Source of the DNA: Halomicronema sp. CCY15110
GTDB lineage: Bacteria; Cyanobacteriota; Cyanobacteriia; Phormidesmidales; Phormidesmidaceae
NCBI RefSeq assembly: GCF_016888165.1
Contig: NZ_JACSWC010000423.1
Coordinates: 1-55,142, forward strand
Length of the DNA: 55,142 nt
Direction: 5' to 3'
Part shown: piece after piece, positions 1 to 55,142 of the stretch
Numbering within the stretch: position 1 is the first letter of the stretch
Layout: every line of letters starts with the position of its first letter
The notes under the pieces: generated by a model
The model's database searches: none
What the model was told of the DNA's origin: nothing
The model's input: the letters and a program-made list of their open reading frames with translations, nothing else
Made by a program: the position numbers and the translations under genes

Positions 1-42
1 CTGGGCCGAATTAAACGTCGAATCAGTCGAACCAGTCGCTGA

Positions 43-109
43 TTTCGACTCCGCTCAATCAGCTAGGTTTCCTCCCTGGCAGACAGTTGAGGGTTGAGCA
101 GAGTCGAAA
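43..109. repeat. Inverted pair of a 16-bp dispersed repeat
   Basis: TTTCGACTCCGCTCAA lies at 43-58, and its reverse complement with one mismatch lies at 94-109, so the two arms could form a hairpin. The same core recurs as a tighter inverted pair at 29693-29741. A looser relative occurs at 25800-25925. The right arm contains the TTG from which the neighbouring DUF559 reading frame starts. Confidence 0.6.
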
Positions 110-414
110 CCCGTCTACGAAATAATTGTGCCTGCCCACTTATCAATGTCTTAAAACCCTATAAACACCGTGTCTTAAGACAACACCCAATCCATCATTT
201 CATCGTTGATTTCTATTGTCATAGCCTCAAATTAGTCATTGAGGTAAAGGGAGATAGCCATTTCGTTGAAATGGCTCAAGCCTATGACGAGAGGAGAACT
301 CTAATATCAGAAAGCTATGGTTTACAAGTTCTCCGGTTTACCAACCAGCAGGTTCTCCATGACTTTGAGGCAGTTTATATGGAAATCGAAGCTTTGAGTG
401 ATGTCCAAGCCTGA
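94..414 (+). CDS. DUF559 nuclease-like protein, abnormal N-terminus
   Basis: About 106 residues of the DUF559 family, a PD-(D/E)XK endonuclease-like fold related to Vsr. The core is visible as RQHPIHHFIVDFYC, then LVIEVKGDSH, YDERR and VLRFTNQQVL; the Asp of VDF and the Glu and Lys of EVKG match the putative catalytic positions. The usual N-terminal helix is poorly preserved. The only start available is a TTG at 94 that lies inside a dispersed repeat, so the first codons are probably repeat-derived and the gene may be truncated or decaying. No partner methylase is visible. The family call is fairly safe; activity is doubtful. Confidence 0.6.
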   Translation: MSRVETRLRNNCACPLINVLKPYKHRVLRQHPIHHFIVDFYCHSLKLVIEVKGDSHFVEMAQAYDERRTLISESYGLQVLRFTNQQVLHDFEAVYMEIEALSDVQA

Positions 415-479
415 GTATCGTCGTCCATCACCGCTGCCTCAACTCGAAAAGTTAATGCCCTCAATCGGAGGCAGTAGAT

Positions 480-707
480 ATGGCCTTAGTCAACTTTCAA
501 GAAGCTCAAACTTACCTTGAATTCTTACCACTCCTGCACGACTTGCCCAAACAGCCCTTTTTCATCGTTTACGATCAGGTGCTGACCGGGGGAGTGGTGA
601 AAAAGTCCACAGCGATCATCAATACCTGTTGGTCGCTCTTCAACTCATCCACGCTATCCGGGCCGCCGCGCCCGCTCAACTGGTTAGGGGCTAGGTATGG
701 GTCCTGA
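480..707 (+). pseudogene. Possible frameshifted gene remnant
   Basis: An ATG at 480 follows a good ribosome site (GGAGG at 467-471) and opens a 75-codon frame whose second half does not look protein-like. From about 521 to 694 another plus frame is open and reads more like protein, with segments such as ARLAQTALFHRL and HQYLLVALQLIHAIRAAAP before a TAG. A single frameshift near 518-530 would join a good start to this stretch. I do not recognise the family. It could equally be chance open frames in decayed sequence. Confidence 0.25.
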
Positions 708-789
708 ACCAGCCTAGGGACTTTTCTCTTGCCGCCGCACCTTGACATAAACGTCGCTCGATTGCCCAGAGCGTCAAGGTTTCAAGCGG

Positions 790-1752
790 TCAGGTTGTAT
801 GCCGCAAGGTAGCTGACGGAGCTTCACTAAATAAGCATCTATATTCGTGGGCAAAGTGCCCCAGACTATAAAACCCCCAGGCATGGGCAATATTAGCGAC
901 AGTTGCATGCTCAGGATCGGCAGCCAACAGGGCTTGGCGCACCCCGTTGAGGCGCTGCTGCTTGAGGTAGGCCATCGGCCCCATGCCAAAAATATCTTGA
1001 AAGCCGTAGATGAGCGATCGCCGACTGGCATGTACCGCGATACTCAACTCAGCCAAAGTCATCGGGCGATGGAGGTTGGCGATCATGTAGTCTTGCGCCT
1101 GGGCAACGATTTCGGCTCGCCGTAGGGGCCTTGGGGCTTGCTGGGGTTGACTCAGCGCATTACACAACAGGGGCAGCAAATCTCCTTGAATCAATCGCAG
1201 CAGATCCGGAGACTGCAGTATCTGGGGATGATGATCCATCAAGAAAATTACTTGCCTGAGATAACTGCTGTAGGCGTCTATATGGGTAGGCCATGCGGTG
1301 ACAATATTTTGTCGGAAGAAAGCATCGTCAAGCTCATGATGTCCCAATTGGTTAGCGAACAATTGCAACAGCGATTTATTCACTTCCACCAACACCACCG
1401 ACAAACCGGCAGCCGAGCTGACCAGGTTGGCCTCTCGCTGGGGGTCAAACCCGAAGAGACAGTTCGTGTTTAACGGTGTCCCATGGGCAAAGTGAGAAGA
1501 GTCCTGTTGGTGAAGCACCAGCCCAAACGCCAATGAGTCTCGCGGTTTCTCCCCAACAATTTCGACCGTGCAGTTAGTGACTAGCCGCCCAATCGAGAGC
1601 CCCTCTAGTTGCAGCCTAGAGACCACACCTTGAAAAGGTTTGGGGTGCAATTGCCGAAATTGTGCTCCCCATTTGCGAAACATTGAGCTACAGAGGTCAG
1701 CATCTCGGAAGCACTGGGTTTGCAGGGGGGGACTTGGTGTAATTGAAGACAT
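790..1752 (-). CDS. AraC family transcriptional regulator
   Basis: A 320-residue DNA-binding regulator. The last 100 residues form the AraC double helix-turn-helix: RPMTLAELSIAVHASRRSLI is the first recognition unit and ATVANIAHAWGFYSLGHFA the second, followed by the family tail YRCLFSEAPSATLR. The first 200 residues are a sensing region of unknown ligand. The ATG at 1752 is the first in frame. The gene is divergent from the sulfatase at 2135 across 382 bp that contains a 15-bp palindrome, so it is a candidate regulator of the sulfatase block. Family call firm; target inferred. Confidence 0.88.
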   Translation of the reverse strand: MSSITPSPPLQTQCFRDADLCSSMFRKWGAQFRQLHPKPFQGVVSRLQLEGLSIGRLVTNCTVEIVGEKPRDSLAFGLVLHQQDSSHFAHGTPLNTNCLFGFDPQREANLVSSAAGLSVVLVEVNKSLLQLFANQLGHHELDDAFFRQNIVTAWPTHIDAYSSYLRQVIFLMDHHPQILQSPDLLRLIQGDLLPLLCNALSQPQQAPRPLRRAEIVAQAQDYMIANLHRPMTLAELSIAVHASRRSLIYGFQDIFGMGPMAYLKQQRLNGVRQALLAADPEHATVANIAHAWGFYSLGHFAHEYRCLFSEAPSATLRHTT

Positions 1753-1865
1753 TGCACGCCGACCAAAGAATAATGCGAAAGCGACTAACTTTCTGTGCGC
1801 TGATTAGAGCCCGCCAATTTCTCGATCGGACATCACAATATATTAAGACCTTACACCTTTAAAAC

Positions 1866-1936
1866 TTGCACTTTTCACACAGTTGCCATCTTATTGCTGA
1901 CGACAACCAAGCATAGCTTCAGAAAGTTGCACTTTC
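1866..1936. promoter_or_regulatory. Candidate operator between araC-like gene and sulfatase
   Basis: The gene-free 1753-2134 interval holds a perfect 6-3-6 palindrome GAAAGTTGCACTTTC at 1922-1936. Its core TTGCACTTT is repeated directly at 1866-1874, 61 bp away, close to six helical turns. This is a plausible site pair for the adjacent AraC regulator. No promoter hexamers are clear. Nothing else is seen in the gap. Confidence 0.4.
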
Positions 1937-2134
1937 GGGATCTAAACACCTTATTTGTTAACACCCGGTTAATCCATTCCACCACCGCCAAAGCGTTTAA
2001 AAAAAGCATGCTGAACTGTCAAGCCTCATGGCTAGGGGCTTTACAGCGATTCATCAGTCATTAGGAAAAATAGTGCGCAGCGGTTGTTTGGCGTCAGAAA
2101 ACAGCCTGAAATAAGACAACTCTTGTAGCGAAAT

Positions 2135-3880
2135 ATGGACGACAAGAATGCCTTGCCAAACAATATCTATGCTATGTTTCTAGGGCTCTTGTCCTACCAA
2201 ATTGCGTTGTTACCTGCGTCTCAAAGTTCTATGTTGCATTCTCTACGTTGTCCGAATCAGCTTCGGACTTGGTTTAAAAAAACGATCGCGATCGCGATCA
2301 CAGTCACGTTCCTCTTCGTGGGCAACGTGCCCTGGGGCCGCGCTGCGATCGCGGCCAGCTATTCATCCTATGGGCAGGCCAAAGCGGCCACGGCCTCAAC
2401 CGATAAACCCAACATCGTTGTCATTTGGGGTGACGACATCGGCCAGAGCGATGTCAGCGCTTACACCAAAGGGCTTATGGGCTTCCGCACCCCCAACATC
2501 GATCGCGTGGCCGATGAGGGCATGCTATTTACCGACTACTACGCCGAACAAAGCTGCACCGCTGGCCGTTCGGCCTTTATCACCGGCCAAAGCGTTTTTC
2601 GTACGGGGTTGAGCAAAGTCGGCTTGCCAGGGGCAGACTTAGGCCTCAGAGCCGAAGATCCGACGATTGCGGAACTGTTGAAAGAGCAGGGCTACGCCAC
2701 GGCGCAGTTTGGCAAAAATCACCTGGGTGATAAAGATGAGTTTTTGCCGACCAACCATGGTTTTGATGAGTTTTACGGCAACCTCTATCACCTGAATGCG
2801 GAAGAAGAGCCGGAACTGCCGGATTATCCCGACCCCGAAGAATTTCCCAACTTTGCCAAAAACTTTGGCCCCCGGGGTGTGATTCATAGCTTTGCCGATG
2901 GCCGCATCGAAGATACTGGCCCGCTGACCAAAAAGCGGATGGAAACCATTGATGACGACATCGCCGATCGCGCCGCTGCATATGTCAAACAGCAGGCCGC
3001 AACGGACGAGCCCTTCTTCTTGTGGACGAACTTTACCCACATGCACTTCCGCACCCACCCCAAACCTGAAAGTGTGGGGCAGTCGGGGCGTTGGCAGTCG
3101 CCTTACCACGACACCATGATCGATCATGACAAAAACGTGGGTCAGGTGTTGGATGCCCTTGACGAGGCGGGCATTACGGACAACACCATCGTCATTTACA
3201 GCACCGACAACGGACCGCACATGAATACCTGGCCCGATGCCGCCATGACCCCCTTTCGGGGCGAAAAGGATACGGGTTGGGAAGGCGCTTTCCGCGTGCC
3301 CTTTATGGTGCGTTGGCCGGGGCACATTGAAGCCGGCAGCGTGTCTAACGACTTTATGTCACACCTGGACTGGCTACCGACCTTTTTGGCCGCCGCCGGT
3401 GCTCCGGATGTGAAAGAGCAATTGCTGACCGGCTATAAAGCTAACGGCAAGCGGTTTAAGGTGCATTTAGACGGCTATAACTGGCTGCCCTACCTCACGG
3501 GGGAAACCACCGAAGCGCCTCGTGATGAGTATTTCTATTTCTCGGATGACGGTGACCTGTTGGCAATGCGCTATGACAACTGGAAGGTGCATTTTGCGCA
3601 GCAACGGGAAGCGGGCACTCTAGCGCTGTGGGGTGAGCCGTTTGTCGCCACGCGCATCCCCTGGTTGTACAACCTCCGCACGGATCCTTATGAGAAGGCC
3701 ACCATTACCTCCAATACCTATTGGGATTGGTATGTGGATCATGTGTACCTATTGCTGCCAGCACAGAAGTTTGTGGGTCAGTTTTTGGCCACGTTCAAAG
3801 ACTATCCACCGCGTCAAAAGGCGGCCAGCTTCACGATTGACGATGCCCTAGAGCAGCTACAGAAGTCGCCTAGTAGCTAG
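2135..3880 (+). CDS. Secreted type I sulfatase (arylsulfatase family)
   Basis: A 581-residue sulfatase that would hydrolyse sulfate esters outside the cytoplasm. The maturation signature SCTAGRSAFITGQ puts Cys141 in the C-x-A-x-R context that FGE converts to formylglycine. Metal and active-site elements are present: IWGDD (Asp100-101), GKNHLGD (Lys194, His196), STDNGPH (Asp358, Asn359) and RGEKDTGWEG (Lys378). A hydrophobic stretch at residues 50-67 after basic residues, then AAIAAS, looks like a signal peptide; an ATG at 2231 would place it at the true N-terminus, so the real start may be there. The matching maturase gene lies at 14612-15706. Substrate unknown. Confidence 0.9.
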   Translation: MDDKNALPNNIYAMFLGLLSYQIALLPASQSSMLHSLRCPNQLRTWFKKTIAIAITVTFLFVGNVPWGRAAIAASYSSYGQAKAATASTDKPNIVVIWGDDIGQSDVSAYTKGLMGFRTPNIDRVADEGMLFTDYYAEQSCTAGRSAFITGQSVFRTGLSKVGLPGADLGLRAEDPTIAELLKEQGYATAQFGKNHLGDKDEFLPTNHGFDEFYGNLYHLNAEEEPELPDYPDPEEFPNFAKNFGPRGVIHSFADGRIEDTGPLTKKRMETIDDDIADRAAAYVKQQAATDEPFFLWTNFTHMHFRTHPKPESVGQSGRWQSPYHDTMIDHDKNVGQVLDALDEAGITDNTIVIYSTDNGPHMNTWPDAAMTPFRGEKDTGWEGAFRVPFMVRWPGHIEAGSVSNDFMSHLDWLPTFLAAAGAPDVKEQLLTGYKANGKRFKVHLDGYNWLPYLTGETTEAPRDEYFYFSDDGDLLAMRYDNWKVHFAQQREAGTLALWGEPFVATRIPWLYNLRTDPYEKATITSNTYWDWYVDHVYLLLPAQKFVGQFLATFKDYPPRQKAASFTIDDALEQLQKSPSS

Positions 3881-3898
3881 CGCATCCAGCCGGTGGTC

Positions 3899-3936
3899 GG
3901 CGATCGCACTCGCGTTAATTAAGCGGTGCGATCGCC
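3899..3936. terminator. Hairpin made from two HIP1 sites
   Basis: GGCGATCGCAC (3899-3909) and GTGCGATCGCC (3926-3936) form an 11-bp perfect stem just after the sulfatase stop. There is no strong T-run, so it may be an RNA-stabilising hairpin or weak terminator rather than a classical one. Confidence 0.4.
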
Positions 3937-4049
3937 AACTATTTCATGCCGCGAGTCATGGCGATAAATCTAGGTTTCAAGAGCCCCTTAATCAAGGCAG
4001 CGGAAACCTCTGGCCGTCGCTCTAAAGTGGAGCATTTAACCACAGACTA

Positions 4050-4886
4050 ATGACTGAAATCATCGCTGTGTTAGCAAATCTGGCGACGTTGATCTTTGTG
4101 ATCAGCAGCATGTTGGCGCTGGGATTGAGCCTGACGGTCAAGCTGATTCTGGCTCCCCTCGCCAATGTCAACCTGGTGGCGCGAGCCCTGGGCGTCAATT
4201 TTGTGCTGGTGCCGCTGGTGGCTTTTGGGTTGAAAACGGTCATACCGCTAGAGCCGTCTTTGGGTATTGGTTTAATGTTGCTGGCCACGGCTGCTGGCGC
4301 GCCCTTTTTGCCGAAACTGGCGCAGGCAGCCAAGGCCGATGTCGCCTTTAGCGTGGGGCTGATGGTGCTGCTGATGGTCGTTACCGTCGTGTATGTGCCA
4401 GTGGTGTTGCCGCTATTGCTGCCAGGAGTTTCGGTCAATCCTCTGGAGATTGCCCGATCACTCATTATTTTGATGTTGTTGCCGTTGGCAATCGGCCTCG
4501 TGATCAAAGCTCGCTATGCCGAGATCGCCAGCTCTCTGCAACCCCATATGGCTCAAGCTTCGACAGTCAGCTTGCTCGCGGTGTTGGTGTTAATGCTGGT
4601 GCTGAACTTTGACACCATGGTTGGGGCGATCGGTAGCGGGGCCATGATTGTCGCCATTCTATTTATCTTGATTTCACTGGCCCTCGGCTACTGGTTGGGG
4701 CCCACGGCAGGCACTCGACCGGTGCTGGGGCTGGGCACTGCACAGCGCAATATTGCGGCCGCCATGGTGGTGGCTACGGGCAACTTTGGCGACGATCCCA
4801 ATGTCTTGACCATGATTTTAGTCGGGGCGGTGTTAATGCTCGTGATTCTGATGCCGCTGGCCGGGGAGCTGGGCCGACGTGCTTAG
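4050..4886 (+). CDS. BASS-type (bile acid:sodium symporter family) transporter
   Basis: A 278-residue inner-membrane protein with about nine hydrophobic segments and almost no soluble part. The layout and segments such as ATAAGAPFLPKLAQ and GTAQRNIAAAMVVA match the BASS fold, where the second motif lies in the crossover helices that bind sodium and substrate. BASS members carry organic anions, including sulfated steroids, with sodium. It follows the sulfatase by 169 bp on the same strand. Its transporter domain resembles that of the fusion protein at 13143-14612, so the block holds two diverged copies. Substrate unknown; an organic or sulfonated anion is a guess from context. Confidence 0.8.
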   Translation: MTEIIAVLANLATLIFVISSMLALGLSLTVKLILAPLANVNLVARALGVNFVLVPLVAFGLKTVIPLEPSLGIGLMLLATAAGAPFLPKLAQAAKADVAFSVGLMVLLMVVTVVYVPVVLPLLLPGVSVNPLEIARSLIILMLLPLAIGLVIKARYAEIASSLQPHMAQASTVSLLAVLVLMLVLNFDTMVGAIGSGAMIVAILFILISLALGYWLGPTAGTRPVLGLGTAQRNIAAAMVVATGNFGDDPNVLTMILVGAVLMLVILMPLAGELGRRA

Positions 4887-5055
4887 AAGCAACAGATTGC
4901 TGGCGATCGCGCCTAAATAAATATTGTTTTTCCGAGTTCATTTAGACCCTTGAGTTCCAGGCATGTCGGTTGCTGTGATGTCAGCCCAAAACCCTTCGGC
5001 GCATTGATCTTAAAGACCGTCTGGGCAGTTAACTCAAGAACTCCAAGGATAAAAT

Positions 5056-6504
5056 ATGGTTGATATGTCTGACTTACCCCCGCAACCAACCCCTTACTCA
5101 GTACCGAGTAAAATTACGGCGCTGTCGATATTGGGGCTCGGCGTTTTTTCGAGTGCCGCGATCGCGACAGAGCCCACCGCTAAGGTTCACTGGTCGCTAT
5201 CTGATGGCCCAGAGTTGGCAGCACAGCACACTTCACAGTCTGTTTTCCATCCGGCAACTGGGGCCACGGAGCGCTTCGAAAAAGCGACATTGCCAGAATT
5301 CGCCCGTCCGATTCCCCATCAACCGGGTATTGCGCAGAACTCACCCATCAGAACCGTTGCGGCTGATGTCGATGCTCCGGTAGCAAGCGTCAAGCTACGG
5401 GTTCCTGTGGGAACAATGTCTTCGATTAATCAGCCAGTTAGCCTCGCCAGCCTGAACCAAGCGCCGCCTAGCATGTCGGCCAATCTAGTGACTGATGCCG
5501 CCTCGATGCCAAATTATCGTCCGGTGTCAGAGTCAGTTGGCCTGGGTGGCGAAGGTGACTTTGACCAGCGGGCCATGGGGCTAGCCGGGATTGAACAGCT
5601 AGAGCCCATGGCTAGCCCGCTGACTGACGAGACTTTGCCATCCCCAGACGCCAACCCAGTAGAAGCGCCGGTGAGTCTCAATGGTGATGTCGACGAATTT
5701 GGGGATAACAGCCCATGGCGCTTTGAAATCAGACCGTTTGTGGAGTTGCCCTTTAGAGTGCAGGGCGATTTTGGCTTTGATACCGAAATCGATTTTGACG
5801 GCAATGATGGGGACAACGATGATGGAGACGACAGTGGTGGCATCGATTTGTCGTTCGATTCTGGCTTTGAGCTGGAAGACTTGTTTGCGCTCGGGGGGGA
5901 AGCCGAGGTCTGGTACAACAATTTCGGAGTGCTGTTAGGGGGCTACTACGCCGACTTGGGGTCACGGGTGCTAGTGGGGGTCAGTGCCGAAGACCGGGCG
6001 ATCGCCACTTCGGTCCGTCTGAGAACTTCTTATGTGAGAGCCCAGGCTGCCTTGGCTTGGCGCATTGGTCGGTTTGCCTTAGCCCCTGAGCCAGCCGACT
6101 CCCAACCGCAGGATGAAGTCTTTCCAGCCGTGAATGTTGATCTAATCGGGGGCGCAGAATACATCGACTTTGACATTGAGGCTGATTTCAACAACCTACC
6201 GGACGTCACGCTAGGGCCAGATTGGCTCGCCCCCGCTGTACGCTTGCGAGCCGAATGGCTCTTTAACAGCCGTACGAAACTCATTACCGCTGGCGAAATT
6301 GGTGGCTTTGGTGTGGGGAACAGTCCTGATTTGCTCTATAAAATCTCGGTGGGCTTGGATTGGCGCATCTTTCCCAATTTCTCCATTCGTCCGGCCTATC
6401 GTCTGACTGACTACAACTGGCAGCGAGAAGGACGCTTCGCCGACAGTGAACTAGATTTGCGAACTCAGGGCTTGTTTCTAGGGCTGTCCTACGTTTTTGA
6501 TTAG
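5056..6504 (+). CDS. Predicted outer-membrane beta-barrel protein
   Basis: 482 residues. The first 35 contain a signal-like stretch (ITALSILGLGVFSSAAIA), followed by about 190 low-complexity residues rich in Pro, Ser and Ala. The last 250 residues alternate polar and apolar residues in strands (for example YVRAQAALAWRIGRFAL, YKISVGLDWRIFP) and end in Phe-Asp after LSYVF, as in outer-membrane barrels. An acidic loop near residues 250-270 (DGNDGDNDDGDDSGG) could bind calcium. AAGGA at 5044-5048 supports the ATG at 5056. I do not recognise a named family; a porin-like or surface role is inferred. Confidence 0.65.
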   Translation: MVDMSDLPPQPTPYSVPSKITALSILGLGVFSSAAIATEPTAKVHWSLSDGPELAAQHTSQSVFHPATGATERFEKATLPEFARPIPHQPGIAQNSPIRTVAADVDAPVASVKLRVPVGTMSSINQPVSLASLNQAPPSMSANLVTDAASMPNYRPVSESVGLGGEGDFDQRAMGLAGIEQLEPMASPLTDETLPSPDANPVEAPVSLNGDVDEFGDNSPWRFEIRPFVELPFRVQGDFGFDTEIDFDGNDGDNDDGDDSGGIDLSFDSGFELEDLFALGGEAEVWYNNFGVLLGGYYADLGSRVLVGVSAEDRAIATSVRLRTSYVRAQAALAWRIGRFALAPEPADSQPQDEVFPAVNVDLIGGAEYIDFDIEADFNNLPDVTLGPDWLAPAVRLRAEWLFNSRTKLITAGEIGGFGVGNSPDLLYKISVGLDWRIFPNFSIRPAYRLTDYNWQREGRFADSELDLRTQGLFLGLSYVFD

Positions 6505-6601
6505 GCTCATTTCTTGGTTCGATGGCTTGGACGCAGAATTGTGGCCGCGCGATCGCCACATCATTCCACATCTATTTTTTTGACCTATTAGGAGACCAAC
6601 C

Positions 6602-7237
6602 ATGATGAAACGACGAGCGGCCCGCAACGGTGGCCTCCTGCAAGGGGGCAACGTGGGCGCTACACCTCAACCTCCAGTGGCGGACTTAGCCGGGAACGAT
6701 CGCCGCGCCGCCTTGCAAAATTTGCAGCAGTCGGCGGCTCAACGTATTGGCACCCGCTTCAAGATGCGGGAACGGTTGTTTAGCTTTGGCGATGACTTTT
6801 TCATCACGAATGAGCGCAACGAAAAAGTCGTTAAAGTCGATGGCAAACTCCTGCGGGTGCGGCAAACTCTAATCTTTGAAGACATGCAGGGCCGTGAGCT
6901 TTACACCATCAAAGCCAAGTTGATCGATATTCGCGAAACGATGGTGATTAAGCGGCCCAATGGCGATCGCGCGGCGGTCGTTCACAACGCCCTCATTACG
7001 CCCCTCCGCGATCGCTGGCAAATCAACATCCCCGGTGGCGAGGATTTGATCGCCCAGGGCAATATCCTGCAACACGAATACTCGATTCGGAAAAAAGGCG
7101 AGCGGCGGCCAATCGCCGTGATTTCCAAAAAATGGTTTCGGATCCGAGACACCTATGGCGTCGAGCTAGAGAGCGCCTTTGATGCCCCGTTGGTGTTGGC
7201 CATTACGGTCACGATTGACCTGATGGCCCATGCCTAA
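6602..7237 (+). CDS. LURP-one-related (Tubby-like fold) protein
   Basis: 211 residues. After a 55-residue polar leader, the LURP-one core begins at RFKMRERLFSFGDDFFI and continues through VVKVDGKLLRVRQTLIF, ELYTIKAKLIDIRETMVI and VISKKWFRIRDTYGVEL, the pattern of the closed beta-barrel seen in LOR and scramblase-like proteins. Such proteins may bind membrane lipids; the bacterial role is unsettled. AGGAG at 6590-6594 sets the ATG at 6602. It is followed 48 bp later by a DUF6325 gene, a companion also seen elsewhere in this window beside a SHOCT protein. Confidence 0.8.
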   Translation: MMKRRAARNGGLLQGGNVGATPQPPVADLAGNDRRAALQNLQQSAAQRIGTRFKMRERLFSFGDDFFITNERNEKVVKVDGKLLRVRQTLIFEDMQGRELYTIKAKLIDIRETMVIKRPNGDRAAVVHNALITPLRDRWQINIPGGEDLIAQGNILQHEYSIRKKGERRPIAVISKKWFRIRDTYGVELESAFDAPLVLAITVTIDLMAHA

Positions 7238-7285
7238 AGCCACCGCCTCATCATTTGTTACTGACTTTCAACGGAAGCTTGCGAC

Positions 7286-8086
7286 ATGAATATTGGACCG
7301 TTACAACTGGCCGCGATCGCCTTTGATAACCCCACCTTCAAAGGCGAGATCTTGGCAGAACTGGATGCCGTGCGCGGGCGGGGCGTCATTCGCCTGATTG
7401 ACTTGCTCTTTATCTATCGGGACGCCACGGGCGATGTCACCGTCATGACCGACACCGACGTCGAGGCCGCCGACCTGGCTGACTATGGCGAGGTGCTCAG
7501 TCCGCTACTGGGCCTGGGCGATAGTCGCGCCGCTGAGATGAACGGCACCTCGGTGGATCATGGGTATGGCCTCTCGTTAGATGAGATTCGCGGCGTGGTG
7601 GCGCAAATGCCGCCGGACTCCGCCTTGGCGCTCGTGCTGTTTGAACATCGCTGGGCGGGGGGGTTAGCCGCTGCTGTCCGCGAGGCCGGGGGACAGCTGC
7701 TGGCCCAGGGCATTCTCACCCGCGAGGCCGTGCTCATGGTGGGAAGTGAACTGGCGGCGATCGCCGAAGCCGAGCAGGTCATCGCCACCACCGAAGCCCT
7801 GAAAGGCGCGGCTGTGCTCGACGCCCTGGCCTTTACCGAAGCAGCAGCCGAAGCCGAAGCGTTGATGGCCGACGAGTTGGCGACCTCGGCCATGGCGGCG
7901 GAAACGCTCCGCACGTTGATCGCGGCAGGCGTGGTGGACGACACCGAAATCGAAACAGCCATCCTGGCCCTGGTCGCCGGGGGGCTACTCGCGCCAGACC
8001 TGGTTGCCGATGCTCTAGATCAGGCCGATAGCATCATGGCCGCGATTGAAGAAACGATCGCCGCCCAAGCGAGGGCCGAGACTTAG
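7286..8086 (+). CDS. DUF6325 family protein, long form
   Basis: 266 residues. The first 145 form the DUF6325 domain: GPLQLAAIAFDNPTFKGEI, GVIRLIDLLFIYRDATGDV and SALALVLFEHRWAGGLAAA correspond to the same blocks in the paralogue at 31355-31789. The extra C-terminal 110 residues are rich in Ala and Glu and probably helical, ending in a short helical domain (AAGVVDDTEIETAILALVAG) reminiscent of SHOCT-like tails. Function unknown. No membrane segment is seen, so it is probably cytoplasmic. The same-strand neighbours suggest a shared transcript with the LURP-one and MarC genes. Confidence 0.75.
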   Translation: MNIGPLQLAAIAFDNPTFKGEILAELDAVRGRGVIRLIDLLFIYRDATGDVTVMTDTDVEAADLADYGEVLSPLLGLGDSRAAEMNGTSVDHGYGLSLDEIRGVVAQMPPDSALALVLFEHRWAGGLAAAVREAGGQLLAQGILTREAVLMVGSELAAIAEAEQVIATTEALKGAAVLDALAFTEAAAEAEALMADELATSAMAAETLRTLIAAGVVDDTEIETAILALVAGGLLAPDLVADALDQADSIMAAIEETIAAQARAET

Positions 8087-8211
8087 GGAGCGTCATCCAT
8101 GCAGTGCAGACATCTTGCCGGCGCGGCTTTTCCGCGCCCGCACTCTCCAACTCCCGGAACGACCGTCAGCGTGCCAAATGGCCTGTTCGTATCTTGTTAA
8201 GGATTGAAAGT

Positions 8212-9114
8212 ATGAGTAAAAGCCGTCACCAGATTGCTCCCGCTATCACGGCGGATGCCAGGTCGACCCGGGTACTCAGCCGCTGGAGTCGGCCCAAGCA
8301 GCCCTCACGACCGGTCATCATTGTGGGGGTAGCCGCGATGCTCGTGGCCATGATGGCGACTACCGCCTTGGCCGAGATCGCGGATGTTCCGATGTTGGTG
8401 CAAGACGGCGTCACCCCACTACGGCCTAACATGTGGGTGATCGCGGAAGAAGTCGCCCAAGAAAATTTTGCCGAGCAGTTTGGCAGCTTCAATCTCTTTA
8501 TTATTTTCTTTGTGACCTTGGGGCCGCTCAAAGTGATTCCGACCTTTCTCCAGGTGACTTGCCAGGCCGACCGAACCCTCAAGCGACAACTGGCCTGGCG
8601 CAGCACCGCCATGGCCAGCTTTATGGCGTTGGTCGTCGTCCTGATCGGGCAAAACCTGCTGCGGATTTGGCAAATTCAATTACCGGCGTTGATGATTGCC
8701 GGGGGCATTTTGCTCTCCCTGGTGGCCCTCCGGCTGATTTTGGCCCAATACGCCGTGGGCGAATCGGCTACGACCGCCTACGATACGCCGGGGCTGCATT
8801 TAGCCATGACGCCGCTGGCCTTTCCGGCCATTTTGCCCCCCTTCGGCATCGCAATCGCCCTGATGTTGATGGTGCTCTCCACCAATCTGGGGTTCAGCCC
8901 GACCACCCTGATTCTGCTGTTGCTGTTAGTAATGGCCCTGAATTTGGTCTCCATGCTCGCCGCGGTTCCCATCATTAAATTCGTGCGGCCGGTGACGCTC
9001 AGAATCCTGGGATTTTCCTTGGGGGTCATGCAGTTTGCCTTGGGCATTCAATTTATTCTGTTTGCCTTGGAGCTTGAGATCCTGGTGCTGAAACTGTTGC
9101 TCCGGGGGCAATAG
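8212..9114 (+). CDS. MarC family integral membrane protein
   Basis: About 300 residues. A long N-terminal region with one hydrophobic segment (IIVGVAAMLVAMMATTALA, possibly a signal sequence) precedes a six-helix MarC domain. That domain begins FNLFIIFFVTLGPLKVIPTF, the usual motif for the first helix, and ends ILGFSLGVMQFALGIQFIL. MarC proteins are poorly understood; early links to multiple antibiotic resistance were not upheld. I place the start at ATG 8212; codons back to 8104 are open but have no supported start. The N-terminal extension is longer than in typical 200-residue MarC proteins. Confidence 0.8.
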   Translation: MSKSRHQIAPAITADARSTRVLSRWSRPKQPSRPVIIVGVAAMLVAMMATTALAEIADVPMLVQDGVTPLRPNMWVIAEEVAQENFAEQFGSFNLFIIFFVTLGPLKVIPTFLQVTCQADRTLKRQLAWRSTAMASFMALVVVLIGQNLLRIWQIQLPALMIAGGILLSLVALRLILAQYAVGESATTAYDTPGLHLAMTPLAFPAILPPFGIAIALMLMVLSTNLGFSPTTLILLLLLVMALNLVSMLAAVPIIKFVRPVTLRILGFSLGVMQFALGIQFILFALELEILVLKLLLRGQ

Positions 9115-9169
9115 AGTTACGACGCTCAAATCACCGGCAATATTCGTGTCTTTTGAGAACAGAGAGATC

Positions 9170-9745
9170 ATGACCGACCCGACTGCTCCTGGTACTGCCA
9201 GCATCATGCCCAGAATTGCCCAGGTCATTAAGTTAACCCGTTTAATTAGCGTCTTGGCCGTGTTGTCTTCCTTACTCGGTTCACTCGTGATGTTTTGGAT
9301 TGGCACAACCAACACCCTCCAGGCCGTCTTATTGGTGCTAGGCATGGAAGAGCCAGTTCTAGAAGGGAGCCGGATTGATCCGACGGAACTCGCGACGATT
9401 GAACTTTTAGAATGCCTGGATGATTTCCTGGTGGGGTTGGCGTTTTTATACTTTGCCTACGGCATCTACTCCCTATTTATTCAACTCGGATACAAAACGC
9501 CCGATGAGCCTTCCTGGCTGCGGGTCAGTAGTATCGGTACGCTCAAAAAAACCTTGCTGGAACTGTTGGTGGTGCTGTTGACGGTGATTTTTGTAAAAGG
9601 TCTGCTAGAGCGCCTGTCATTCCGGAGCCTGGAATGGACTTATTTGGTCATTCCCCTCTCAATTTTGGCGATCGCTGCTAGCACGCGTCTGCTGCGATTT
9701 GACAGCGAGGAATCGGTCTCAGCTACGGAGGAGGAAGCGAGATGA
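9170..9745 (+). CDS. YqhA family (UPF0114) membrane protein
   Basis: 191 residues with three or four membrane segments. The UPF0114 pattern is visible: an N-terminal helix (LISVLAVLSSLLGSLVMF), LECLDDFLVGLAFLYFAYGIY, and SIGTLKKTLLELLVVLLTVIF followed by FVKGLLE. Function unknown. A purine-rich ribosome site (AGAGAG) stands before ATG 9170. The stop overlaps the start of the MFS gene as ATGA, so the two are probably translated together. Confidence 0.82.
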   Translation: MTDPTAPGTASIMPRIAQVIKLTRLISVLAVLSSLLGSLVMFWIGTTNTLQAVLLVLGMEEPVLEGSRIDPTELATIELLECLDDFLVGLAFLYFAYGIYSLFIQLGYKTPDEPSWLRVSSIGTLKKTLLELLVVLLTVIFVKGLLERLSFRSLEWTYLVIPLSILAIAASTRLLRFDSEESVSATEEEAR

Positions 9746-11202
9746 CAAGTACAGCTTCCCCCATCTCCTTTGAAGAACGCCTGGATACCTCGCCCATTAC
9801 CCGCACCATGTGGTGGCTCTGGCTGCTGTCAGCGGGACTGATCGCCCTGGATGGCTTTGACTTTTTTATCATTGGGGTGGCGATTCCGCTCCTGCGGCAG
9901 GATTTTGGACTGGAGGCGGCGGCGATTGGGGCGGTGGCGACGGCAGCGATCGCGGGGTCCCTCGTCGGTTCCCTCACGTTGGGGCCAATCACCGACCGGG
10001 TAGGACGACAGCTGATGCTGATCGTCGACGTGGCGATTTTTGTCATTGCCACCACTGGCACCGCTCTGGCCTGGGATGCCACGTCGCTGATTGCCTTCCG
10101 CTTTTTGGTCGGCGTCGGTATCGGGGCTGATTACCCCATCAGCGTGTCTTACATCACGGAGAATGTGCCCGCTCGGTTTCGCGGTCGCATGGTGATTGGG
10201 GCCTTTACATTTCAGGCCGTCGGCGCGCTCCTCGGTGCCTTGACCGGGGTCGTTACCCTGTCGATCTTTAAAGTGCTCTATCCCGATACCGACCAGTTCG
10301 CCATTCAATATGCCTGGCGATGGATGCTCGGGGTGGGGGTCTTGCTGGCGGTGGCGGTGGCGATCGTCCGGCTCAGTTTCAGTCTCGAAAGCCCCCGCTA
10401 TTACATCAGTCGAGGCGAATATACCGAAGCCGCCACCGCCGCCACGCAACTGCTCGAAGCCCCCATCTCGATCACCCCAGAGCTAGAACCCCCCATCGCC
10501 ACGGAGCGTCCCACCTTTGGCGAATTATTGAATGCCCAGCATCGTCGCAGTACGCTGTTGGCCTCGGTACCCTGGTTTTTGCAAGACATTGCCACCTACG
10601 GGGTGGGCATCTTTACCCCCGCCATCATCGGTCTGTTGGCCTTTGCGAGCGAGCCCGATTTCCTCAGGCGAGAAATCGACTCGGCGACCGGATCGGCAAT
10701 CGTTGATCTGTTCCTGATTCTGGGATTCATCGGGGCACTGCTCCTGGTTGAAAAACTGGGCCGCATTCGGCTCCAAATCATTGGCTTTGTGGGCATGGCG
10801 GTGGGGTTAGGGATTCTCGCCTCCTCGAGTCTGCTCCCGCCAGGCAGTCGGGGCGAAATTGGGCTAGTGCTCAGCGGCTTTCTGATATTCAACTTATTGA
10901 TGAATGCGGGGCCGAATGCCACCACCTTTTTGCTGTCGGGGGAGGTGTTTCCCACGTCGCTCCGCGCAACGGGGGCGGGGTTTGCCGCTGCTTTTGCGAA
11001 GGCGGGGGCGGTACTTGGGACTTTCGGGTTACCGATTTTGCGGCAATCTTTGGGGGTGCCGTGGCTATTAATTGCACTTTCGGGATGTTGTTTGGTCGCG
11101 GCGTTGCTTACCTTTGTCTTACGGATTGAAACCACCGGGCGATCGCTGGAAACCGTCCAAGCGTTAGCGGCAGCACTGGAAACCGGTACCGGATCGACGT
11201 AG
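9742..11202 (+). CDS. MFS transporter, sugar/aromatic-acid porter type
   Basis: 486 residues with about twelve membrane helices. Family marks are LDGFDFFIIGVAIPLL in helix 1, the loop 2-3 motif GPITDRVGRQLMLI, RFLVGVGIGADYPISVSYI in helix 4, PARFRGR, and SGEVFPTSLRATGAGFAAA in the second half, equivalent to the PESxRG region of sugar porters. The central loop includes ESPRYYISRGEYTEA, as in metabolite:proton symporters. Substrate cannot be read from sequence. The start overlaps the YqhA stop by four bases. Confidence 0.85.
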   Translation: MTSTASPISFEERLDTSPITRTMWWLWLLSAGLIALDGFDFFIIGVAIPLLRQDFGLEAAAIGAVATAAIAGSLVGSLTLGPITDRVGRQLMLIVDVAIFVIATTGTALAWDATSLIAFRFLVGVGIGADYPISVSYITENVPARFRGRMVIGAFTFQAVGALLGALTGVVTLSIFKVLYPDTDQFAIQYAWRWMLGVGVLLAVAVAIVRLSFSLESPRYYISRGEYTEAATAATQLLEAPISITPELEPPIATERPTFGELLNAQHRRSTLLASVPWFLQDIATYGVGIFTPAIIGLLAFASEPDFLRREIDSATGSAIVDLFLILGFIGALLLVEKLGRIRLQIIGFVGMAVGLGILASSSLLPPGSRGEIGLVLSGFLIFNLLMNAGPNATTFLLSGEVFPTSLRATGAGFAAAFAKAGAVLGTFGLPILRQSLGVPWLLIALSGCCLVAALLTFVLRIETTGRSLETVQALAAALETGTGST

Positions 11203-11241
11203 AACGCAAGAACATTTGTAATTTATGGACAAGACGACCAG

Positions 11242-11655
11242 ATGGCGTGGTTAATACATATTGAGGAGTTTTTCTTTGTCCTAGCCGAGGTGGGCCAGGT
11301 CTTGCTAGAGGCGATCGCCATTCTCTGCATATTTATTGGCATTTTGACCACGGCTCAATTGGTCATCAAGCTCCTGCGGCGTCGCCAAGGTGTCCCGTTT
11401 CCCTTCCTGCAAGTGCGCCTCAGATTTGGCCTCTGGCTGGCGATGGCATTGGAATTTCAGCTCGGGGCCGATGTTCTCACGACCACCATTTCTCCGGGGC
11501 GTGAAGAACTGACTCGGCTCGCCGTGATTGCGGTGATTCGGACCTTTTTAAACTACTTCCTGAATAAAGAAATGGAGACCCAAGTAGAACTGCGAGAGCA
11601 GGCTCGAAAGCATAATTATCAAAGTTTGTTAGCGAATGGGCCTGAGAGTGAATGA
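11242..11655 (+). CDS. DUF1622 membrane protein
   Basis: 137 residues with three hydrophobic segments. The DUF1622 core is visible as LLEAIAILCIFIGILTTAQL, then FGLWLAMALEFQLGADVL and TRLAVIAVIRTFLNYFLNKE, followed by a charged tail. Function unknown; members are often next to small stress-related membrane proteins. It follows the MFS gene by 39 bp and overlaps the next DUF202 gene by four bases, so it belongs to the same transcript. Confidence 0.82.
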   Translation: MAWLIHIEEFFFVLAEVGQVLLEAIAILCIFIGILTTAQLVIKLLRRRQGVPFPFLQVRLRFGLWLAMALEFQLGADVLTTTISPGREELTRLAVIAVIRTFLNYFLNKEMETQVELREQARKHNYQSLLANGPESE

Positions 11656-12044
11656 CCATGCAAAATCCATACCCTCCCAATCCCCAGCCGGAACTGGCTC
11701 GCGAGCGTAATCGCATTGCCGCCGATCGCTCGCTGCTGTCATTTATTCGCAGTAGCGTCACTCTGATCAGCATTGGCGTAGGGATCAATCAAGTTTCCAG
11801 CATTTTTGTGCCGATTGTGTCGTACCTCGGCTATTGGATCTACCTGCTAAGCGTTTTGATGGTGGGGGTCGGCGTCATTACCCTCGTCTTTGCGGCCCAC
11901 GATTATCGAGGCGAGCTCAAACGTCTGCAACAGCCAGAGTACTATTTCACGCCGCGCTGGTCGCTTGGGGGCGTTACCGGGTGGATTATTCTGGTGGCTG
12001 GTTTATTGACGCTTCTACGGCTATTGCGAACGCCCGTGTATTGA
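11652..12044 (+). CDS. DUF202 (YidH-like) membrane protein, copy 1
   Basis: About 130 residues. The DUF202 signature starts at ELARERNRIAADRSLLSFIR, with Arg at seven-residue spacing, and continues into three membrane helices. The start could be ATG 11652, overlapping the DUF1622 stop, or ATG 11658; the GAGAG at 11644-11648 is better spaced for the second. Function of DUF202 proteins is unknown. This is the first of four DUF202 domains within 3 kb. Confidence 0.82.
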   Translation: MTMQNPYPPNPQPELARERNRIAADRSLLSFIRSSVTLISIGVGINQVSSIFVPIVSYLGYWIYLLSVLMVGVGVITLVFAAHDYRGELKRLQQPEYYFTPRWSLGGVTGWIILVAGLLTLLRLLRTPVY

Positions 12045-12138
12045 CTTGCCGCCTGAGGCATACGGTTACGGTTAATCACTCCCCCCAGTGTACTGTCCGA
12101 CTAATGAGCCATGCGATCAGTCTGCCTGATCAGTCTGC

Positions 12139-12543
12139 CTACAAAAGCAAGGTGATGACCACCAATCCCAAGATCCCACTCAGGATTACCCCCAGGACAA
12201 CAAAGTGATTCAGCCGCGACACCGACTGCAGAACATAGTCTTCGCGCTCCAGCGATTTAACTTCCAAGCGGTGCTGAACCAATGCCAATGCCAGCAGCGC
12301 CGTGCCCAGTGCAATGAACGCAAGGCTGATGGTATGAGTCAGCGCTTCTCGCTGCAATGGATCCGTGTCCGGCAGCTGTTGGCGTACCCCTTGATAAACG
12401 CGATCAATGGCGACCCCAAAGCCAATCAGCGTGAGCGATTGGCCGATCCAGGCATTCATGGTGCGTTCTGCCGCCGCACGGTTTCGTTCTTTGGCCAACT
12501 CGTTGTTGGTGCCAAACAGCTTGGGGGGTTGATCAGAGCTCAC
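12139..12543 (-). CDS. DUF202 membrane protein, copy 2 (opposite strand)
   Basis: 134 residues with the DUF202 helix NELAKERNRAAAERTMNAWI followed by TLIGFGVAIDRVY and two further membrane helices. It starts with GTG at 12543 behind AGGAGAG near 12554. It is the only minus-strand gene in a 13.6-kb plus-strand block and is convergent with copy 1 and divergent from copy 3. This suggests a local inversion or an independent promoter. The usual third Arg of the signature is replaced by Gly (WIGQS). Confidence 0.82.
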   Translation of the reverse strand: MSSDQPPKLFGTNNELAKERNRAAAERTMNAWIGQSLTLIGFGVAIDRVYQGVRQQLPDTDPLQREALTHTISLAFIALGTALLALALVQHRLEVKSLEREDYVLQSVSRLNHFVVLGVILSGILGLVVITLLL

Positions 12544-12641
12544 GGGGCTAGTCTCTCCTACTGGTGACGATGCCGATACTTGGGTGTATTCTCCGCGCTT
12601 CGTTCAGTGTTCGTTTATTGTTTAACAAAAATATTGCTGTT

Positions 12642-13052
12642 ATGAGTGATGTAAATTCTACCCCTCACGTGCCGAACCCGGGGACTGAACTCGCCAAGGA
12701 GCGGAATCGCGCGGCTGAAGAGCGGACGCTAATGGCTTGGATTCGCACCGCTCTGGCGCTGATTGGTTTCGGCTTTGGTATTGACAGTATCGTCGCGGCG
12801 ATTCAACAGGCTTTAGGCGACGCCGTGAACCCAGCACGCCTGACGCGCCTCTTGGGACTCGCCTTTGTCGCCTTAGGCACCTTCGCCATGCTTTATGCCG
12901 CGATCGATCATCGTCACCAGCTACAGCGCATTCAACGCAATGACTTAGTGTACGTATCGCGGCGATCGCCCGCTTTGATCGTCGCCTATGCCCTAGCCGT
13001 GATTGGCGGTTTAGCCTTTCTCAGTGTGCTGCTCAGTCCGTTACTGCGCTGA
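12642..13052 (+). CDS. DUF202 membrane protein, copy 3
   Basis: 136 residues. ELAKERNRAAEERTLMAWIR and TALALIGFGFGIDSIV are a textbook DUF202 start, with three Arg seven residues apart, followed by two membrane helices. ATG 12642 begins the conserved part; open codons upstream to 12564 read unlike the family. It stands 90 bp before the DUF202-BASS fusion and is most like that protein's DUF202 part. Confidence 0.84.
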   Translation: MSDVNSTPHVPNPGTELAKERNRAAEERTLMAWIRTALALIGFGFGIDSIVAAIQQALGDAVNPARLTRLLGLAFVALGTFAMLYAAIDHRHQLQRIQRNDLVYVSRRSPALIVAYALAVIGGLAFLSVLLSPLLR

Positions 13053-13142
13053 AATCAGCACTGCTGACAGGCCACTACTGGCTCTGATTTCTTGGCTTCT
13101 GACCGAACATCATTCATTTTCTAGAGTCTTCTTGCGATCACT

Positions 13143-14612
13143 ATGACTGAACCTAACCAAACTCCGGCTTCGCATGAGCCCACGCCATCCCAGCCGCCCA
13201 GCAACAATGAACTCGCCATGCAGCGCACCGAAATGGCTCAGCAGCGTACGGGCCTGGCAGAACAACGTACCGAAATGGCCGAAAAGCGCACCGGCCTGTC
13301 GATTCAGCGCACCGACTTAGCCAGCGAGCGGAACGACCTCGCCGAGATTCGTACGGCCTTGGCCCGAGAACGGACACGCGCCGCCGCAGAACGCACTCTG
13401 ATGGCGTGGATTCGCACGGCCCTGTCCATGATCAGCTTTGGCTTTGGCATCGATCGCTTGTTCAAATATCTGGATCAAACCGCAACCAGCAGCGGCATCA
13501 ACGTGCTGACGGAAGAGCGGATCCTCGGGCTAAGTTTAATGTCGTTGGGGTTATTTACCCTGGTGGCAGCGATCATTAACCACTGGCGCATTCTCAAAAA
13601 TATTGAAACCGAAGAGTTTGAATACATGCCAGGGTGGTCACAGGGGTTGGTGGTGGCGGTGGTGCTGCTGTTTTTGGGATTGGCCGCCTTTATTCCATTG
13701 GTCATCAGCGGGGTGACGTTAGGCGAAGTGTTTACCCTCGATAGTCAGGTGTTGCAGACCTTAGCTGCCTTAACGATTTTCCTGCTCATGCTGACCTTAG
13801 GCGTCCAAACAGAACTGTCGGACATGGTCCAACTGTGGCGGCAACCGCAATTGCTCGTTCGGGCTCTCTTCGCGGCGTTGATCTTGTTTCCCATCGGGGC
13901 TAGCGTGATCGGCTACGTCTTATTGCAGGGCACGGCGGCGGCATTACCCGTGGGCCTGGGATTGGTGGTGTTGGCCTCTGCGCCGGGAGCCCCGCTGTTA
14001 ACCACACGGGCTAGTATGGCCGGGGGCAATGTGGCGATCGCCACCAGCTTGCAGGCAACCTTAGCGGCCCTAGCGGTGGTGATGACACCGCTGACATTGC
14101 TCATCTTCACGGCTATGTTTGCCAACGTTGAGGCCAGTAGCGACTTCCTCATCATTGCCAAACAGGTGTTAACCGTGCAGTTTTTACCGTTGGGCTTGGG
14201 GCTCGCGGTGCGTCGCTTCGGGGGCACGGCCGCCGCCAATATTGGGGACCTGCTCACCACCGTAGCCAACACGCTATTTATCGTGCTGGTGGTGTTCTTG
14301 CTCGGTCTTAGCTGGGTCTTACTGCCGACGGTGCCGTGGCGCGGGTTTGCCGTGATTCCCCCGGTGGTGCTGTGGGGATTGGCCTGTGGCCATCTGCTCG
14401 GCGGGCCAGACCTGGGAAATCGTTCGTCCATCGCGACTGGGGTGATTGCTCGTAACGCGGGGCTAGCGATATTTTTGCTGGCGGCCAATGGTGCCCCCCA
14501 ATCGATTCCCACCATCATTGCCTATATGGTGGTCGGGGCCATCACTGCCCTGCCTTACAACATCTGGATTAAACGCCAGCAGGCCGCAGCGGCGGTAGTT
14601 ACCACGGCCTAA
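13143..14612 (+). CDS. DUF202-BASS transporter fusion with Arg-heptad helix
   Basis: 489 residues in three parts. Residues 28-97 hold ten consecutive seven-residue units, each starting with Arg (Arg28, 35, 42, 49, 56, 63, 70, 77, 84, 91), typically R-T-x-x-A-x-x. The last three units are the normal DUF202 signature. Residues 92-190 complete the DUF202 helices. Residues 195-485 form a BASS-like transporter with about nine helices (ASAPGAPLLTTRASMAGG, then ATGVIARNAGLAIFLLA for the crossover). The long cationic amphipathic helix probably lies on the membrane or oligomerises. The two domain calls are good; this combination is not one I know. It overlaps the FGE start by one base, so co-translation is likely. 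Confidence 0.82.
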   Translation: MTEPNQTPASHEPTPSQPPSNNELAMQRTEMAQQRTGLAEQRTEMAEKRTGLSIQRTDLASERNDLAEIRTALARERTRAAAERTLMAWIRTALSMISFGFGIDRLFKYLDQTATSSGINVLTEERILGLSLMSLGLFTLVAAIINHWRILKNIETEEFEYMPGWSQGLVVAVVLLFLGLAAFIPLVISGVTLGEVFTLDSQVLQTLAALTIFLLMLTLGVQTELSDMVQLWRQPQLLVRALFAALILFPIGASVIGYVLLQGTAAALPVGLGLVVLASAPGAPLLTTRASMAGGNVAIATSLQATLAALAVVMTPLTLLIFTAMFANVEASSDFLIIAKQVLTVQFLPLGLGLAVRRFGGTAAANIGDLLTTVANTLFIVLVVFLLGLSWVLLPTVPWRGFAVIPPVVLWGLACGHLLGGPDLGNRSSIATGVIARNAGLAIFLLAANGAPQSIPTIIAYMVVGAITALPYNIWIKRQQAAAAVVTTA

Positions 14613-15706
14613 TGACAACTGCATGGAGAACTCTGGTGGCTTTTATGGTTAGACAACTGCTGGGTCGCTGCGTAGCGATTTCACAATCTGGGGCTCTGTG
14701 GGCGATCGCGGCGAGTTGCCTCCTCCTCGTTGGGGGCGAGTTTTTCGTTGGGTTGGGGGCGATCGTGATCGCCTCCCCGGCCCCCTGTCCCAGTGACATG
14801 GTGTACATCCCCAGCGGCACCTTCACCATGGGGTCTGACAACCCTGACTTTGTGGAAGAAAAAATCGCTGAGGATGTTACCGTCAGCAGCTTTTGCATCG
14901 AGCCCCACGAAGTCACCAATGCCCAGTTCGCCCAGTTTGTGGAGGCGACTGGCTACGTCACCGTCGCCGAGCGCCCCTTGTCGCCAGAGCAGTTCCCTGA
15001 CTTGTCGGCAGCCGAACGGGCACCGGGTTCCCTGGTGTTTACCCCACCCGAAGCGGGGATTCAGCAGGTCGCCTACCTGAGCTGGTGGCGCTGGCTACCG
15101 GGGGCCAACTGGCGGCATCCCTTTGGCCCCAATAGCGACGTTGAGGGCAAAGACAATCATCCCGTCGTCCACATCGCTTACGAAGATGCCGTCGCCTATG
15201 CCGACTGGGCCGATCGCCAACTGCCCACCGAAGCGCAGTGGGAGTATGCGGCTCGCGGCGGCAACGACGAGTGGACTTACACCTGGGGCGAACAATACTC
15301 TGCTCAGCAGGCCAACACCTGGCAGGGCATGTTTCCCTTTTTCAATACCAAGGCAGATGGGCACCTGGGCACTGCGCCCATCATGTCTTATCCGCCCAAT
15401 GACTATGGCCTCTACGACATGACTGGCAACGTGTGGGAACTCACCGCCACCTGGTTCACCCTAAACCATGACCTCATGGCCCATCAGCAAGACCCCAGTG
15501 GCCCCACTCAAGACGTGAGCTATGACCTCAAAAAGCCCATGGATGGAGCGATGCACGTCATCAAGGGAGGTTCTTATCTGTGTGCCAAAAACTACTGTAG
15601 TCGTTATCGTCCGGCGGCCCGCGAATCCCAGGCGTTGGATACCGGAACGACCCACGTCGGGTTCCGTCTAGTGCGCTCGGTCAATGACTCATCCGATTCA
15701 ATCTAA
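14612..15706 (+). CDS. Formylglycine-generating enzyme (sulfatase maturase)
   Basis: 364 residues with an N-terminal membrane segment or signal at about 27-54 and an FGE-sulfatase domain from 58 to the end. Family marks: DMVYIPSGTFTMGSD, EPHEVTNAQFAQFV, LPTEAQWEYAARGG, YDMTGNVWEL and GFRLVRS. The active-site pair is Cys324 and Cys329 in SYLCAKNYCSRYRPAAR, with the same five-residue spacing as true FGEs; many relatives in this superfamily lack it. FGE oxidises the Cys of C-x-[PA]-x-R sites to formylglycine using copper and oxygen. The sulfatase at 2135-3880 has such a site. The start overlaps the upstream stop (TAATG). Confidence 0.9.
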   Translation: MTTAWRTLVAFMVRQLLGRCVAISQSGALWAIAASCLLLVGGEFFVGLGAIVIASPAPCPSDMVYIPSGTFTMGSDNPDFVEEKIAEDVTVSSFCIEPHEVTNAQFAQFVEATGYVTVAERPLSPEQFPDLSAAERAPGSLVFTPPEAGIQQVAYLSWWRWLPGANWRHPFGPNSDVEGKDNHPVVHIAYEDAVAYADWADRQLPTEAQWEYAARGGNDEWTYTWGEQYSAQQANTWQGMFPFFNTKADGHLGTAPIMSYPPNDYGLYDMTGNVWELTATWFTLNHDLMAHQQDPSGPTQDVSYDLKKPMDGAMHVIKGGSYLCAKNYCSRYRPAARESQALDTGTTHVGFRLVRSVNDSSDSI

Positions 15707-16042
15707 ATCGGCCATTGTCACATCGGCCCATCCTGACCTTGATCAGGGCGGCGGCGGCAGCTGACTGGAACTGAGGACTCTTAGAGGTGCCGTGAGCGTC
15801 AATTCCAAGAAAGCGATCGCCGCCCTCATGCCTGGGTCAACGTCAGTTCGACAGACTCGTTTTGCCCTCTCTCCAAACCTCTCTCCCAAAAGGAGAAAGG
15901 CTTCAAACCCTAGTGAATACGTGAGGAATTTTCTGGTGCAGAGTCGTTGGCGAGCATCGGTATCGTTTCATCGAACTCACGTTGGTCAATCAGCAAACCG
16001 CGATCGCGCCTGCGATGAACTCAGCAGCGCCAGGCATGAAGC
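15707..16042. other. Gene-free interval with a low-complexity repeat
   Basis: No convincing gene. An 84-codon plus frame at 15792-16046 is open but has no family resemblance. It runs through a CTCTCCCAAAAGGAGAAAG stretch near 15881-15899 of the kind often scattered between cyanobacterial genes. Confidence 0.4.
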
Positions 16043-16801
16043 CTAAACGTTGGCCTCTAAAGCTGCGATGTAATTGTCGATGTCGTGGTCTGAGAGTCGA
16101 CGGGTGAGAAAGCGCCACGTCCATCGCGAGCCCAACTGTTGCAGTGCTGAAACATGTTCGTAGCCTTGCCACTGACGGGGCACCCGAGTCACGACATCCA
16201 AACCGTAGACAAAGCGATAGCTGTAGGGCACCCGCCGATCAAAAGACTCCACCAGCGCGTCATTGCCGACACGCGGCGAACCGTAGGTGTAGAGCTCAAT
16301 GGCTTGCCCCGTCTCCGCTGCGAGATTGTACTGTATATCCAACGCGGCAATGGTAGCCAGCGCCCCGCCTAAGCTATGTCCCGTAAAAGTTAGCGGGGCT
16401 TGAGGGAAGGCTTTCAGAACCTTGATCAGTTCATCCCGCACGGCAAGATAGGCGGTCATAAAACCAAGGTGAAAGCGCACGTCGGTTTCGGCGGGATCAC
16501 CATATGGGTAATATTGCTGCCGAAGCTGGAAGTTATTACTCCAGTCAGTGAGATTCTTTTCGCTGCCCCGGAAAACCACATAAACAGATTGATCCGTCGG
16601 GACGTAAATGACGGCGGCTTGGGTATCCGTTCGGATCGTCGCTAACGTATCGTTGGGATCCGCATTCTGCTTCTCAGCAATAGGGCTCGTGAGCGGCGTG
16701 ACTTCGCCATTGGGAATGCTGTCAACCACAATCCCGTCCAGTTGTTCATAAATTTCTTTGCTGAGCCGGGCACACAGTAAGGCAACGTCGTTCTTTAACA
16801 T
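16043..16801 (-). CDS. Class 3 lipase-like hydrolase
   Basis: 252 residues of the fungal-lipase (lipase 3) family. The nucleophile elbow is GHSLGG at 141-146 (Ser143). The acid is probably Asp202 in GLDVVTRVP, and the base His239 in LSDHDIDNYI. VVFRGSEKNLTDWSNN near residue 75 is the usual oxyanion-hole region. No signal peptide, so probably cytoplasmic or membrane-surface. The ATG at 16801 lies eight bases after GGAGG on the minus strand, which favours it over upstream codons. Likely acts on acyl esters such as membrane lipids. It stands alone, with its promoter in 16802-17172, where no gene is seen. Confidence 0.87.
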   Translation of the reverse strand: MLKNDVALLCARLSKEIYEQLDGIVVDSIPNGEVTPLTSPIAEKQNADPNDTLATIRTDTQAAVIYVPTDQSVYVVFRGSEKNLTDWSNNFQLRQQYYPYGDPAETDVRFHLGFMTAYLAVRDELIKVLKAFPQAPLTFTGHSLGGALATIAALDIQYNLAAETGQAIELYTYGSPRVGNDALVESFDRRVPYSYRFVYGLDVVTRVPRQWQGYEHVSALQQLGSRWTWRFLTRRLSDHDIDNYIAALEANV

Positions 16802-17172
16802 GGGGGGCACCTCCAAAGACAAAGAGCAGCAATTTCAACATCCAAAGTGCTGAGCTTCTGGCCAGATCAGCACCTGCTAGCAGCCAGGGCTTGAGCGAGT
16901 TCGCCCCACCGTGAAGTGAACCGCCTCGCGAGATTGACCGACCACATGACATCGCAGACAGGACAACCTCAAGACCTAAAATTGCGATCGCCTTTTCCGC
17001 CACTTCATCGGGATCAAACGGTTTCGTCATCTACAAATCTACCCCTACCGCTTGCCCGTTTTGCTGTGAGCATGATGTCGGCCGACTTCGTCGGGATTAC
17101 GTTGGGGTGAGGCCAAGCCTTGATGTGAATCTAAGATAAGGGTTATCCCAATTTTTCTCTAGGTCTTTTGCC

Positions 17173-17589
17173 ATGGCTGCAATCCGTCGTCAACCCCATG
17201 CGATTCAGACACTGCCAGGGCTGAGTGCCGAGCATGCCACTCAGTTACAGCAAGCGGGATTCGTGACGACTGTCGATTTGCAACTGCTAGCGCGATCGCC
17301 CCAACAATTGCAGGCGATCGCGGCTCAACTCAAGCTTTCTCCACGCTACTTGCAAAAGTGGGCCGCCCTTGCCGACTTGGCCAGTTTACCAAGCGTGGGC
17401 TGCGACTACTGTGGACTGCTGTTACACAGCGGCGTCGCCTCGGTGGCGCAACTATCGCTACAGGCTCCGGGCCGCTTGCACAATCAAATTCGTAAACTAC
17501 ACACCATGACCATGCGCCGCTCCGACCTGTGCCCCACGCCGGATCAAGTCGTGCAGTGGGTGCGCGAAGCGAAACTGGTGCAGGGATAG
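17173..17589 (+). CDS. DUF4332 helix-hairpin-helix protein
   Basis: 138 residues. Two helix-hairpin-helix-like repeats are visible (IQTLPGLSAEHATQLQQAGF and LASLPSVGCDYCGLLLHSGV), separated by a helical linker (LKLSPRYLQKWAALADLA), the arrangement of DUF4332 proteins. These are thought to bind DNA or protein; the role in cyanobacteria is unknown. It ends in a second helical pair with DQVVQWVREA. It is convergent with the transaldolase gene and they share the hairpin at 17615-17643. Confidence 0.75.
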   Translation: MAAIRRQPHAIQTLPGLSAEHATQLQQAGFVTTVDLQLLARSPQQLQAIAAQLKLSPRYLQKWAALADLASLPSVGCDYCGLLLHSGVASVAQLSLQAPGRLHNQIRKLHTMTMRRSDLCPTPDQVVQWVREAKLVQG

Positions 17590-17614
17590 TTTCGCTGAAT
17601 GGAGGTACACAAAA

Positions 17615-17643
17615 CCGCCCCTTCGATCGCGGCAAAGGGGCGG
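17615..17643 (-). terminator. Rho-independent terminator of the transaldolase gene
   Basis: CCGCCCCTT (17615-17623) pairs with AAGGGGCGG (17635-17643). Read on the minus strand, the stem is followed by TTTTG, so it ends the transaldolase transcript. On the plus strand there is no T-run. Confidence 0.7.
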
Positions 17644-17669
17644 CATCAGGTTAGGCATGTCATACCGAC

Positions 17670-18845
17670 CTAAACAGCGAGGGTGCAGGCTCCGCCGAGG
17701 CCGCAGCTCAGTTCTTCCTTCGTAACTTTGCCGTCATGGTCGAGATCGAGCGCATCGAAGACAGCATCGGTGCCCATCCATTCTTCGCGGGTGATAAGGC
17801 CGTCACCATCCAGGTCATAGGCTGCAAAAAGATCCTGCGTGGCATGGTTAGCCAGAGATTCGCCTTCGCCCAGCTGTACCAAGCGATCGGCGAGCAGCTG
17901 CTCCAGCGATTCCAGCGCTTTGCTAAAGCCCTTGATGCCTTCATCCAACTTCTCCGACGCCATCCGGTCATCCTGATGCATTTGGTCAAAGGTCGCTTTG
18001 TCCAGGGTGATCTTATCGATGTCCATGTCCGCTGCCTTCGCCGGGTCGAGCTTCCGTTCCAAAGTCTCTTCCTGGTCTTTCAGCTGGGCCAGCAGCTTGG
18101 GCGAAATCGTCAGCAAGTCGCACCCAGCCAGTTCGCAAATTTCGCCGATGTTGCGGAAGCTGGCCCCCATGACCTCGGTCTGATAGCCAAACTTCTTGTA
18201 GTAATTATAAATTTCAGTGACCGACAGCACGCCTGGATCTTCGGTGGGAGCATAGTCTTTGCCAGTTTCCTTTTTGTGCCAGTCGAGAATGCGACCCACA
18301 AAAGGAGAGATGAGGGTGACACCTGCTTCTGCACAAGCGATCGCCTGATGCAAGCCGAACAGCAGCGTCAAGTTGCAGTGAATGCCCTCTTTTTCCAAAA
18401 TTTCAGCGGCTTTGATGCCTTCCCAGGTCGCGGCAATTTTGATCAGGATGCGATCGCGACTCATACCAGCGGCTTCGTATTGGGCAATCAGATCCCGCGC
18501 TGTGGCGAGCGTACCCTCCGTGTCGTAAGAGAGCCGGGCATCGACTTCGGTCGAGACCCGTCCGGGGATGATCGCCAAAATTTTGAGGCCAAACGCGACT
18601 GCCAAACGCTTAAACGCGAGGTTAGCAACTTCTTTATCCGAGGCGTCAGCTCCCGCCTCTTGCTTCGCGGTCAACAGGGTTTCATCCACGATGCCGTGAT
18701 ATTGCGGCATCTGGGCGGCTGCCGTGATAAGTGAAGGGTTGGTAGTCGCATCGCGGGGGGTAAACTGTTCAATCGCTTGAATATCCCCGGTGTCAGCCAC
18801 CACGACGGTCAGCTCGCGGAGTTGCTCAAGTAAGCTCTGGGCCAT
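17670..18845 (-). CDS. tal: Transaldolase with C-terminal EF-hand pair
   Basis: 391 residues. The first 320 are transaldolase, which moves a dihydroxyacetone unit between sugar phosphates in the pentose phosphate pathway: [14 protein letters not shown] near the start, [20 protein letters not shown] with the Schiff-base Lys, and [19 protein letters not shown]. The tail carries two canonical EF-hand loops, [12 protein letters not shown] (344-355) and [12 protein letters not shown] (367-378), which should bind calcium. This fusion is known in cyanobacteria; calcium control of the enzyme is inferred. GGAAA stands just before ATG 18845. Confidence 0.93.
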
Positions 18846-19375
18846 GTCTTTTTCCTTTCATGAGTGAGAAGACGTCTGGATCATTATTCTATCCAGGCAA
18901 TTGCCGAGCGACCGTCGATAGACCGGCGGAAAAATGCCAGCTGGGCCTACAACTTATTACCGATTTCACCACCGCCGTTGCGCCCCACAAACTTCCTAGA
19001 TGGCAGGTTAAAGCCATCCCGTCGGGCCGACAAAAATCTTCTCACCGCGTCTAGAACGCCTTCCACACTAGGGGTTCACCCTTGCCCACTGACTGTCAGG
19101 CAGGTGACAACTGGCGACCATACCCCAGCCCTAGTCGTCTGAGCCCATGGATATTGACCCTGAGCACTCAGCGATCGCGATCGCGCCCCCAACAGTCTTC
19201 AGAATGTTGTTAGCTTTTACGATGATTGTTTGGCGACATTCCGCAAGAATACTCAACACTTCACAACGAAACTCCAAAAGATCCGTAGTTTCGGCCAGAT
19301 AGGGCGGCGCTGACCAGGGCAACTTGGAATCAGGGGCAATGATCAACTGCACTCCACCAAATTGAGGTGAAGACC
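18846..19375. other. Interval without a convincing gene
   Basis: Upstream region of tal followed by sequence of unclear nature. A 73-codon minus frame at 19131-19352 (GTG start) is open and its middle reads plausibly (EVLSILAECRQTIIVKANNIL), but it has no recognised family and no good ribosome site. Confidence 0.35.
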
Positions 19376-19543
19376 ATGTCAGTGCGATGGAAACGACTTT
19401 TTTGGCAATCGATAATTTGGCTAGCGGCTGAAATCATTTTGACTTCCATCGGCTTCGATGACTTAGCAGACTACGGCGAGTACCACATCACATCCAAGCA
19501 TGGAGCGATCGCTCAACTCGTCCAAAATATTCCCACGGCTTAA
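19376..19543 (+). CDS. Small conserved-looking protein, 55 aa
   Basis: ATG 19376 follows GAGGTGA at 19364-19370, a good ribosome site. The 55-residue product begins with basic and aromatic residues and a short hydrophobic helix (WKRLFWQSIIWLAAEIILTS), then GFDDLADYGEY. I recall cyanobacterial small proteins of this shape (aromatic helix, then LDDLADYSEF-like), but no function is known to me. Probably membrane-associated. Upstream neighbours are not informative. Confidence 0.6.
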   Translation: MSVRWKRLFWQSIIWLAAEIILTSIGFDDLADYGEYHITSKHGAIAQLVQNIPTA

Positions 19544-19834
19544 GCCACCGATGATACTCCAGGCAGCATGAGTTCCGCTTCGCGTTAAGCTGTTTTGCGT
19601 CAAATAGCCAGCCTTTGTGCTCGGCGTGCGTAGTCTGTCAGGGATCAGCCAGCTCTTGAGTTGCAGTTAACGCGCTATCCGCGAGGTGTGTTGAGTCAGC
19701 GATCGGGAAAACACTTAGCCCAGCCCCACGAACAACCGCCACAGACCAACAGCCCTGAAACAGTTGACTAGAACTTGCCGATCAAGCTAACCATGCTGGT
19801 TCGATAGCTAGTCTAATTACAAATCCAAAATAAG

Positions 19835-19908
19835 GGCGAACGAGGGGATTCGAACCCCCGAATGGCGGTACCACAAACCGCTGCCTTAACCCCTTGGCTA
19901 CGCTCGCC
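19835..19908 (-). tRNA. trnH: tRNA-His (GTG)
   Basis: Read on the minus strand the 74 bases fold into a full cloverleaf. The acceptor stem is GCGAGCG with CGTTCGC, preceded by the extra G at -1 that pairs with discriminator C73, the identity mark of tRNA-His. The anticodon loop TTGTGGT between GCGGT and ACCGC gives anticodon GTG. The T arm contains GGTTCGAATCC. CCA is not encoded. Confidence 0.95.
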
Positions 19909-20159
19909 ATGCGTGTTTTTCAATATAACATTGCATCCCGTTTTGTTGACAAGCAAGGGCAGTAAATTCAGCCGTCGTGTAGGGATGACGGGTGCCGCAC
20001 CACCAGAGCTGGCCGACCCACAAGATGCAGCAATGACTCTGCTAGCATAAACACTACTACGGAACCGTAGCGGCGATCGCACGTCTCAAAGGATATTGAG
20101 GCAACGGCTGGGAGTCGTTGTCGGCTGCGAGCGTCCAAGTTTTTGTATCTGGGTCAATA

Positions 20160-20540
20160 ATGAAACTGTCTGTTCTTTTCGGGGCGGTCATCTTAGCCAT
20201 CACCACGGCGGCGTTAGTGGTAACGAACCCTGGCCCGGAAGCCTATGCTGAGTACGTGGGTACACAAGCGCAGACCTACCTCACCGATGAAGTCTGCACC
20301 GATTTGCCCGCTGGTATTGGCGACTTGCTGGGCAATCAGTGTGGTGAAATGGTGCAGTCACTCATGCCACAGCTGGACAGCATAATTCGCGATCGCACCG
20401 AACGCTTAAATTTTGCGATCGGCAGCATTTATCGTACGTCTTTGGGCATTCCCGACATGCCCATGCTGCCAGAATATCGAGTTGAATCTCTGGCCATTCT
20501 CAATCGCTTTTTTACTTACTACTTTTCTCAAGCGGGGTAG
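20160..20540 (+). CDS. DUF4359 protein with signal anchor
   Basis: 126 residues from ATG 20160. The N-terminus is a signal or anchor helix (LSVLFGAVILAITTAALVV) followed by TNPGPEAYAEYVG, the DUF4359 opening. Two Cys (EVCTDL and NQCGEM) probably form a disulphide outside the cytoplasm, and RTERLNFAIGSIYRTSLG is the conserved middle. The last 25 residues contain an amphipathic helix (LAILNRFFTYYF). The family is mostly cyanobacterial and of unknown function. Confidence 0.8.
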   Translation: MKLSVLFGAVILAITTAALVVTNPGPEAYAEYVGTQAQTYLTDEVCTDLPAGIGDLLGNQCGEMVQSLMPQLDSIIRDRTERLNFAIGSIYRTSLGIPDMPMLPEYRVESLAILNRFFTYYFSQAG

Positions 20541-20672
20541 CTTTGAGCTGAATCCCTGGCCGCAAAGAGGACATTCCCAATTTGCCCATGTATCTATTCA
20601 GTTCTGGTCGGGTATCTTACCGGCAATCGAGATGCACCACTCACAATTAGGCGGTACTCATCGCAACGGGCC

Positions 20673-21533
20673 TTAGTCAGATTGCTGTGAGCAGCCTTTG
20701 AGAAGGGTGCCGATGAATCCTAAGGCCACCAGACTCAGGGCCGTAGCGGGCTCAGGCACTCCGACGGGTGGCGTGGTTGGCTGAAAATCGAGCAGCAGTT
20801 CTCCAGACACTTCAGACTGCTGACGTTGATCCCGGTTGCCACCCGAAAAGACGACCCCTTCTGTCAGGACTCCCTGCACCGGGCAGAGGTCAGGGGGAAT
20901 CGGATCGCCATTTGAAAACTCGCACTTGAATGCGTAGGGACTGCCTCGACTGGTATCGGCTAGTCGAATGCCAATGCCAAAGTAGCGCTGCCCAGCCGCC
21001 ACAGCTTGATTAATGCCGTCAATCGCGGCTTGCGTCAGTACGACTTCAAAGTATTCTTCAACCAGGTTATCGAAATCGGTGGTGGTGGGATGAGCGACTA
21101 AAGTTGCTTCACCATAGCTCCCTTGCCCAGAGTCGTCTTGGCCTAAGTCGGCAAAAATATCAGGTCGTCCGAAGCCGCCAACTAACTGGTCAATCGGTGT
21201 GGTGATGTCAAAGAGTTGGATCGTTTCACTCGCCTCGGTCGAGTAATAGCGCTTGTTGAGAAGCCGCAACCGAGCACCGGTCACAGCGGCCGACAATGCC
21301 TCTAAGTCGAAGACAAAATAGGAGCGAAATTCAACGTCATTACGCCACCCGGTCAGGGTGTTACCCAAGGGAGGATGATCAGGCCGGGCGGCCAAAAAGT
21401 CAATGCCGTATTGATCGTATCGAGACTGCGTGCTGGCACCCAAAATCAAGGTAGCCGCTTCTGCTGCGGTCCCGACAGTAGCTGCGATCGCAAGCCCTAG
21501 CAACCCTGAAAAACATAGGCCAACAGCCTTCAT
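20673..21533 (-). CDS. PEP-CTERM sorting-domain surface protein
   Basis: 286 residues. A signal peptide (LCFSGLLGLAIAATVGTAAEA) is followed by a beta-rich body of about 225 residues and a C-terminal PEP-CTERM signal: VPEPATALSLVALGFIGTLL, then a lysine and short tail. Such proteins are exported and processed by an exosortase, whose gene is not in this window. The body resembles the conserved domain common in cyanobacterial PEP-CTERM proteins (FRSYFVFDLEALSAAVTGAR); function unknown, probably surface or matrix. GAGGCAG precedes ATG 21533. Confidence 0.88.
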   Translation of the reverse strand: MKAVGLCFSGLLGLAIAATVGTAAEAATLILGASTQSRYDQYGIDFLAARPDHPPLGNTLTGWRNDVEFRSYFVFDLEALSAAVTGARLRLLNKRYYSTEASETIQLFDITTPIDQLVGGFGRPDIFADLGQDDSGQGSYGEATLVAHPTTTDFDNLVEEYFEVVLTQAAIDGINQAVAAGQRYFGIGIRLADTSRGSPYAFKCEFSNGDPIPPDLCPVQGVLTEGVVFSGGNRDQRQQSEVSGELLLDFQPTTPPVGVPEPATALSLVALGFIGTLLKGCSQQSD

Positions 21534-21639
21534 ATCTGCCTCAATGCTTGCAGTGCAATTGACTTAATCTCTGTGAAGCCATGATTCACCTCACGCACCT
21601 GGGTATTAGAGTTCGTCTTTGACTAATGACTGCTGAGGT

Positions 21640-21971
21640 TTACCAACGTTCCCGAGTTGACATACCCCAATACCCCTGTGCGCAGTCCATCAAGGCTCGG
21701 TTCAGCCTTTCAACTGATGGCGATCGCACTCTCACAAAGTTCGAACCGTCTGGCGAGTTCGAAAAGTCTAGATGTCCCTGGATGTATAGATATTCTTGAA
21801 AAAGTCCATACGTCTGGCTAACAAATGATGCACCCAAACATTGGTCAAGCTAATACTTGCGTATAAATCCCGACTATGCTCTTTCATCAATTTGACCGTT
21901 ACTGTAAATTCTTGCAAGCCCATAGCCGTATCTTCATCCAGGCTAAAACTTTGCGGCAGTTTCTTGGTCAC
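21640..21971 (-). pseudogene. Possible frameshifted gene
   Basis: Two minus frames together read like one protein. 21971 down to about 21835 gives a start with SLDEDTAMGLQEFTVTVKLM and SRDLYASISLTNV. The next frame continues with GASFVSQTYGLFQEYLYIQG and HLDFSNSPDGSNFVRVRSPS to a stop at 21640. The join would need one frameshift near 21835. No family recognised. Either a broken gene or chance. Confidence 0.3.
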
Positions 21972-22063
21972 GCCCTCACAATCGAACCGTATAAATCACG
22001 GCTTACAGGCCATGATGGCAGTCCGGTGGGCGCTGAATCAACTGATGCACAGAGTCCCAATTG

Positions 22064-22702
22064 TTAGAGTAAGCGGCGCGATCGCAGCGTCGCCCAAATC
22101 GTGGATTGCACATTTCCCAAGGTATGGTCGCTGTCGAGTTCGATGAGCTGGACCCAGGGGCGGTGGGCGGCGTAGTCGCGGCTAGCTTGAATGCTGATCA
22201 CATCGTCGTGCCGGCCATGGAATATCAATGTAGGTAGTGCCGTCTGTAACATTGCTTCATCGTACTGTTGGGCATCGGTGATGAAATCGTAGGCCAAATC
22301 CACCTGCTGTTGTTGGCCGTAGTGGTAGACCGCGAGCCGTCCGGTTTCGCGCCAGTGGGCAACGGTTTCAGCCCCTAAGCGCGGTAGCCATTGGGCGAGG
22401 AATTGAAAGGCGGGAGCCAGCAACACGAGTTGTTGGATTTGGGCCGAGACCTGGGGCTGTTCGGCAATCCAGCCGGCGGTGAGGCCGCCGAAACTAGAGC
22501 CAATGAGGCTGACCTGGGGACGATCGCCGATCCACGCGATCGCCTGCTCGATCTGGCGGCTCAGGGTGAGGTGAGTAAAATCCCCCTGGTTCAGATCCAG
22601 GATATGCAGCGTCTTGCCCACTTGCGCGAACTGTTGCCGCAGATACTGGGCCTTGGCCGATTGTGGCCCCGAGGCAAAACCATGTAGGTAAAGGTATTCC
22701 AT
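22064..22702 (-). CDS. YqiA/YcfP-like alpha/beta hydrolase
   Basis: 212 residues from the ATG at 22702, where the family begins (MEYLYLHGFASGPQSAKAQY). The nucleophile elbow is GSSFGG with Ser70; the acid is in GRHDDVI and the base in DSDHTL near residue 197. Homologues are esterases of uncertain natural substrate. The frame is open upstream to 22846, but those residues are not family-like. It is divergent from leuB. Confidence 0.85.
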   Translation of the reverse strand: MEYLYLHGFASGPQSAKAQYLRQQFAQVGKTLHILDLNQGDFTHLTLSRQIEQAIAWIGDRPQVSLIGSSFGGLTAGWIAEQPQVSAQIQQLVLLAPAFQFLAQWLPRLGAETVAHWRETGRLAVYHYGQQQQVDLAYDFITDAQQYDEAMLQTALPTLIFHGRHDDVISIQASRDYAAHRPWVQLIELDSDHTLGNVQSTIWATLRSRRLL

Positions 22703-22866
22703 GGGCGCAAACAGGTACCCTCCGATTCTCCGTGAGTGTGATGGGTCAGCCGGCGGTAGCGGCAGGGTTGGATCTCCTGACTCAGACGTAGGATAATACG
22801 CCTTTGGATGGTGACTGTTAATCACTAGCCATTCTGCATCTCGCAATTCGATTTTCTGGCAAATCC

Positions 22867-23949
22867 ATGACGCAATCCTTTCGCATCACCCTCCTCCCTG
22901 GCGACGGCATCGGGCCTGAAATTATGGCCGTCGCCGTCGATGTTATGAATCAGGTGGGCAGTCAGCTTGATCTCAGTTTCGACTTTCAGGAAGCCCTCAT
23001 GGGCGGGGTCGCGATTGATGAGACAGGCTCCCCCTTGCCAGACGCCACGCTGGCGACCTGTAAGCAAAGCGATGCGGTGTTACTAGCGGCGATCGGGGGC
23101 TACAAGTGGGATACCCTGCCGCGCCATCAACGCCCAGAAACTGGATTGTTGGGCCTCCGCGCGGGTCTGGAACTGTTTGCGAACTTGCGCCCCGCCACGA
23201 TTTTGCCTCAACTCATTGACGCCTCCTCGCTGAAGCGGGAAGTCGTTGAAGGCGTGGACATTATGGTCGTGCGAGAGCTGACCGGCGGCATCTATTTCGG
23301 CGAGCCCAAGGGCATCTTTCAATCGGAAACGGGAGAAAAGCGGGGGGTCAGCACTATGGCCTACACCGAGAGCGAGATCGATCGCATCGGTCGTGTCGCC
23401 TTTGAAACCGCCCAAAAACGTCAGGGTCGTCTCTGTTCCGTCGACAAAGCGAATGTGTTGGAAGTGTCGCAGCTGTGGCGCGATTGCATCACCGCCCTCG
23501 CCGCCGACTATCCTGATGTGGAACTGTCACATTTATATGTAGACAATGCCGCCATGCAGTTGGTGCGCTGGCCGAAGCAGTTCGACACCATCGTGACGGG
23601 CAATCTTTTCGGAGATATTTTGTCCGATGCAGCGGCGATGCTGACGGGGAGCATCGGCATGTTGCCCTCCGCGAGCTTGGGAGCCGCTGGCCCTGGGGTG
23701 TTTGAGCCCGTCCACGGTTCCGCCCCCGACATCGCTGGGCAAGACCAGGCAAACCCCCTCGCGCAGGTGCTCAGCGCGGCGATGATGTTGCGCTATGGTC
23801 TCGATCAGCCGGAAGCCGCAGACAAGATTGAAGCGGCGGTGAGTACGGTGCTCGACCAGGGCTATCGCACCGGCGACATTATGGCCGAAGGCATGACGGC
23901 GGTTGGCTGCAAAGCCATGGGAGACGCTATCCTAAAGGCACTTGCTTAA
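22867..23949 (+). CDS. leuB: 3-isopropylmalate dehydrogenase
   Basis: 360 residues, normal length. The enzyme oxidises and decarboxylates 3-isopropylmalate with NAD in leucine synthesis. It shows the family start [12 protein letters not shown], the substrate site [28 protein letters not shown] with the catalytic Lys, [20 protein letters not shown] for metal binding, and the NAD-binding [20 protein letters not shown]. All catalytic blocks are intact. It stands alone rather than in a leu operon. Confidence 0.97.
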
Positions 23950-24042
23950 GAAGTTTTGCAAAGCGATCGCCGACCGAGCGATCGCCGAGACTACTGCTAT
24001 AGTTGACTGAACTTTTGTCCACACACTAAGGGTTCCTGAGCT

Positions 24043-24321
24043 GTGCATAGCTATCATCAGCCGCTCCCACCGGCCCCGCGCGCCCACTACCCCGACGACA
24101 TTGCTGGGGCGGCGGCTATGTTTGATCCGGCCTTGCTCAAGGCGGCTCGACACATCTATCGCACCTACTATGAGGTGCATCCTGACGACATGCAGCGACC
24201 CATGGGTGTGGCCATCAATCGCAAGAGCCGTCGGGGCAAACTGATCTTTAGCGGTCCCCCGGTGCTACTGCCGAGCGAATGTTTTGTGCCCCTTGAGCAA
24301 ATTGAGCCGGATATTCACTAG
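24043..24321 (+). CDS. Small conserved cyanobacterial-type protein
   Basis: 92 residues from a GTG at 24043, or 67 from ATG 24118. The body is helical with MFDPALLKAARHIYRTYYEV, then a basic strand region (AINRKSRRGKLIFSGPPVLL). Compact and well formed, but I cannot name the family. It lies 48 bp before the prepilin peptidase gene on the same strand. Confidence 0.6.
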   Translation: MHSYHQPLPPAPRAHYPDDIAGAAAMFDPALLKAARHIYRTYYEVHPDDMQRPMGVAINRKSRRGKLIFSGPPVLLPSECFVPLEQIEPDIH

Positions 24322-24368
24322 TGGCACAATTGGACTGACATGATTCAGCGCAGGGCGATAGGTCAGTT

Positions 24369-25187
24369 TTGATCGGTTTTATTTTTTCCCTCATTGTGTT
24401 TGCCTTCGGCGCGGCGATCGGCAGCTTTCTGAACGTTGTCATTTATCGCGTGCCGGCGGCTCTCTCCCTACTGCATCCGCCTTCTCGCTGTCCAGTTTGT
24501 TATCATCCCCTACGTCCGTATGACAATGTGCCCATCTTCGGGTGGCTCTGGCTCAAAGGGCGCTGCCGCTATTGTCATACGCCCATTGCCCCTCGCTATC
24601 CGCTGATTGAGGCTCTGGTCGGCGGCTTGTTTTTAGGCGCGTTTAGCTACTTTGGGCTGACTTGGGCCACGGTCGGAGCATGGATCTTTTTGAGCTGGCT
24701 GGTGTGCCTCACGTTTATTGATCTCGATACGCTGACCTTGCCCAATATCTTGACTCAGTCGGGGCTGGTGCTCGGGGTGATGGCCCAAACGCTCCTGATT
24801 TTCTCGCCGGAGCCCCTCAGCCTCAGCAGTGCCGCCAGTGGCTTAATGGGGGCGATTTTAGGGGCGGTGCTGGGCCTCTGGATCTTTGAAACCATTGGTT
24901 TTGTGGGCTCGCTGATGACGGGCAAAACGGTGATGGGCGGCGGTGACGGTAAGCTAGCCGCCATGTTGGGGGCGTGGCTCGGGTGGCAGGGCATGTTGCT
25001 GAGTAGTTTTATGGCTTGTGCCTTGGGCGCGTTTATTGGGGGAGCCGCGATCGCCCTGCGCTTCACCACGCGCCAAAATCCCATTCCCTTTGGCCCCTTT
25101 CTGGCGTTGGGCGCGTTGATCACCCTGTTTTGGGGCGATCGCCTGATCAACTGGTATCTACAACTGTTCTTTCCCCTCGCAAGCTGA
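24369..25187 (+). CDS. pilD: Prepilin peptidase / N-methyltransferase
   Basis: 272 residues, an inner-membrane aspartyl protease that cleaves and methylates type IV pilin precursors. The N-terminal methyltransferase part has FGAAIGSFLNVVIYRVP and the zinc-binding pairs CPVC (41, 44) and CRYC (66, 69). The protease aspartates are in FIDLDTLTLPN (Asp118) and GGGDGKLAAMLGAW. The only start fitting the family is a TTG at 24369. It implies type IV pili or competence in this organism; no pilins are in the window. Confidence 0.93.
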   Translation: MIGFIFSLIVFAFGAAIGSFLNVVIYRVPAALSLLHPPSRCPVCYHPLRPYDNVPIFGWLWLKGRCRYCHTPIAPRYPLIEALVGGLFLGAFSYFGLTWATVGAWIFLSWLVCLTFIDLDTLTLPNILTQSGLVLGVMAQTLLIFSPEPLSLSSAASGLMGAILGAVLGLWIFETIGFVGSLMTGKTVMGGGDGKLAAMLGAWLGWQGMLLSSFMACALGAFIGGAAIALRFTTRQNPIPFGPFLALGALITLFWGDRLINWYLQLFFPLAS

Positions 25188-25238
25188 GGCCAAGCTCTCT
25201 GGCGACCAATCCGACCGCAATTCGCGATCTGACGACCG

Positions 25239-25772
25239 ATGCCGAAACTCATTGTTTATGCCTGCCCAGTGGGGCAGTTGGCCGAGCAGCTGGACGTTTA
25301 TTTTGCGCAAAGTCGCGTTGCCTGCGGCCCCAATGCGGCCCATCAATATATGCCGCACTGCACGCTGACCGGCTTTTTTGAGGATACGACGAGTAGCATT
25401 CCGGCCTATGCTGATGGGCTAGCGCGATCGCGGCAACAGCATTGGCGATCGCAACCTCACCCCCCAATTGTGATAACGGGCCTCACGTTCCGGGAAAATT
25501 GGCACGGTTTAGAGCTGTCATCCGCTTGGCTCCAGCAGTGGATGGGTGATTTCGACCGCACGGTCACTGCCCCGACCGGATCAGCTCCCCTCCGGCTCAA
25601 AAGCTGGCTGCATCTCAGTTTGGCCTACGGCTTTGACCACACACACCACACCACGCTGCAAGAACTGGCGCAGACCTTGATCGATCCGCAGTCGCCAGTG
25701 GAGTGGGAGCTACGACTGTATGAGCGCCATGCCGATGGCACCTGGACGTGCCACCAACGCCTGAGCATTTGA
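25239..25772 (+). CDS. 2H phosphoesterase-like protein
   Basis: 177 residues with the two H-x-[ST]-x motifs of the 2H (LigT/2'-5' RNA ligase) superfamily: HCTLTGFF near residue 41 and HLSLAYG near 127. The spacing of about 86 residues is normal. Such enzymes act on 2',3'-cyclic phosphates or related ends; the true substrate here is unknown. It follows pilD by 51 bp. The C-terminus EWELRLYERHADGTWTCHQR is a strand pair often seen in this group. Confidence 0.75.
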   Translation: MPKLIVYACPVGQLAEQLDVYFAQSRVACGPNAAHQYMPHCTLTGFFEDTTSSIPAYADGLARSRQQHWRSQPHPPIVITGLTFRENWHGLELSSAWLQQWMGDFDRTVTAPTGSAPLRLKSWLHLSLAYGFDHTHHTTLQELAQTLIDPQSPVEWELRLYERHADGTWTCHQRLSI

Positions 25773-25799
25773 CTCAACACTTCCAAAACTTCGCTCCTG

Positions 25800-25925
25800 G
25801 GTCAGTCCTGAACGAAACGATGAGTTTGACGTTCGGCCTGAGCGGGGTCGAAAGCCATTACCCGGCAAGAACAGCTCAGTAACGGGGTTCGACAGGCTCA
25901 CCCCAAACGGTTCGGACAATCATTT
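25800..25925. repeat. Divergent copy of dispersed TCGA-rich repeat
   Basis: Contains TGAGCGGGGTCGAAAG near 25840-25855 and an opposing GGGTTCGACAGGCTCACCCC near 25884-25903, the same inverted TGAGC...TCGAA theme as the repeats at 43-109 and 29693-29741. No gene in this interval. Confidence 0.4.
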
Positions 25926-25977
25926 CCTAGGAGCATGTGCTAACGCCTCGGTCTCTGGCCAGCCGTCGGATCCTTGA

Positions 25978-27525
25978 TCAGTCTTTTGCTTTTGCCTTGG
26001 CGGCTGCCGTCACTTCTAAATGCGGATAATGGAGGGCCAGCGCCGCCCGGAAACTCGCCAGGGTAACCGTCGCCCGCTGGCGAGATTGCAGGTCGAGTTC
26101 GATGGTCTGGGCCAGGGTGCAAATCTCGCCCCCCGTGAGGGGAAGCTGTTGCGCGATCGCCCGCCAGTCCAATTGATGGGTTTTGATCTTGGGCGCAAAT
26201 GCCCGTTCCCAGAGTTGCTGACGCGCTTTAACATTAGGGCGCGGTAGGGTCAGCACGGCATCAAACTTTTGTCGCCAGTGGGGCAAAACCTGATGGGCGG
26301 CGGTGGTGACCACCAGGGTGAGGCCAAACTGTAGTCGCCACTGCCACCATTGATGCAGCCAAGGGGTTTCGACTTGTGATTGCCGCCCAAACCACAGCTC
26401 GCCCTGTTTCACTAGCAGCAAACTACAGGTTTCACTGGGGGAAGCCGTCAGGCTGTCGGGATAGTCTTCGGGGGTCAGTGTTTCTAGCTCGACGCTCGAG
26501 AGGGGCACCTGCATGTCACTCGCGATCGCCTGAGCCGCCGTGGTTTTGCCCGTGCCCGGTGCCCCCACCAGCAACACCATGAAGCCAGGAATCGCGGTCT
26601 CATGATGACGAGCGATCGCCTGACGTCCCAGATATTGCAATTGGCGGATCACCGCTTTAGGCAACACCAAATCATTCCACGTGGGCGCGATCGCGGGGAT
26701 GGGAACTGCCGACTCATCAACACTCATCGGCTGGTCAGGGATCACCGCCAGCGGCACAAATGCGGTCGAGGGGGATTGACTCGCGGTGACCGCTGACGGT
26801 TCTGGCCGGTCTGACACCGGGGCTAGTGCCGACGATGCCAGCAGAGCTTCCAGGGTGGCGGCGGTGGGATAGTCCGCCAGTAGAAAGTTGGCTAAGGCAT
26901 CACTGACCCGCACCTGCTGGCTCAGCAGCGTGCCGTCTTCATCGCCGATCCACTCCAGCAAGCCGCGATTGACCAGAGAATGGCTGGCCGTGAGGCGGGT
27001 GCGGGCTTGCTGCCAGTCTTGGTCGTTGCGACACAGCAACCGCAGGCAGAGATCGACCGTGGGCAAGTCGGCGAGGGCACCTTCTTCTTCTTGCAGATAA
27101 TCGTATAGGCGACCATAGCGACGATTAATTTCGGGGGCGATCGCCATCAGTACCAGATTTTTCTCGACTTCTGAGAGTTGCAGGCGATCGCGCAGTGACG
27201 GTAAGGCCAGGACGATGCTGGCTTGTTGCGCCGCCTGCACCCGCAGCTGCAACTGTTGACTGTAGCTGGCCTGGTTGGGCGCAGCTTGGGGGTGTCGTTT
27301 GGGCGGCGGGCCTTCGCGGTCATCAATGCCGCGATTCACAGTGATAATCCCTTTCCACCAGTGGCTAGTGATCTGATCGACGGTGGCGCTCGACACGTGA
27401 TGCACCGCTTTGTCATCCTGGCGTTTGCGGGCTACCGCCATCATCAACATGCGATCGAGCCAGCGCAACTCGGTTTTCAGGTAAGCCCAGTTATTCTCAA
27501 ACGGCTGCACCCCATTACTGCTCAT
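25978..27525 (-). CDS. Winged-helix AAA ATPase, weak Walker B
   Basis: 515 residues. Residues 10-230 are a helical and winged-helix-like region (LSEVEKNLVLMAIAPEINRR, LPTVDLCLRLLCRNDQDW). Residues 285-500 are an AAA domain with Walker A GAPGTGKT (321-328) and an arginine-rich second half (HWRQKFDAVLTLPRP). The Walker B position reads SLLLVKQGELWFG, without the usual paired acidic residues. The layout resembles ATPases found with contractile injection systems, but no sheath, tube or baseplate gene is here. ATG 27525 overlaps the stop of the VOC gene, so both form one transcript. Role unknown. Confidence 0.75.
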   Translation of the reverse strand: MSSNGVQPFENNWAYLKTELRWLDRMLMMAVARKRQDDKAVHHVSSATVDQITSHWWKGIITVNRGIDDREGPPPKRHPQAAPNQASYSQQLQLRVQAAQQASIVLALPSLRDRLQLSEVEKNLVLMAIAPEINRRYGRLYDYLQEEEGALADLPTVDLCLRLLCRNDQDWQQARTRLTASHSLVNRGLLEWIGDEDGTLLSQQVRVSDALANFLLADYPTAATLEALLASSALAPVSDRPEPSAVTASQSPSTAFVPLAVIPDQPMSVDESAVPIPAIAPTWNDLVLPKAVIRQLQYLGRQAIARHHETAIPGFMVLLVGAPGTGKTTAAQAIASDMQVPLSSVELETLTPEDYPDSLTASPSETCSLLLVKQGELWFGRQSQVETPWLHQWWQWRLQFGLTLVVTTAAHQVLPHWRQKFDAVLTLPRPNVKARQQLWERAFAPKIKTHQLDWRAIAQQLPLTGGEICTLAQTIELDLQSRQRATVTLASFRAALALHYPHLEVTAAAKAKAKD

Positions 27526-27959
27526 GCTGTCATCATCCGCAAAAACTCCAGTGGCAGGCCATCAGCATCGGCAATAAAGGCCACCTCATACACGCGATCG
27601 CCGATCATTTGCTGCTGCGGCGGTAGCAACACCTGGAGGGGCGCGACCTCGGTCGCCAGTTGGTGAGAGGCGTGCTCAAATTGCTTTGACAGCGATTCTA
27701 GCCAATTTGGCAGACTCGCGACGGTTTCTGTTAAGTCAAACGACAAATGGTAATACCCGGTGTAGTGTTCGTCGTGAAAACAGTCGGGCGCAGGCTGCGG
27801 TTCAGGAATTTGCAATAATTCAATGCGGCCCTGTAATCCCGTCATCCAGCAGGCCAGGGTAATGCCAGCGGTAAATTGGGTTTCCATCTCAAACCCCAGC
27901 AGCGAATAAAAGGCGATCGCGCGATGAATGTTAGCGGTACGGATGGAAGCGTGATGCAT
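27522..27959 (-). CDS. VOC superfamily (glyoxalase-like) protein
   Basis: 145 residues. It opens with HHASIRTANIHRAIAFYSLLGFEME, the vicinal-oxygen-chelate beta-alpha-beta start, and closes with VYEVAFIADADGLPLEFLR, whose Glu is a usual metal ligand. HLSFDLTE supplies a likely His ligand. Such proteins are metal-dependent lyases, dioxygenases or resistance proteins; the reaction is not readable. The start is placed at ATG 27959. Its stop overlaps the AAA ATPase start by four bases. Confidence 0.82.
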   Translation of the reverse strand: MHHASIRTANIHRAIAFYSLLGFEMETQFTAGITLACWMTGLQGRIELLQIPEPQPAPDCFHDEHYTGYYHLSFDLTETVASLPNWLESLSKQFEHASHQLATEVAPLQVLLPPQQQMIGDRVYEVAFIADADGLPLEFLRMMTA

Positions 27960-28135
27960 AAAGAAACTAATAATTGGCCTAGCCAAGACTGATCAGAGGC
28001 TGCAGCGCTGCTACCTGCTCCAGAACGTTAGCAGGGGATGGCGTACGCCTACTCTGTGATCCCTCTCCCAAAGAACGAGGAACATCCCGCTGGATGGGTG
28101 GATTGGTCGCGAGACTTGTGCCACTGTTTAATAGC

Positions 28136-28645
28136 CTATTCAAACAGGCGGAAGTAAGGATAGCGCACGGGCACACCGGGCTCTTTCTCTAAGTTGAAAT
28201 TAATGACATTCCAACAGGGATCTTCGTCCGAAGGGGAACTAAATTCCACGGGCAAGCCATACAGCCGTGGGGTCGTCCCTTCACTATGACCCCGCCAAGG
28301 CGCACTTCGCTCTAAATAGGCCTTGACCAACTCTTGATAGCGCTGGGCAATAATCACTCGCGTGGCTCGATAGCCTTGGGTGTACAGTCGATCTAGCGCT
28401 TCGTGAATTTCAAATCGAATGCCGTCGGGGTGAGTATGCTGGCGATACCATTCACCCTCCCATTGCCGCCAATGACGACCCGACTGTAAGTGCACTAATT
28501 CTTTATCGTCGGGGTTAGCCTCAAAGGCCCCGTGCCGCTGACACAAATAAGTATCCGTCAAAGTCAGCGCCGGAATCTTTTGCCGACAGTGAGGACATTT
28601 GATCTCAGGGCCAAAGATCGGATATTGCAGGGCTGGGTTAACCAT
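28136..28645 (-). CDS. TIGR02652 cyanobacterial zinc-ribbon protein
   Basis: 169 residues of a family found essentially only in cyanobacteria. The N-terminus has CPHC and, 18 residues on, CQRH, which together look like a zinc site. The conserved run GRHWRQWEGEWYRQHTHPDG and FEIHEALDRLYTQGYRATRV follow. Function unknown. ATG 28645 is the natural start. It is divergent from the gamma carbonic anhydrase. Confidence 0.88.
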   Translation of the reverse strand: MVNPALQYPIFGPEIKCPHCRQKIPALTLTDTYLCQRHGAFEANPDDKELVHLQSGRHWRQWEGEWYRQHTHPDGIRFEIHEALDRLYTQGYRATRVIIAQRYQELVKAYLERSAPWRGHSEGTTPRLYGLPVEFSSPSDEDPCWNVINFNLEKEPGVPVRYPYFRLFE

Positions 28646-28746
28646 GTAGCAAGCGGCTGAAGGAGGCAGTCCAACGGAATCCAGTAGCCGTATTATAGCG
28701 GTGGAAATGATGCTTCCACCGTGCAGTCTCTATAAAGCTTTGGTCA

Positions 28747-29295
28747 ATGACAGATTTTTTAGCTCCGATTTTATCTGCGCCAGGAAAATTGTGGCCCGTG
28801 CCAGATATTTCGCCAGCGGCGTTTGTGGCCCCTGGCGCAGCCATTATTGGCCAAGTCACCCTCGCTCCGGGCAGTAGTGTGTGGTACGGCGCAGTGCTGC
28901 GCGGCGATGTTGAAACGATCACCGTGGGGGCAGCCACCAATATTCAAGATGGGGCGGTGCTGCATGGGGATCCGGGCCAGCCGACCGTGCTAGAGGCCCA
29001 TGTCACGGTGGGGCATCGCGCCGTGATTCACAGCGCCCACATCGAAGCGGGGTGTCTGATCGGCATTGGGGCCATTGTGCTGAATGGGGTGCGCGTGGGG
29101 GCGGGCAGCATTGTCGGGGCGGGGGCTTTGGTGACGAAGGATGTGCCGCCGCGATCGCTCGTCGTCGGCGTGCCCGCCAAGGTGATTCGCCCAGTCTCTG
29201 AGGCTGAAGCCGCTGACCTCATTCAACATGCGGAAAAATATCACCAACTGGCCCTCGCCCACGCGGGCAAGGCAGAAAATCTGGGGTTTGCATAA
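28747..29295 (+). CDS. Gamma-class carbonic anhydrase family protein
   Basis: 182 residues forming a left-handed beta-helix of hexapeptide repeats ([20 protein letters not shown] onwards) and a C-terminal helix. Zinc ligands of gamma carbonic anhydrases are visible as His in VLHGD, GHRAVIH and SAHIE. The family interconverts carbon dioxide and bicarbonate, though many such paralogues are untested. In a cyanobacterium it may support inorganic carbon handling or be an inactive relative. CcmM-type RubisCO-binding repeats are absent, so it is not the carboxysome protein. Confidence 0.88.
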
Positions 29296-29394
29296 GTCCC
29301 AAGGATTGTGAGTCGAAGTTCAATTATGATATAGAGAGATTATGAGAAAAGTGTGACATCACATTAAGTCACTTATTTTTTAGGAGGTTTGGCG

Positions 29395-29517
29395 ATGGAT
29401 TGGAGAATTGTGGTCGTGTTGGCACCCGTGGGTTTGGCTGCAAGCTGGGCAATCTTTAACATTGGCAAAGCTGCCCTGGGTCAGCTCCAGACTTTCTTGA
29501 ATAATCGCGAGGCTTAA
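29395..29517 (+). CDS. psbY: Photosystem II protein PsbY
   Basis: A 40-residue single-helix thylakoid membrane protein. MDWRIVVVLAPVGLAASWAI followed by FNIGKAALGQ is the PsbY pattern (DWR start, Trp in the helix, FNIG). It is a peripheral low-mass subunit near cytochrome b559. AGGAGG at 29382-29387 gives a strong start at ATG 29395. A terminator follows at 29565, so the gene is monocistronic. Too short for many automatic annotations. Confidence 0.93.
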   Translation: MDWRIVVVLAPVGLAASWAIFNIGKAALGQLQTFLNNREA

Positions 29518-29564
29518 AGCCTGACTGGGTCACCTGCGGGGACTTCATAGTTTTTGGGATTAAG

Positions 29565-29600
29565 TGCAGGCTCTTCGGATGAATGAGGAGCCTGCATTTT
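29565..29600 (+). terminator. Rho-independent terminator of psbY
   Basis: TGCAGGCTC (29565-29573) pairs perfectly with GAGCCTGCA (29588-29596) and is followed by TTTT. It is 48 bp after the psbY stop. Confidence 0.8.
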
Positions 29601-29692
29601 GGCATTTTCAGACATTGTTGAACATCCGGCTGATTTGGCCACGACTGGCTTTTAAGGAATCTGCAACTCACTAAAGTACCCGATCAATCCGG

Positions 29693-29741
29693 TTTCGACT
29701 CCGCTCAACCTAACGGTATCGAGAATGAAGCGGAGTCGAAA
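29693..29741. repeat. 13-bp perfect inverted repeat, dispersed family
   Basis: TTTCGACTCCGCT (29693-29705) and AGCGGAGTCGAAA (29729-29741) form a perfect stem around 23 bases. The left arm is the same sequence as at 43-58. It lies upstream of glcE. Confidence 0.65.
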
Positions 29742-29900
29742 CTCAGTCCATGGGGCTCTTAGTTGCGCGTCAGTCTCGAGGCATGGCAGGGTCAGTCTTC
29801 TACTGGCGCTGACAGGGATTGGGCCGGCTGCCCCGGTGACGACGCAGTGAGGACGGCTGCACAGCTTACACTGAGAGACGGTGAGGTTCGGAATTGTGCT

Positions 29901-31208
29901 ATGGGGTCGATCGCCCAAACGGTGGAATCTATTTTGGGGGCGGCTCAGGTCACCCCGTGGGAGTCGGTGGCGGAGCCGTGGTTAAGGGCGGTCAGGAGTG
30001 CGATCGCCTCGGAGACTCAGCCTGAATGTATCGCTTTTCCCACAACGCCCGCCGAGATGGCCGCAGTCGTGGCTTGTGCACACCAAAATCGGTGGCGCAT
30101 CCTGCCCTGTGGGCACGGCAGCAAGTTGGCCTGGGGCAACCGAGTGACTGGGGCCGATCTGGTGATCAGCACTCAGCACTTAAATCAAGTGATTGAACAT
30201 GCCGCAGGTGATTTGACGGTCACCGCCCAAGCCGGGGTCAGTTTCGCGAACTTACAGGCGCAACTGCTGGCAACTCGACAATTTCTCGCGATCGATCCGG
30301 CGTATCCTGACGCCGCTACCCTGGGGGGCATGGTGGCGACGCGGGATACGGGGGCACTGCGGCAGCGCTATGGCGGCATCCGGGACCTGCTGATTGGCAT
30401 CTCGTTTGTGCGGCATGACGGCAAAATCGCCAAGGCCGGGGGCCGCGTGGTGAAAAATGTGGCGGGTTACGACCTGATGAAGCTGATGACGGGGTCCTTT
30501 GGCACGCTGGGCATTTTGACGCAACTGACCCTGCGGACGTATCCACAATCAGAAACGTCGCAAACGGTGTTGTTGACGGGTCAGGCCCAGGCCATACAGT
30601 CCGCAACTGCGGCGATTTTGACTTCATCACTTACGCCTGTGGCGATGGATGTGGTTTCGACCCACTTATTGCCGTCGTCTCCGGCGGAGACGTTGGGGCT
30701 GGCGCTCCAGTTTCAGAGCATTGCGGCGGGAGTGGCGGAACAGGTCGAGCGCTTGCAGGCGATCGCTCAAGCGCACCAACTCCAAACTCAAATATTCACC
30801 GACACCGCCGATGCCCAATTTTGGCAGGGGCTGGGCGATACCCTGTTTGCCCCGTCGAACGATGCGGTGGCGATCGCCAAACTCGGCATCCTGCCAGCCC
30901 AAGCCGTGCCCCTGCTGAACTTTTTGGAACAGACCTTGGCGGCAGATTCCTGGAAAGCTCGCATTCATGCCAGCAGCGGCATCGGGACGCTACGCCTGAA
31001 CGCCGCCGCAAATTCTGTCCAGGCACTGCAAACGGTGCGATCGCACTGTCAAGCCGCCCAGGGGTATCTCAACCTGCTGACGGCACCGACCGAGTGGCGC
31101 ACCAGCCTGGATGCATGGGGACTGGCCCCCGCGACCAAACTCCTCATGCAGCGGTTACGTCAGAATTTTGACCCGACTCACCAGTTCAGTCCCGGTCGCA
31201 TGGGTTAA
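29901..31208 (+). CDS. glcE: Glycolate dehydrogenase FAD-binding subunit GlcE
   Basis: 435 residues. It is the FAD-domain partner in the glycolate dehydrogenase complex that oxidises photorespiratory glycolate to glyoxylate. The FAD_binding_4 fold shows in VVACAHQNRWRILPCGHGSK, DLTVTAQAGVSFANLQAQL and DPAYPDAATLGGMVATRDTG. The GlcE hallmark is GGRVVKNVAGYDLMKLMTGS. ATG 29901 starts the conserved part; open codons back to 29763 run through repeat-flanking sequence and look unrelated. The partner glcF lies 1.2 kb downstream, separated by two small genes. glcD is not in the window. Confidence 0.9.
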   Translation: MGSIAQTVESILGAAQVTPWESVAEPWLRAVRSAIASETQPECIAFPTTPAEMAAVVACAHQNRWRILPCGHGSKLAWGNRVTGADLVISTQHLNQVIEHAAGDLTVTAQAGVSFANLQAQLLATRQFLAIDPAYPDAATLGGMVATRDTGALRQRYGGIRDLLIGISFVRHDGKIAKAGGRVVKNVAGYDLMKLMTGSFGTLGILTQLTLRTYPQSETSQTVLLTGQAQAIQSATAAILTSSLTPVAMDVVSTHLLPSSPAETLGLALQFQSIAAGVAEQVERLQAIAQAHQLQTQIFTDTADAQFWQGLGDTLFAPSNDAVAIAKLGILPAQAVPLLNFLEQTLAADSWKARIHASSGIGTLRLNAAANSVQALQTVRSHCQAAQGYLNLLTAPTEWRTSLDAWGLAPATKLLMQRLRQNFDPTHQFSPGRMG

Positions 31209-31354
31209 GCGGCGACATTCGTTTACCGCACTTCAGTGACCGAGCGCGTCCAGCGCCGCATTCCCTTTCTATGCAGAAGCATTGCGGCAACATCCACTGA
31301 CTTCAAAGTATTCATATAATGGCCTCGTTCTCATGCCCTGAGGAGGTCGCTCTA

Positions 31355-31789
31355 ATGTCCCTTGGCCCCGTCGAAATGTTGCTGGTGAAATTTCCCGGCA
31401 ACCAATTCACTGGTGAAATTGTGCCAGCTTTGCAAGAACTGGTGGACAATAATACCGTCCGCATTCTCGATCTACTGTTTATCAAAAAAGACGCGGATGG
31501 CAGTTTGACCATCATCGAAGTGGATGAAGTGGACGAAGATGAGGTGTACGACGCCGTTGACCCGCTGGTGCCAGAGGTCAACGGTTTCCTGTCAGAAAGC
31601 GACGCCATCACCCTGGCGCAATCTTTAGAAACGAATTCCTCGGCGGCCCTGCTACTGTTTGAAAATGTTTGGGCTACCCGCTTCCGGGATGCGATCGTCA
31701 ACGCTAATGGACAAGTGCTGTTGAGTGAGCGCATTCCGCACAGCGTGATCGAAGCCCTGAGCGTCGAGCAACCAGAACCGATCGCTTAG
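31355..31789 (+). CDS. DUF6325 family protein, short form
   Basis: 144 residues from ATG 31355, which follows GAGGAGG at 31340-31346. The whole protein is the DUF6325 domain: GPVEMLLVKFPGNQFTGEI, TVRILDLLFIKKDADGSL, ALLLFENVWATRFRDAIV. It is a paralogue of the N-terminal part of the gene at 7286-8086. Function unknown. It is followed 53 bp later by a SHOCT-domain gene, a frequent companion in bacteria. Confidence 0.88.
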   Translation: MSLGPVEMLLVKFPGNQFTGEIVPALQELVDNNTVRILDLLFIKKDADGSLTIIEVDEVDEDEVYDAVDPLVPEVNGFLSESDAITLAQSLETNSSAALLLFENVWATRFRDAIVNANGQVLLSERIPHSVIEALSVEQPEPIA

Positions 31790-31842
31790 GTTGGCCGTTT
31801 AGATTTAGTTAAGACCTCCATCAATTCATTAGGAGTTTTGTT

Positions 31843-32247
31843 ATGCCCCGTAGAGGAAGACGTGGTCCCACGGTCAATGTGCAACGTCAAGGACCTGGCT
31901 TAGTCCGGACAATGGCCCGCACTGCTGTGATTTCCGGGACGGCGACTGCCACCTCCCGAGCGGTGGGCGGTGCGATGGACGGCCGCTCTCAGCAGGCTCA
32001 GCAACAGCAGGTCGCCAATAATGCCGCAATGCAATCGCAAGTGGAACTAGAGCAAATGCGGGCCGACATGGCGGCTATGCAGGCGCAGCAGGCGATGGCG
32101 GCAACGCCCATGCCAGCGGCGGCAGCACCGGCGGCGACCAGTGATGACCTGCTGGGTCAACTCCAAAAGCTGGCCGACCTGAAAGCCGCAGGAGTTCTCA
32201 CGGATGAAGAGTTTCAGCTCGCTAAGGCAAAATTGTTAGCAGGCTAA
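31843..32247 (+). CDS. SHOCT domain protein
   Basis: 134 residues. A basic N-terminus (PRRGRRGPTVNVQRQGPGLV) and an Ala- and Gln-rich middle (about residues 45-98) precede a C-terminal SHOCT domain: DLLGQLQKLADLKAAGVLTD then EEFQLAKAKLLAG. SHOCT is a short oligomerisation module. AGGAG precedes ATG 31843. It is likely co-transcribed with the DUF6325 gene; a hairpin follows at 32258. Confidence 0.88.
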   Translation: MPRRGRRGPTVNVQRQGPGLVRTMARTAVISGTATATSRAVGGAMDGRSQQAQQQQVANNAAMQSQVELEQMRADMAAMQAQQAMAATPMPAAAAPAATSDDLLGQLQKLADLKAAGVLTDEEFQLAKAKLLAG

Positions 32248-32257
32248 GGTGTGAGCG

Positions 32258-32293
32258 GCGCTTGCTGTCTGGTGATCGCGAGACAGCAAGCGC
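32258..32293. terminator. 13-bp perfect hairpin after the DUF6325-SHOCT pair
   Basis: GCGCTTGCTGTCT (32258-32270) pairs with AGACAGCAAGCGC (32281-32293) around a ten-base loop. No T-run follows, so it may protect the transcript end or terminate with help. Confidence 0.5.
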
Positions 32294-32418
32294 TGATCCG
32301 TTGGCTGAAAAAGGGAACGGGGCTGGGCAAATGATCACGATTGAAAGATGATCCCCCGCGATCGCGAAAGCAACACGGTACGCTGGAAACTACTGACACA
32401 CAGCATGCGATCGCCCCT

Positions 32419-33795
32419 ATGCAAACGGCTGATTCTCCCAATTCTTCCCCCGCTCACTCGGCTCAGCAGCCCAGTCCACTTTCATCAGATCAAGGCTTTG
32501 ACCCGCAGCATCCGCCCGAGCAGGGGCTGATTGATGCCTGTGTACACTGTGGCTTTTGTCTGACGACCTGCCCCAGTTATCGCGTCATCGGCAAAGAAAT
32601 GGACTCGCCTCGGGGTCGCATTTATCTGATGGATGCAATTAATCAGGGAGAGGTGCCATTTTCAGAAACGGCAGTGGAACATTTCGACTCTTGCTTGGGC
32701 TGTCTGGCCTGTACAACGTCCTGTCCGTCGGGCGTGCAATACGACCAGTTGATTGCCGCAGTGCGGCCCCAGGTCAAGCGGAATCATCCGCGATCGCTCC
32801 CCGCTAACCTCTTTCGCGCCCTGATTTTCCAGCTCTTTCCCTATCCCGATCGCATTCGCCTGCTGCTGACGCCGCTCGGCCTTTACCAAAAACTCGGCCT
32901 GTCGAAACTGGTGCAGGGGTCAGGGCTATTGCAGCGGCTATCGCCCCATCTCGCTGCGATGGAGTCGCTGTTGCCGACGGTCACCGCCAAGTCGTTTCAA
33001 GACAATTTGCCGGAGGTGATTCCGGCCCAGGGTGAGCAGCGCTATCGGGTGGGCATGATTTTGGGCTGTGTGCAGCGGGTCTTTTTCTCCGATGTGAATG
33101 AGGCCACCGCGCGGGTGCTCTCGGCGAACGGTTGCGAAATCGTCATTCCCCGGAGTCAGGGCTGCTGTTCGGCGCTGCCCGCCCACCAGGGCGAAGAGGA
33201 GCAGGCCCAAGCCCTGGCGCGACAGATGATCGACGCTTTCGAGGGCACTGACGTTGACTATGTGGTGATCAACGCGGCGGGCTGCGGCCACACCCTCAAA
33301 GAGTACGGTCACATCTTGCAGGACGATGACGAGTATCGAGATCGCGCGATCGCCTTTTCCGCCAGCGTCCGCGATGTCCATGAGTTTTTGGCGGAAGTGG
33401 GCCTGACGGCAGAACTCCACCCCATCACCGATGGCCCCCTGCCGCTGGTGTATCAAGATGCCTGCCACCTGCTGCATGGTCAAAAAATCAGTGTGCAGCC
33501 CCGGCAAGTGCTCAAGCAAATTCCCCACGTGCAAATCCGGGAACCGGTGGATGCAGCGCTATGCTGCGGCAGTGCGGGGGTTTACAACATGCTGCAACCG
33601 GCTGTGGCGGCAGAACTGGGGCAGATGAAGGCGCAAAGTCTGGTTAATACCGGGGCGCAACTGATCGCCTCGCCCAATCCGGGGTGCTCGCTGCAAATTC
33701 TGAAGCATCTGGAAGATCAAGGACACCATCTCCCACTCATGCACCCCATCGAGCTGCTGGATCGGTCGATTCGCGGTGAAAAGCTGGCAATTTAG
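32419..33795 (+). CDS. glcF: Glycolate dehydrogenase iron-sulfur subunit GlcF
   Basis: 458 residues. Two [4Fe-4S] motifs stand at the N-terminus: CVHCGFCLTTCP (Cys41, 44, 47, 51) and CLGCLACTTSCP (Cys92, 95, 98, 102). Two CCG domains follow, with QGCCSALPAHQGEEEQA, NAAGCGHTLKEYG, YQDACHLLHGQ and ALCCGSAGVYN. GlcF passes electrons from the flavin subunits to the quinone pool. ATG 32419 gives a 30-residue polar leader; upstream codons to 32341 use only a TTG. It functions with GlcE at 29901-31208. Confidence 0.92.
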   Translation: MQTADSPNSSPAHSAQQPSPLSSDQGFDPQHPPEQGLIDACVHCGFCLTTCPSYRVIGKEMDSPRGRIYLMDAINQGEVPFSETAVEHFDSCLGCLACTTSCPSGVQYDQLIAAVRPQVKRNHPRSLPANLFRALIFQLFPYPDRIRLLLTPLGLYQKLGLSKLVQGSGLLQRLSPHLAAMESLLPTVTAKSFQDNLPEVIPAQGEQRYRVGMILGCVQRVFFSDVNEATARVLSANGCEIVIPRSQGCCSALPAHQGEEEQAQALARQMIDAFEGTDVDYVVINAAGCGHTLKEYGHILQDDDEYRDRAIAFSASVRDVHEFLAEVGLTAELHPITDGPLPLVYQDACHLLHGQKISVQPRQVLKQIPHVQIREPVDAALCCGSAGVYNMLQPAVAAELGQMKAQSLVNTGAQLIASPNPGCSLQILKHLEDQGHHLPLMHPIELLDRSIRGEKLAI

Positions 33796-33869
33796 CAGGC
33801 AATTATTAAACTTTTCGACGCAGCGATCGCCCGCAGCAAAAGCAGGGTGTTACAATCAATGCTGACCTA

Positions 33870-33943
33870 GGGCACGTAGCTCAGTTGGATAGAGCATCAG
33901 ATTCCGGTTCTGAGGGTCGGGGGTTCGAATCCCTTCGTGCTCG
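33870..33943 (+). tRNA. tRNA-Arg (CCG)
   Basis: A 74-base cloverleaf. Acceptor stem GGGCACG with CGTGCTC, discriminator G, U8 and A9 in place, D arm around GCTCAGTTGGATAGAGC, anticodon loop TTCCGGT between TCAGA and TCTGA (anticodon CCG), and T arm with GGTTCGAATCC. CCA not encoded. TACAAT at 33851-33856 could be its -10 box. A low-GC island begins just after it; no duplicate of its 3' end was found. Confidence 0.95.
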
Positions 33944-34013
33944 TTGACAAAATATTAGTAACATTGGCGGTTTCTCAGCGAAACGGTTCCATTGAGTGTC
34001 CCGCATTCTCAGG

Positions 34014-34298
34014 TTATGCGTCGTAAATTTTTCCCCGGTAGTTGATGTCGTAGATAAAAATCTCGCCTGTTCCTTTGCGGATTTGGAAAATGACGCGAAT
34101 CTTGCCCACCCGGATACGAGAAAACCCAGTGAGGGTGCCTTTCAGCTTTTTGATATCAAGTTCTTCGGGGGGATAAACTTGCTGGGTTTCTAAGCAGGTC
34201 TTGAGAATGCCGATTTTAGCGATGATGGCTTGGCGGCTATTGTCATCGACTTTTTTGAGAAACTTCTCGGCTGATTTACTGAGCTTGATCTGCATCAT
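34014..34298 (-). CDS. RelE/ParE-superfamily toxin
   Basis: 94 residues. SKSAEKFLKKVDDNSRQAII starts the fold and FSRIRVGKIRVIFQIRKGTG with IFIYDINYRGKIYD ends it, as in RelE-type ribosome-dependent mRNA interferases. The basic residues of the central strands are present. It starts at ATG 34298 (or 34295), inside the end of the upstream antitoxin gene, so the two are coupled. It is expected to cut mRNA when the antitoxin is lost. Confidence 0.85.
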   Translation of the reverse strand: MMQIKLSKSAEKFLKKVDDNSRQAIIAKIGILKTCLETQQVYPPEELDIKKLKGTLTGFSRIRVGKIRVIFQIRKGTGEIFIYDINYRGKIYDA

Positions 34299-34503
34299 CA
34301 AACCAGTCAGTAATGTCAACGAAGTCTGAATCGGGATGGCGCTCTGGAGAAAAGGAGGTTTCGATTTCCGTTTGCTCTTCGTCATCGACATACGGAATGA
34401 GCAGTTCGAAGAATTTGAACCATTCTTCGCGCATCACTTCACGAACGCTTTCTTTGATCAGTGACTTCAAAGCGTTGGCGTCTAGTGAGACAGTGGGTTC
34501 CAT
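34276..34503 (-). CDS. Antitoxin partner of the RelE-type toxin
   Basis: 75 residues from ATG 34503. The N-terminal half is helical (LKSLIKESVREVMREEWFKF) and the C-terminal half very acidic (DDEEQTEIE, DSDFVDITDWFDDAD), suiting a toxin-neutralising tail. It precedes and overlaps the toxin by 23 bases, the usual antitoxin-first order. I cannot assign a named antitoxin family. It probably also represses its own promoter; no operator was identified. Confidence 0.75.
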   Translation of the reverse strand: MEPTVSLDANALKSLIKESVREVMREEWFKFFELLIPYVDDEEQTEIETSFSPERHPDSDFVDITDWFDDADQAQ

Positions 34504-35013
34504 CGTTAATCTCTGCTTCCTGATGACCAAGCCGGTGCGTTCTCTCAGTATATGAGACTGAAGCTAGAACGCTGGCATGTCGAATGCGCAAACTCTGCTG
34601 GTTCTGGCTAAGGCGAAGTCTCTCTGTTAGCAAGTCGTACGGTACAACAGTATTTGTTGATTTGTTGACGAGGGGAGAATCGCGGCAGGATCTATCCGCG
34701 CAGCCCGATTACCATTGTGATTGACTATGGCTCCTGTTGTCGGTGTTAACTATGATTGATTCAAATTCAACTGAACTTACCCGAAAGCGCCTTCTCTACC
34801 TTGGGTTGCCAATTCCTCACCAATATTCATGATTGGCTGTAGCAATGCTTGGTTTCCTTGAACTCAAACCAGCCTACGACGATTTGCGATCTCACTAGCC
34901 GATATTTTCCATCGGCTCTGAAAATACGACTTCAATCAGGCATTAATGCTTTCGATGTTATTTTTAAAAAACAAAAGCAACAACAATAATAGAAATCACA
35001 GCAAAACAAAACC
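34504..35013. other. AT-rich interval upstream of the NTPase gene
   Basis: About 510 bp with no convincing gene. Base composition falls toward 35014, ending in an A-rich run (TTTTTAAAAAACAAAAGCAA near 34960-34980). It probably holds the promoters of both the toxin-antitoxin pair and the NTPase gene. Confidence 0.4.
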
Positions 35014-36810
35014 ATGAATGAAACAGAAAAAATAGAGAAAACGTTAAATTCGTTTTTAAGGAATGAAGCAACAAATGTCTTGTTTATAAGGGGTGAATGG
35101 GGGATAGGAAAAACCTATTTTTGGGAAAGCTATATCAGAGAAAAGCTAGATCAAAAGAAAGTTGAAAGCTTGGCTTATTCTTACGCCTCTTTGTTTGGAG
35201 TATCTAATATAAGTCAGCTAAGGGAAAAGATTCAGAGTTCTGCAAAAGTCATAGATGATGGTGGATCATCCATAAAGAAAATAGAAGAATTTGCAAACGG
35301 ACAGAACCAAGTATTTGAGCTCCTATACGGAAATAAAGCAAGACAACTAGAATCCAAATTTGCAATCATCCCAAGAATATTAAGTGGTGCGAGATGGGGA
35401 ACTCTTCAACTAGGATTTATATCAGAATTTTACAGGCAATATAGAGAAAGTCTTATCTTTGAATACCTTATTTGTATCGACGATTTTGAACGGAAGCAAG
35501 ATGATTTAGAAGTTAGTCAAGTGATGGGGCTAATTAATGAATTAAGTATTCAGAGAAGGTGCAAATTCGTTGTCATTCTGAATGAAGAAAAATTAGAAAA
35601 TGAGAATGCTAGTGACTTCAAAAAGTATAGAGAAAAAGTTGCTGATATTGAAGTTGTATATTCACCGAGTACACTAGAGAATATCCTGAAGGTTTTTTCT
35701 GGAAAAGAGCTTTATTTTGAGAAAATACTAGAAATTTTCAAGTATCTAGGCTCTGTAAATATCAGAATCTTTAAGCGATTCAAGTGGGCGATAGAGCACA
35801 TTCAGGAATACACGAATAATTGTGAAGATGCTGTGAAGGTAGAGATAGCAGCCCATCTAGCGCTTTATTCCTGGGCTTTCCTTGAGTCTGACCAAGATCT
35901 ATCGCTGCTATTCGTGAAACAAAGTCTAAACCTGTATGGTTACATGATAGCCAATATGCATAAAGACAAAGATGACTCTAGATTCACGGAATACGAAAAG
36001 CGTTGGTTGAATGAAGTCGTTTCCAATCTGCCGATAAGCGAAGCCAAGTATGATGACAATATAATTAATCTTATCCAATATGGATATTTGCTGGATGAGG
36101 GCGAATTTATCAAAAACATATCGGAAGAAAACGAAAAAGAAAAGAAATACCAATATAGGCAGCGTATTGAGAATGTGTTCAACATGTATCAATACTCCCT
36201 ACGTGATAATCAGAAAGAAATAGTGCAAGCATCTCATAATCTTTTGGCTATAGGACTAGAGATCATGGGGTTTAGCGACTTTTCTAAAATAATGGAATTG
36301 CTAGATGTTTTAGAAGAGGTCACAGAATCGTATATTGAAGAATATTGTCAGATCAACTCAGATGTCATTAGAAGCATAGCTTCTGAAGCTTATTTCACTC
36401 GAAGCAATATTAAGAACAAGCTTCTTGCAGAGAAGGTAGAGAATGTTCGAGTTGCAATGCGTGAAGACATTGACCTCGACAGCGTTTTGACTCACATTAC
36501 AGAGAAACAAAGCCATCGCATGGAACAAATAGATTTTCTCTGTTCTCTGAGTCCATCCGATATTTATGATTGGATAAACCGGATAAATGCGCAGTCTTTA
36601 GATAAAGATTCAAGTATTGCGGCAAAACTACAAGAGTTTTTGTTCTACTTTCGTGGCACCAAAGGTCAGGATAATGATGTCAATGTAAAATACAGGCTTA
36701 TTCTTGAAAACTTTGAATCTGCGCTTAAATTCTTGGCGAAAGATTGCAATATTAATAGAGTAAGGGTTCAAATTTTGTATGGGATTGATTTAAGAAATCA
36801 GATTGATTAG
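35014..36810 (+). CDS. KAP-like P-loop NTPase (candidate defence protein)
   Basis: 598 residues. Walker A is GEWGIGKT (27-34) and Walker B LICIDDFE (152-158), followed by a sensor-like strand KFVVILNEEKL (184-194), as in KAP-family NTPases. Residues 200-598 are helical without recognised domains and hold no clear membrane segment. GC is near one third to two fifths by eye, against well over half around it, and no HIP1 site was seen, so it is probably horizontally acquired. KAP and related NTPases are often found in anti-phage loci, but no effector partner gene adjoins it here. Start ATG 35014 has an A-rich leader and no clear ribosome site. Confidence 0.7.
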   Translation: MNETEKIEKTLNSFLRNEATNVLFIRGEWGIGKTYFWESYIREKLDQKKVESLAYSYASLFGVSNISQLREKIQSSAKVIDDGGSSIKKIEEFANGQNQVFELLYGNKARQLESKFAIIPRILSGARWGTLQLGFISEFYRQYRESLIFEYLICIDDFERKQDDLEVSQVMGLINELSIQRRCKFVVILNEEKLENENASDFKKYREKVADIEVVYSPSTLENILKVFSGKELYFEKILEIFKYLGSVNIRIFKRFKWAIEHIQEYTNNCEDAVKVEIAAHLALYSWAFLESDQDLSLLFVKQSLNLYGYMIANMHKDKDDSRFTEYEKRWLNEVVSNLPISEAKYDDNIINLIQYGYLLDEGEFIKNISEENEKEKKYQYRQRIENVFNMYQYSLRDNQKEIVQASHNLLAIGLEIMGFSDFSKIMELLDVLEEVTESYIEEYCQINSDVIRSIASEAYFTRSNIKNKLLAEKVENVRVAMREDIDLDSVLTHITEKQSHRMEQIDFLCSLSPSDIYDWINRINAQSLDKDSSIAAKLQEFLFYFRGTKGQDNDVNVKYRLILENFESALKFLAKDCNINRVRVQILYGIDLRNQID

Positions 36811-36862
36811 TGATGAAATACATCTGCAACTCTTTTGCTAGTGCGATCGCTCATCGCCGTAG

Positions 36863-36888
36863 GTTGGGTTGACGCCAGGAAACCCAAC
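36863..36888. repeat. GTTGGGTT...AACCCAAC inverted repeat
   Basis: GTTGGGTT (36863-36870) and AACCCAAC (36881-36888) are arms of the GGTTGGGTT...AAACCCAACA sequence that is widely scattered between cyanobacterial genes. It sits 53 bp after the NTPase stop, at the point where GC content returns to normal. Confidence 0.65.
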
Positions 36889-37003
36889 AAACATCTCCTT
36901 CACTCACACTCCTCCGCCAACTCAATCACCCGATTCGCCCCCCAATGCTCCGAATACCATCCCTGCGAAACACAACAGCGTCAACGCAATGGAGGTTGAG
37001 AGC

Positions 37004-37033
37004 GATGGGGATGGGGATGGGGATGGGGATGGG
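37004..37033 (+). repeat. Five tandem GATGGG units
   Basis: Five exact copies of GATGGG in a row. In one plus frame they encode Asp-Gly repeats, but the surrounding frame (36869-37174) does not look like a real gene. Probably a simple sequence repeat of variable length. Confidence 0.8.
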
Positions 37034-37336
37034 GCGAACGCTTCTAACCCTACCCTTACGCTGGAACTCGATAGAGCGATCCTCTTAAACTTTACGCCGC
37101 CAAAAGCGGGACTCCCAGCGCTTGCAAATCAACCGTTTCTACGTTTTGGCGGAGCGATCGCGATGAAAGTTTAGAGCAAGAGGAGCGCGATCGCCCTTGC
37201 CGCCAACTAGCGTCACGGTGACGCGAGGAGAGAGGCGATCGCTGCGACATGACGATGTACCGGGAGCAAAGCAAAGCAAAGCCCGTTGGCGTATGTGAAA
37301 GAGATTGATAGGCGGGCTCCGAATCGCCGTCGCCTT

Positions 37337-37987
37337 TTAGGCTTGCGTTTCCTGCGTTTGCTCTCGAACCAAGGCACTCCAGTTATCGTCAGTCATGGCG
37401 GCGGCTAAATCCGCTGGCGGATTTTCGCTGGGGTTGTGAGCCTTCGAGGGCGCAGCGGGCACCTCTTCTGCCATGGCGCGACGCAGCTTTTGCTTTTTCG
37501 CTTCGTAGGCTTCGCGCTCCGCCGCCGACATCGTTTGAGAGGCCGCTTCGCTAACGGTGCTCGCCCAGGTACCGTCCACATTGCCGGGCGGCGGGCTAGG
37601 CAGGGCGGCAATCCAGTCTGCTTGCAGGGCCGCCATAGCGTCGCGTTTAGGAAATTTGAAGGTCTGCACGGTTACCCAGGCACACACGGCGTCTCCTTTT
37701 TGGGCAAGATGGCTCCGCAGCAAGAGGGAAACATTGCGTGAATAGCCGATAAATTGGGTTTGGCGATCGCGATCAAGGACGGCATAAACGCCAGCCACTT
37801 TGGCATTTTGGGCGAGGTCGCACCAGGCTAGCACCGGCATGGGGCGATCGCTCTCAGTCTCTAGGTCAGGGGTCGCGGCGGTCGCGGCGGCGTGTTCGTC
37901 GCCAGCGCTGTATAAGAAGTCGTGGAGTCCCTGATGAGCGGTGGGGATGTTCTGATGCTCGATCGCGTTGGTATTTTCGGCAGACAA
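37337..37987 (-). CDS. GIY-YIG domain protein
   Basis: 216 residues from a TTG at 37987; an ATG at 37840 would give 167. The central domain (about 64-145) has GVYAVLDRDRQTQFIGYSRN, a GIY-YIG nuclease motif with the conserved Arg after YIG, and ends WIAALPSPPPGNVDGTWAST, as in a cyanobacterial subgroup. The N-terminal 50 residues are variable and acidic and the C-terminal 60 are Ala-rich. Single-domain GIY-YIG proteins cut DNA, but its cellular role is unknown. Flanked by decayed sequence and the large GH15-like gene. Confidence 0.78.
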   Translation of the reverse strand: MSAENTNAIEHQNIPTAHQGLHDFLYSAGDEHAAATAATPDLETESDRPMPVLAWCDLAQNAKVAGVYAVLDRDRQTQFIGYSRNVSLLLRSHLAQKGDAVCAWVTVQTFKFPKRDAMAALQADWIAALPSPPPGNVDGTWASTVSEAASQTMSAAEREAYEAKKQKLRRAMAEEVPAAPSKAHNPSENPPADLAAAMTDDNWSALVREQTQETQA

Positions 37988-38269
37988 GAGCTTGGGTGGA
38001 TTGACGACAGAATTTCATTATCGTCGGCGATTAGCGGGTTTGGAGCTCAATGCAACATAGCTTTAGCCAGCCGTTTGCTAACCCTCTGCCTGATCGGTGG
38101 GCAACGCTACGAGTAAACTCACTGCTGCAGAGCTCAATCTACAGAGCGTGTTCAGCGTTACCAATCGCGGTGACCGAATATTGCAAGATAGCCCCGCTAG
38201 CTGATTAGCCTTCGTATCCACTAGGCTGTATGCACGCTTTTCTAAACTTTGAGCAGGATATTGCCGTTT

Positions 38270-41200
38270 ATGGGCTCAGCCACGTCATCCATCGCCACCC
38301 TCACTGACCAACTGAACGATTACTACGCCCAGGTCAAACAGTTAATTTTGGCGCGACAGCATCCCGTCAGTGGCTTGCTGCCCGCGAGCACCGCCATCAC
38401 CACCCACGGCGACTACACCGACGCCTGGGTACGCGACAACGTGTATAGCATCTTGGCGGTGTGGGGCTTGGCACTGGCCTATCGCAAGATTGACGAGAAC
38501 CAGGGCCGCACCTACGAGCTCCAGCAAAGCGTGACGAAACTCATGCGGGGATTGCTGTTTGCCATGATGCAGCAGGCCGCCAAAGTCGAGAAATTCAAAG
38601 ATGCTCAAGAGCCTTTGGAATCGCTACACGCCAAATATGACACGGCAACGGGCAGCACAGTGGTAGGCGATGACGAATGGGGCCATCTGCAAATTGACGC
38701 CACCTCAGTGTTTTTGCTCATGCTGGCGCAGATGACAGCCTCGGGCTTGCAAATCATCTTCACGTTGGATGAGGTGAACTTCATTCAAAACTTGGTGTAC
38801 TACGTGGCGCGGGCCTATCGCACCCCCGACTATGGCATTTGGGAGCGGGGCAATAAGCTGAACCACGGCAAGCCGGAACTCAACGCCAGCTCGGTGGGCA
38901 TGGCGAAGGCGGCGCTAGAGGCGATGGATGGCCTGAACCTGTTTGGTGTGCAAGGGGGGCAGGCGTCGGTGGTGCATGTGCTACCGGATGAAATGTCGCG
39001 GGCGCGGCTCACGTTGGAATCGCTGTTGCCGCGCGAATCGGGCTCGAAGGAAGTAGATGCGGCGGTGCTGAGCATCATTGGCTATCCGGCGTTTGCGATT
39101 GAAGACGCGGACTTGGTCGATCGCACCCGCACCAAGATTATCGACAAGTTGCAGGGCCACTACGGCTGCAAGCGGTTTCTGCGGGATGGTCACCAGACGG
39201 TGATTGAAGACACCACCCGATTGCACTATGAATCGGCAGAGCTGCAGCAGTTCGAGCACATCGAGTGCGAGTGGCCGCTATTTTTCACCTATCTCTATTT
39301 GGATGGCCTATTCCGCAATGATCGGGAAACGGTGCGCTTTTATCGGCAACGGTTAGAGGCGATCGCCGTCCCCACAGACGGGCTGCACCTGTTGCCCGAG
39401 CTATATTACGTACCGGAGGAGGCGATCGCGGCGGAACGGGCAAAGCCCGGCAGTCAGACCCGGTTGCCGAACGAAAATGTGCCCCTGATCTGGGCGCAGA
39501 GTCTATATTTACTGGGCCAGCTCCTCGAAAATCAATTGATCACCCCCGGCGATATTGATCCCTTGGGGCGACATTCCCAAGTGGGGCGCAAGCGTCAATC
39601 CATCGTCCAAATCGCCCTCATTGCGGAAAACGAAGCGCTGCAAGAAACCCTGGCGGACTACGGCATTGAGACACAAGTGCCGGAACAGGTCGAGCCCGTC
39701 AAAATTTATCCCTCGGGGGAGCTATCGGCCATTTATGCCCAGATTGGCATGAACGCAAAGCTGGGCCTCTCCGGTCGGCCCATTCGCCGACTGCGGGGGC
39801 TGACGACGGCTCAAGTGTTTCGCATTCGTGGTGAAACGGCGGTCTTTTTGCCATCGTTTCTCGATCCGCAAAAGTTCTACATCACGCTGGACTATCACTT
39901 TTTAGTGGCCCAGATTCGCAGTGAACTGTCCTACATTCATTACCACTGGAAGGCGATCGGGCGGCCCACGATCACCCTCTTGCTGACCCACGACATGCTG
40001 GAACTGGGGCATCGGCCCATTCACGAGTCGCCCTTGCTCCAGCTCATGCAAGAGCTGAAAACGGGACGCTGTGGGGGCGTGCCGGTGGTGTTGGGGCCGC
40101 TCAATCAGCTCTTGCTCACGGCGGGCTCGGAGCGGGTGGATGATGTGGGGGTTTATGCCTTCAGTCCCCCCACCCTGCGCGATCGCGTGCACCGTTCGGC
40201 CTACCTGGCCATGGTGCCCGAAGACACAGCCCCGCTGGATGTGTGGCACCTGTTCCGCATTGAGCGGGAAATCGACGCCGGGCACCTGGTGAAAAATTTG
40301 CAGCGATCGACCAACCTGTATGAACAGGTGGAACTGCTGGCTCGCCTCCAATCCCTAGAGGGTCTCGACTTTGACACGGGCATTGGTGAGGATGGCTCGA
40401 TGACCGTAGCTGACCTGCTGGAAGAGGTTTATGTGAAAGCGGGTCGCCAGGAAATTTGGGTAATTGTCCGCCGCACGGCGGGCCTCCTGAAGAAAATGGA
40501 CGTGAACCTGTCGGATGCCGTAACGGAACTGCTGGTGCGCCAAAAGTATGTGACAGTGGGCAAAGCTTACTCTGATGATTCCTTGATTCGCGACCCCATG
40601 CCGCACTCAGACATCATGGAGAAAATCATCGCGTTTTGTCGGGAAGATGAGCGCGATCGCGCCCTCACCCAAGAAATCATCGTCTACCTCAGCGTCCTCA
40701 TCAAATCGGAACGCGAGCTGTTTGAAGGGTTGCTGACGCTGCGGGTGGGCTACCTGATTCTCTTGCTGACCAGCGAAATGGCCCGCGAACACTACATTCC
40801 CCGCGACGAAGCCTACGATCGCCTCACCGCCCTCAGCCCTTACGAAATCAAAATGCGGCTGCGTCAGGTGTTGGCTGGCTACAGCGGCATCAACAGTACC
40901 CTATTCCAGCAAGAATCACTGCACATCAAAACCTCGTCACCTGTCACCTGGAGCGTGGTGCCTGAGCAGTTTGAAACTAGCAGCGCGATGCCAGTCGAAG
41001 ACTGGTGGCGTAAGCGGCAAATCGATGGCGAACTGACGCGCCTGCCCGAGGAGTTTTACCTCAAAGTGTGGGAACTACTGCATCACTGCCGGGGCGTAAT
41101 TATTGGCAACAAGCTCGATCGCCGCAACCGCATCGATAGCGAGTCCGTGATTTCAGAAATGACCCCAGGGGAAGCCAACTTTGCCCGCCGCCTCGATCAC

Positions 41201-41560
41201 CTCCTGACCAAAATCCATGCGCCGGAATATCGCCACCTCACCATCGAGTCGTTGCGAGAACTGGCGGCGATTTTTGAAGGCAATCCCGATCTGCAGTTTG
41301 ATGATTACATCGCTCTGGATGTGCTGATCGGCCACGCCGTACGGATTGCCTGGGTAGAAGATCGGCCCGATCGCGCCGGACAATACGATGCCCAAAAAGA
41401 AGCGGCGTGGTCGGCGTTTTATGGGCGATCGCCCAAAGACTGCGCCCTTTATACCGCCAAGGCCCTACAGTTCTTAGTCGAAATCGCCGAAGCCGAAGCC
41501 GCCGAAGCCGCTGCCCGCGAGGCCGCCGAGGCTGAAGCCGAAACCGCCGAAATCACCTAA
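38270..41560 (+). CDS. GH15-like / phosphorylase-kinase-alpha-like protein
   Basis: 1096 residues. The N-terminal third resembles the glucoamylase-like domain shared by GH15 enzymes and phosphorylase kinase alpha/beta subunits: LLPASTAITTHGDYTDAWVR, DNVYSILAVWGLALAY, DDEWGHLQIDATSVFLLML and YGIWERGNKLNHGKPELNAS. The rest continues that family's long helical body, ending in a Glu/Ala-rich tail of 30 residues. No kinase catalytic subunit exists in bacteria, so the family's role, perhaps sensing or degrading glycogen-related glucans, is unsettled. ATG 38270 fits the family start. It is followed by two 63-bp palindromic elements. Confidence 0.82.
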   Translation: MGSATSSIATLTDQLNDYYAQVKQLILARQHPVSGLLPASTAITTHGDYTDAWVRDNVYSILAVWGLALAYRKIDENQGRTYELQQSVTKLMRGLLFAMMQQAAKVEKFKDAQEPLESLHAKYDTATGSTVVGDDEWGHLQIDATSVFLLMLAQMTASGLQIIFTLDEVNFIQNLVYYVARAYRTPDYGIWERGNKLNHGKPELNASSVGMAKAALEAMDGLNLFGVQGGQASVVHVLPDEMSRARLTLESLLPRESGSKEVDAAVLSIIGYPAFAIEDADLVDRTRTKIIDKLQGHYGCKRFLRDGHQTVIEDTTRLHYESAELQQFEHIECEWPLFFTYLYLDGLFRNDRETVRFYRQRLEAIAVPTDGLHLLPELYYVPEEAIAAERAKPGSQTRLPNENVPLIWAQSLYLLGQLLENQLITPGDIDPLGRHSQVGRKRQSIVQIALIAENEALQETLADYGIETQVPEQVEPVKIYPSGELSAIYAQIGMNAKLGLSGRPIRRLRGLTTAQVFRIRGETAVFLPSFLDPQKFYITLDYHFLVAQIRSELSYIHYHWKAIGRPTITLLLTHDMLELGHRPIHESPLLQLMQELKTGRCGGVPVVLGPLNQLLLTAGSERVDDVGVYAFSPPTLRDRVHRSAYLAMVPEDTAPLDVWHLFRIEREIDAGHLVKNLQRSTNLYEQVELLARLQSLEGLDFDTGIGEDGSMTVADLLEEVYVKAGRQEIWVIVRRTAGLLKKMDVNLSDAVTELLVRQKYVTVGKAYSDDSLIRDPMPHSDIMEKIIAFCREDERDRALTQEIIVYLSVLIKSERELFEGLLTLRVGYLILLLTSEMAREHYIPRDEAYDRLTALSPYEIKMRLRQVLAGYSGINSTLFQQESLHIKTSSPVTWSVVPEQFETSSAMPVEDWWRKRQIDGELTRLPEEFYLKVWELLHHCRGVIIGNKLDRRNRIDSESVISEMTPGEANFARRLDHLLTKIHAPEYRHLTIESLRELAAIFEGNPDLQFDDYIALDVLIGHAVRIAWVEDRPDRAGQYDAQKEAAWSAFYGRSPKDCALYTAKALQFLVEIAEAEAAEAAAREAAEAEAETAEIT

Positions 41561-41596
41561 TTGGCAGGCACAAATTCACGTTGACCTGGCACCTTA

Positions 41597-41659
41597 AGGG
41601 GACGGGTCCCTGTCGGATTAACCGATACATTCGGGATCAGACCAAGGGACCCGTCCCCT
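41597..41659. repeat. 63-bp palindromic element, copy A
   Basis: Ends AGGGGACGGGTCCCT and AGGGACCCGTCCCCT pair fully; a shared TGTCGG follows the left arm. It is one of three elements of identical 63-bp length in the window, with B at 41703 and C at 45907. It lies in a convergent gap. Confidence 0.8.
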
Positions 41660-41702
41660 GATTGCGACCGGGAGCCTTCACAAACCCGTATCCATTAAGC
41701 GG

Positions 41703-41765
41703 AGGCACCCGGTCCCTGTCGGACAACCCGATATTCGGCTGCGAAAACCCAGGGACCGGGTGCCT
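41703..41765. repeat. 63-bp palindromic element, copy B
   Basis: Left arm AGGCACCCGGTCCCTG and right arm CAGGGACCGGGTGCCT pair over 16 bases. Compared with copy A, bases differ on both arms in a matched way, so pairing is kept. The TGTCGG after the left arm is conserved. Confidence 0.8.
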
Positions 41766-41876
41766 GGAGTGATCAGTTCAGACTATGGCTCATCGCGAGT
41801 CTACGAGATTCTGTCGCTACAACCAGAACAATCAGAGGGGTTTTCCCTCCTCTAGAACGCCACTCTCAATAATCAA

Positions 41877-41908
41877 AAATGGGCTGCCGTGTTTACGGCA
41901 GCCCATTT
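41877..41908 (-). terminator. Rho-independent terminator of the peroxiredoxin gene
   Basis: AAATGGGCTGCCGT and ACGGCAGCCCATTT pair perfectly over 14 bases around GTTT. On the minus strand a T-rich run follows the stem. It is 36 bp past the peroxiredoxin stop and may also work for the plus strand. Confidence 0.85.
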
Positions 41909-41943
41909 GATAGTTCTGGTGTCGGCATCAATGCCGCATCAAC

Positions 41944-42579
41944 CTACTTGTTAGGCTGCGGAGTCATGCGCAGGTAGGGCTTGATTTCGGTGACGCCCTT
42001 GGGGAACTTCTGCTTCGCGTCAGCGGTGGAAATCTTGGGCGAAACAACGACATCTTCACCGTCTTTCCAGTTCACCGGAGTTGCCACGCTGTAGTTGTCA
42101 GTCAACTGCAAGGAATCGATCACGCGCAAGATTTCTAGGAAGTTGCGGCCCGTGCTGGGGGGATAGGTGATGGTCAACCGCAGCTTGCGGTTCGGGTCAA
42201 TGACGAACACGGTGCGCACCGTGACTTTAGCATCGGCATTGGGGTGAATCATGCCGTACAGGTTAGATACCTTGTTATCGGCATCCGCAATGATGGGATA
42301 GTTAACGGCGGTGCCTTGGGTTTCGTCGATGTCACCAATCCAACCCTTGTGAGAATCAACGTCGTCCACGCTCAGGGCAATCACTTTCGCATTGCGCTGA
42401 GCAAACTCACCTTTGAGCTTGGCGACTTCACCCAATTCAGTGGTGCAAACGGGGGTGTAGTCGGCGGGGTGGGAAAAAAAGACCACCCAGCTATCGCCAG
42501 CCCAGTCATAAAACGTGATTTCACCCTCGGAAGATTGTTGGGTGAAATTAGGTACGGTATCGCCTAATTGCAGCGTCAT
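41944..42579 (-). CDS. 1-Cys peroxiredoxin (Prx6 type)
   Basis: 211 residues, normal length. The peroxidatic Cys45 stands in HPADYTPVCTTELGEV. There is no other cysteine in the protein, so it is a true 1-Cys enzyme that needs an outside thiol. It reduces hydrogen peroxide and organic peroxides, in the cytoplasm. The C-terminal domain of the class is present (TPVNWKDGEDVVVSPKIS). ATG 42579 gives the usual start LQLGDTVPNF; the frame is open 18 codons upstream without support. Confidence 0.93.
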   Translation of the reverse strand: MTLQLGDTVPNFTQQSSEGEITFYDWAGDSWVVFFSHPADYTPVCTTELGEVAKLKGEFAQRNAKVIALSVDDVDSHKGWIGDIDETQGTAVNYPIIADADNKVSNLYGMIHPNADAKVTVRTVFVIDPNRKLRLTITYPPSTGRNFLEILRVIDSLQLTDNYSVATPVNWKDGEDVVVSPKISTADAKQKFPKGVTEIKPYLRMTPQPNK

Positions 42580-42934
42580 AGGTAACTCTCTCTGAATCTG
42601 AAAGGTCAATGTGGTGTGGCTCACTTTAGCCACGATTGCTATCTTGCCATAAACCCCGGTATTCCGGTCGGAGTTTAGAGGATTAATTTAAGAAATGAAA
42701 ATCTCGCGTCTGAGATGATCGCTGTAATCGTTGTCTCGCCCTGCTTTGATGGCAATGGCGAAATTAGCATTTAGCAACAATGAGCGTGCAATCTGGATTT
42801 CTGCGACCCCCCAGGCCCAATCCTGGGGGAGCCGGTGCTTAATTTTCCAAATTTTGGAGAACTAAGGAGCTTGCAAGTCGTTTGCAATCTTGCCAAATAG
42901 TTTCGTCAGCAGTGTCGGCGTTGGAGCGATCGCG
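42580..42934. other. Intergenic region with a GC-rich hairpin
   Basis: No gene. CCCCCAGG (42808-42815) and CCTGGGGG (42822-42829) form a short strong hairpin without a T-run, 100 bp past the 6-phosphogluconolactonase stop. The part near 42580-42700 should carry the peroxiredoxin promoter. Confidence 0.5.
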
Positions 42935-43669
42935 CTAAATCTCGCGAACGTTCGGCAGGGTTTTGACGGCGGCTCCGGCGGCCGCATCCAGCAGCCACCA
43001 CAGTTCGCCCTCGGGGCGAATGGTGCGCGAGGGAAACGCTAGATCATCAGCATCGGCAGAAAAGACGGCCTTTAAGGCGGGTTGCTTGTTGCTGCCAGAA
43101 ACGAGGAACAGAACACAGCGGCTCTGGTTCACAACGGGTGCAGTGAGGGTAATGCGGGGCTCGCCATCTTTATTACCGACAGTGACGAGGCGATCGCTCA
43201 CCGTCACCGCCTCAGTGTGGGGAAACAGCGATAGCGTATGCCCGTCGTCGCCCATGCCCAGCAACACAATATCGAAGGTAGGCTGATAGCCCAACACGTC
43301 TTTCAGCAGCGTTTCATAGGCGCTGGCCGCATCCTCCGGCTGCTCAAAATGCGTCGGCATAATGTGAATCTGCGTCGGGGGAATGGGCACTAAATCAAGC
43401 CAGACCGCTTTAGCCATGCCCGCGTTGCTGTCGGGATGATCGACGGGCACGTACCGCTCATCACCCCAAAAGATATGGAGGTTGGCCCAGGGCAGATCTA
43501 ACTTCGCCAGCCCTTCGTAGAGGGGCTTGGGGGTGCTGCCCCCCGCCAACGCGATCGCACATTTACCCCGCTCCGCAACGGCAGTTTTAATGCATTCCTG
43601 CACTAACTCCAGCGATCGGGCAACCAAGGCAGGGCGATCGGGATAAATTTCAATCTGTGCAGGGGTCAT
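42935..43669 (-). CDS. pgl: 6-phosphogluconolactonase
   Basis: 244 residues. It hydrolyses 6-phosphogluconolactone in the oxidative pentose phosphate pathway. Motifs: AIALAGGSTPKPLYEGLAK, the phosphate site; FWGDERYVPVDHPDSNAGMA; and DIVLLGMGDDGHTLSLFPHT with the catalytic region. The protein is complete. It is divergent from the glycosyltransferase across 118 bp. Together with transaldolase at 17670-18845 it gives two enzymes of the same pathway in the window, but they are not linked. Confidence 0.95.
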   Translation of the reverse strand: MTPAQIEIYPDRPALVARSLELVQECIKTAVAERGKCAIALAGGSTPKPLYEGLAKLDLPWANLHIFWGDERYVPVDHPDSNAGMAKAVWLDLVPIPPTQIHIMPTHFEQPEDAASAYETLLKDVLGYQPTFDIVLLGMGDDGHTLSLFPHTEAVTVSDRLVTVGNKDGEPRITLTAPVVNQSRCVLFLVSGSNKQPALKAVFSADADDLAFPSRTIRPEGELWWLLDAAAGAAVKTLPNVREI

Positions 43670-43787
43670 AAAATTCAGAAAAATCGACGTGGGCGCTTTC
43701 GATTGCAGCGTAAACGATTTTCTCTAGAGGACGAGATTGCTTAAGCTTTACTTCTAGAGTGCGTAGGATTCGTTCAAGGTTGAGCTT

Positions 43788-44549
43788 GTGATTTCTGTTG
43801 TCTTGCCCTGCATCAATGAATTGCGACACGGCTACCTGCCCAAAATTATTGCTAACTTGCAAGCCCAGCAGGGCGACAAGGAACTCATTGCCGTCGTGAG
43901 TCCCAGTACCGATGACACGCTGGCGGTGTTGCAAGCGGCTCCCCAAATTCGAGTAATCGAGGCCGCCGCCAAGAATCGCGCCCAACGGCTGAATGTGGGC
44001 ATCCAAGCCAGTCGGGGCGAGGTCATCTTGTTGCACCATCCGGCGACCCTGCTGCCGCCCGAAACGGCTCTCAGGCAAATCGACACCACCTTTCAAGACC
44101 CAGCGGTAATGTGGAGCGGCTTTCGCCATCAGTTTGATTTAAGTCACTGGTTGCTGAACTACACCTCTTGGTATTCCTCAACGGTGCGTCCGCGCTGGGG
44201 GCAGATTTTGTATTTGGATCATTGTGTGGCAGTACGGCGATCGCGACTCGACGACATCGGCGGGGTGCCCGATCTCGACATTTTTGAAGACACGGTGCTG
44301 AGTCAGCGCCTCCGGGCCTATGGCCCACCCAAAATCTTGCCGGGTACGGTGATCACCTCAGCGCGGCGGTATCGCGATCGCGGCGTCTATCGCCAAGCCA
44401 TCATGAACCAAACGCTAAAGGTGATGTATCACCTCCAGCTCGACCCGCAATGGCTGAACCGCTTGTATGAGCGCAAAGCACAAATCAACGTTACTTATAC
44501 CGATCAGGAGACAGAGGTATCGAACCACCCACCCCGCGCGCCCCGTTAA
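43788..44549 (+). CDS. Family 2 glycosyltransferase, TIGR04283-like
   Basis: 253 residues from a GTG at 43788 (ISVVLPCINE). The GT-A fold shows in the N-terminal strand, AAKNRAQRLNVGIQASRGEV and FEDTVLSQRLRAYG. The segment TSARRYRDRGVYRQAIMNQT resembles the tail of TIGR04283 glycosyltransferases. The usual DGGSTDGT is altered to VSPSTDDT and the metal-binding DxD equivalent is HHPAT, so the catalytic centre is unusual. Substrate unknown. It is convergent with nanE, with the stops overlapping by four bases. Confidence 0.75.
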   Translation: MISVVLPCINELRHGYLPKIIANLQAQQGDKELIAVVSPSTDDTLAVLQAAPQIRVIEAAAKNRAQRLNVGIQASRGEVILLHHPATLLPPETALRQIDTTFQDPAVMWSGFRHQFDLSHWLLNYTSWYSSTVRPRWGQILYLDHCVAVRRSRLDDIGGVPDLDIFEDTVLSQRLRAYGPPKILPGTVITSARRYRDRGVYRQAIMNQTLKVMYHLQLDPQWLNRLYERKAQINVTYTDQETEVSNHPPRAPR

Positions 44550-45235
44550 AGGTGGGCGATCGCGGCCTGGTAGCGCTGCGCCAGAATGTCGATGCCCGTA
44601 ATGGCCGTGCCCACCACCACTGCCGATGCGCCGAGCTTCAACGCTTGTTGAGCAGCGGTGGGTGACGCGATGCCCCCCTCGCAAATGCAGGGCACAGAGC
44701 ACTGGTCGATGAGGTTGCTCAACAATTCAAAACCCGGTGGCTCGCACTGCTGGGTATCGGCGGTATAGCCGTAGAGAGTCGTGCCCAAAATATCGACACC
44801 CGCCGCCACCGCTGCCTGGGCCGAGGCCAATGTATCAATATCCGCCATGACGGGCTTCTGGAGTTGATCGTGGATGTGCTGCACCAAGTCGGCCAACGTT
44901 TCGCCACCGGGACGAGGCCGTTTCGTCGCGTCGATCGCAATCACATCAGCTCCGGCCTCAGCCACGGCCTGAGCATGGTGCAACTGCGGCGTAATGTACA
45001 CCTCCGAATCGGGGATGACCTGCTTCCACAACCCGATGATGGGCACCGACACGCGATCGCGTACCGCCGCAATGTGAGCGGGACTGTCGATGCGCACCGC
45101 GATCGCCCCCTGATTCACCGCTGCCGCCGCCATCGCCCCAATCACCACCGGATCATGCAAGGGCGAGTCGGCCGGAGCCTGACACGACACAATCAGCCCC
45201 CCCCGCAGTTGATCGAGAACCGTATCAAAAGTCAT
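44546..45235 (-). CDS. nanE: N-acetylmannosamine-6-phosphate 2-epimerase
   Basis: 229 residues, a TIM barrel. NanE motifs: [20 protein letters not shown] at the start, [30 protein letters not shown] with the catalytic Lys, LGTTLYGYT and [20 protein letters not shown] for phosphate binding. It interconverts N-acetylmannosamine 6-phosphate and N-acetylglucosamine 6-phosphate. No other sialic acid genes are near, so in this organism it may serve amino-sugar recycling. Confidence 0.92.
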
Positions 45236-45436
45236 CGCGCCCCCTTTATGCTCGTGACCCGCACGCCAACAACACCGTCCATGCTACGCCGAATCGCGCC
45301 CCCGCTCCTCTACTCCCTCGGCTCGCCGCTCTCCCGGCTCCCCAATCCCCCGAGTTTGTCACCCCCGCACCTTTACAAACGTCCCTTTCTTGCTCAGCAT
45401 GGAAAGGATTATCCGCATGTTAGGAGTTTGGGATCT

Positions 45437-45889
45437 GTGGAACGCACGTTTATTATGATCAAGCCCGATGGAGTGCAGCGTAGCCTCATCGGTGAAGTGA
45501 TTGCTCGCTTTGAGCGCAAGGGCTTTACGCTGGTCGGCATGAAGCTGATGGCGGTGTCTCGGGAACTAGCCGAGAAGCACTACGATGTCCACAAAGACAA
45601 GCCCTTCTTCGGTGGCTTGGTAGAATTCATTACTTCTAGCCCCGTGGTGGCGATGGTGTGGGAAGGCGAAAATGTGGTGGCTTCTGGGCGCACCCTGATC
45701 GGCGCGACGAACCCCATTTCTTCGGCTCCGGGCACCATTCGCGGCGACTTTGGCATCACCATTGGCCGCAACCTGATTCACGGTTCCGACGCGGTAGAAA
45801 CTGCCCAGCGGGAGATCGCGCTCTGGTTCACTGAGCCTGAACTCGCTAGCTGGACTCCGGCGACCAAGGGCTGGCTCTACGAAGATTAA
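45437..45889 (+). CDS. ndk: Nucleoside diphosphate kinase
   Basis: 150 residues from a GTG at 45437, with AGGAG at 45422-45426 ten bases upstream. The protein starts [20 protein letters not shown] as usual. The phosphorylated His lies in [16 protein letters not shown], and the nucleotide site includes [18 protein letters not shown]. It moves phosphate between nucleoside tri- and diphosphates. The reading frame is open far upstream (to 44864), but that part is antisense to nanE and not family-like. Confidence 0.95.
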
Positions 45890-45906
45890 TCGCCCAGATC
45901 TCAACT

Positions 45907-45969
45907 AGGGGACGGTTCCCTGTCGGCTCAACCGCTTCGGGGAAGACATCGGCCAGGGAACCGTCCCCT
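45907..45969. repeat. 63-bp palindromic element, copy C
   Basis: Left arm AGGGGACGGTTCCCTG and right arm CAGGGAACCGTCCCCT. It fills nearly all of the 87-bp gap between convergent ndk and the ABC transporter gene. It shares TGTCGG and a CAACCG with copies A and B. Confidence 0.8.
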
Positions 45970-45976
45970 GGTCTCA

Positions 45977-47719
45977 TCAAGACTTAAACTGTTGGGCGTA
46001 GAACTGGGCGTAGCGTTGACCGTAGCTGAGTAGTTCGTCGTGGGAGCCGGATTCCACGATGGTGCCTTTTTCGAGAAAGATGATGCGATCGGCTTCGCGC
46101 ACAGTGCTGAGGCGGTGGGCAATGACGAAGACGGTGCGGTTATGCATGGCCCGATCGAGGGCTTCTTGCACTAAAGCTTCGGATTCGGAGTCGAGGGCGG
46201 AGGTGGCTTCGTCCAGGATGAGGATGCGCGGGTCAAAGTAGAGGGCGCGGGCGATCGCAATGCGCTGCCGCTGTCCCCCAGACAGATTCACCCCCCGCTC
46301 ACCGACCCAGGTGTGATAGCCCTGCGAGAATTGGGTAATGAAATTGTGGGCATTCGCGAGCTTTGCCGAGGCCTCAATGCGATCGAAGTCGGGCTCAATT
46401 TCGCCATAGGCAATGTTGTGGGCAATATTGCCAGAAAACAAGGTGATGTCTTGGGGCACGATGCCAATTTGTCGCCGCAGGCTATCCACCGTGACGGTGC
46501 GCAGGTCGGTGCCGTCAATGAGGACTTGCCCATCCACCGGGTCAAAAAAGCGCATCAGCAGGTTGATCAGCGTCGTCTTCCCCGCGCCCGAAGAACCCAC
46601 CAGGGCAATCACTTCGCCCGGATGCACGCGTAAATCTAAATGCTGCAAGACTGGTTTGCTGGGGTCATAGGCAAAGGACACATCGTTATATTGCACCTTG
46701 CCCGTGACCGCCGGTAGCGGTTGCGCATGCGGGTCTTCGACCAAGGACGGCACCACGTCCATCAGTTCAAAGACTCGCTCCACCGAGGCTTCTGTCTGCT
46801 TGAACTCGTTGTAGTGTTGGGTCACCAGATCGATGGGATGGAGGAGAAGGGCGATCGCGGCCAAAAAGCTCACCAGGGCTTGCGGCGTCAGGTTGCCTTG
46901 GGCAATCTGCCAGCCGCCGAGGAAAAACAGGAACATAATCCCGATCGCTTCTAAAAAACCGACCACGGGATATTGCAAGGCTTTCAGCCGTTCGGCCCGA
47001 TAGCGCAGATTGCGATTATGGACCGCCTCTTGGTTGAAGCGCTGCTGCTCAAAGTTTTGGGCGGCAAAGGCTTGCACCAGTCGCATACTGCCAAAGACTT
47101 CCGTAAGCAAAGCCGACAGACTCGAAATTTGGGTCTGGCTCTTGCGCGATAGCTTCAACAGACGATTGCCAAATTCACCAATCAGCCATGCCATCAATGG
47201 CGCGATGATCAGACCCGCCAGGGTGAGCTGCCAGTTCAAATACAGCATGTAGATGGGGATGGCGATGAGTTGCAGCACGCAAGAGACGAACTGCTGCGAC
47301 ATTTTGTGGATGACTTCGCCAATGCGATCGATGTCTTCCGTGAGGCGATAGCTCAAATCGCCCGTTTTGTTACGTTCGTAATAGTCCAGACCCAGGCGGT
47401 GCAGGTGGGCGTAGACCGCTTGGCGCAGATCCAACGCGACATCGAGCGAAGCGCGGATCATGATGATGTTTTCCCAATATTGGAAAACGCTGCGCACCAG
47501 AAAAAGGATGGCCCCCAGACCGAGCCAATAAGCCATTTGCGGCACATTGCCCTGACCAATATAAAGGGCGACCTGACCGGCCAGGTAAGGCAACCCGAGC
47601 GTCGATAAGACGTAGCCCAAAATGCACACAAACCCCAGCGCAAACCGCGCCCGATGAGGCCGAATAAAGGGCAGCAGGTGCCAATAGCTAGAGCGCTGGC
47701 GGGAAGACGGGGCGGTCAC
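45977..47719 (-). CDS. ABC exporter, MsbA-like half-transporter
   Basis: 580 residues: six membrane helices (about 1-320) fused to an ATPase domain. Walker A GSSGAGKTT, signature LSGGQRQRIAIARAL and Walker B ILILDEATSALD are intact, as are the Q loop (IGIVPQDITLFSG) and switch His (VIAHRLSTV). It should work as a homodimer that flips or exports lipids or other hydrophobic compounds. Its start overlaps the stop of the lipid-A-disaccharide-synthase-like gene by four bases, which points to a glycolipid or envelope substrate. Confidence 0.9.
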   Translation of the reverse strand: MTAPSSRQRSSYWHLLPFIRPHRARFALGFVCILGYVLSTLGLPYLAGQVALYIGQGNVPQMAYWLGLGAILFLVRSVFQYWENIIMIRASLDVALDLRQAVYAHLHRLGLDYYERNKTGDLSYRLTEDIDRIGEVIHKMSQQFVSCVLQLIAIPIYMLYLNWQLTLAGLIIAPLMAWLIGEFGNRLLKLSRKSQTQISSLSALLTEVFGSMRLVQAFAAQNFEQQRFNQEAVHNRNLRYRAERLKALQYPVVGFLEAIGIMFLFFLGGWQIAQGNLTPQALVSFLAAIALLLHPIDLVTQHYNEFKQTEASVERVFELMDVVPSLVEDPHAQPLPAVTGKVQYNDVSFAYDPSKPVLQHLDLRVHPGEVIALVGSSGAGKTTLINLLMRFFDPVDGQVLIDGTDLRTVTVDSLRRQIGIVPQDITLFSGNIAHNIAYGEIEPDFDRIEASAKLANAHNFITQFSQGYHTWVGERGVNLSGGQRQRIAIARALYFDPRILILDEATSALDSESEALVQEALDRAMHNRTVFVIAHRLSTVREADRIIFLEKGTIVESGSHDELLSYGQRYAQFYAQQFKS

Positions 47720-48963
47720 GGGGTAATGGTTCCTCTTTCAGCGGTGGGGGTCGGCGGCGTCACTTCAATCGGATCGGCGTTGAGATTATCCAAAATGAGT
47801 TGAGCAATGCGTTTAGAGGCACCGGGGGTGCCGAGGCGATCGCGACCATTATCCACGCAGGCGGCCAGGTAATCGGCGTTATTCAAAGTTTTTTGTAGGC
47901 AGTGGGCAGCTTCCACCAGCGTTTCCGGCGTCGCTGGCCCAGTGCCGATAGTTTGGGCCGACATGCCCAACAGCCGGTCTTGAGCTTCCGCAAAGGCATA
48001 ATTGAACTGCGGCCCCTCCCCCGGAATTTGGATCACGGGTTTGCCCAGAGCCACGGCTTGATCCACGGCGAGTCCGGCCATGCCAATCACCAACGTGGTA
48101 TGGCAGACGATGTCGTTAAAGGCGTCGTCATAGCAGCGAATGGCGGCGATCGCCCCGTCGTCGAGCTCATAGGTCAACTGGCCCGCGTCGTATTGCCAGC
48201 CCAGATCAGCCGCGATCGCCCCCAACTCTCGCATCAGCGCAGGCACCAGCGCCGCCCGGAACTGCACCGTGTTGCCCATCAGTCGCGTGGACTCCACCAC
48301 AAACTGCATCATCAGTTTGAAGTTACGCACGGCCTCCGGCATCCGTGACCCCGGCAACAGCGCCACCATCGGCACCGCTGGCATGAGTTGGAGATCTTTG
48401 CCCTGGGGGATGAGCCAGTCCAGAGAGGGAATGCCGCCGTAGTGAACTTTTTCGAATCCCTGTTTTTGCAAATCTTTGGCGGTGTAAGGATCACGGGTGA
48501 TGACGGCCCGACAGCGGGGCGATCGAATCGCAAACCGCATGACAAAATCCGTTTGCAAATGCCCCTCGTATAGGGCGGATAGGCAAGAAATAAAGGAAAT
48601 AAAGGGGCGGCCTGTCAGATACGCGCAGGTTTGCCCGACCGAGTCGCCCGTGGCATGCACCAGGTCAAACGCTGGCCCGTGGCGACGAATGGCTTTGATT
48701 TGGCGCAGACTTAGACTCAGCAGCCCCGCTTGAATATCTTTCAGCAATAACCAGCGGTTGACGTAGGTAAACCCACCGGAGGGCAATACTTGCGTTGGCC
48801 CCAAAATGGGCACGCCTAGCCGACGATAGGCATTACCTTCGCCCACGATGGGAATGGCCGCTATGTCAATTTCCGGTGCCAGCTTGCGCAAGGTGCGGAT
48901 AACGTGAGCCGAGTGATTATCTTCCCCGTGGCCGTTACTAATAAATAAAACTCGCTGAGGCAT
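47716..48963 (-). CDS. Lipid-A-disaccharide synthase-related protein (TIGR03492)
   Basis: 415 residues from the ATG at 48963; open codons continue to 49086 with other ATGs (49071, 49005). The opening VLFISNGHGEDNHSAHVIRT and the sugar-nucleotide site region VALLPGSRMPEAVRN mark a GT-B enzyme related to LpxB. VIGMAGLAVDQAVALGKPVI and IPGEGPQFNYAFAEAQDRLL are typical of the TIGR03492 family. LpxB joins the two lipid A sugars; what this family makes in cyanobacteria is not known to me. Co-transcribed with the downstream ABC exporter. Confidence 0.88.
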   Translation of the reverse strand: MPQRVLFISNGHGEDNHSAHVIRTLRKLAPEIDIAAIPIVGEGNAYRRLGVPILGPTQVLPSGGFTYVNRWLLLKDIQAGLLSLSLRQIKAIRRHGPAFDLVHATGDSVGQTCAYLTGRPFISFISCLSALYEGHLQTDFVMRFAIRSPRCRAVITRDPYTAKDLQKQGFEKVHYGGIPSLDWLIPQGKDLQLMPAVPMVALLPGSRMPEAVRNFKLMMQFVVESTRLMGNTVQFRAALVPALMRELGAIAADLGWQYDAGQLTYELDDGAIAAIRCYDDAFNDIVCHTTLVIGMAGLAVDQAVALGKPVIQIPGEGPQFNYAFAEAQDRLLGMSAQTIGTGPATPETLVEAAHCLQKTLNNADYLAACVDNGRDRLGTPGASKRIAQLILDNLNADPIEVTPPTPTAERGTITP

Positions 48964-49320
48964 GGAGACCCGCAGTTCAGTAGAACGCAGATGCCAGTTT
49001 AACATTCTGCTTAAGCCCTGTTTAACGAAATCTAGGCTGAAAGTCGAGGTGCGGTGAGCCTGATCTGACATCGCGAATTGCCCCAATTTAGCGTGATCCC
49101 AGAGGGACGGTTCCCCCTGAGGGAACTGCCAGCGGCGGTCAGGCGTCTACTGATTTCAGACCTGTGGCCCAGCGTTGAGTGAATGAGCACCGCAACGAAT
49201 GAGGGCGAGATCGCCACCGACGGCCTTGCCAACGTTACGTCGCCCGGTTCTTCATGGCGCTTTGATGCTGAAATGCCAACGGTCTGGGGTATTCTTAAGC
49301 AGACTTAAAGTGACGCTCAC

Positions 49321-50055
49321 ATGGTGAATCAACTACCCATACATTGCTCCGCCTGCTGGCGGCCTAACTTGAAACTGCGTTGGCTCGTCATGGTAATGGT
49401 GACAGTCACCCTGTTTGCCGGGGTCGAGTTATGGGTGGGTTGGCTGAGCCACAGTTTGACCTTACGGGCCGACTCGGGCCATATGCTGACGGATGGCCTG
49501 GCGATGGCGATCGCCCTGGCGGCAGCGTGGATGGCCCAGCGATCGCGCCCCATCGCTACGGGCAATCAGCGGGTAGAAATCCTGGCAGCGCTAATTAACA
49601 GCTTGGCTTTACTGGCAATGGCGGCGTGGATTGGTCGCGAAGCTTGGACGCATTGGCATGGGGAACCGACCGAAATCCTGACCCTGCCCATGTTGATCAC
49701 TTCGCTACTGGGTCTGCTCATCAATGGGCTAAATCTGTACTGGCTCCATGGCGATTTACGTCAGGACTTGAATGTGCGCGGCGTCTTCTTGCATATCCTG
49801 GCGGATTTGGTGGGGTCAGTGGGAGCCATTTTGGCCGCGATCGCGGTGACGTTTCTCAATTGGGTATGGGCCGACATGCTGATTGGGACTGCCGTGGCGC
49901 TCGTGATTGCCGTGAGTGCCCTACCCTTACTGTGGCAGAGTGTGGCCCGCCTGCGGGCAGTACCGCCTGACCAGGCCAATACGGTGGCCGCCCTCGAAGC
50001 ATTGGGCTGGCTCGAAACGGGACAAACTGACTTGTCTCAGTTGATTGCCAAATAA
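49321..50055 (+). CDS. Cation diffusion facilitator, membrane domain only
   Basis: 244 residues with six membrane helices. Metal site residues lie in SLTLRADSGHMLTDGLAMAI (Asp51, His54, Asp58) and GVFLHILADLVGSVG (His158, Asp162), as in zinc exporters of the CDF family. The usual cytoplasmic C-terminal domain of 80-90 residues is reduced to about 25 residues, so dimer control is likely to differ. It probably exports zinc or a similar ion by proton exchange. It is divergent from the TIGR03492 gene; the 234-bp gap also holds a short hairpin around GGGACGGTTCCC (49104-49115). Confidence 0.88.
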   Translation: MVNQLPIHCSACWRPNLKLRWLVMVMVTVTLFAGVELWVGWLSHSLTLRADSGHMLTDGLAMAIALAAAWMAQRSRPIATGNQRVEILAALINSLALLAMAAWIGREAWTHWHGEPTEILTLPMLITSLLGLLINGLNLYWLHGDLRQDLNVRGVFLHILADLVGSVGAILAAIAVTFLNWVWADMLIGTAVALVIAVSALPLLWQSVARLRAVPPDQANTVAALEALGWLETGQTDLSQLIAK

Positions 50056-50154
50056 GAAAGATTTCAGAGATCTTTAAGAATTTCCGGGTTTTCACTGATT
50101 TCCCAGCATTCCTTGACATGGTGGTAGTACATCAATTCAAGGGAGGGGCAACCC

Positions 50155-50736
50155 ATGGAATCAACCTCTTTACCAGAACTCTTAGGGCCAGAGGCCAAGA
50201 AAGCCACCGGTTGGCTCATTGCCCTCAGCATTGTGATGATTCTGACGGGCATTGTGGCGATCGCCATGCCGGGCATTTCATCCGTCACCTTTACGCTGAT
50301 TTTAGGCTGGCTACTGCTGTTTAACGGCATTGTGCGCATCGTCAACTCGTTCCGCTCGAAACCCATTCGCGGCTTTTGGCTGAGTTTGATTGTCGGTATC
50401 CTTTACGCGATTTCCGGCGTCATTGTAATTTCCAACCCGATTGGCGCGGTGTTGACCCTGACTTGGCTCTTTGGCTTCCTGCTGATCTTTGAAGGCATCG
50501 TGACCATCATTTCTGCCTTCGTCAACAAAACCGGGCGCAGCCTCGCCTGGCTCTTGGGATTAGACGGTGTAATTACGCTGATTCTGGGGATTCTGGTGCT
50601 CAGTCAGTGGCCCCAGAGTGCGATCTGGCTCATTGGCCTCTACATCGGCATCAGCATCCTCATGAGTGGGCTATCGCTATTGGTCGTGGCCTTATCGACC
50701 CGGCGGGCCATCCAACAAACCTCAGTTGAAGCCTAA
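50155..50736 (+). CDS. HdeD family membrane protein (DUF308)
   Basis: 193 residues with six membrane helices in three pairs, the HdeD pattern. Conserved blocks include WLIALSIVMILTGIVAIAMP, LILGWLLLFNGIVRIV, FWLSLIVGILYAISGVIVIS and TWLFGFLLIFEGIVTIISAF. In E. coli HdeD helps acid resistance at high cell density; the molecular job is unknown. GGAGGGG at 50140-50146 supports ATG 50155. A clear terminator follows. Confidence 0.9.
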   Translation: MESTSLPELLGPEAKKATGWLIALSIVMILTGIVAIAMPGISSVTFTLILGWLLLFNGIVRIVNSFRSKPIRGFWLSLIVGILYAISGVIVISNPIGAVLTLTWLFGFLLIFEGIVTIISAFVNKTGRSLAWLLGLDGVITLILGILVLSQWPQSAIWLIGLYIGISILMSGLSLLVVALSTRRAIQQTSVEA

Positions 50737-50798
50737 TGTCTCAGGGCCGTCGCTCTCCATTCGTCTGCTCTCAATAACGTGTTGCCCGATCAAGCAAC

Positions 50799-50833
50799 CG
50801 CCGTAGACATCACAGGTGCCTACGGCGTTTTTT
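50799..50833 (+). terminator. Rho-independent terminator after hdeD-like gene
   Basis: CGCCGTAG (50799-50806) pairs with CTACGGCG (50820-50827), followed by six T. It stands 62 bp after the HdeD-family stop. Confidence 0.85.
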
Positions 50834-50969
50834 GATGGTCGCAATCGCTCCCCCCATCCCAAGCGGCTTGCCACCCCGTCAATGACCTCAGCAGAACCAC
50901 TACCAAAGAGGCCAATGGTCTCTGACAGGCAGGATGAAAAGCGGACGATCGAGCCAGGGAGGGGACAGC

Positions 50970-51815
50970 TCAGCTTTTCGCGCGGGGAATCATCTTGACT
51001 TTGGTGGCGAGTCCCAGGCGGTGCAACAGTCGAATCGTCTGCCAGGTAACGTCAATTTCCCACCAATGCCAGCCGGTTTGGGCCGATCGCGGAAAGGTGT
51101 GATGGTTGTTGTGCCAGCCTTCCCCGTAGGTCACCAGGGACACCCACCAGAGGTTGCGGGCATTATCGTCAGCGTCAAAATTGCGATAGCCCCAGCAGTG
51201 GGTGGCGGAATTGACGAACCAAGTGGAGTGCCACAGCAGTACCGCGCGCACAAAAATGCCGTAAACCACAAACGACCAGCCACCGAGGGCGTAGAGGACG
51301 ATCGCAAGCGGGACTTGCAAAAGCAGGAAATAACGGTCTAACCAGCGGTAATAGGCTTGTTTCGCCAAATCTGGCGCATATTTGGCATACTGCGCAAACT
51401 CAAAGGACTCCGGCTGGGGTTGGAGAATCCACATCATATGGCTCCACCAAAAGCCACGCTTGGCAGAATAGGGATCCTGTTGCGGGTCTTCAGTAAAAGC
51501 GTGATGCTTGCGGTGACCGCCGACCCAAAAAATCGGTCCCCCTTGGGCGGCCATCGCCCCCACCGTCGCGAACCCATATTCCAACCAATGGGGCACGCGA
51601 AAGCTGCGGTGACTGAGCAAGCGATGATAACCCAAACAAATGCCAATGCTGCCAAACAGCCAGTGCAGCAGCAACATGACGCCGAGGGCTGACCAGGAAA
51701 AATATATCGGGGCAAGGATGAGGGCGATCGCGTGGCACACCCCAAAAAAGAGCACAACTCCCCAATCTAAAGTATTACGGGCACGGGGGGGAGTTGATAA
51801 ACGTGTTGAATTCAT
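50970..51815 (-). CDS. desC: Acyl-lipid delta-9-type desaturase
   Basis: 281 residues, a membrane di-iron enzyme that puts the first double bond into fatty acids bound to lipids. The three His boxes are HRLLSH, HRKHH and HNNHH, with GYHRLLSHRSFRVPHWLEY and YGEGWHNNHHTFPRSAQTGW as in DesC. Membrane helices lie at about 15-60 and 160-205. The start is placed at ATG 51815. The TetR regulator is divergent 162 bp away, and the palindrome at 51868-51882 lies 53 bp upstream of this start, so repression by that regulator is likely. Confidence 0.92.
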   Translation of the reverse strand: MNSTRLSTPPRARNTLDWGVVLFFGVCHAIALILAPIYFSWSALGVMLLLHWLFGSIGICLGYHRLLSHRSFRVPHWLEYGFATVGAMAAQGGPIFWVGGHRKHHAFTEDPQQDPYSAKRGFWWSHMMWILQPQPESFEFAQYAKYAPDLAKQAYYRWLDRYFLLLQVPLAIVLYALGGWSFVVYGIFVRAVLLWHSTWFVNSATHCWGYRNFDADDNARNLWWVSLVTYGEGWHNNHHTFPRSAQTGWHWWEIDVTWQTIRLLHRLGLATKVKMIPRAKS

Positions 51816-51867
51816 TGCACCAACCAAACAGGATGTTTCATCGAACGTGACTGACTGCTATGGTAAA

Positions 51868-51882
51868 GCAAGTGTCACTTGC
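51868..51882. promoter_or_regulatory. Palindromic operator, desC side
   Basis: GCAAGTGTCACTTGC is a perfect 7-1-7 palindrome in the desC-tetR intergenic region. Its half site GCAAGTG recurs in the second palindrome at 51951-51967. A probable binding site for the TetR-family protein next to it. Confidence 0.65.
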
Positions 51883-51950
51883 ACAAAAGTCAGCTTAGCG
51901 AGTTTTGAACGGTGTGACAAGGGCTAAATGTTGTCTTAATCTTTGTTGAA

Positions 51951-51967
51951 TGCAAGTGAGGCTTGCA
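51951..51967. promoter_or_regulatory. Palindromic operator, tetR side
   Basis: TGCAAGTGAGGCTTGCA has six-base arms (TGCAAG and CTTGCA) and ends ten bases before the regulator's ATG. Sharing GCAAGTG with the desC-side palindrome suggests that the regulator represses itself as well. Confidence 0.6.
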
Positions 51968-51977
51968 GACTGGTGAT

Positions 51978-53153
51978 ATGGCAAAATCCTCTCGTGAAAG
52001 TCTAATTCAAGCCGCTTTGGAACTCTTTTTAGAGCAGGGGGTTCATCAAACGACGACCCGCCAAATCGCCGATCGCGCGGGGGTCAATGAGGTGACCTTG
52101 TTTCGGAACTTTGGCAATAAATATGGCTTGTTGCAGGCTGTGCTGAATGCCGCCCCGACGTTTCGTGACTTGGGCGAAGGCTTGATGGAGCAAACGATTG
52201 CGACGAGCGATCGCCACCAAACGTTGAAAACCTACGCGGGGGAATGCTTGGCAGCCCTGGAGCAAGCCCCCGCGTTTGTGCGATCGCTGATTGGCGAAGC
52301 GGGGCAGTTTCCCGACGAAAATCGGCAAGCCCTCGGCCACCGCCTACAGGAAGCCAGCCAGTATGTGGCGCGATACTTAGAGCACACCATGCCCGCCCGC
52401 AACTTTGCCGCTGGTCAGCTATCGGGCTATCTGGGGGCGCTGCTCGTGGGGTACGTCGTCATCGAAGCCACCAGTGACGATCATGGACTCTGGACCAGCC
52501 GCGAAAATTTTTTGGATGGGTTGGTCGGGTTGCTGTTGGGGGAGACTTTAGCCTTTGAGTCTGATGCCGTGACAGACCCGCCCCCGGAGCCCGTACAAGA
52601 TTTACCCGCGCCCTGTGTACATCAAATCTTGACTCAGGCCAAAGCCGCGAGTTCACAAGATTACGCCCTCGCCTATCTGCTGTTAGCCGCCGGGTTAGAT
52701 CCGGCTGAGGTGGTGTCGGTGACGCGATCGCAGCACCTGAGCGCGAAGACTCAGCACACGCTTCAGGTAAGCGATCGTCAGGTGCCAATTAACCAGTGGA
52801 TTGGGGGGAAACGCTATGGCACCTACACCAGCAATCCGCTGACCAAATGGCTCAAAAGTCGTAAAGATGAGAGCCCCTGGCTGTTCATTCAAGCGGATGA
52901 TGACCCCGTTGGGCTCTCCGTAGAAGATATCGCCCAAAAATGGGCTGATTGGGCTCAAGCGCTGACCCTTTTTCCCCACTCTCATCCACGGCAGGCAAAA
53001 CCCACCTGGTGTGTGGAAATGCTAACGCGGGGAATGAGTGTGGAAAATCTGAGCCTGTTGTCGGGCTTGTCGTCCGCACAGTTGCAGCCCTATGTGCAGC
53101 GGGCGCGAGAAAAAGCGGCCTTGGAGGAAGCTCGACAGCTTGACCAAAAGTAG
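51978..53153 (+). CDS. TetR family regulator with integrase-like C-terminus
   Basis: 391 residues, almost twice the usual TetR length. Residues 1-60 are the TetR helix-turn-helix (LIQAALELFLEQGVHQTTTR, then QIADRAGVNEVTLFRNFGNK), and 60-200 a ligand-binding helical domain. The remaining 190 residues resemble a decayed tyrosine recombinase catalytic domain: ALAYLLLAAGLDPAEVVSVT is like box I but lacks its Arg, and CVEMLTRGMSVENLSLLSGL with PYVQRAREK is like the box II helix and final Tyr region. It is probably catalytically dead and used for DNA or protein contact. It faces desC across shared palindromes, so it probably controls desaturase expression. Confidence 0.8.
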   Translation: MAKSSRESLIQAALELFLEQGVHQTTTRQIADRAGVNEVTLFRNFGNKYGLLQAVLNAAPTFRDLGEGLMEQTIATSDRHQTLKTYAGECLAALEQAPAFVRSLIGEAGQFPDENRQALGHRLQEASQYVARYLEHTMPARNFAAGQLSGYLGALLVGYVVIEATSDDHGLWTSRENFLDGLVGLLLGETLAFESDAVTDPPPEPVQDLPAPCVHQILTQAKAASSQDYALAYLLLAAGLDPAEVVSVTRSQHLSAKTQHTLQVSDRQVPINQWIGGKRYGTYTSNPLTKWLKSRKDESPWLFIQADDDPVGLSVEDIAQKWADWAQALTLFPHSHPRQAKPTWCVEMLTRGMSVENLSLLSGLSSAQLQPYVQRAREKAALEEARQLDQK

Positions 53154-53159
53154 TGACGG

Positions 53160-53540
53160 CTATGAGCGCGATCGCCGCTGCCCCTGCTTCGAGCGTTTGC
53201 CAGCAGCATGAGCCCGCTCGACCCACGGCACGAGAGCGGCTAAATCTTCCCAAATCGACGGCGGAATTTCGGAGTAGGACATCGTGATCGGTTGGCCCTT
53301 GCCGTCGTAGGTAAAGGGCGGCATGTGCCAAGCTTCAAAGTCGTCACGATTCCCGTCATCCACCTTGAAATACACCGTTTCCTCGGCGATGAGGGCAAAC
53401 ATCACGTCTTCGATGTAGAGTCCATAGCCGCCAAACATCGCGCGGGCGGTGACGGGGGCGACATGGTTGAGGTGTTGCACCACAGCAGCGCGGACTTGCT
53501 GTTTGGCGGCTTTGGCATCAGCATCAGCAGAAGGCAGCAT
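53160..53540 (-). CDS. TfoX/Sxy N-terminal domain protein
   Basis: 126 residues from the ATG at 53540; ATG 53603 is an alternative. The TfoX N-terminal domain is clear: VTARAMFGGYGLYIEDVMFA, EETVYFKVDDGNRDDFE and MPPFTYDGKGQPITMSYSEI. In gamma-proteobacteria TfoX/Sxy promotes competence; single-domain relatives elsewhere are of unknown role. It is convergent with the TetR gene (6 bp between stops) and divergent from ygfZ. Confidence 0.85.
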   Translation of the reverse strand: MLPSADADAKAAKQQVRAAVVQHLNHVAPVTARAMFGGYGLYIEDVMFALIAEETVYFKVDDGNRDDFEAWHMPPFTYDGKGQPITMSYSEIPPSIWEDLAALVPWVERAHAAGKRSKQGQRRSRS

Positions 53541-53703
53541 GGTTCGATCAGCGGCAGGTTGAGTCCATTCTAAAAGCCCTCGGGCACCGGCACGACGAGT
53601 CATCGAGGGCGCATCTCCAGTCGGTGACGGATGGGGATGACGGTTCGCTAAAATGGTTGCCGCAGCGGTATAGTCGGGACGGCGATCGGCGCACAATTTG
53701 GTT

Positions 53704-54765
53704 ATGACGATGGGCACATTACAGGACGTTCAAACAGCACAGGGGGCCACGTTTCAAGAGGGGCTCTCGGTGCCGACCACCTTTGGTAACGATGAAGCGG
53801 CATTGTCGGCGGCGCAGTCTGGGGTGGCCGTGTGCGATCGCTCTCACTGGGGCCGCATTCGAGTATCTGACGATGATTGCTTGCGCTTCCTTCACAACCA
53901 AACGACCAACCAGATGCAGCAACTACAGCCCGGTCAAGGGTGCGACACGGTATTTGTGACCTCCACCGGCCGTACCCTTGACCTCGTGACCGCCTATGTC
54001 GATGCCGACTCAGTGTTGCTGCTGACCTCACCGGGGCAGGCGACGCCCCTCATGCAGTGGATGGATCGATACATTTTCTTTGCCGACAAAGTCAAACTAA
54101 CCGATGAAACGGCCACGACCGTGGCGTTTACGTTAATCGGGACTGAGAGTACATCACTCTTAGCCCAGCTGGGCCTACCAGATTTGGCATCTGCCCCTCC
54201 TGGCAGTCATCAAGTCGCCACGATCGCGGACGTCGAGGTGCAAGTGTCCAGCGGTAGCGGTCTGGCCCTACCGGGCTTTACCCTGATGGCCGCCGCAGAA
54301 GCGGGTGGCACTCTGTGGTCAGCGCTGACGACCGCTGGAGCGGTGCCGATGGGCGATCGCGGCTGGCAAACTTTGCGCGTGGAGCAGGGGCGACCACTCC
54401 CCGGCACCGAACTCACGGATGATTACAACCCCTTAGAAGCGGCGCTTTGGCAAGCCGTCTCCTTCGATAAGGGGTGCTACATCGGGCAGGAGACCATTGC
54501 GCGGCTGCAAACTTATCAAGGGGTGAAACAACAGCTCTGGGGGCTCCGGCTCTCCGCAGCGGTAGAGCCGCATACCCCGATTGTGGTCGATGACAAGAAG
54601 GTGGGCGTGGTGACGAGCTGTGTGCCCACGGCGGCGGGGGCGATCGCGTTGGGCTACATTCGCACTAAAGCTGGGGGCTTGGGTCTCCCGGTGACGGTGG
54701 GCGATCAGCCCGCCACCGTGGTGGATCTCCCCTTTGCCAGTCGCGGTTATTTGGCGACGCAGTGA
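53704..54765 (+). CDS. ygfZ: Folate-binding YgfZ family protein
   Basis: About 353 residues, related to the glycine cleavage T protein. The YgfZ signature KGCYIGQETIARLQTYQGVK carries the key Cys near residue 258, and the folate-binding fold shows in VAVCDRSHWGRIRVSDDDCL and RFLHNQTTNQM. YgfZ helps in the assembly or repair of some iron-sulfur enzymes using tetrahydrofolate. Starts at ATG 53704 or 53710. Complete at the C-terminus. Confidence 0.92.
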   Translation: MTMGTLQDVQTAQGATFQEGLSVPTTFGNDEAALSAAQSGVAVCDRSHWGRIRVSDDDCLRFLHNQTTNQMQQLQPGQGCDTVFVTSTGRTLDLVTAYVDADSVLLLTSPGQATPLMQWMDRYIFFADKVKLTDETATTVAFTLIGTESTSLLAQLGLPDLASAPPGSHQVATIADVEVQVSSGSGLALPGFTLMAAAEAGGTLWSALTTAGAVPMGDRGWQTLRVEQGRPLPGTELTDDYNPLEAALWQAVSFDKGCYIGQETIARLQTYQGVKQQLWGLRLSAAVEPHTPIVVDDKKVGVVTSCVPTAAGAIALGYIRTKAGGLGLPVTVGDQPATVVDLPFASRGYLATQ

Positions 54766-55142
54766 CGGTGCGACTCTCCCCCCGCTTCCCAAAATAGGCC
54801 GGGTAGTTTCACACCATCGCAAGAAATTCTACAAGACCTGTTTTTCATTCTCTGTAGGGGCGTACGGCCATAAGCCCCACCTCATTTCAAGGTTTGAGGA
54901 TATCTTCTGGCGGCAATGGAACCACCCTGCCTCCTTGCTCAAAACGGGTGAGGGAAAGTCGGAACAGTAAGGTTTTCAGGACTTCTGTAGTCTCGGTAGC
55001 CCGACGCACAAGAGAGCGGCCACAAGGGGTGAGGATAGCCCCACTGTCAAAGCTCCTCTGTTCAACTTGGCTACTAAGTACACATAAATCCCTCCTGGGC
55101 TAGTGACCATCCCTGAAAGATGGCCTCAAATTTCCTGAGCCC
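54766..55142. other. Window end; unassigned minus-strand open stretch
   Basis: No gene is certain. On the minus strand 55099-54887 is open for about 71 codons, and its latter part reads like protein (VRRATETTEVLKTLLFRLSL, RFEQGGRVVPLPPEDILKP then stop). It has no ATG and is closed upstream by a TAG, so it may be the tail of a frameshifted gene that continues beyond the window. Family not recognised. Confidence 0.3.

Follow-up and report, generated by a model that had tools for sequence, protein, structure and literature searches.

An arginine-heptad DUF202–BASS fusion protein encoded in an arylsulfatase locus of a cyanobacterium

The 55,142-nucleotide stretch of Halomicronema sp. CCY15110 DNA analyzed here (contig NZ_JACSWC010000423.1; 'the window') contains a gene in which a DUF202 domain, preceded by a long run of arginine-led heptads, is joined to a transporter domain of the BASS family. 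The locus raises the question of what a ladder of arginines might do at the front of a transporter, and what such a transporter might carry. The gene and its parts are as follows (all on the plus strand):

13143–14612, plus: DUF202–BASS fusion protein of 489 amino acids (open reading frame and Pfam; counterparts in 10 other genomes)
13224–13433, plus: ten Arg-led heptads, residues 28–97, the last three being the ordinary DUF202 motif (sequence and AF2)
13371–13595, plus: DUF202 domain (Pfam PF02656), residues 77–151
13746–14582, plus: BASS/SBF domain, about residues 202–480, probably nine membrane helices (Pfam PF01758 at 210–389)
14451–14453, plus: codon of R437, which aligns with ASBT Q264 (all 19 aligned relatives have Arg here)

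Both domains score above their Pfam cut-offs within this single frame (DUF202, 59.4 bits against 23.4; SBF, 58.8 bits against 24.3), in agreement with an earlier interpretation made from the letters alone (the 'sequence-only reading'), which had described a DUF202 domain fused to a BASS-like transporter. Residues 1–20 are rich in proline, serine and threonine, and a third membrane helix is predicted after the DUF202 domain, at about residues 167–188. In a full-length AF2 model built with nine aligned sequences, residues 21–114 form one helix (block-mean pLDDT 71–90 over residues 21–110); a second model, of residues 21–197, again gave a single long helix, but with a pLDDT of 63 mid-helix. The heptads are modeled as running straight into the first membrane helix (TM1) in both cases. 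The BASS half of the full-length model has pLDDT values mostly of 34–50, which leaves the helix and DUF202 part usable and the BASS half unreliable; the count of nine helices in that domain is probable, and uncertain to the extent that the model is poor there.

The fusion is not an artefact of sequencing or assembly; the sequence-only reading had named a sequencing artefact as one outcome that would overturn it. The fusion is present in 10 of the 63 family genomes searched (the Halomicronema genome itself, G001, G002, G245, G314, G330, G300, G192, G259 and G359, the last cut by a contig end) and, in a class sample of 388 genomes, in one member of another family (G332, 45% identical). G001 (83% identical), G002 (81%) and six further full-length family members (66–68%) all have an unbroken frame, and the fusion is a single CDS on the complete plasmid NZ_CP046157.1 of Leptolyngbya sp. 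BL0902, which the contig of G245 matches and where the protein is annotated merely as 'DUF202 domain-containing protein'. On that 93.5-kb plasmid the cluster (sulfatase, MFS transporter, DUF1622, DUF202, fusion, FGE) occupies positions 51996–79411 with a transposase nearby, and is possibly mobile. A scan of genome contigs with the fusion protein as query returned one locus only, from Nodosilinea sp. LEGE 07088 (L053 5522–6688; the same as G305, an eleventh family genome). In this variant an in-frame deletion has removed TM1 and TM2, so that four Arg heptads are joined directly to DUF202 TM3 and the BASS domain; the deletion is either natural or an error of assembly.

The arginines of the ladder lie at residues 28, 35, 42, 49, 56, 63, 70, 77, 84 and 91, verifying the ten units, and their coding positions, given by the sequence-only reading. 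In 200,000 shuffles of residues 21–95 the longest run of arginines at seven-residue steps was 7 (found 3 times), compared with the 10 observed. The eleven fusions have 10, 10, 10, 10, 9, 10, 9, 9, 12, 8 and (in G332) 5 units, that is, five with ten (including the window), three with nine, and one each with twelve, eight and five. The comparison among strains that had been suggested from the sequence therefore reveals changes in whole heptads, from 5 to 12. In the pre-TM1 units of ten of these proteins arginine is present in 77 of 77 and threonine in 75 of 77, the fifth place is Ala or Ser in all 77, and Leu or Met occupies its own fixed place in 66 (the rest being 10 Ala and 1 Phe).

The DUF202 proteins a, b and c encoded beside the fusion gene have 3, 2 and 3 arginines at heptad spacing, unfused cyanobacterial DUF202s have 2–4 such heptads, and 39 distinct DUF202s (from the class sample plus a few chosen matches) comprise 33 with three, 3 with four and 3 with two. 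The excess of heptads over both the three neighbors and ordinary DUF202 proteins, as claimed from the sequence, is thus confirmed. Several other cyanobacteria (L046, L064–L067) have a DUF202 gene next to a BASS gene without fusion, and these DUF202s have four heptads. The last three arginines of the ladder (R77, R84 and R91) form a triad entering TM1 that is present at all three places in 16 of 16 aligned DUF202s, and that is not universal to the family: DUF202 b of the window and E. coli YidG have two.

Growth of the helix by tandem duplication, the origin suggested in the sequence-only reading, is supported by the steps of whole heptads and by the periodicity of the DNA, in which TRF detects a 21-bp period (3.5 copies, 67% matches) and a 42-bp period (2.3 copies, 74%). 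The most similar pair of 21-base units in the window shares 16 of 21 bases, and this divergence indicates that the duplications are old. The codons of the heptad arginines vary (CGC 59, CGT 19, CGG 17, CGA 2), and synonymous changes outnumber replacement changes in all five genome pairs compared (32/5, 22/10, 25/10, 25/4 and 19/1), indicating that the array is old and has been kept by selection on the protein. Because glutamates offset the arginines, the net charge of helix residues 24–84 is only +2. The hydrophobic moment of the helix, with arginine counted, is 0.146 at 90 degrees against 0.112 at 102.9 degrees, without a coiled-coil peak; it peaks at the coiled-coil angle only with arginine set to zero (0.196).

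We next compared the DUF202 part with proteins of solved structure. A single-sequence search with fusion residues 21–197 against solved chains did not find Vtc1 or anything else meaningful. A profile of 16 DUF202s searched against all solved chains, in contrast, matched four Vtc1 sequences, with E values from 9.4e-5 to 2.7e-4, and no other chain gave an E value below 0.1. The resulting alignment places Vtc1 R31 on the second arginine of the triad (R84 of the fusion, the Arg of the ERT motif), hence K24 on R77 and N38 on the third. A Foldseek search with the N-terminal model gave VTC chains at all of ranks 1–10, but with weak E values (0.16–1.2), and VIA-align gave a VTC match with Z 11.1 and rmsd 2.8 over 102 aligned residues that is tied with BAR domains; with long-helix proteins crowding that list, the fold match by itself is not specific. 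The register of the VIA-align superposition, with residue 20 of chain 8i6v_C opposite model residue 53, is the same as that of the profile alignment.

Guan et al. (PMC9911596) describe the VTC channel as being formed by five TM1 helices, with a wall that includes K24/R31 of Vtc1, K698/R705 of Vtc3 and K622/R629 of Vtc4 (each pair seven residues apart) and a narrowest place ringed by R31, R709 and R629. They also report that channel mutants lost the vacuolar polyphosphate store, yet that synthesis in vitro increased with Vtc1 K24A/R31A. The register of the triad on Vtc1 implies that the seven extra units of the fusion repeat a pore-lining element in register. The membrane domains of Vtc1, Vtc3 and Vtc4 resemble the fusion in having a DUF202-type three-helix domain, with a long helix followed by two more membrane helices, and Vtc1 likewise has basic residues spaced by seven where TM1 begins. 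Unlike the fusion, Vtc1 pairs with SPX/polymerase subunits and is without a BASS domain, and the VTC chains lack the seven extra heptads, aligning only from model residue 53; conversely, no Pfam match to an SPX or polymerase (TTM) domain, which characterize Vtc3 and Vtc4, was found in the fusion protein. We consider it likely that the DUF202 part is VTC-like in nature.

The transporter half belongs to a recognizable family while departing from its best-known members. Like ASBT_NM, ASBT_Yf, NTCP and PanS, the fusion matches PF01758 above its cut-off; unlike them, it has DUF202 attached, and the side-chain sodium ligands of ASBT_NM are replaced in it. A family profile matches ASBT_Yf (7e-22 to 2e-21), ASBT_NM (4e-17) and NTCP (2e-15), whereas the NCBIfam TIGR00841 ('bass') and PanS models lie far below their cut-offs (55.1 bits against 326.3 for TIGR00841). 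The domain aligns to solved BASS proteins from their second helix. The topology of NTCP has nine transmembrane helices, and the start at the second helix of ASBT suggests that the BASS domain is probably of the same nine-helix type, with its N-terminus outside. A three-helix DUF202 domain with its own N-terminus inside would suit such an arrangement.

Seven positions that we take to be sodium ligands in ASBT_NM are replaced in the aligned fusion: Q77 by A245, S114 by L286, N115 by T287, S128 by A300, T132 by Q304, E260 by G433 and Q264 by R437. In both the ASBT_NM alignment and the family profile, the side-chain ligands of Na1 and Na2 expected for a sodium-coupled BASS symporter are therefore lacking. 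These replacements, together with the arginine at 437, suggest that the BASS domain may be sodium-independent or have altered coupling.

The neighborhood of the gene bears on the possible substrate. The following genes are encoded around the fusion in the window:

790–1752, minus: AraC-family regulator, next to the sulfatase
2135–3880, plus: arylsulfatase (PF00884) with a CTAGR active-site motif and a signal-like N-terminus (exported-looking)
4050–4886, plus: second SBF-family gene, adjoining the arylsulfatase; also matches SBF_like (PF13593) and has the same Arg at the R437 position
9742–11202, plus: MFS transporter (Sugar_tr), retained in the cluster of most relatives examined
11242–11655, plus: DUF1622 membrane protein, found also in Neorhizobium and Phyllobacterium sulfatase loci
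11652–12044, plus: DUF202 protein a, three heptad-spaced Arg
12139–12543, minus: DUF202 protein b, two heptad-spaced Arg
12564–13052, plus: DUF202 protein c, three heptad-spaced Arg; the true start is probably inside the ORF
14612–15706, plus: formylglycine-generating enzyme (FGE) family protein (PF03781) with a double-Cys motif, GGSYLCAKNYCSRYR, and a signal-like N-terminus

Genes for a LURP-one-related protein, MarC and UPF0114 lie at 6602–9745, some of them retained in relatives. The ATG of the FGE gene overlaps the stop codon of the fusion gene (TAATG), and the double-cysteine motif presumably represents the FGE active-site cysteines. The window thus contains what is expected of an organosulfate locus, an fGly-type sulfatase (the CTAGR protein) and a maturing enzyme (the double-Cys FGE) near a transporter. 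The cluster arrangement is retained in the family loci examined, and an FGE with the double-Cys motif adjoins the fusion gene in 10 of 10 of them (the window and L054–L062, the tenth, L062, being a variant with an internal deletion). In G332, whose fusion has five units, no FGE was seen in 11.6 kb.

Among the 33 genomes with the strongest matches to the BASS domain, a PF00884 sulfatase lies on the same contig no more than 15 kb from that match in 25; in the remaining eight, it is 15.4, 17.8 and 25.2 kb away in three and absent from the contig in five (G359, G114, G273, G343 and G363). All 33 encode a sulfatase somewhere in the genome, compared with 20 of 57 in an even class sample, and all 33 encode a DUF202, compared with 31 of 59 class-sample genomes, counts that do not constitute a significance test since the 33 genomes are related to one another. 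In 29 of the 33, a DUF202 is found either in the BASS match itself or no more than 10 kb from it. Matches that run from DUF202 to BASS across stop codons, as adjacent genes in the order of the fusion, were found in G358, G135, G190, G264 and G352, and the reverse order, with BASS before DUF202, in for example G261, G226 and G119.

A general association of DUF202 with sulfatases was considered and rejected, as only 2 of 38 DUF202 places in 28 sample genomes of other genera lie within 15 kb of one. The sulfatase link belongs to BASS (with DUF202) and not to DUF202 alone. Elsewhere in the Halomicronema genome, contig C254 has a BASS relative (35% identical) at a distance of 4.7 kb from another sulfatase, and on contig C88 a sulfatase and a further DUF202 are 9.6 kb apart. 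The assignment of the fusion gene to an arylsulfatase locus is probably correct, and is the firmest part of our interpretation.

Similar gene groups are found outside the cyanobacteria. A Phyllobacterium zundukense plasmid encodes, in a row, a DUF202, an arylsulfatase (in two pieces on different frames in that record), a BASS protein, an FGE-like frame and a DUF1622. On a plasmid of Paraburkholderia sp. 22B1P, an arylsulfatase and a radical-SAM/SPASM protein (by Pfam) lie beside a DUF202, with BASS directly after; the radical-SAM/SPASM gene resembles sulfatase maturases, and a gene of this kind carries the annotation 'anaerobic sulfatase maturase' in the relative AP028202.1. In Neorhizobium petrolearium a DUF202 protein (WP_037145520.1; L081 7893–8540) encoded beside two arylsulfatases has, like the fusion, ten Arg heptads, and DUF1622 and AraC genes in its locus. 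It differs in being unfused, with no BASS gene in the 16 kb annotated around it, and in having Ser where the fusion has Ala. The long helix is therefore not unique to the fusion, contrary to what had been supposed from the sequence. The Phyllobacterium and Microvirga relatives of this DUF202 have four units (the Microvirga gene with no sulfatase annotated nearby), which indicates that the Neorhizobium ladder expanded separately from the cyanobacterial one.

The E. coli K-12 yidF-yidG-yidH-yidJ-yidK region (3855114–3860116) likewise places DUF202-type genes, yidG (putatively of this type) and yidH, next to yidJ, for a putative sulfatase, and yidK, for a protein that is annotated only as a putative transporter and that we take to be an SSS-type symporter. 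Unlike the window it contains no fusion, and YidG and YidH have two and three arginines at heptad spacing. YidH appears in one study (PMC10299036) as a screening candidate for a D-alanine exporter that was not borne out by transport assay.

The arylsulfatase/FGE locus and the match to Vtc1 did not figure in the sequence-only reading, and they change how the protein is to be read. Our preferred interpretation, which is tentative and has chances as a whole somewhat below those of its parts, is that the fusion protein transports an anion as part of an organosulfate locus, and that its DUF202 part oligomerizes in a VTC-like manner and bears a cytosolic ladder of arginines. We infer the substrate, the oligomer and the orientation of the arginines. 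As in Vtc1, TM1 would be the element through which the DUF202 part oligomerizes. The heptad helix would prolong TM1 on the cytosolic side, forming a parallel supercoiled bundle whose Arg/Leu stripe faces inward. Rings of arginine, spaced every ~10 Å, would bind anions or direct their passage, whether sulfate, sulfate esters or a polyanion, and the attached BASS domain would move a small organic anion, perhaps without the classical coupling to two sodium ions, since Arg437 occupies their site. We further propose that 8–12 rings were kept in this lineage because a longer ladder better holds or orients anions or partner proteins. Of the separate elements, sulfate or a sulfate ester as the substrate falls just short of an even chance, and inward-facing rings a little further below it. 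The near-neutral charge of the helix, its ambiguous hydrophobic moment, the five-unit fusion of G332 and the lack of an FGE seen there, and the in vitro gain of K24A/R31A all count against this interpretation, as do the unspecific fold match to VTC, the unreliable model of the BASS half, the eight BASS genes with no sulfatase inside 15 kb and the rarity of sulfatases near sampled DUF202s.

The main rival to that interpretation, which we regard as unlikely while taking it seriously, is that the heptads are a coiled-coil spacer that fixes an oligomer or holds a partner (another DUF202 or the sulfatase system), with the arginines structural and making no contact with anions. A strict repeat that keeps Leu/Met and Ala/Ser in set positions, the three additional DUF202 genes in the cluster, the low net charge of the helix and the free variation of unit number from 8 to 12 within one family would all fit a spacer; it would be unusual, however, for a spacer to hold its arginine (77 of 77) more strictly than its Leu/Met position (66 of 77), and the same arginines line a channel in Vtc1. 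That lining, with the heptad-spaced basic residues shared with Vtc1 and a ladder long enough to suit a polymer, could also be read as a channel for polyphosphate or another polyanion as in VTC, in which case the fusion would couple polyanion handling to the transporter and the sulfatases would reflect sulfated polysaccharide rather than small esters. The fusion has neither an SPX nor a polymerase domain, however, and most sampled DUF202s stand away from sulfatases, and we consider this reading quite improbable.

On a straight helix, a strict seven-residue repeat shifts by about 20 degrees with each unit, and it is better suited to a supercoiled bundle than to a helix that lies flat. This geometry counts against one of the three functions suggested in the sequence-only reading. 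Sensing of membrane charge by a helix lying on the surface would be favored by a face on which Leu and Ala flank the arginines and by the adjacency of the helix to TM1, but ten strict units would wind around a straight helix and both AF2 models merge the helix with TM1; it is the weakest of those three ideas and, in our estimate, very improbable. Oligomerization fares better: it fits well because DUF202 resembles Vtc1, a subunit of a pentameric complex, with the oligomer itself inferred only. A link from other DUF202 proteins to transport, the third of those ideas, may exist, the cluster having three further DUF202 genes. The remaining reading, to which we give the least weight of all, is that replication slippage, without selection, extended an N-terminal tail that the protein tolerates. 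Copy number does differ among related genomes, and the 21- and 42-bp periodicity is what slippage would leave, but synonymous changes far exceed replacements, arginine is invariant in the 77 units, and the same lengthening is seen in the unrelated sulfatase-locus DUF202 of Neorhizobium.

DUF202 and BASS are both known families, whereas a description of the fusion, the arginine ladder or the gene module was not found in the literature searched (which included no preprints and few subscription journals). DUF202 together with bile acid likewise gave no match in that literature, some of the DUF202 matches being to longer names (DUF2023, DUF2027). The statement in the sequence-only reading that no transporter of this build had been described therefore stands within that literature.

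A bolder extension of the preferred interpretation, which we offer as speculation and judge rather improbable, is that some ten stacked arginine rings form a cytosolic tube or funnel on a VTC-like pore, an anion antenna that would store organosulfate or sulfate or guide it to or from a sodium-independent BASS carrier. A single polypeptide would then combine a channel and an elevator as a two-pore transporter. Ladder length would be a dial that evolution can turn, and arylsulfatase loci would have given rise to such a ladder at least twice.

DUF202 is a very widespread domain without a settled function in bacteria, and the fusion and its neighborhood tie it to BASS transporters and arylsulfatases. 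The register on Vtc1 provides a residue-level, testable idea for the role of the invariant DUF202 arginines, for which the natural heptad numbers of 5 to 12 form a ready-made length series. A BASS subfamily in which arginine replaces sodium ligands also bears on how sodium coupling is lost in secondary transporters.
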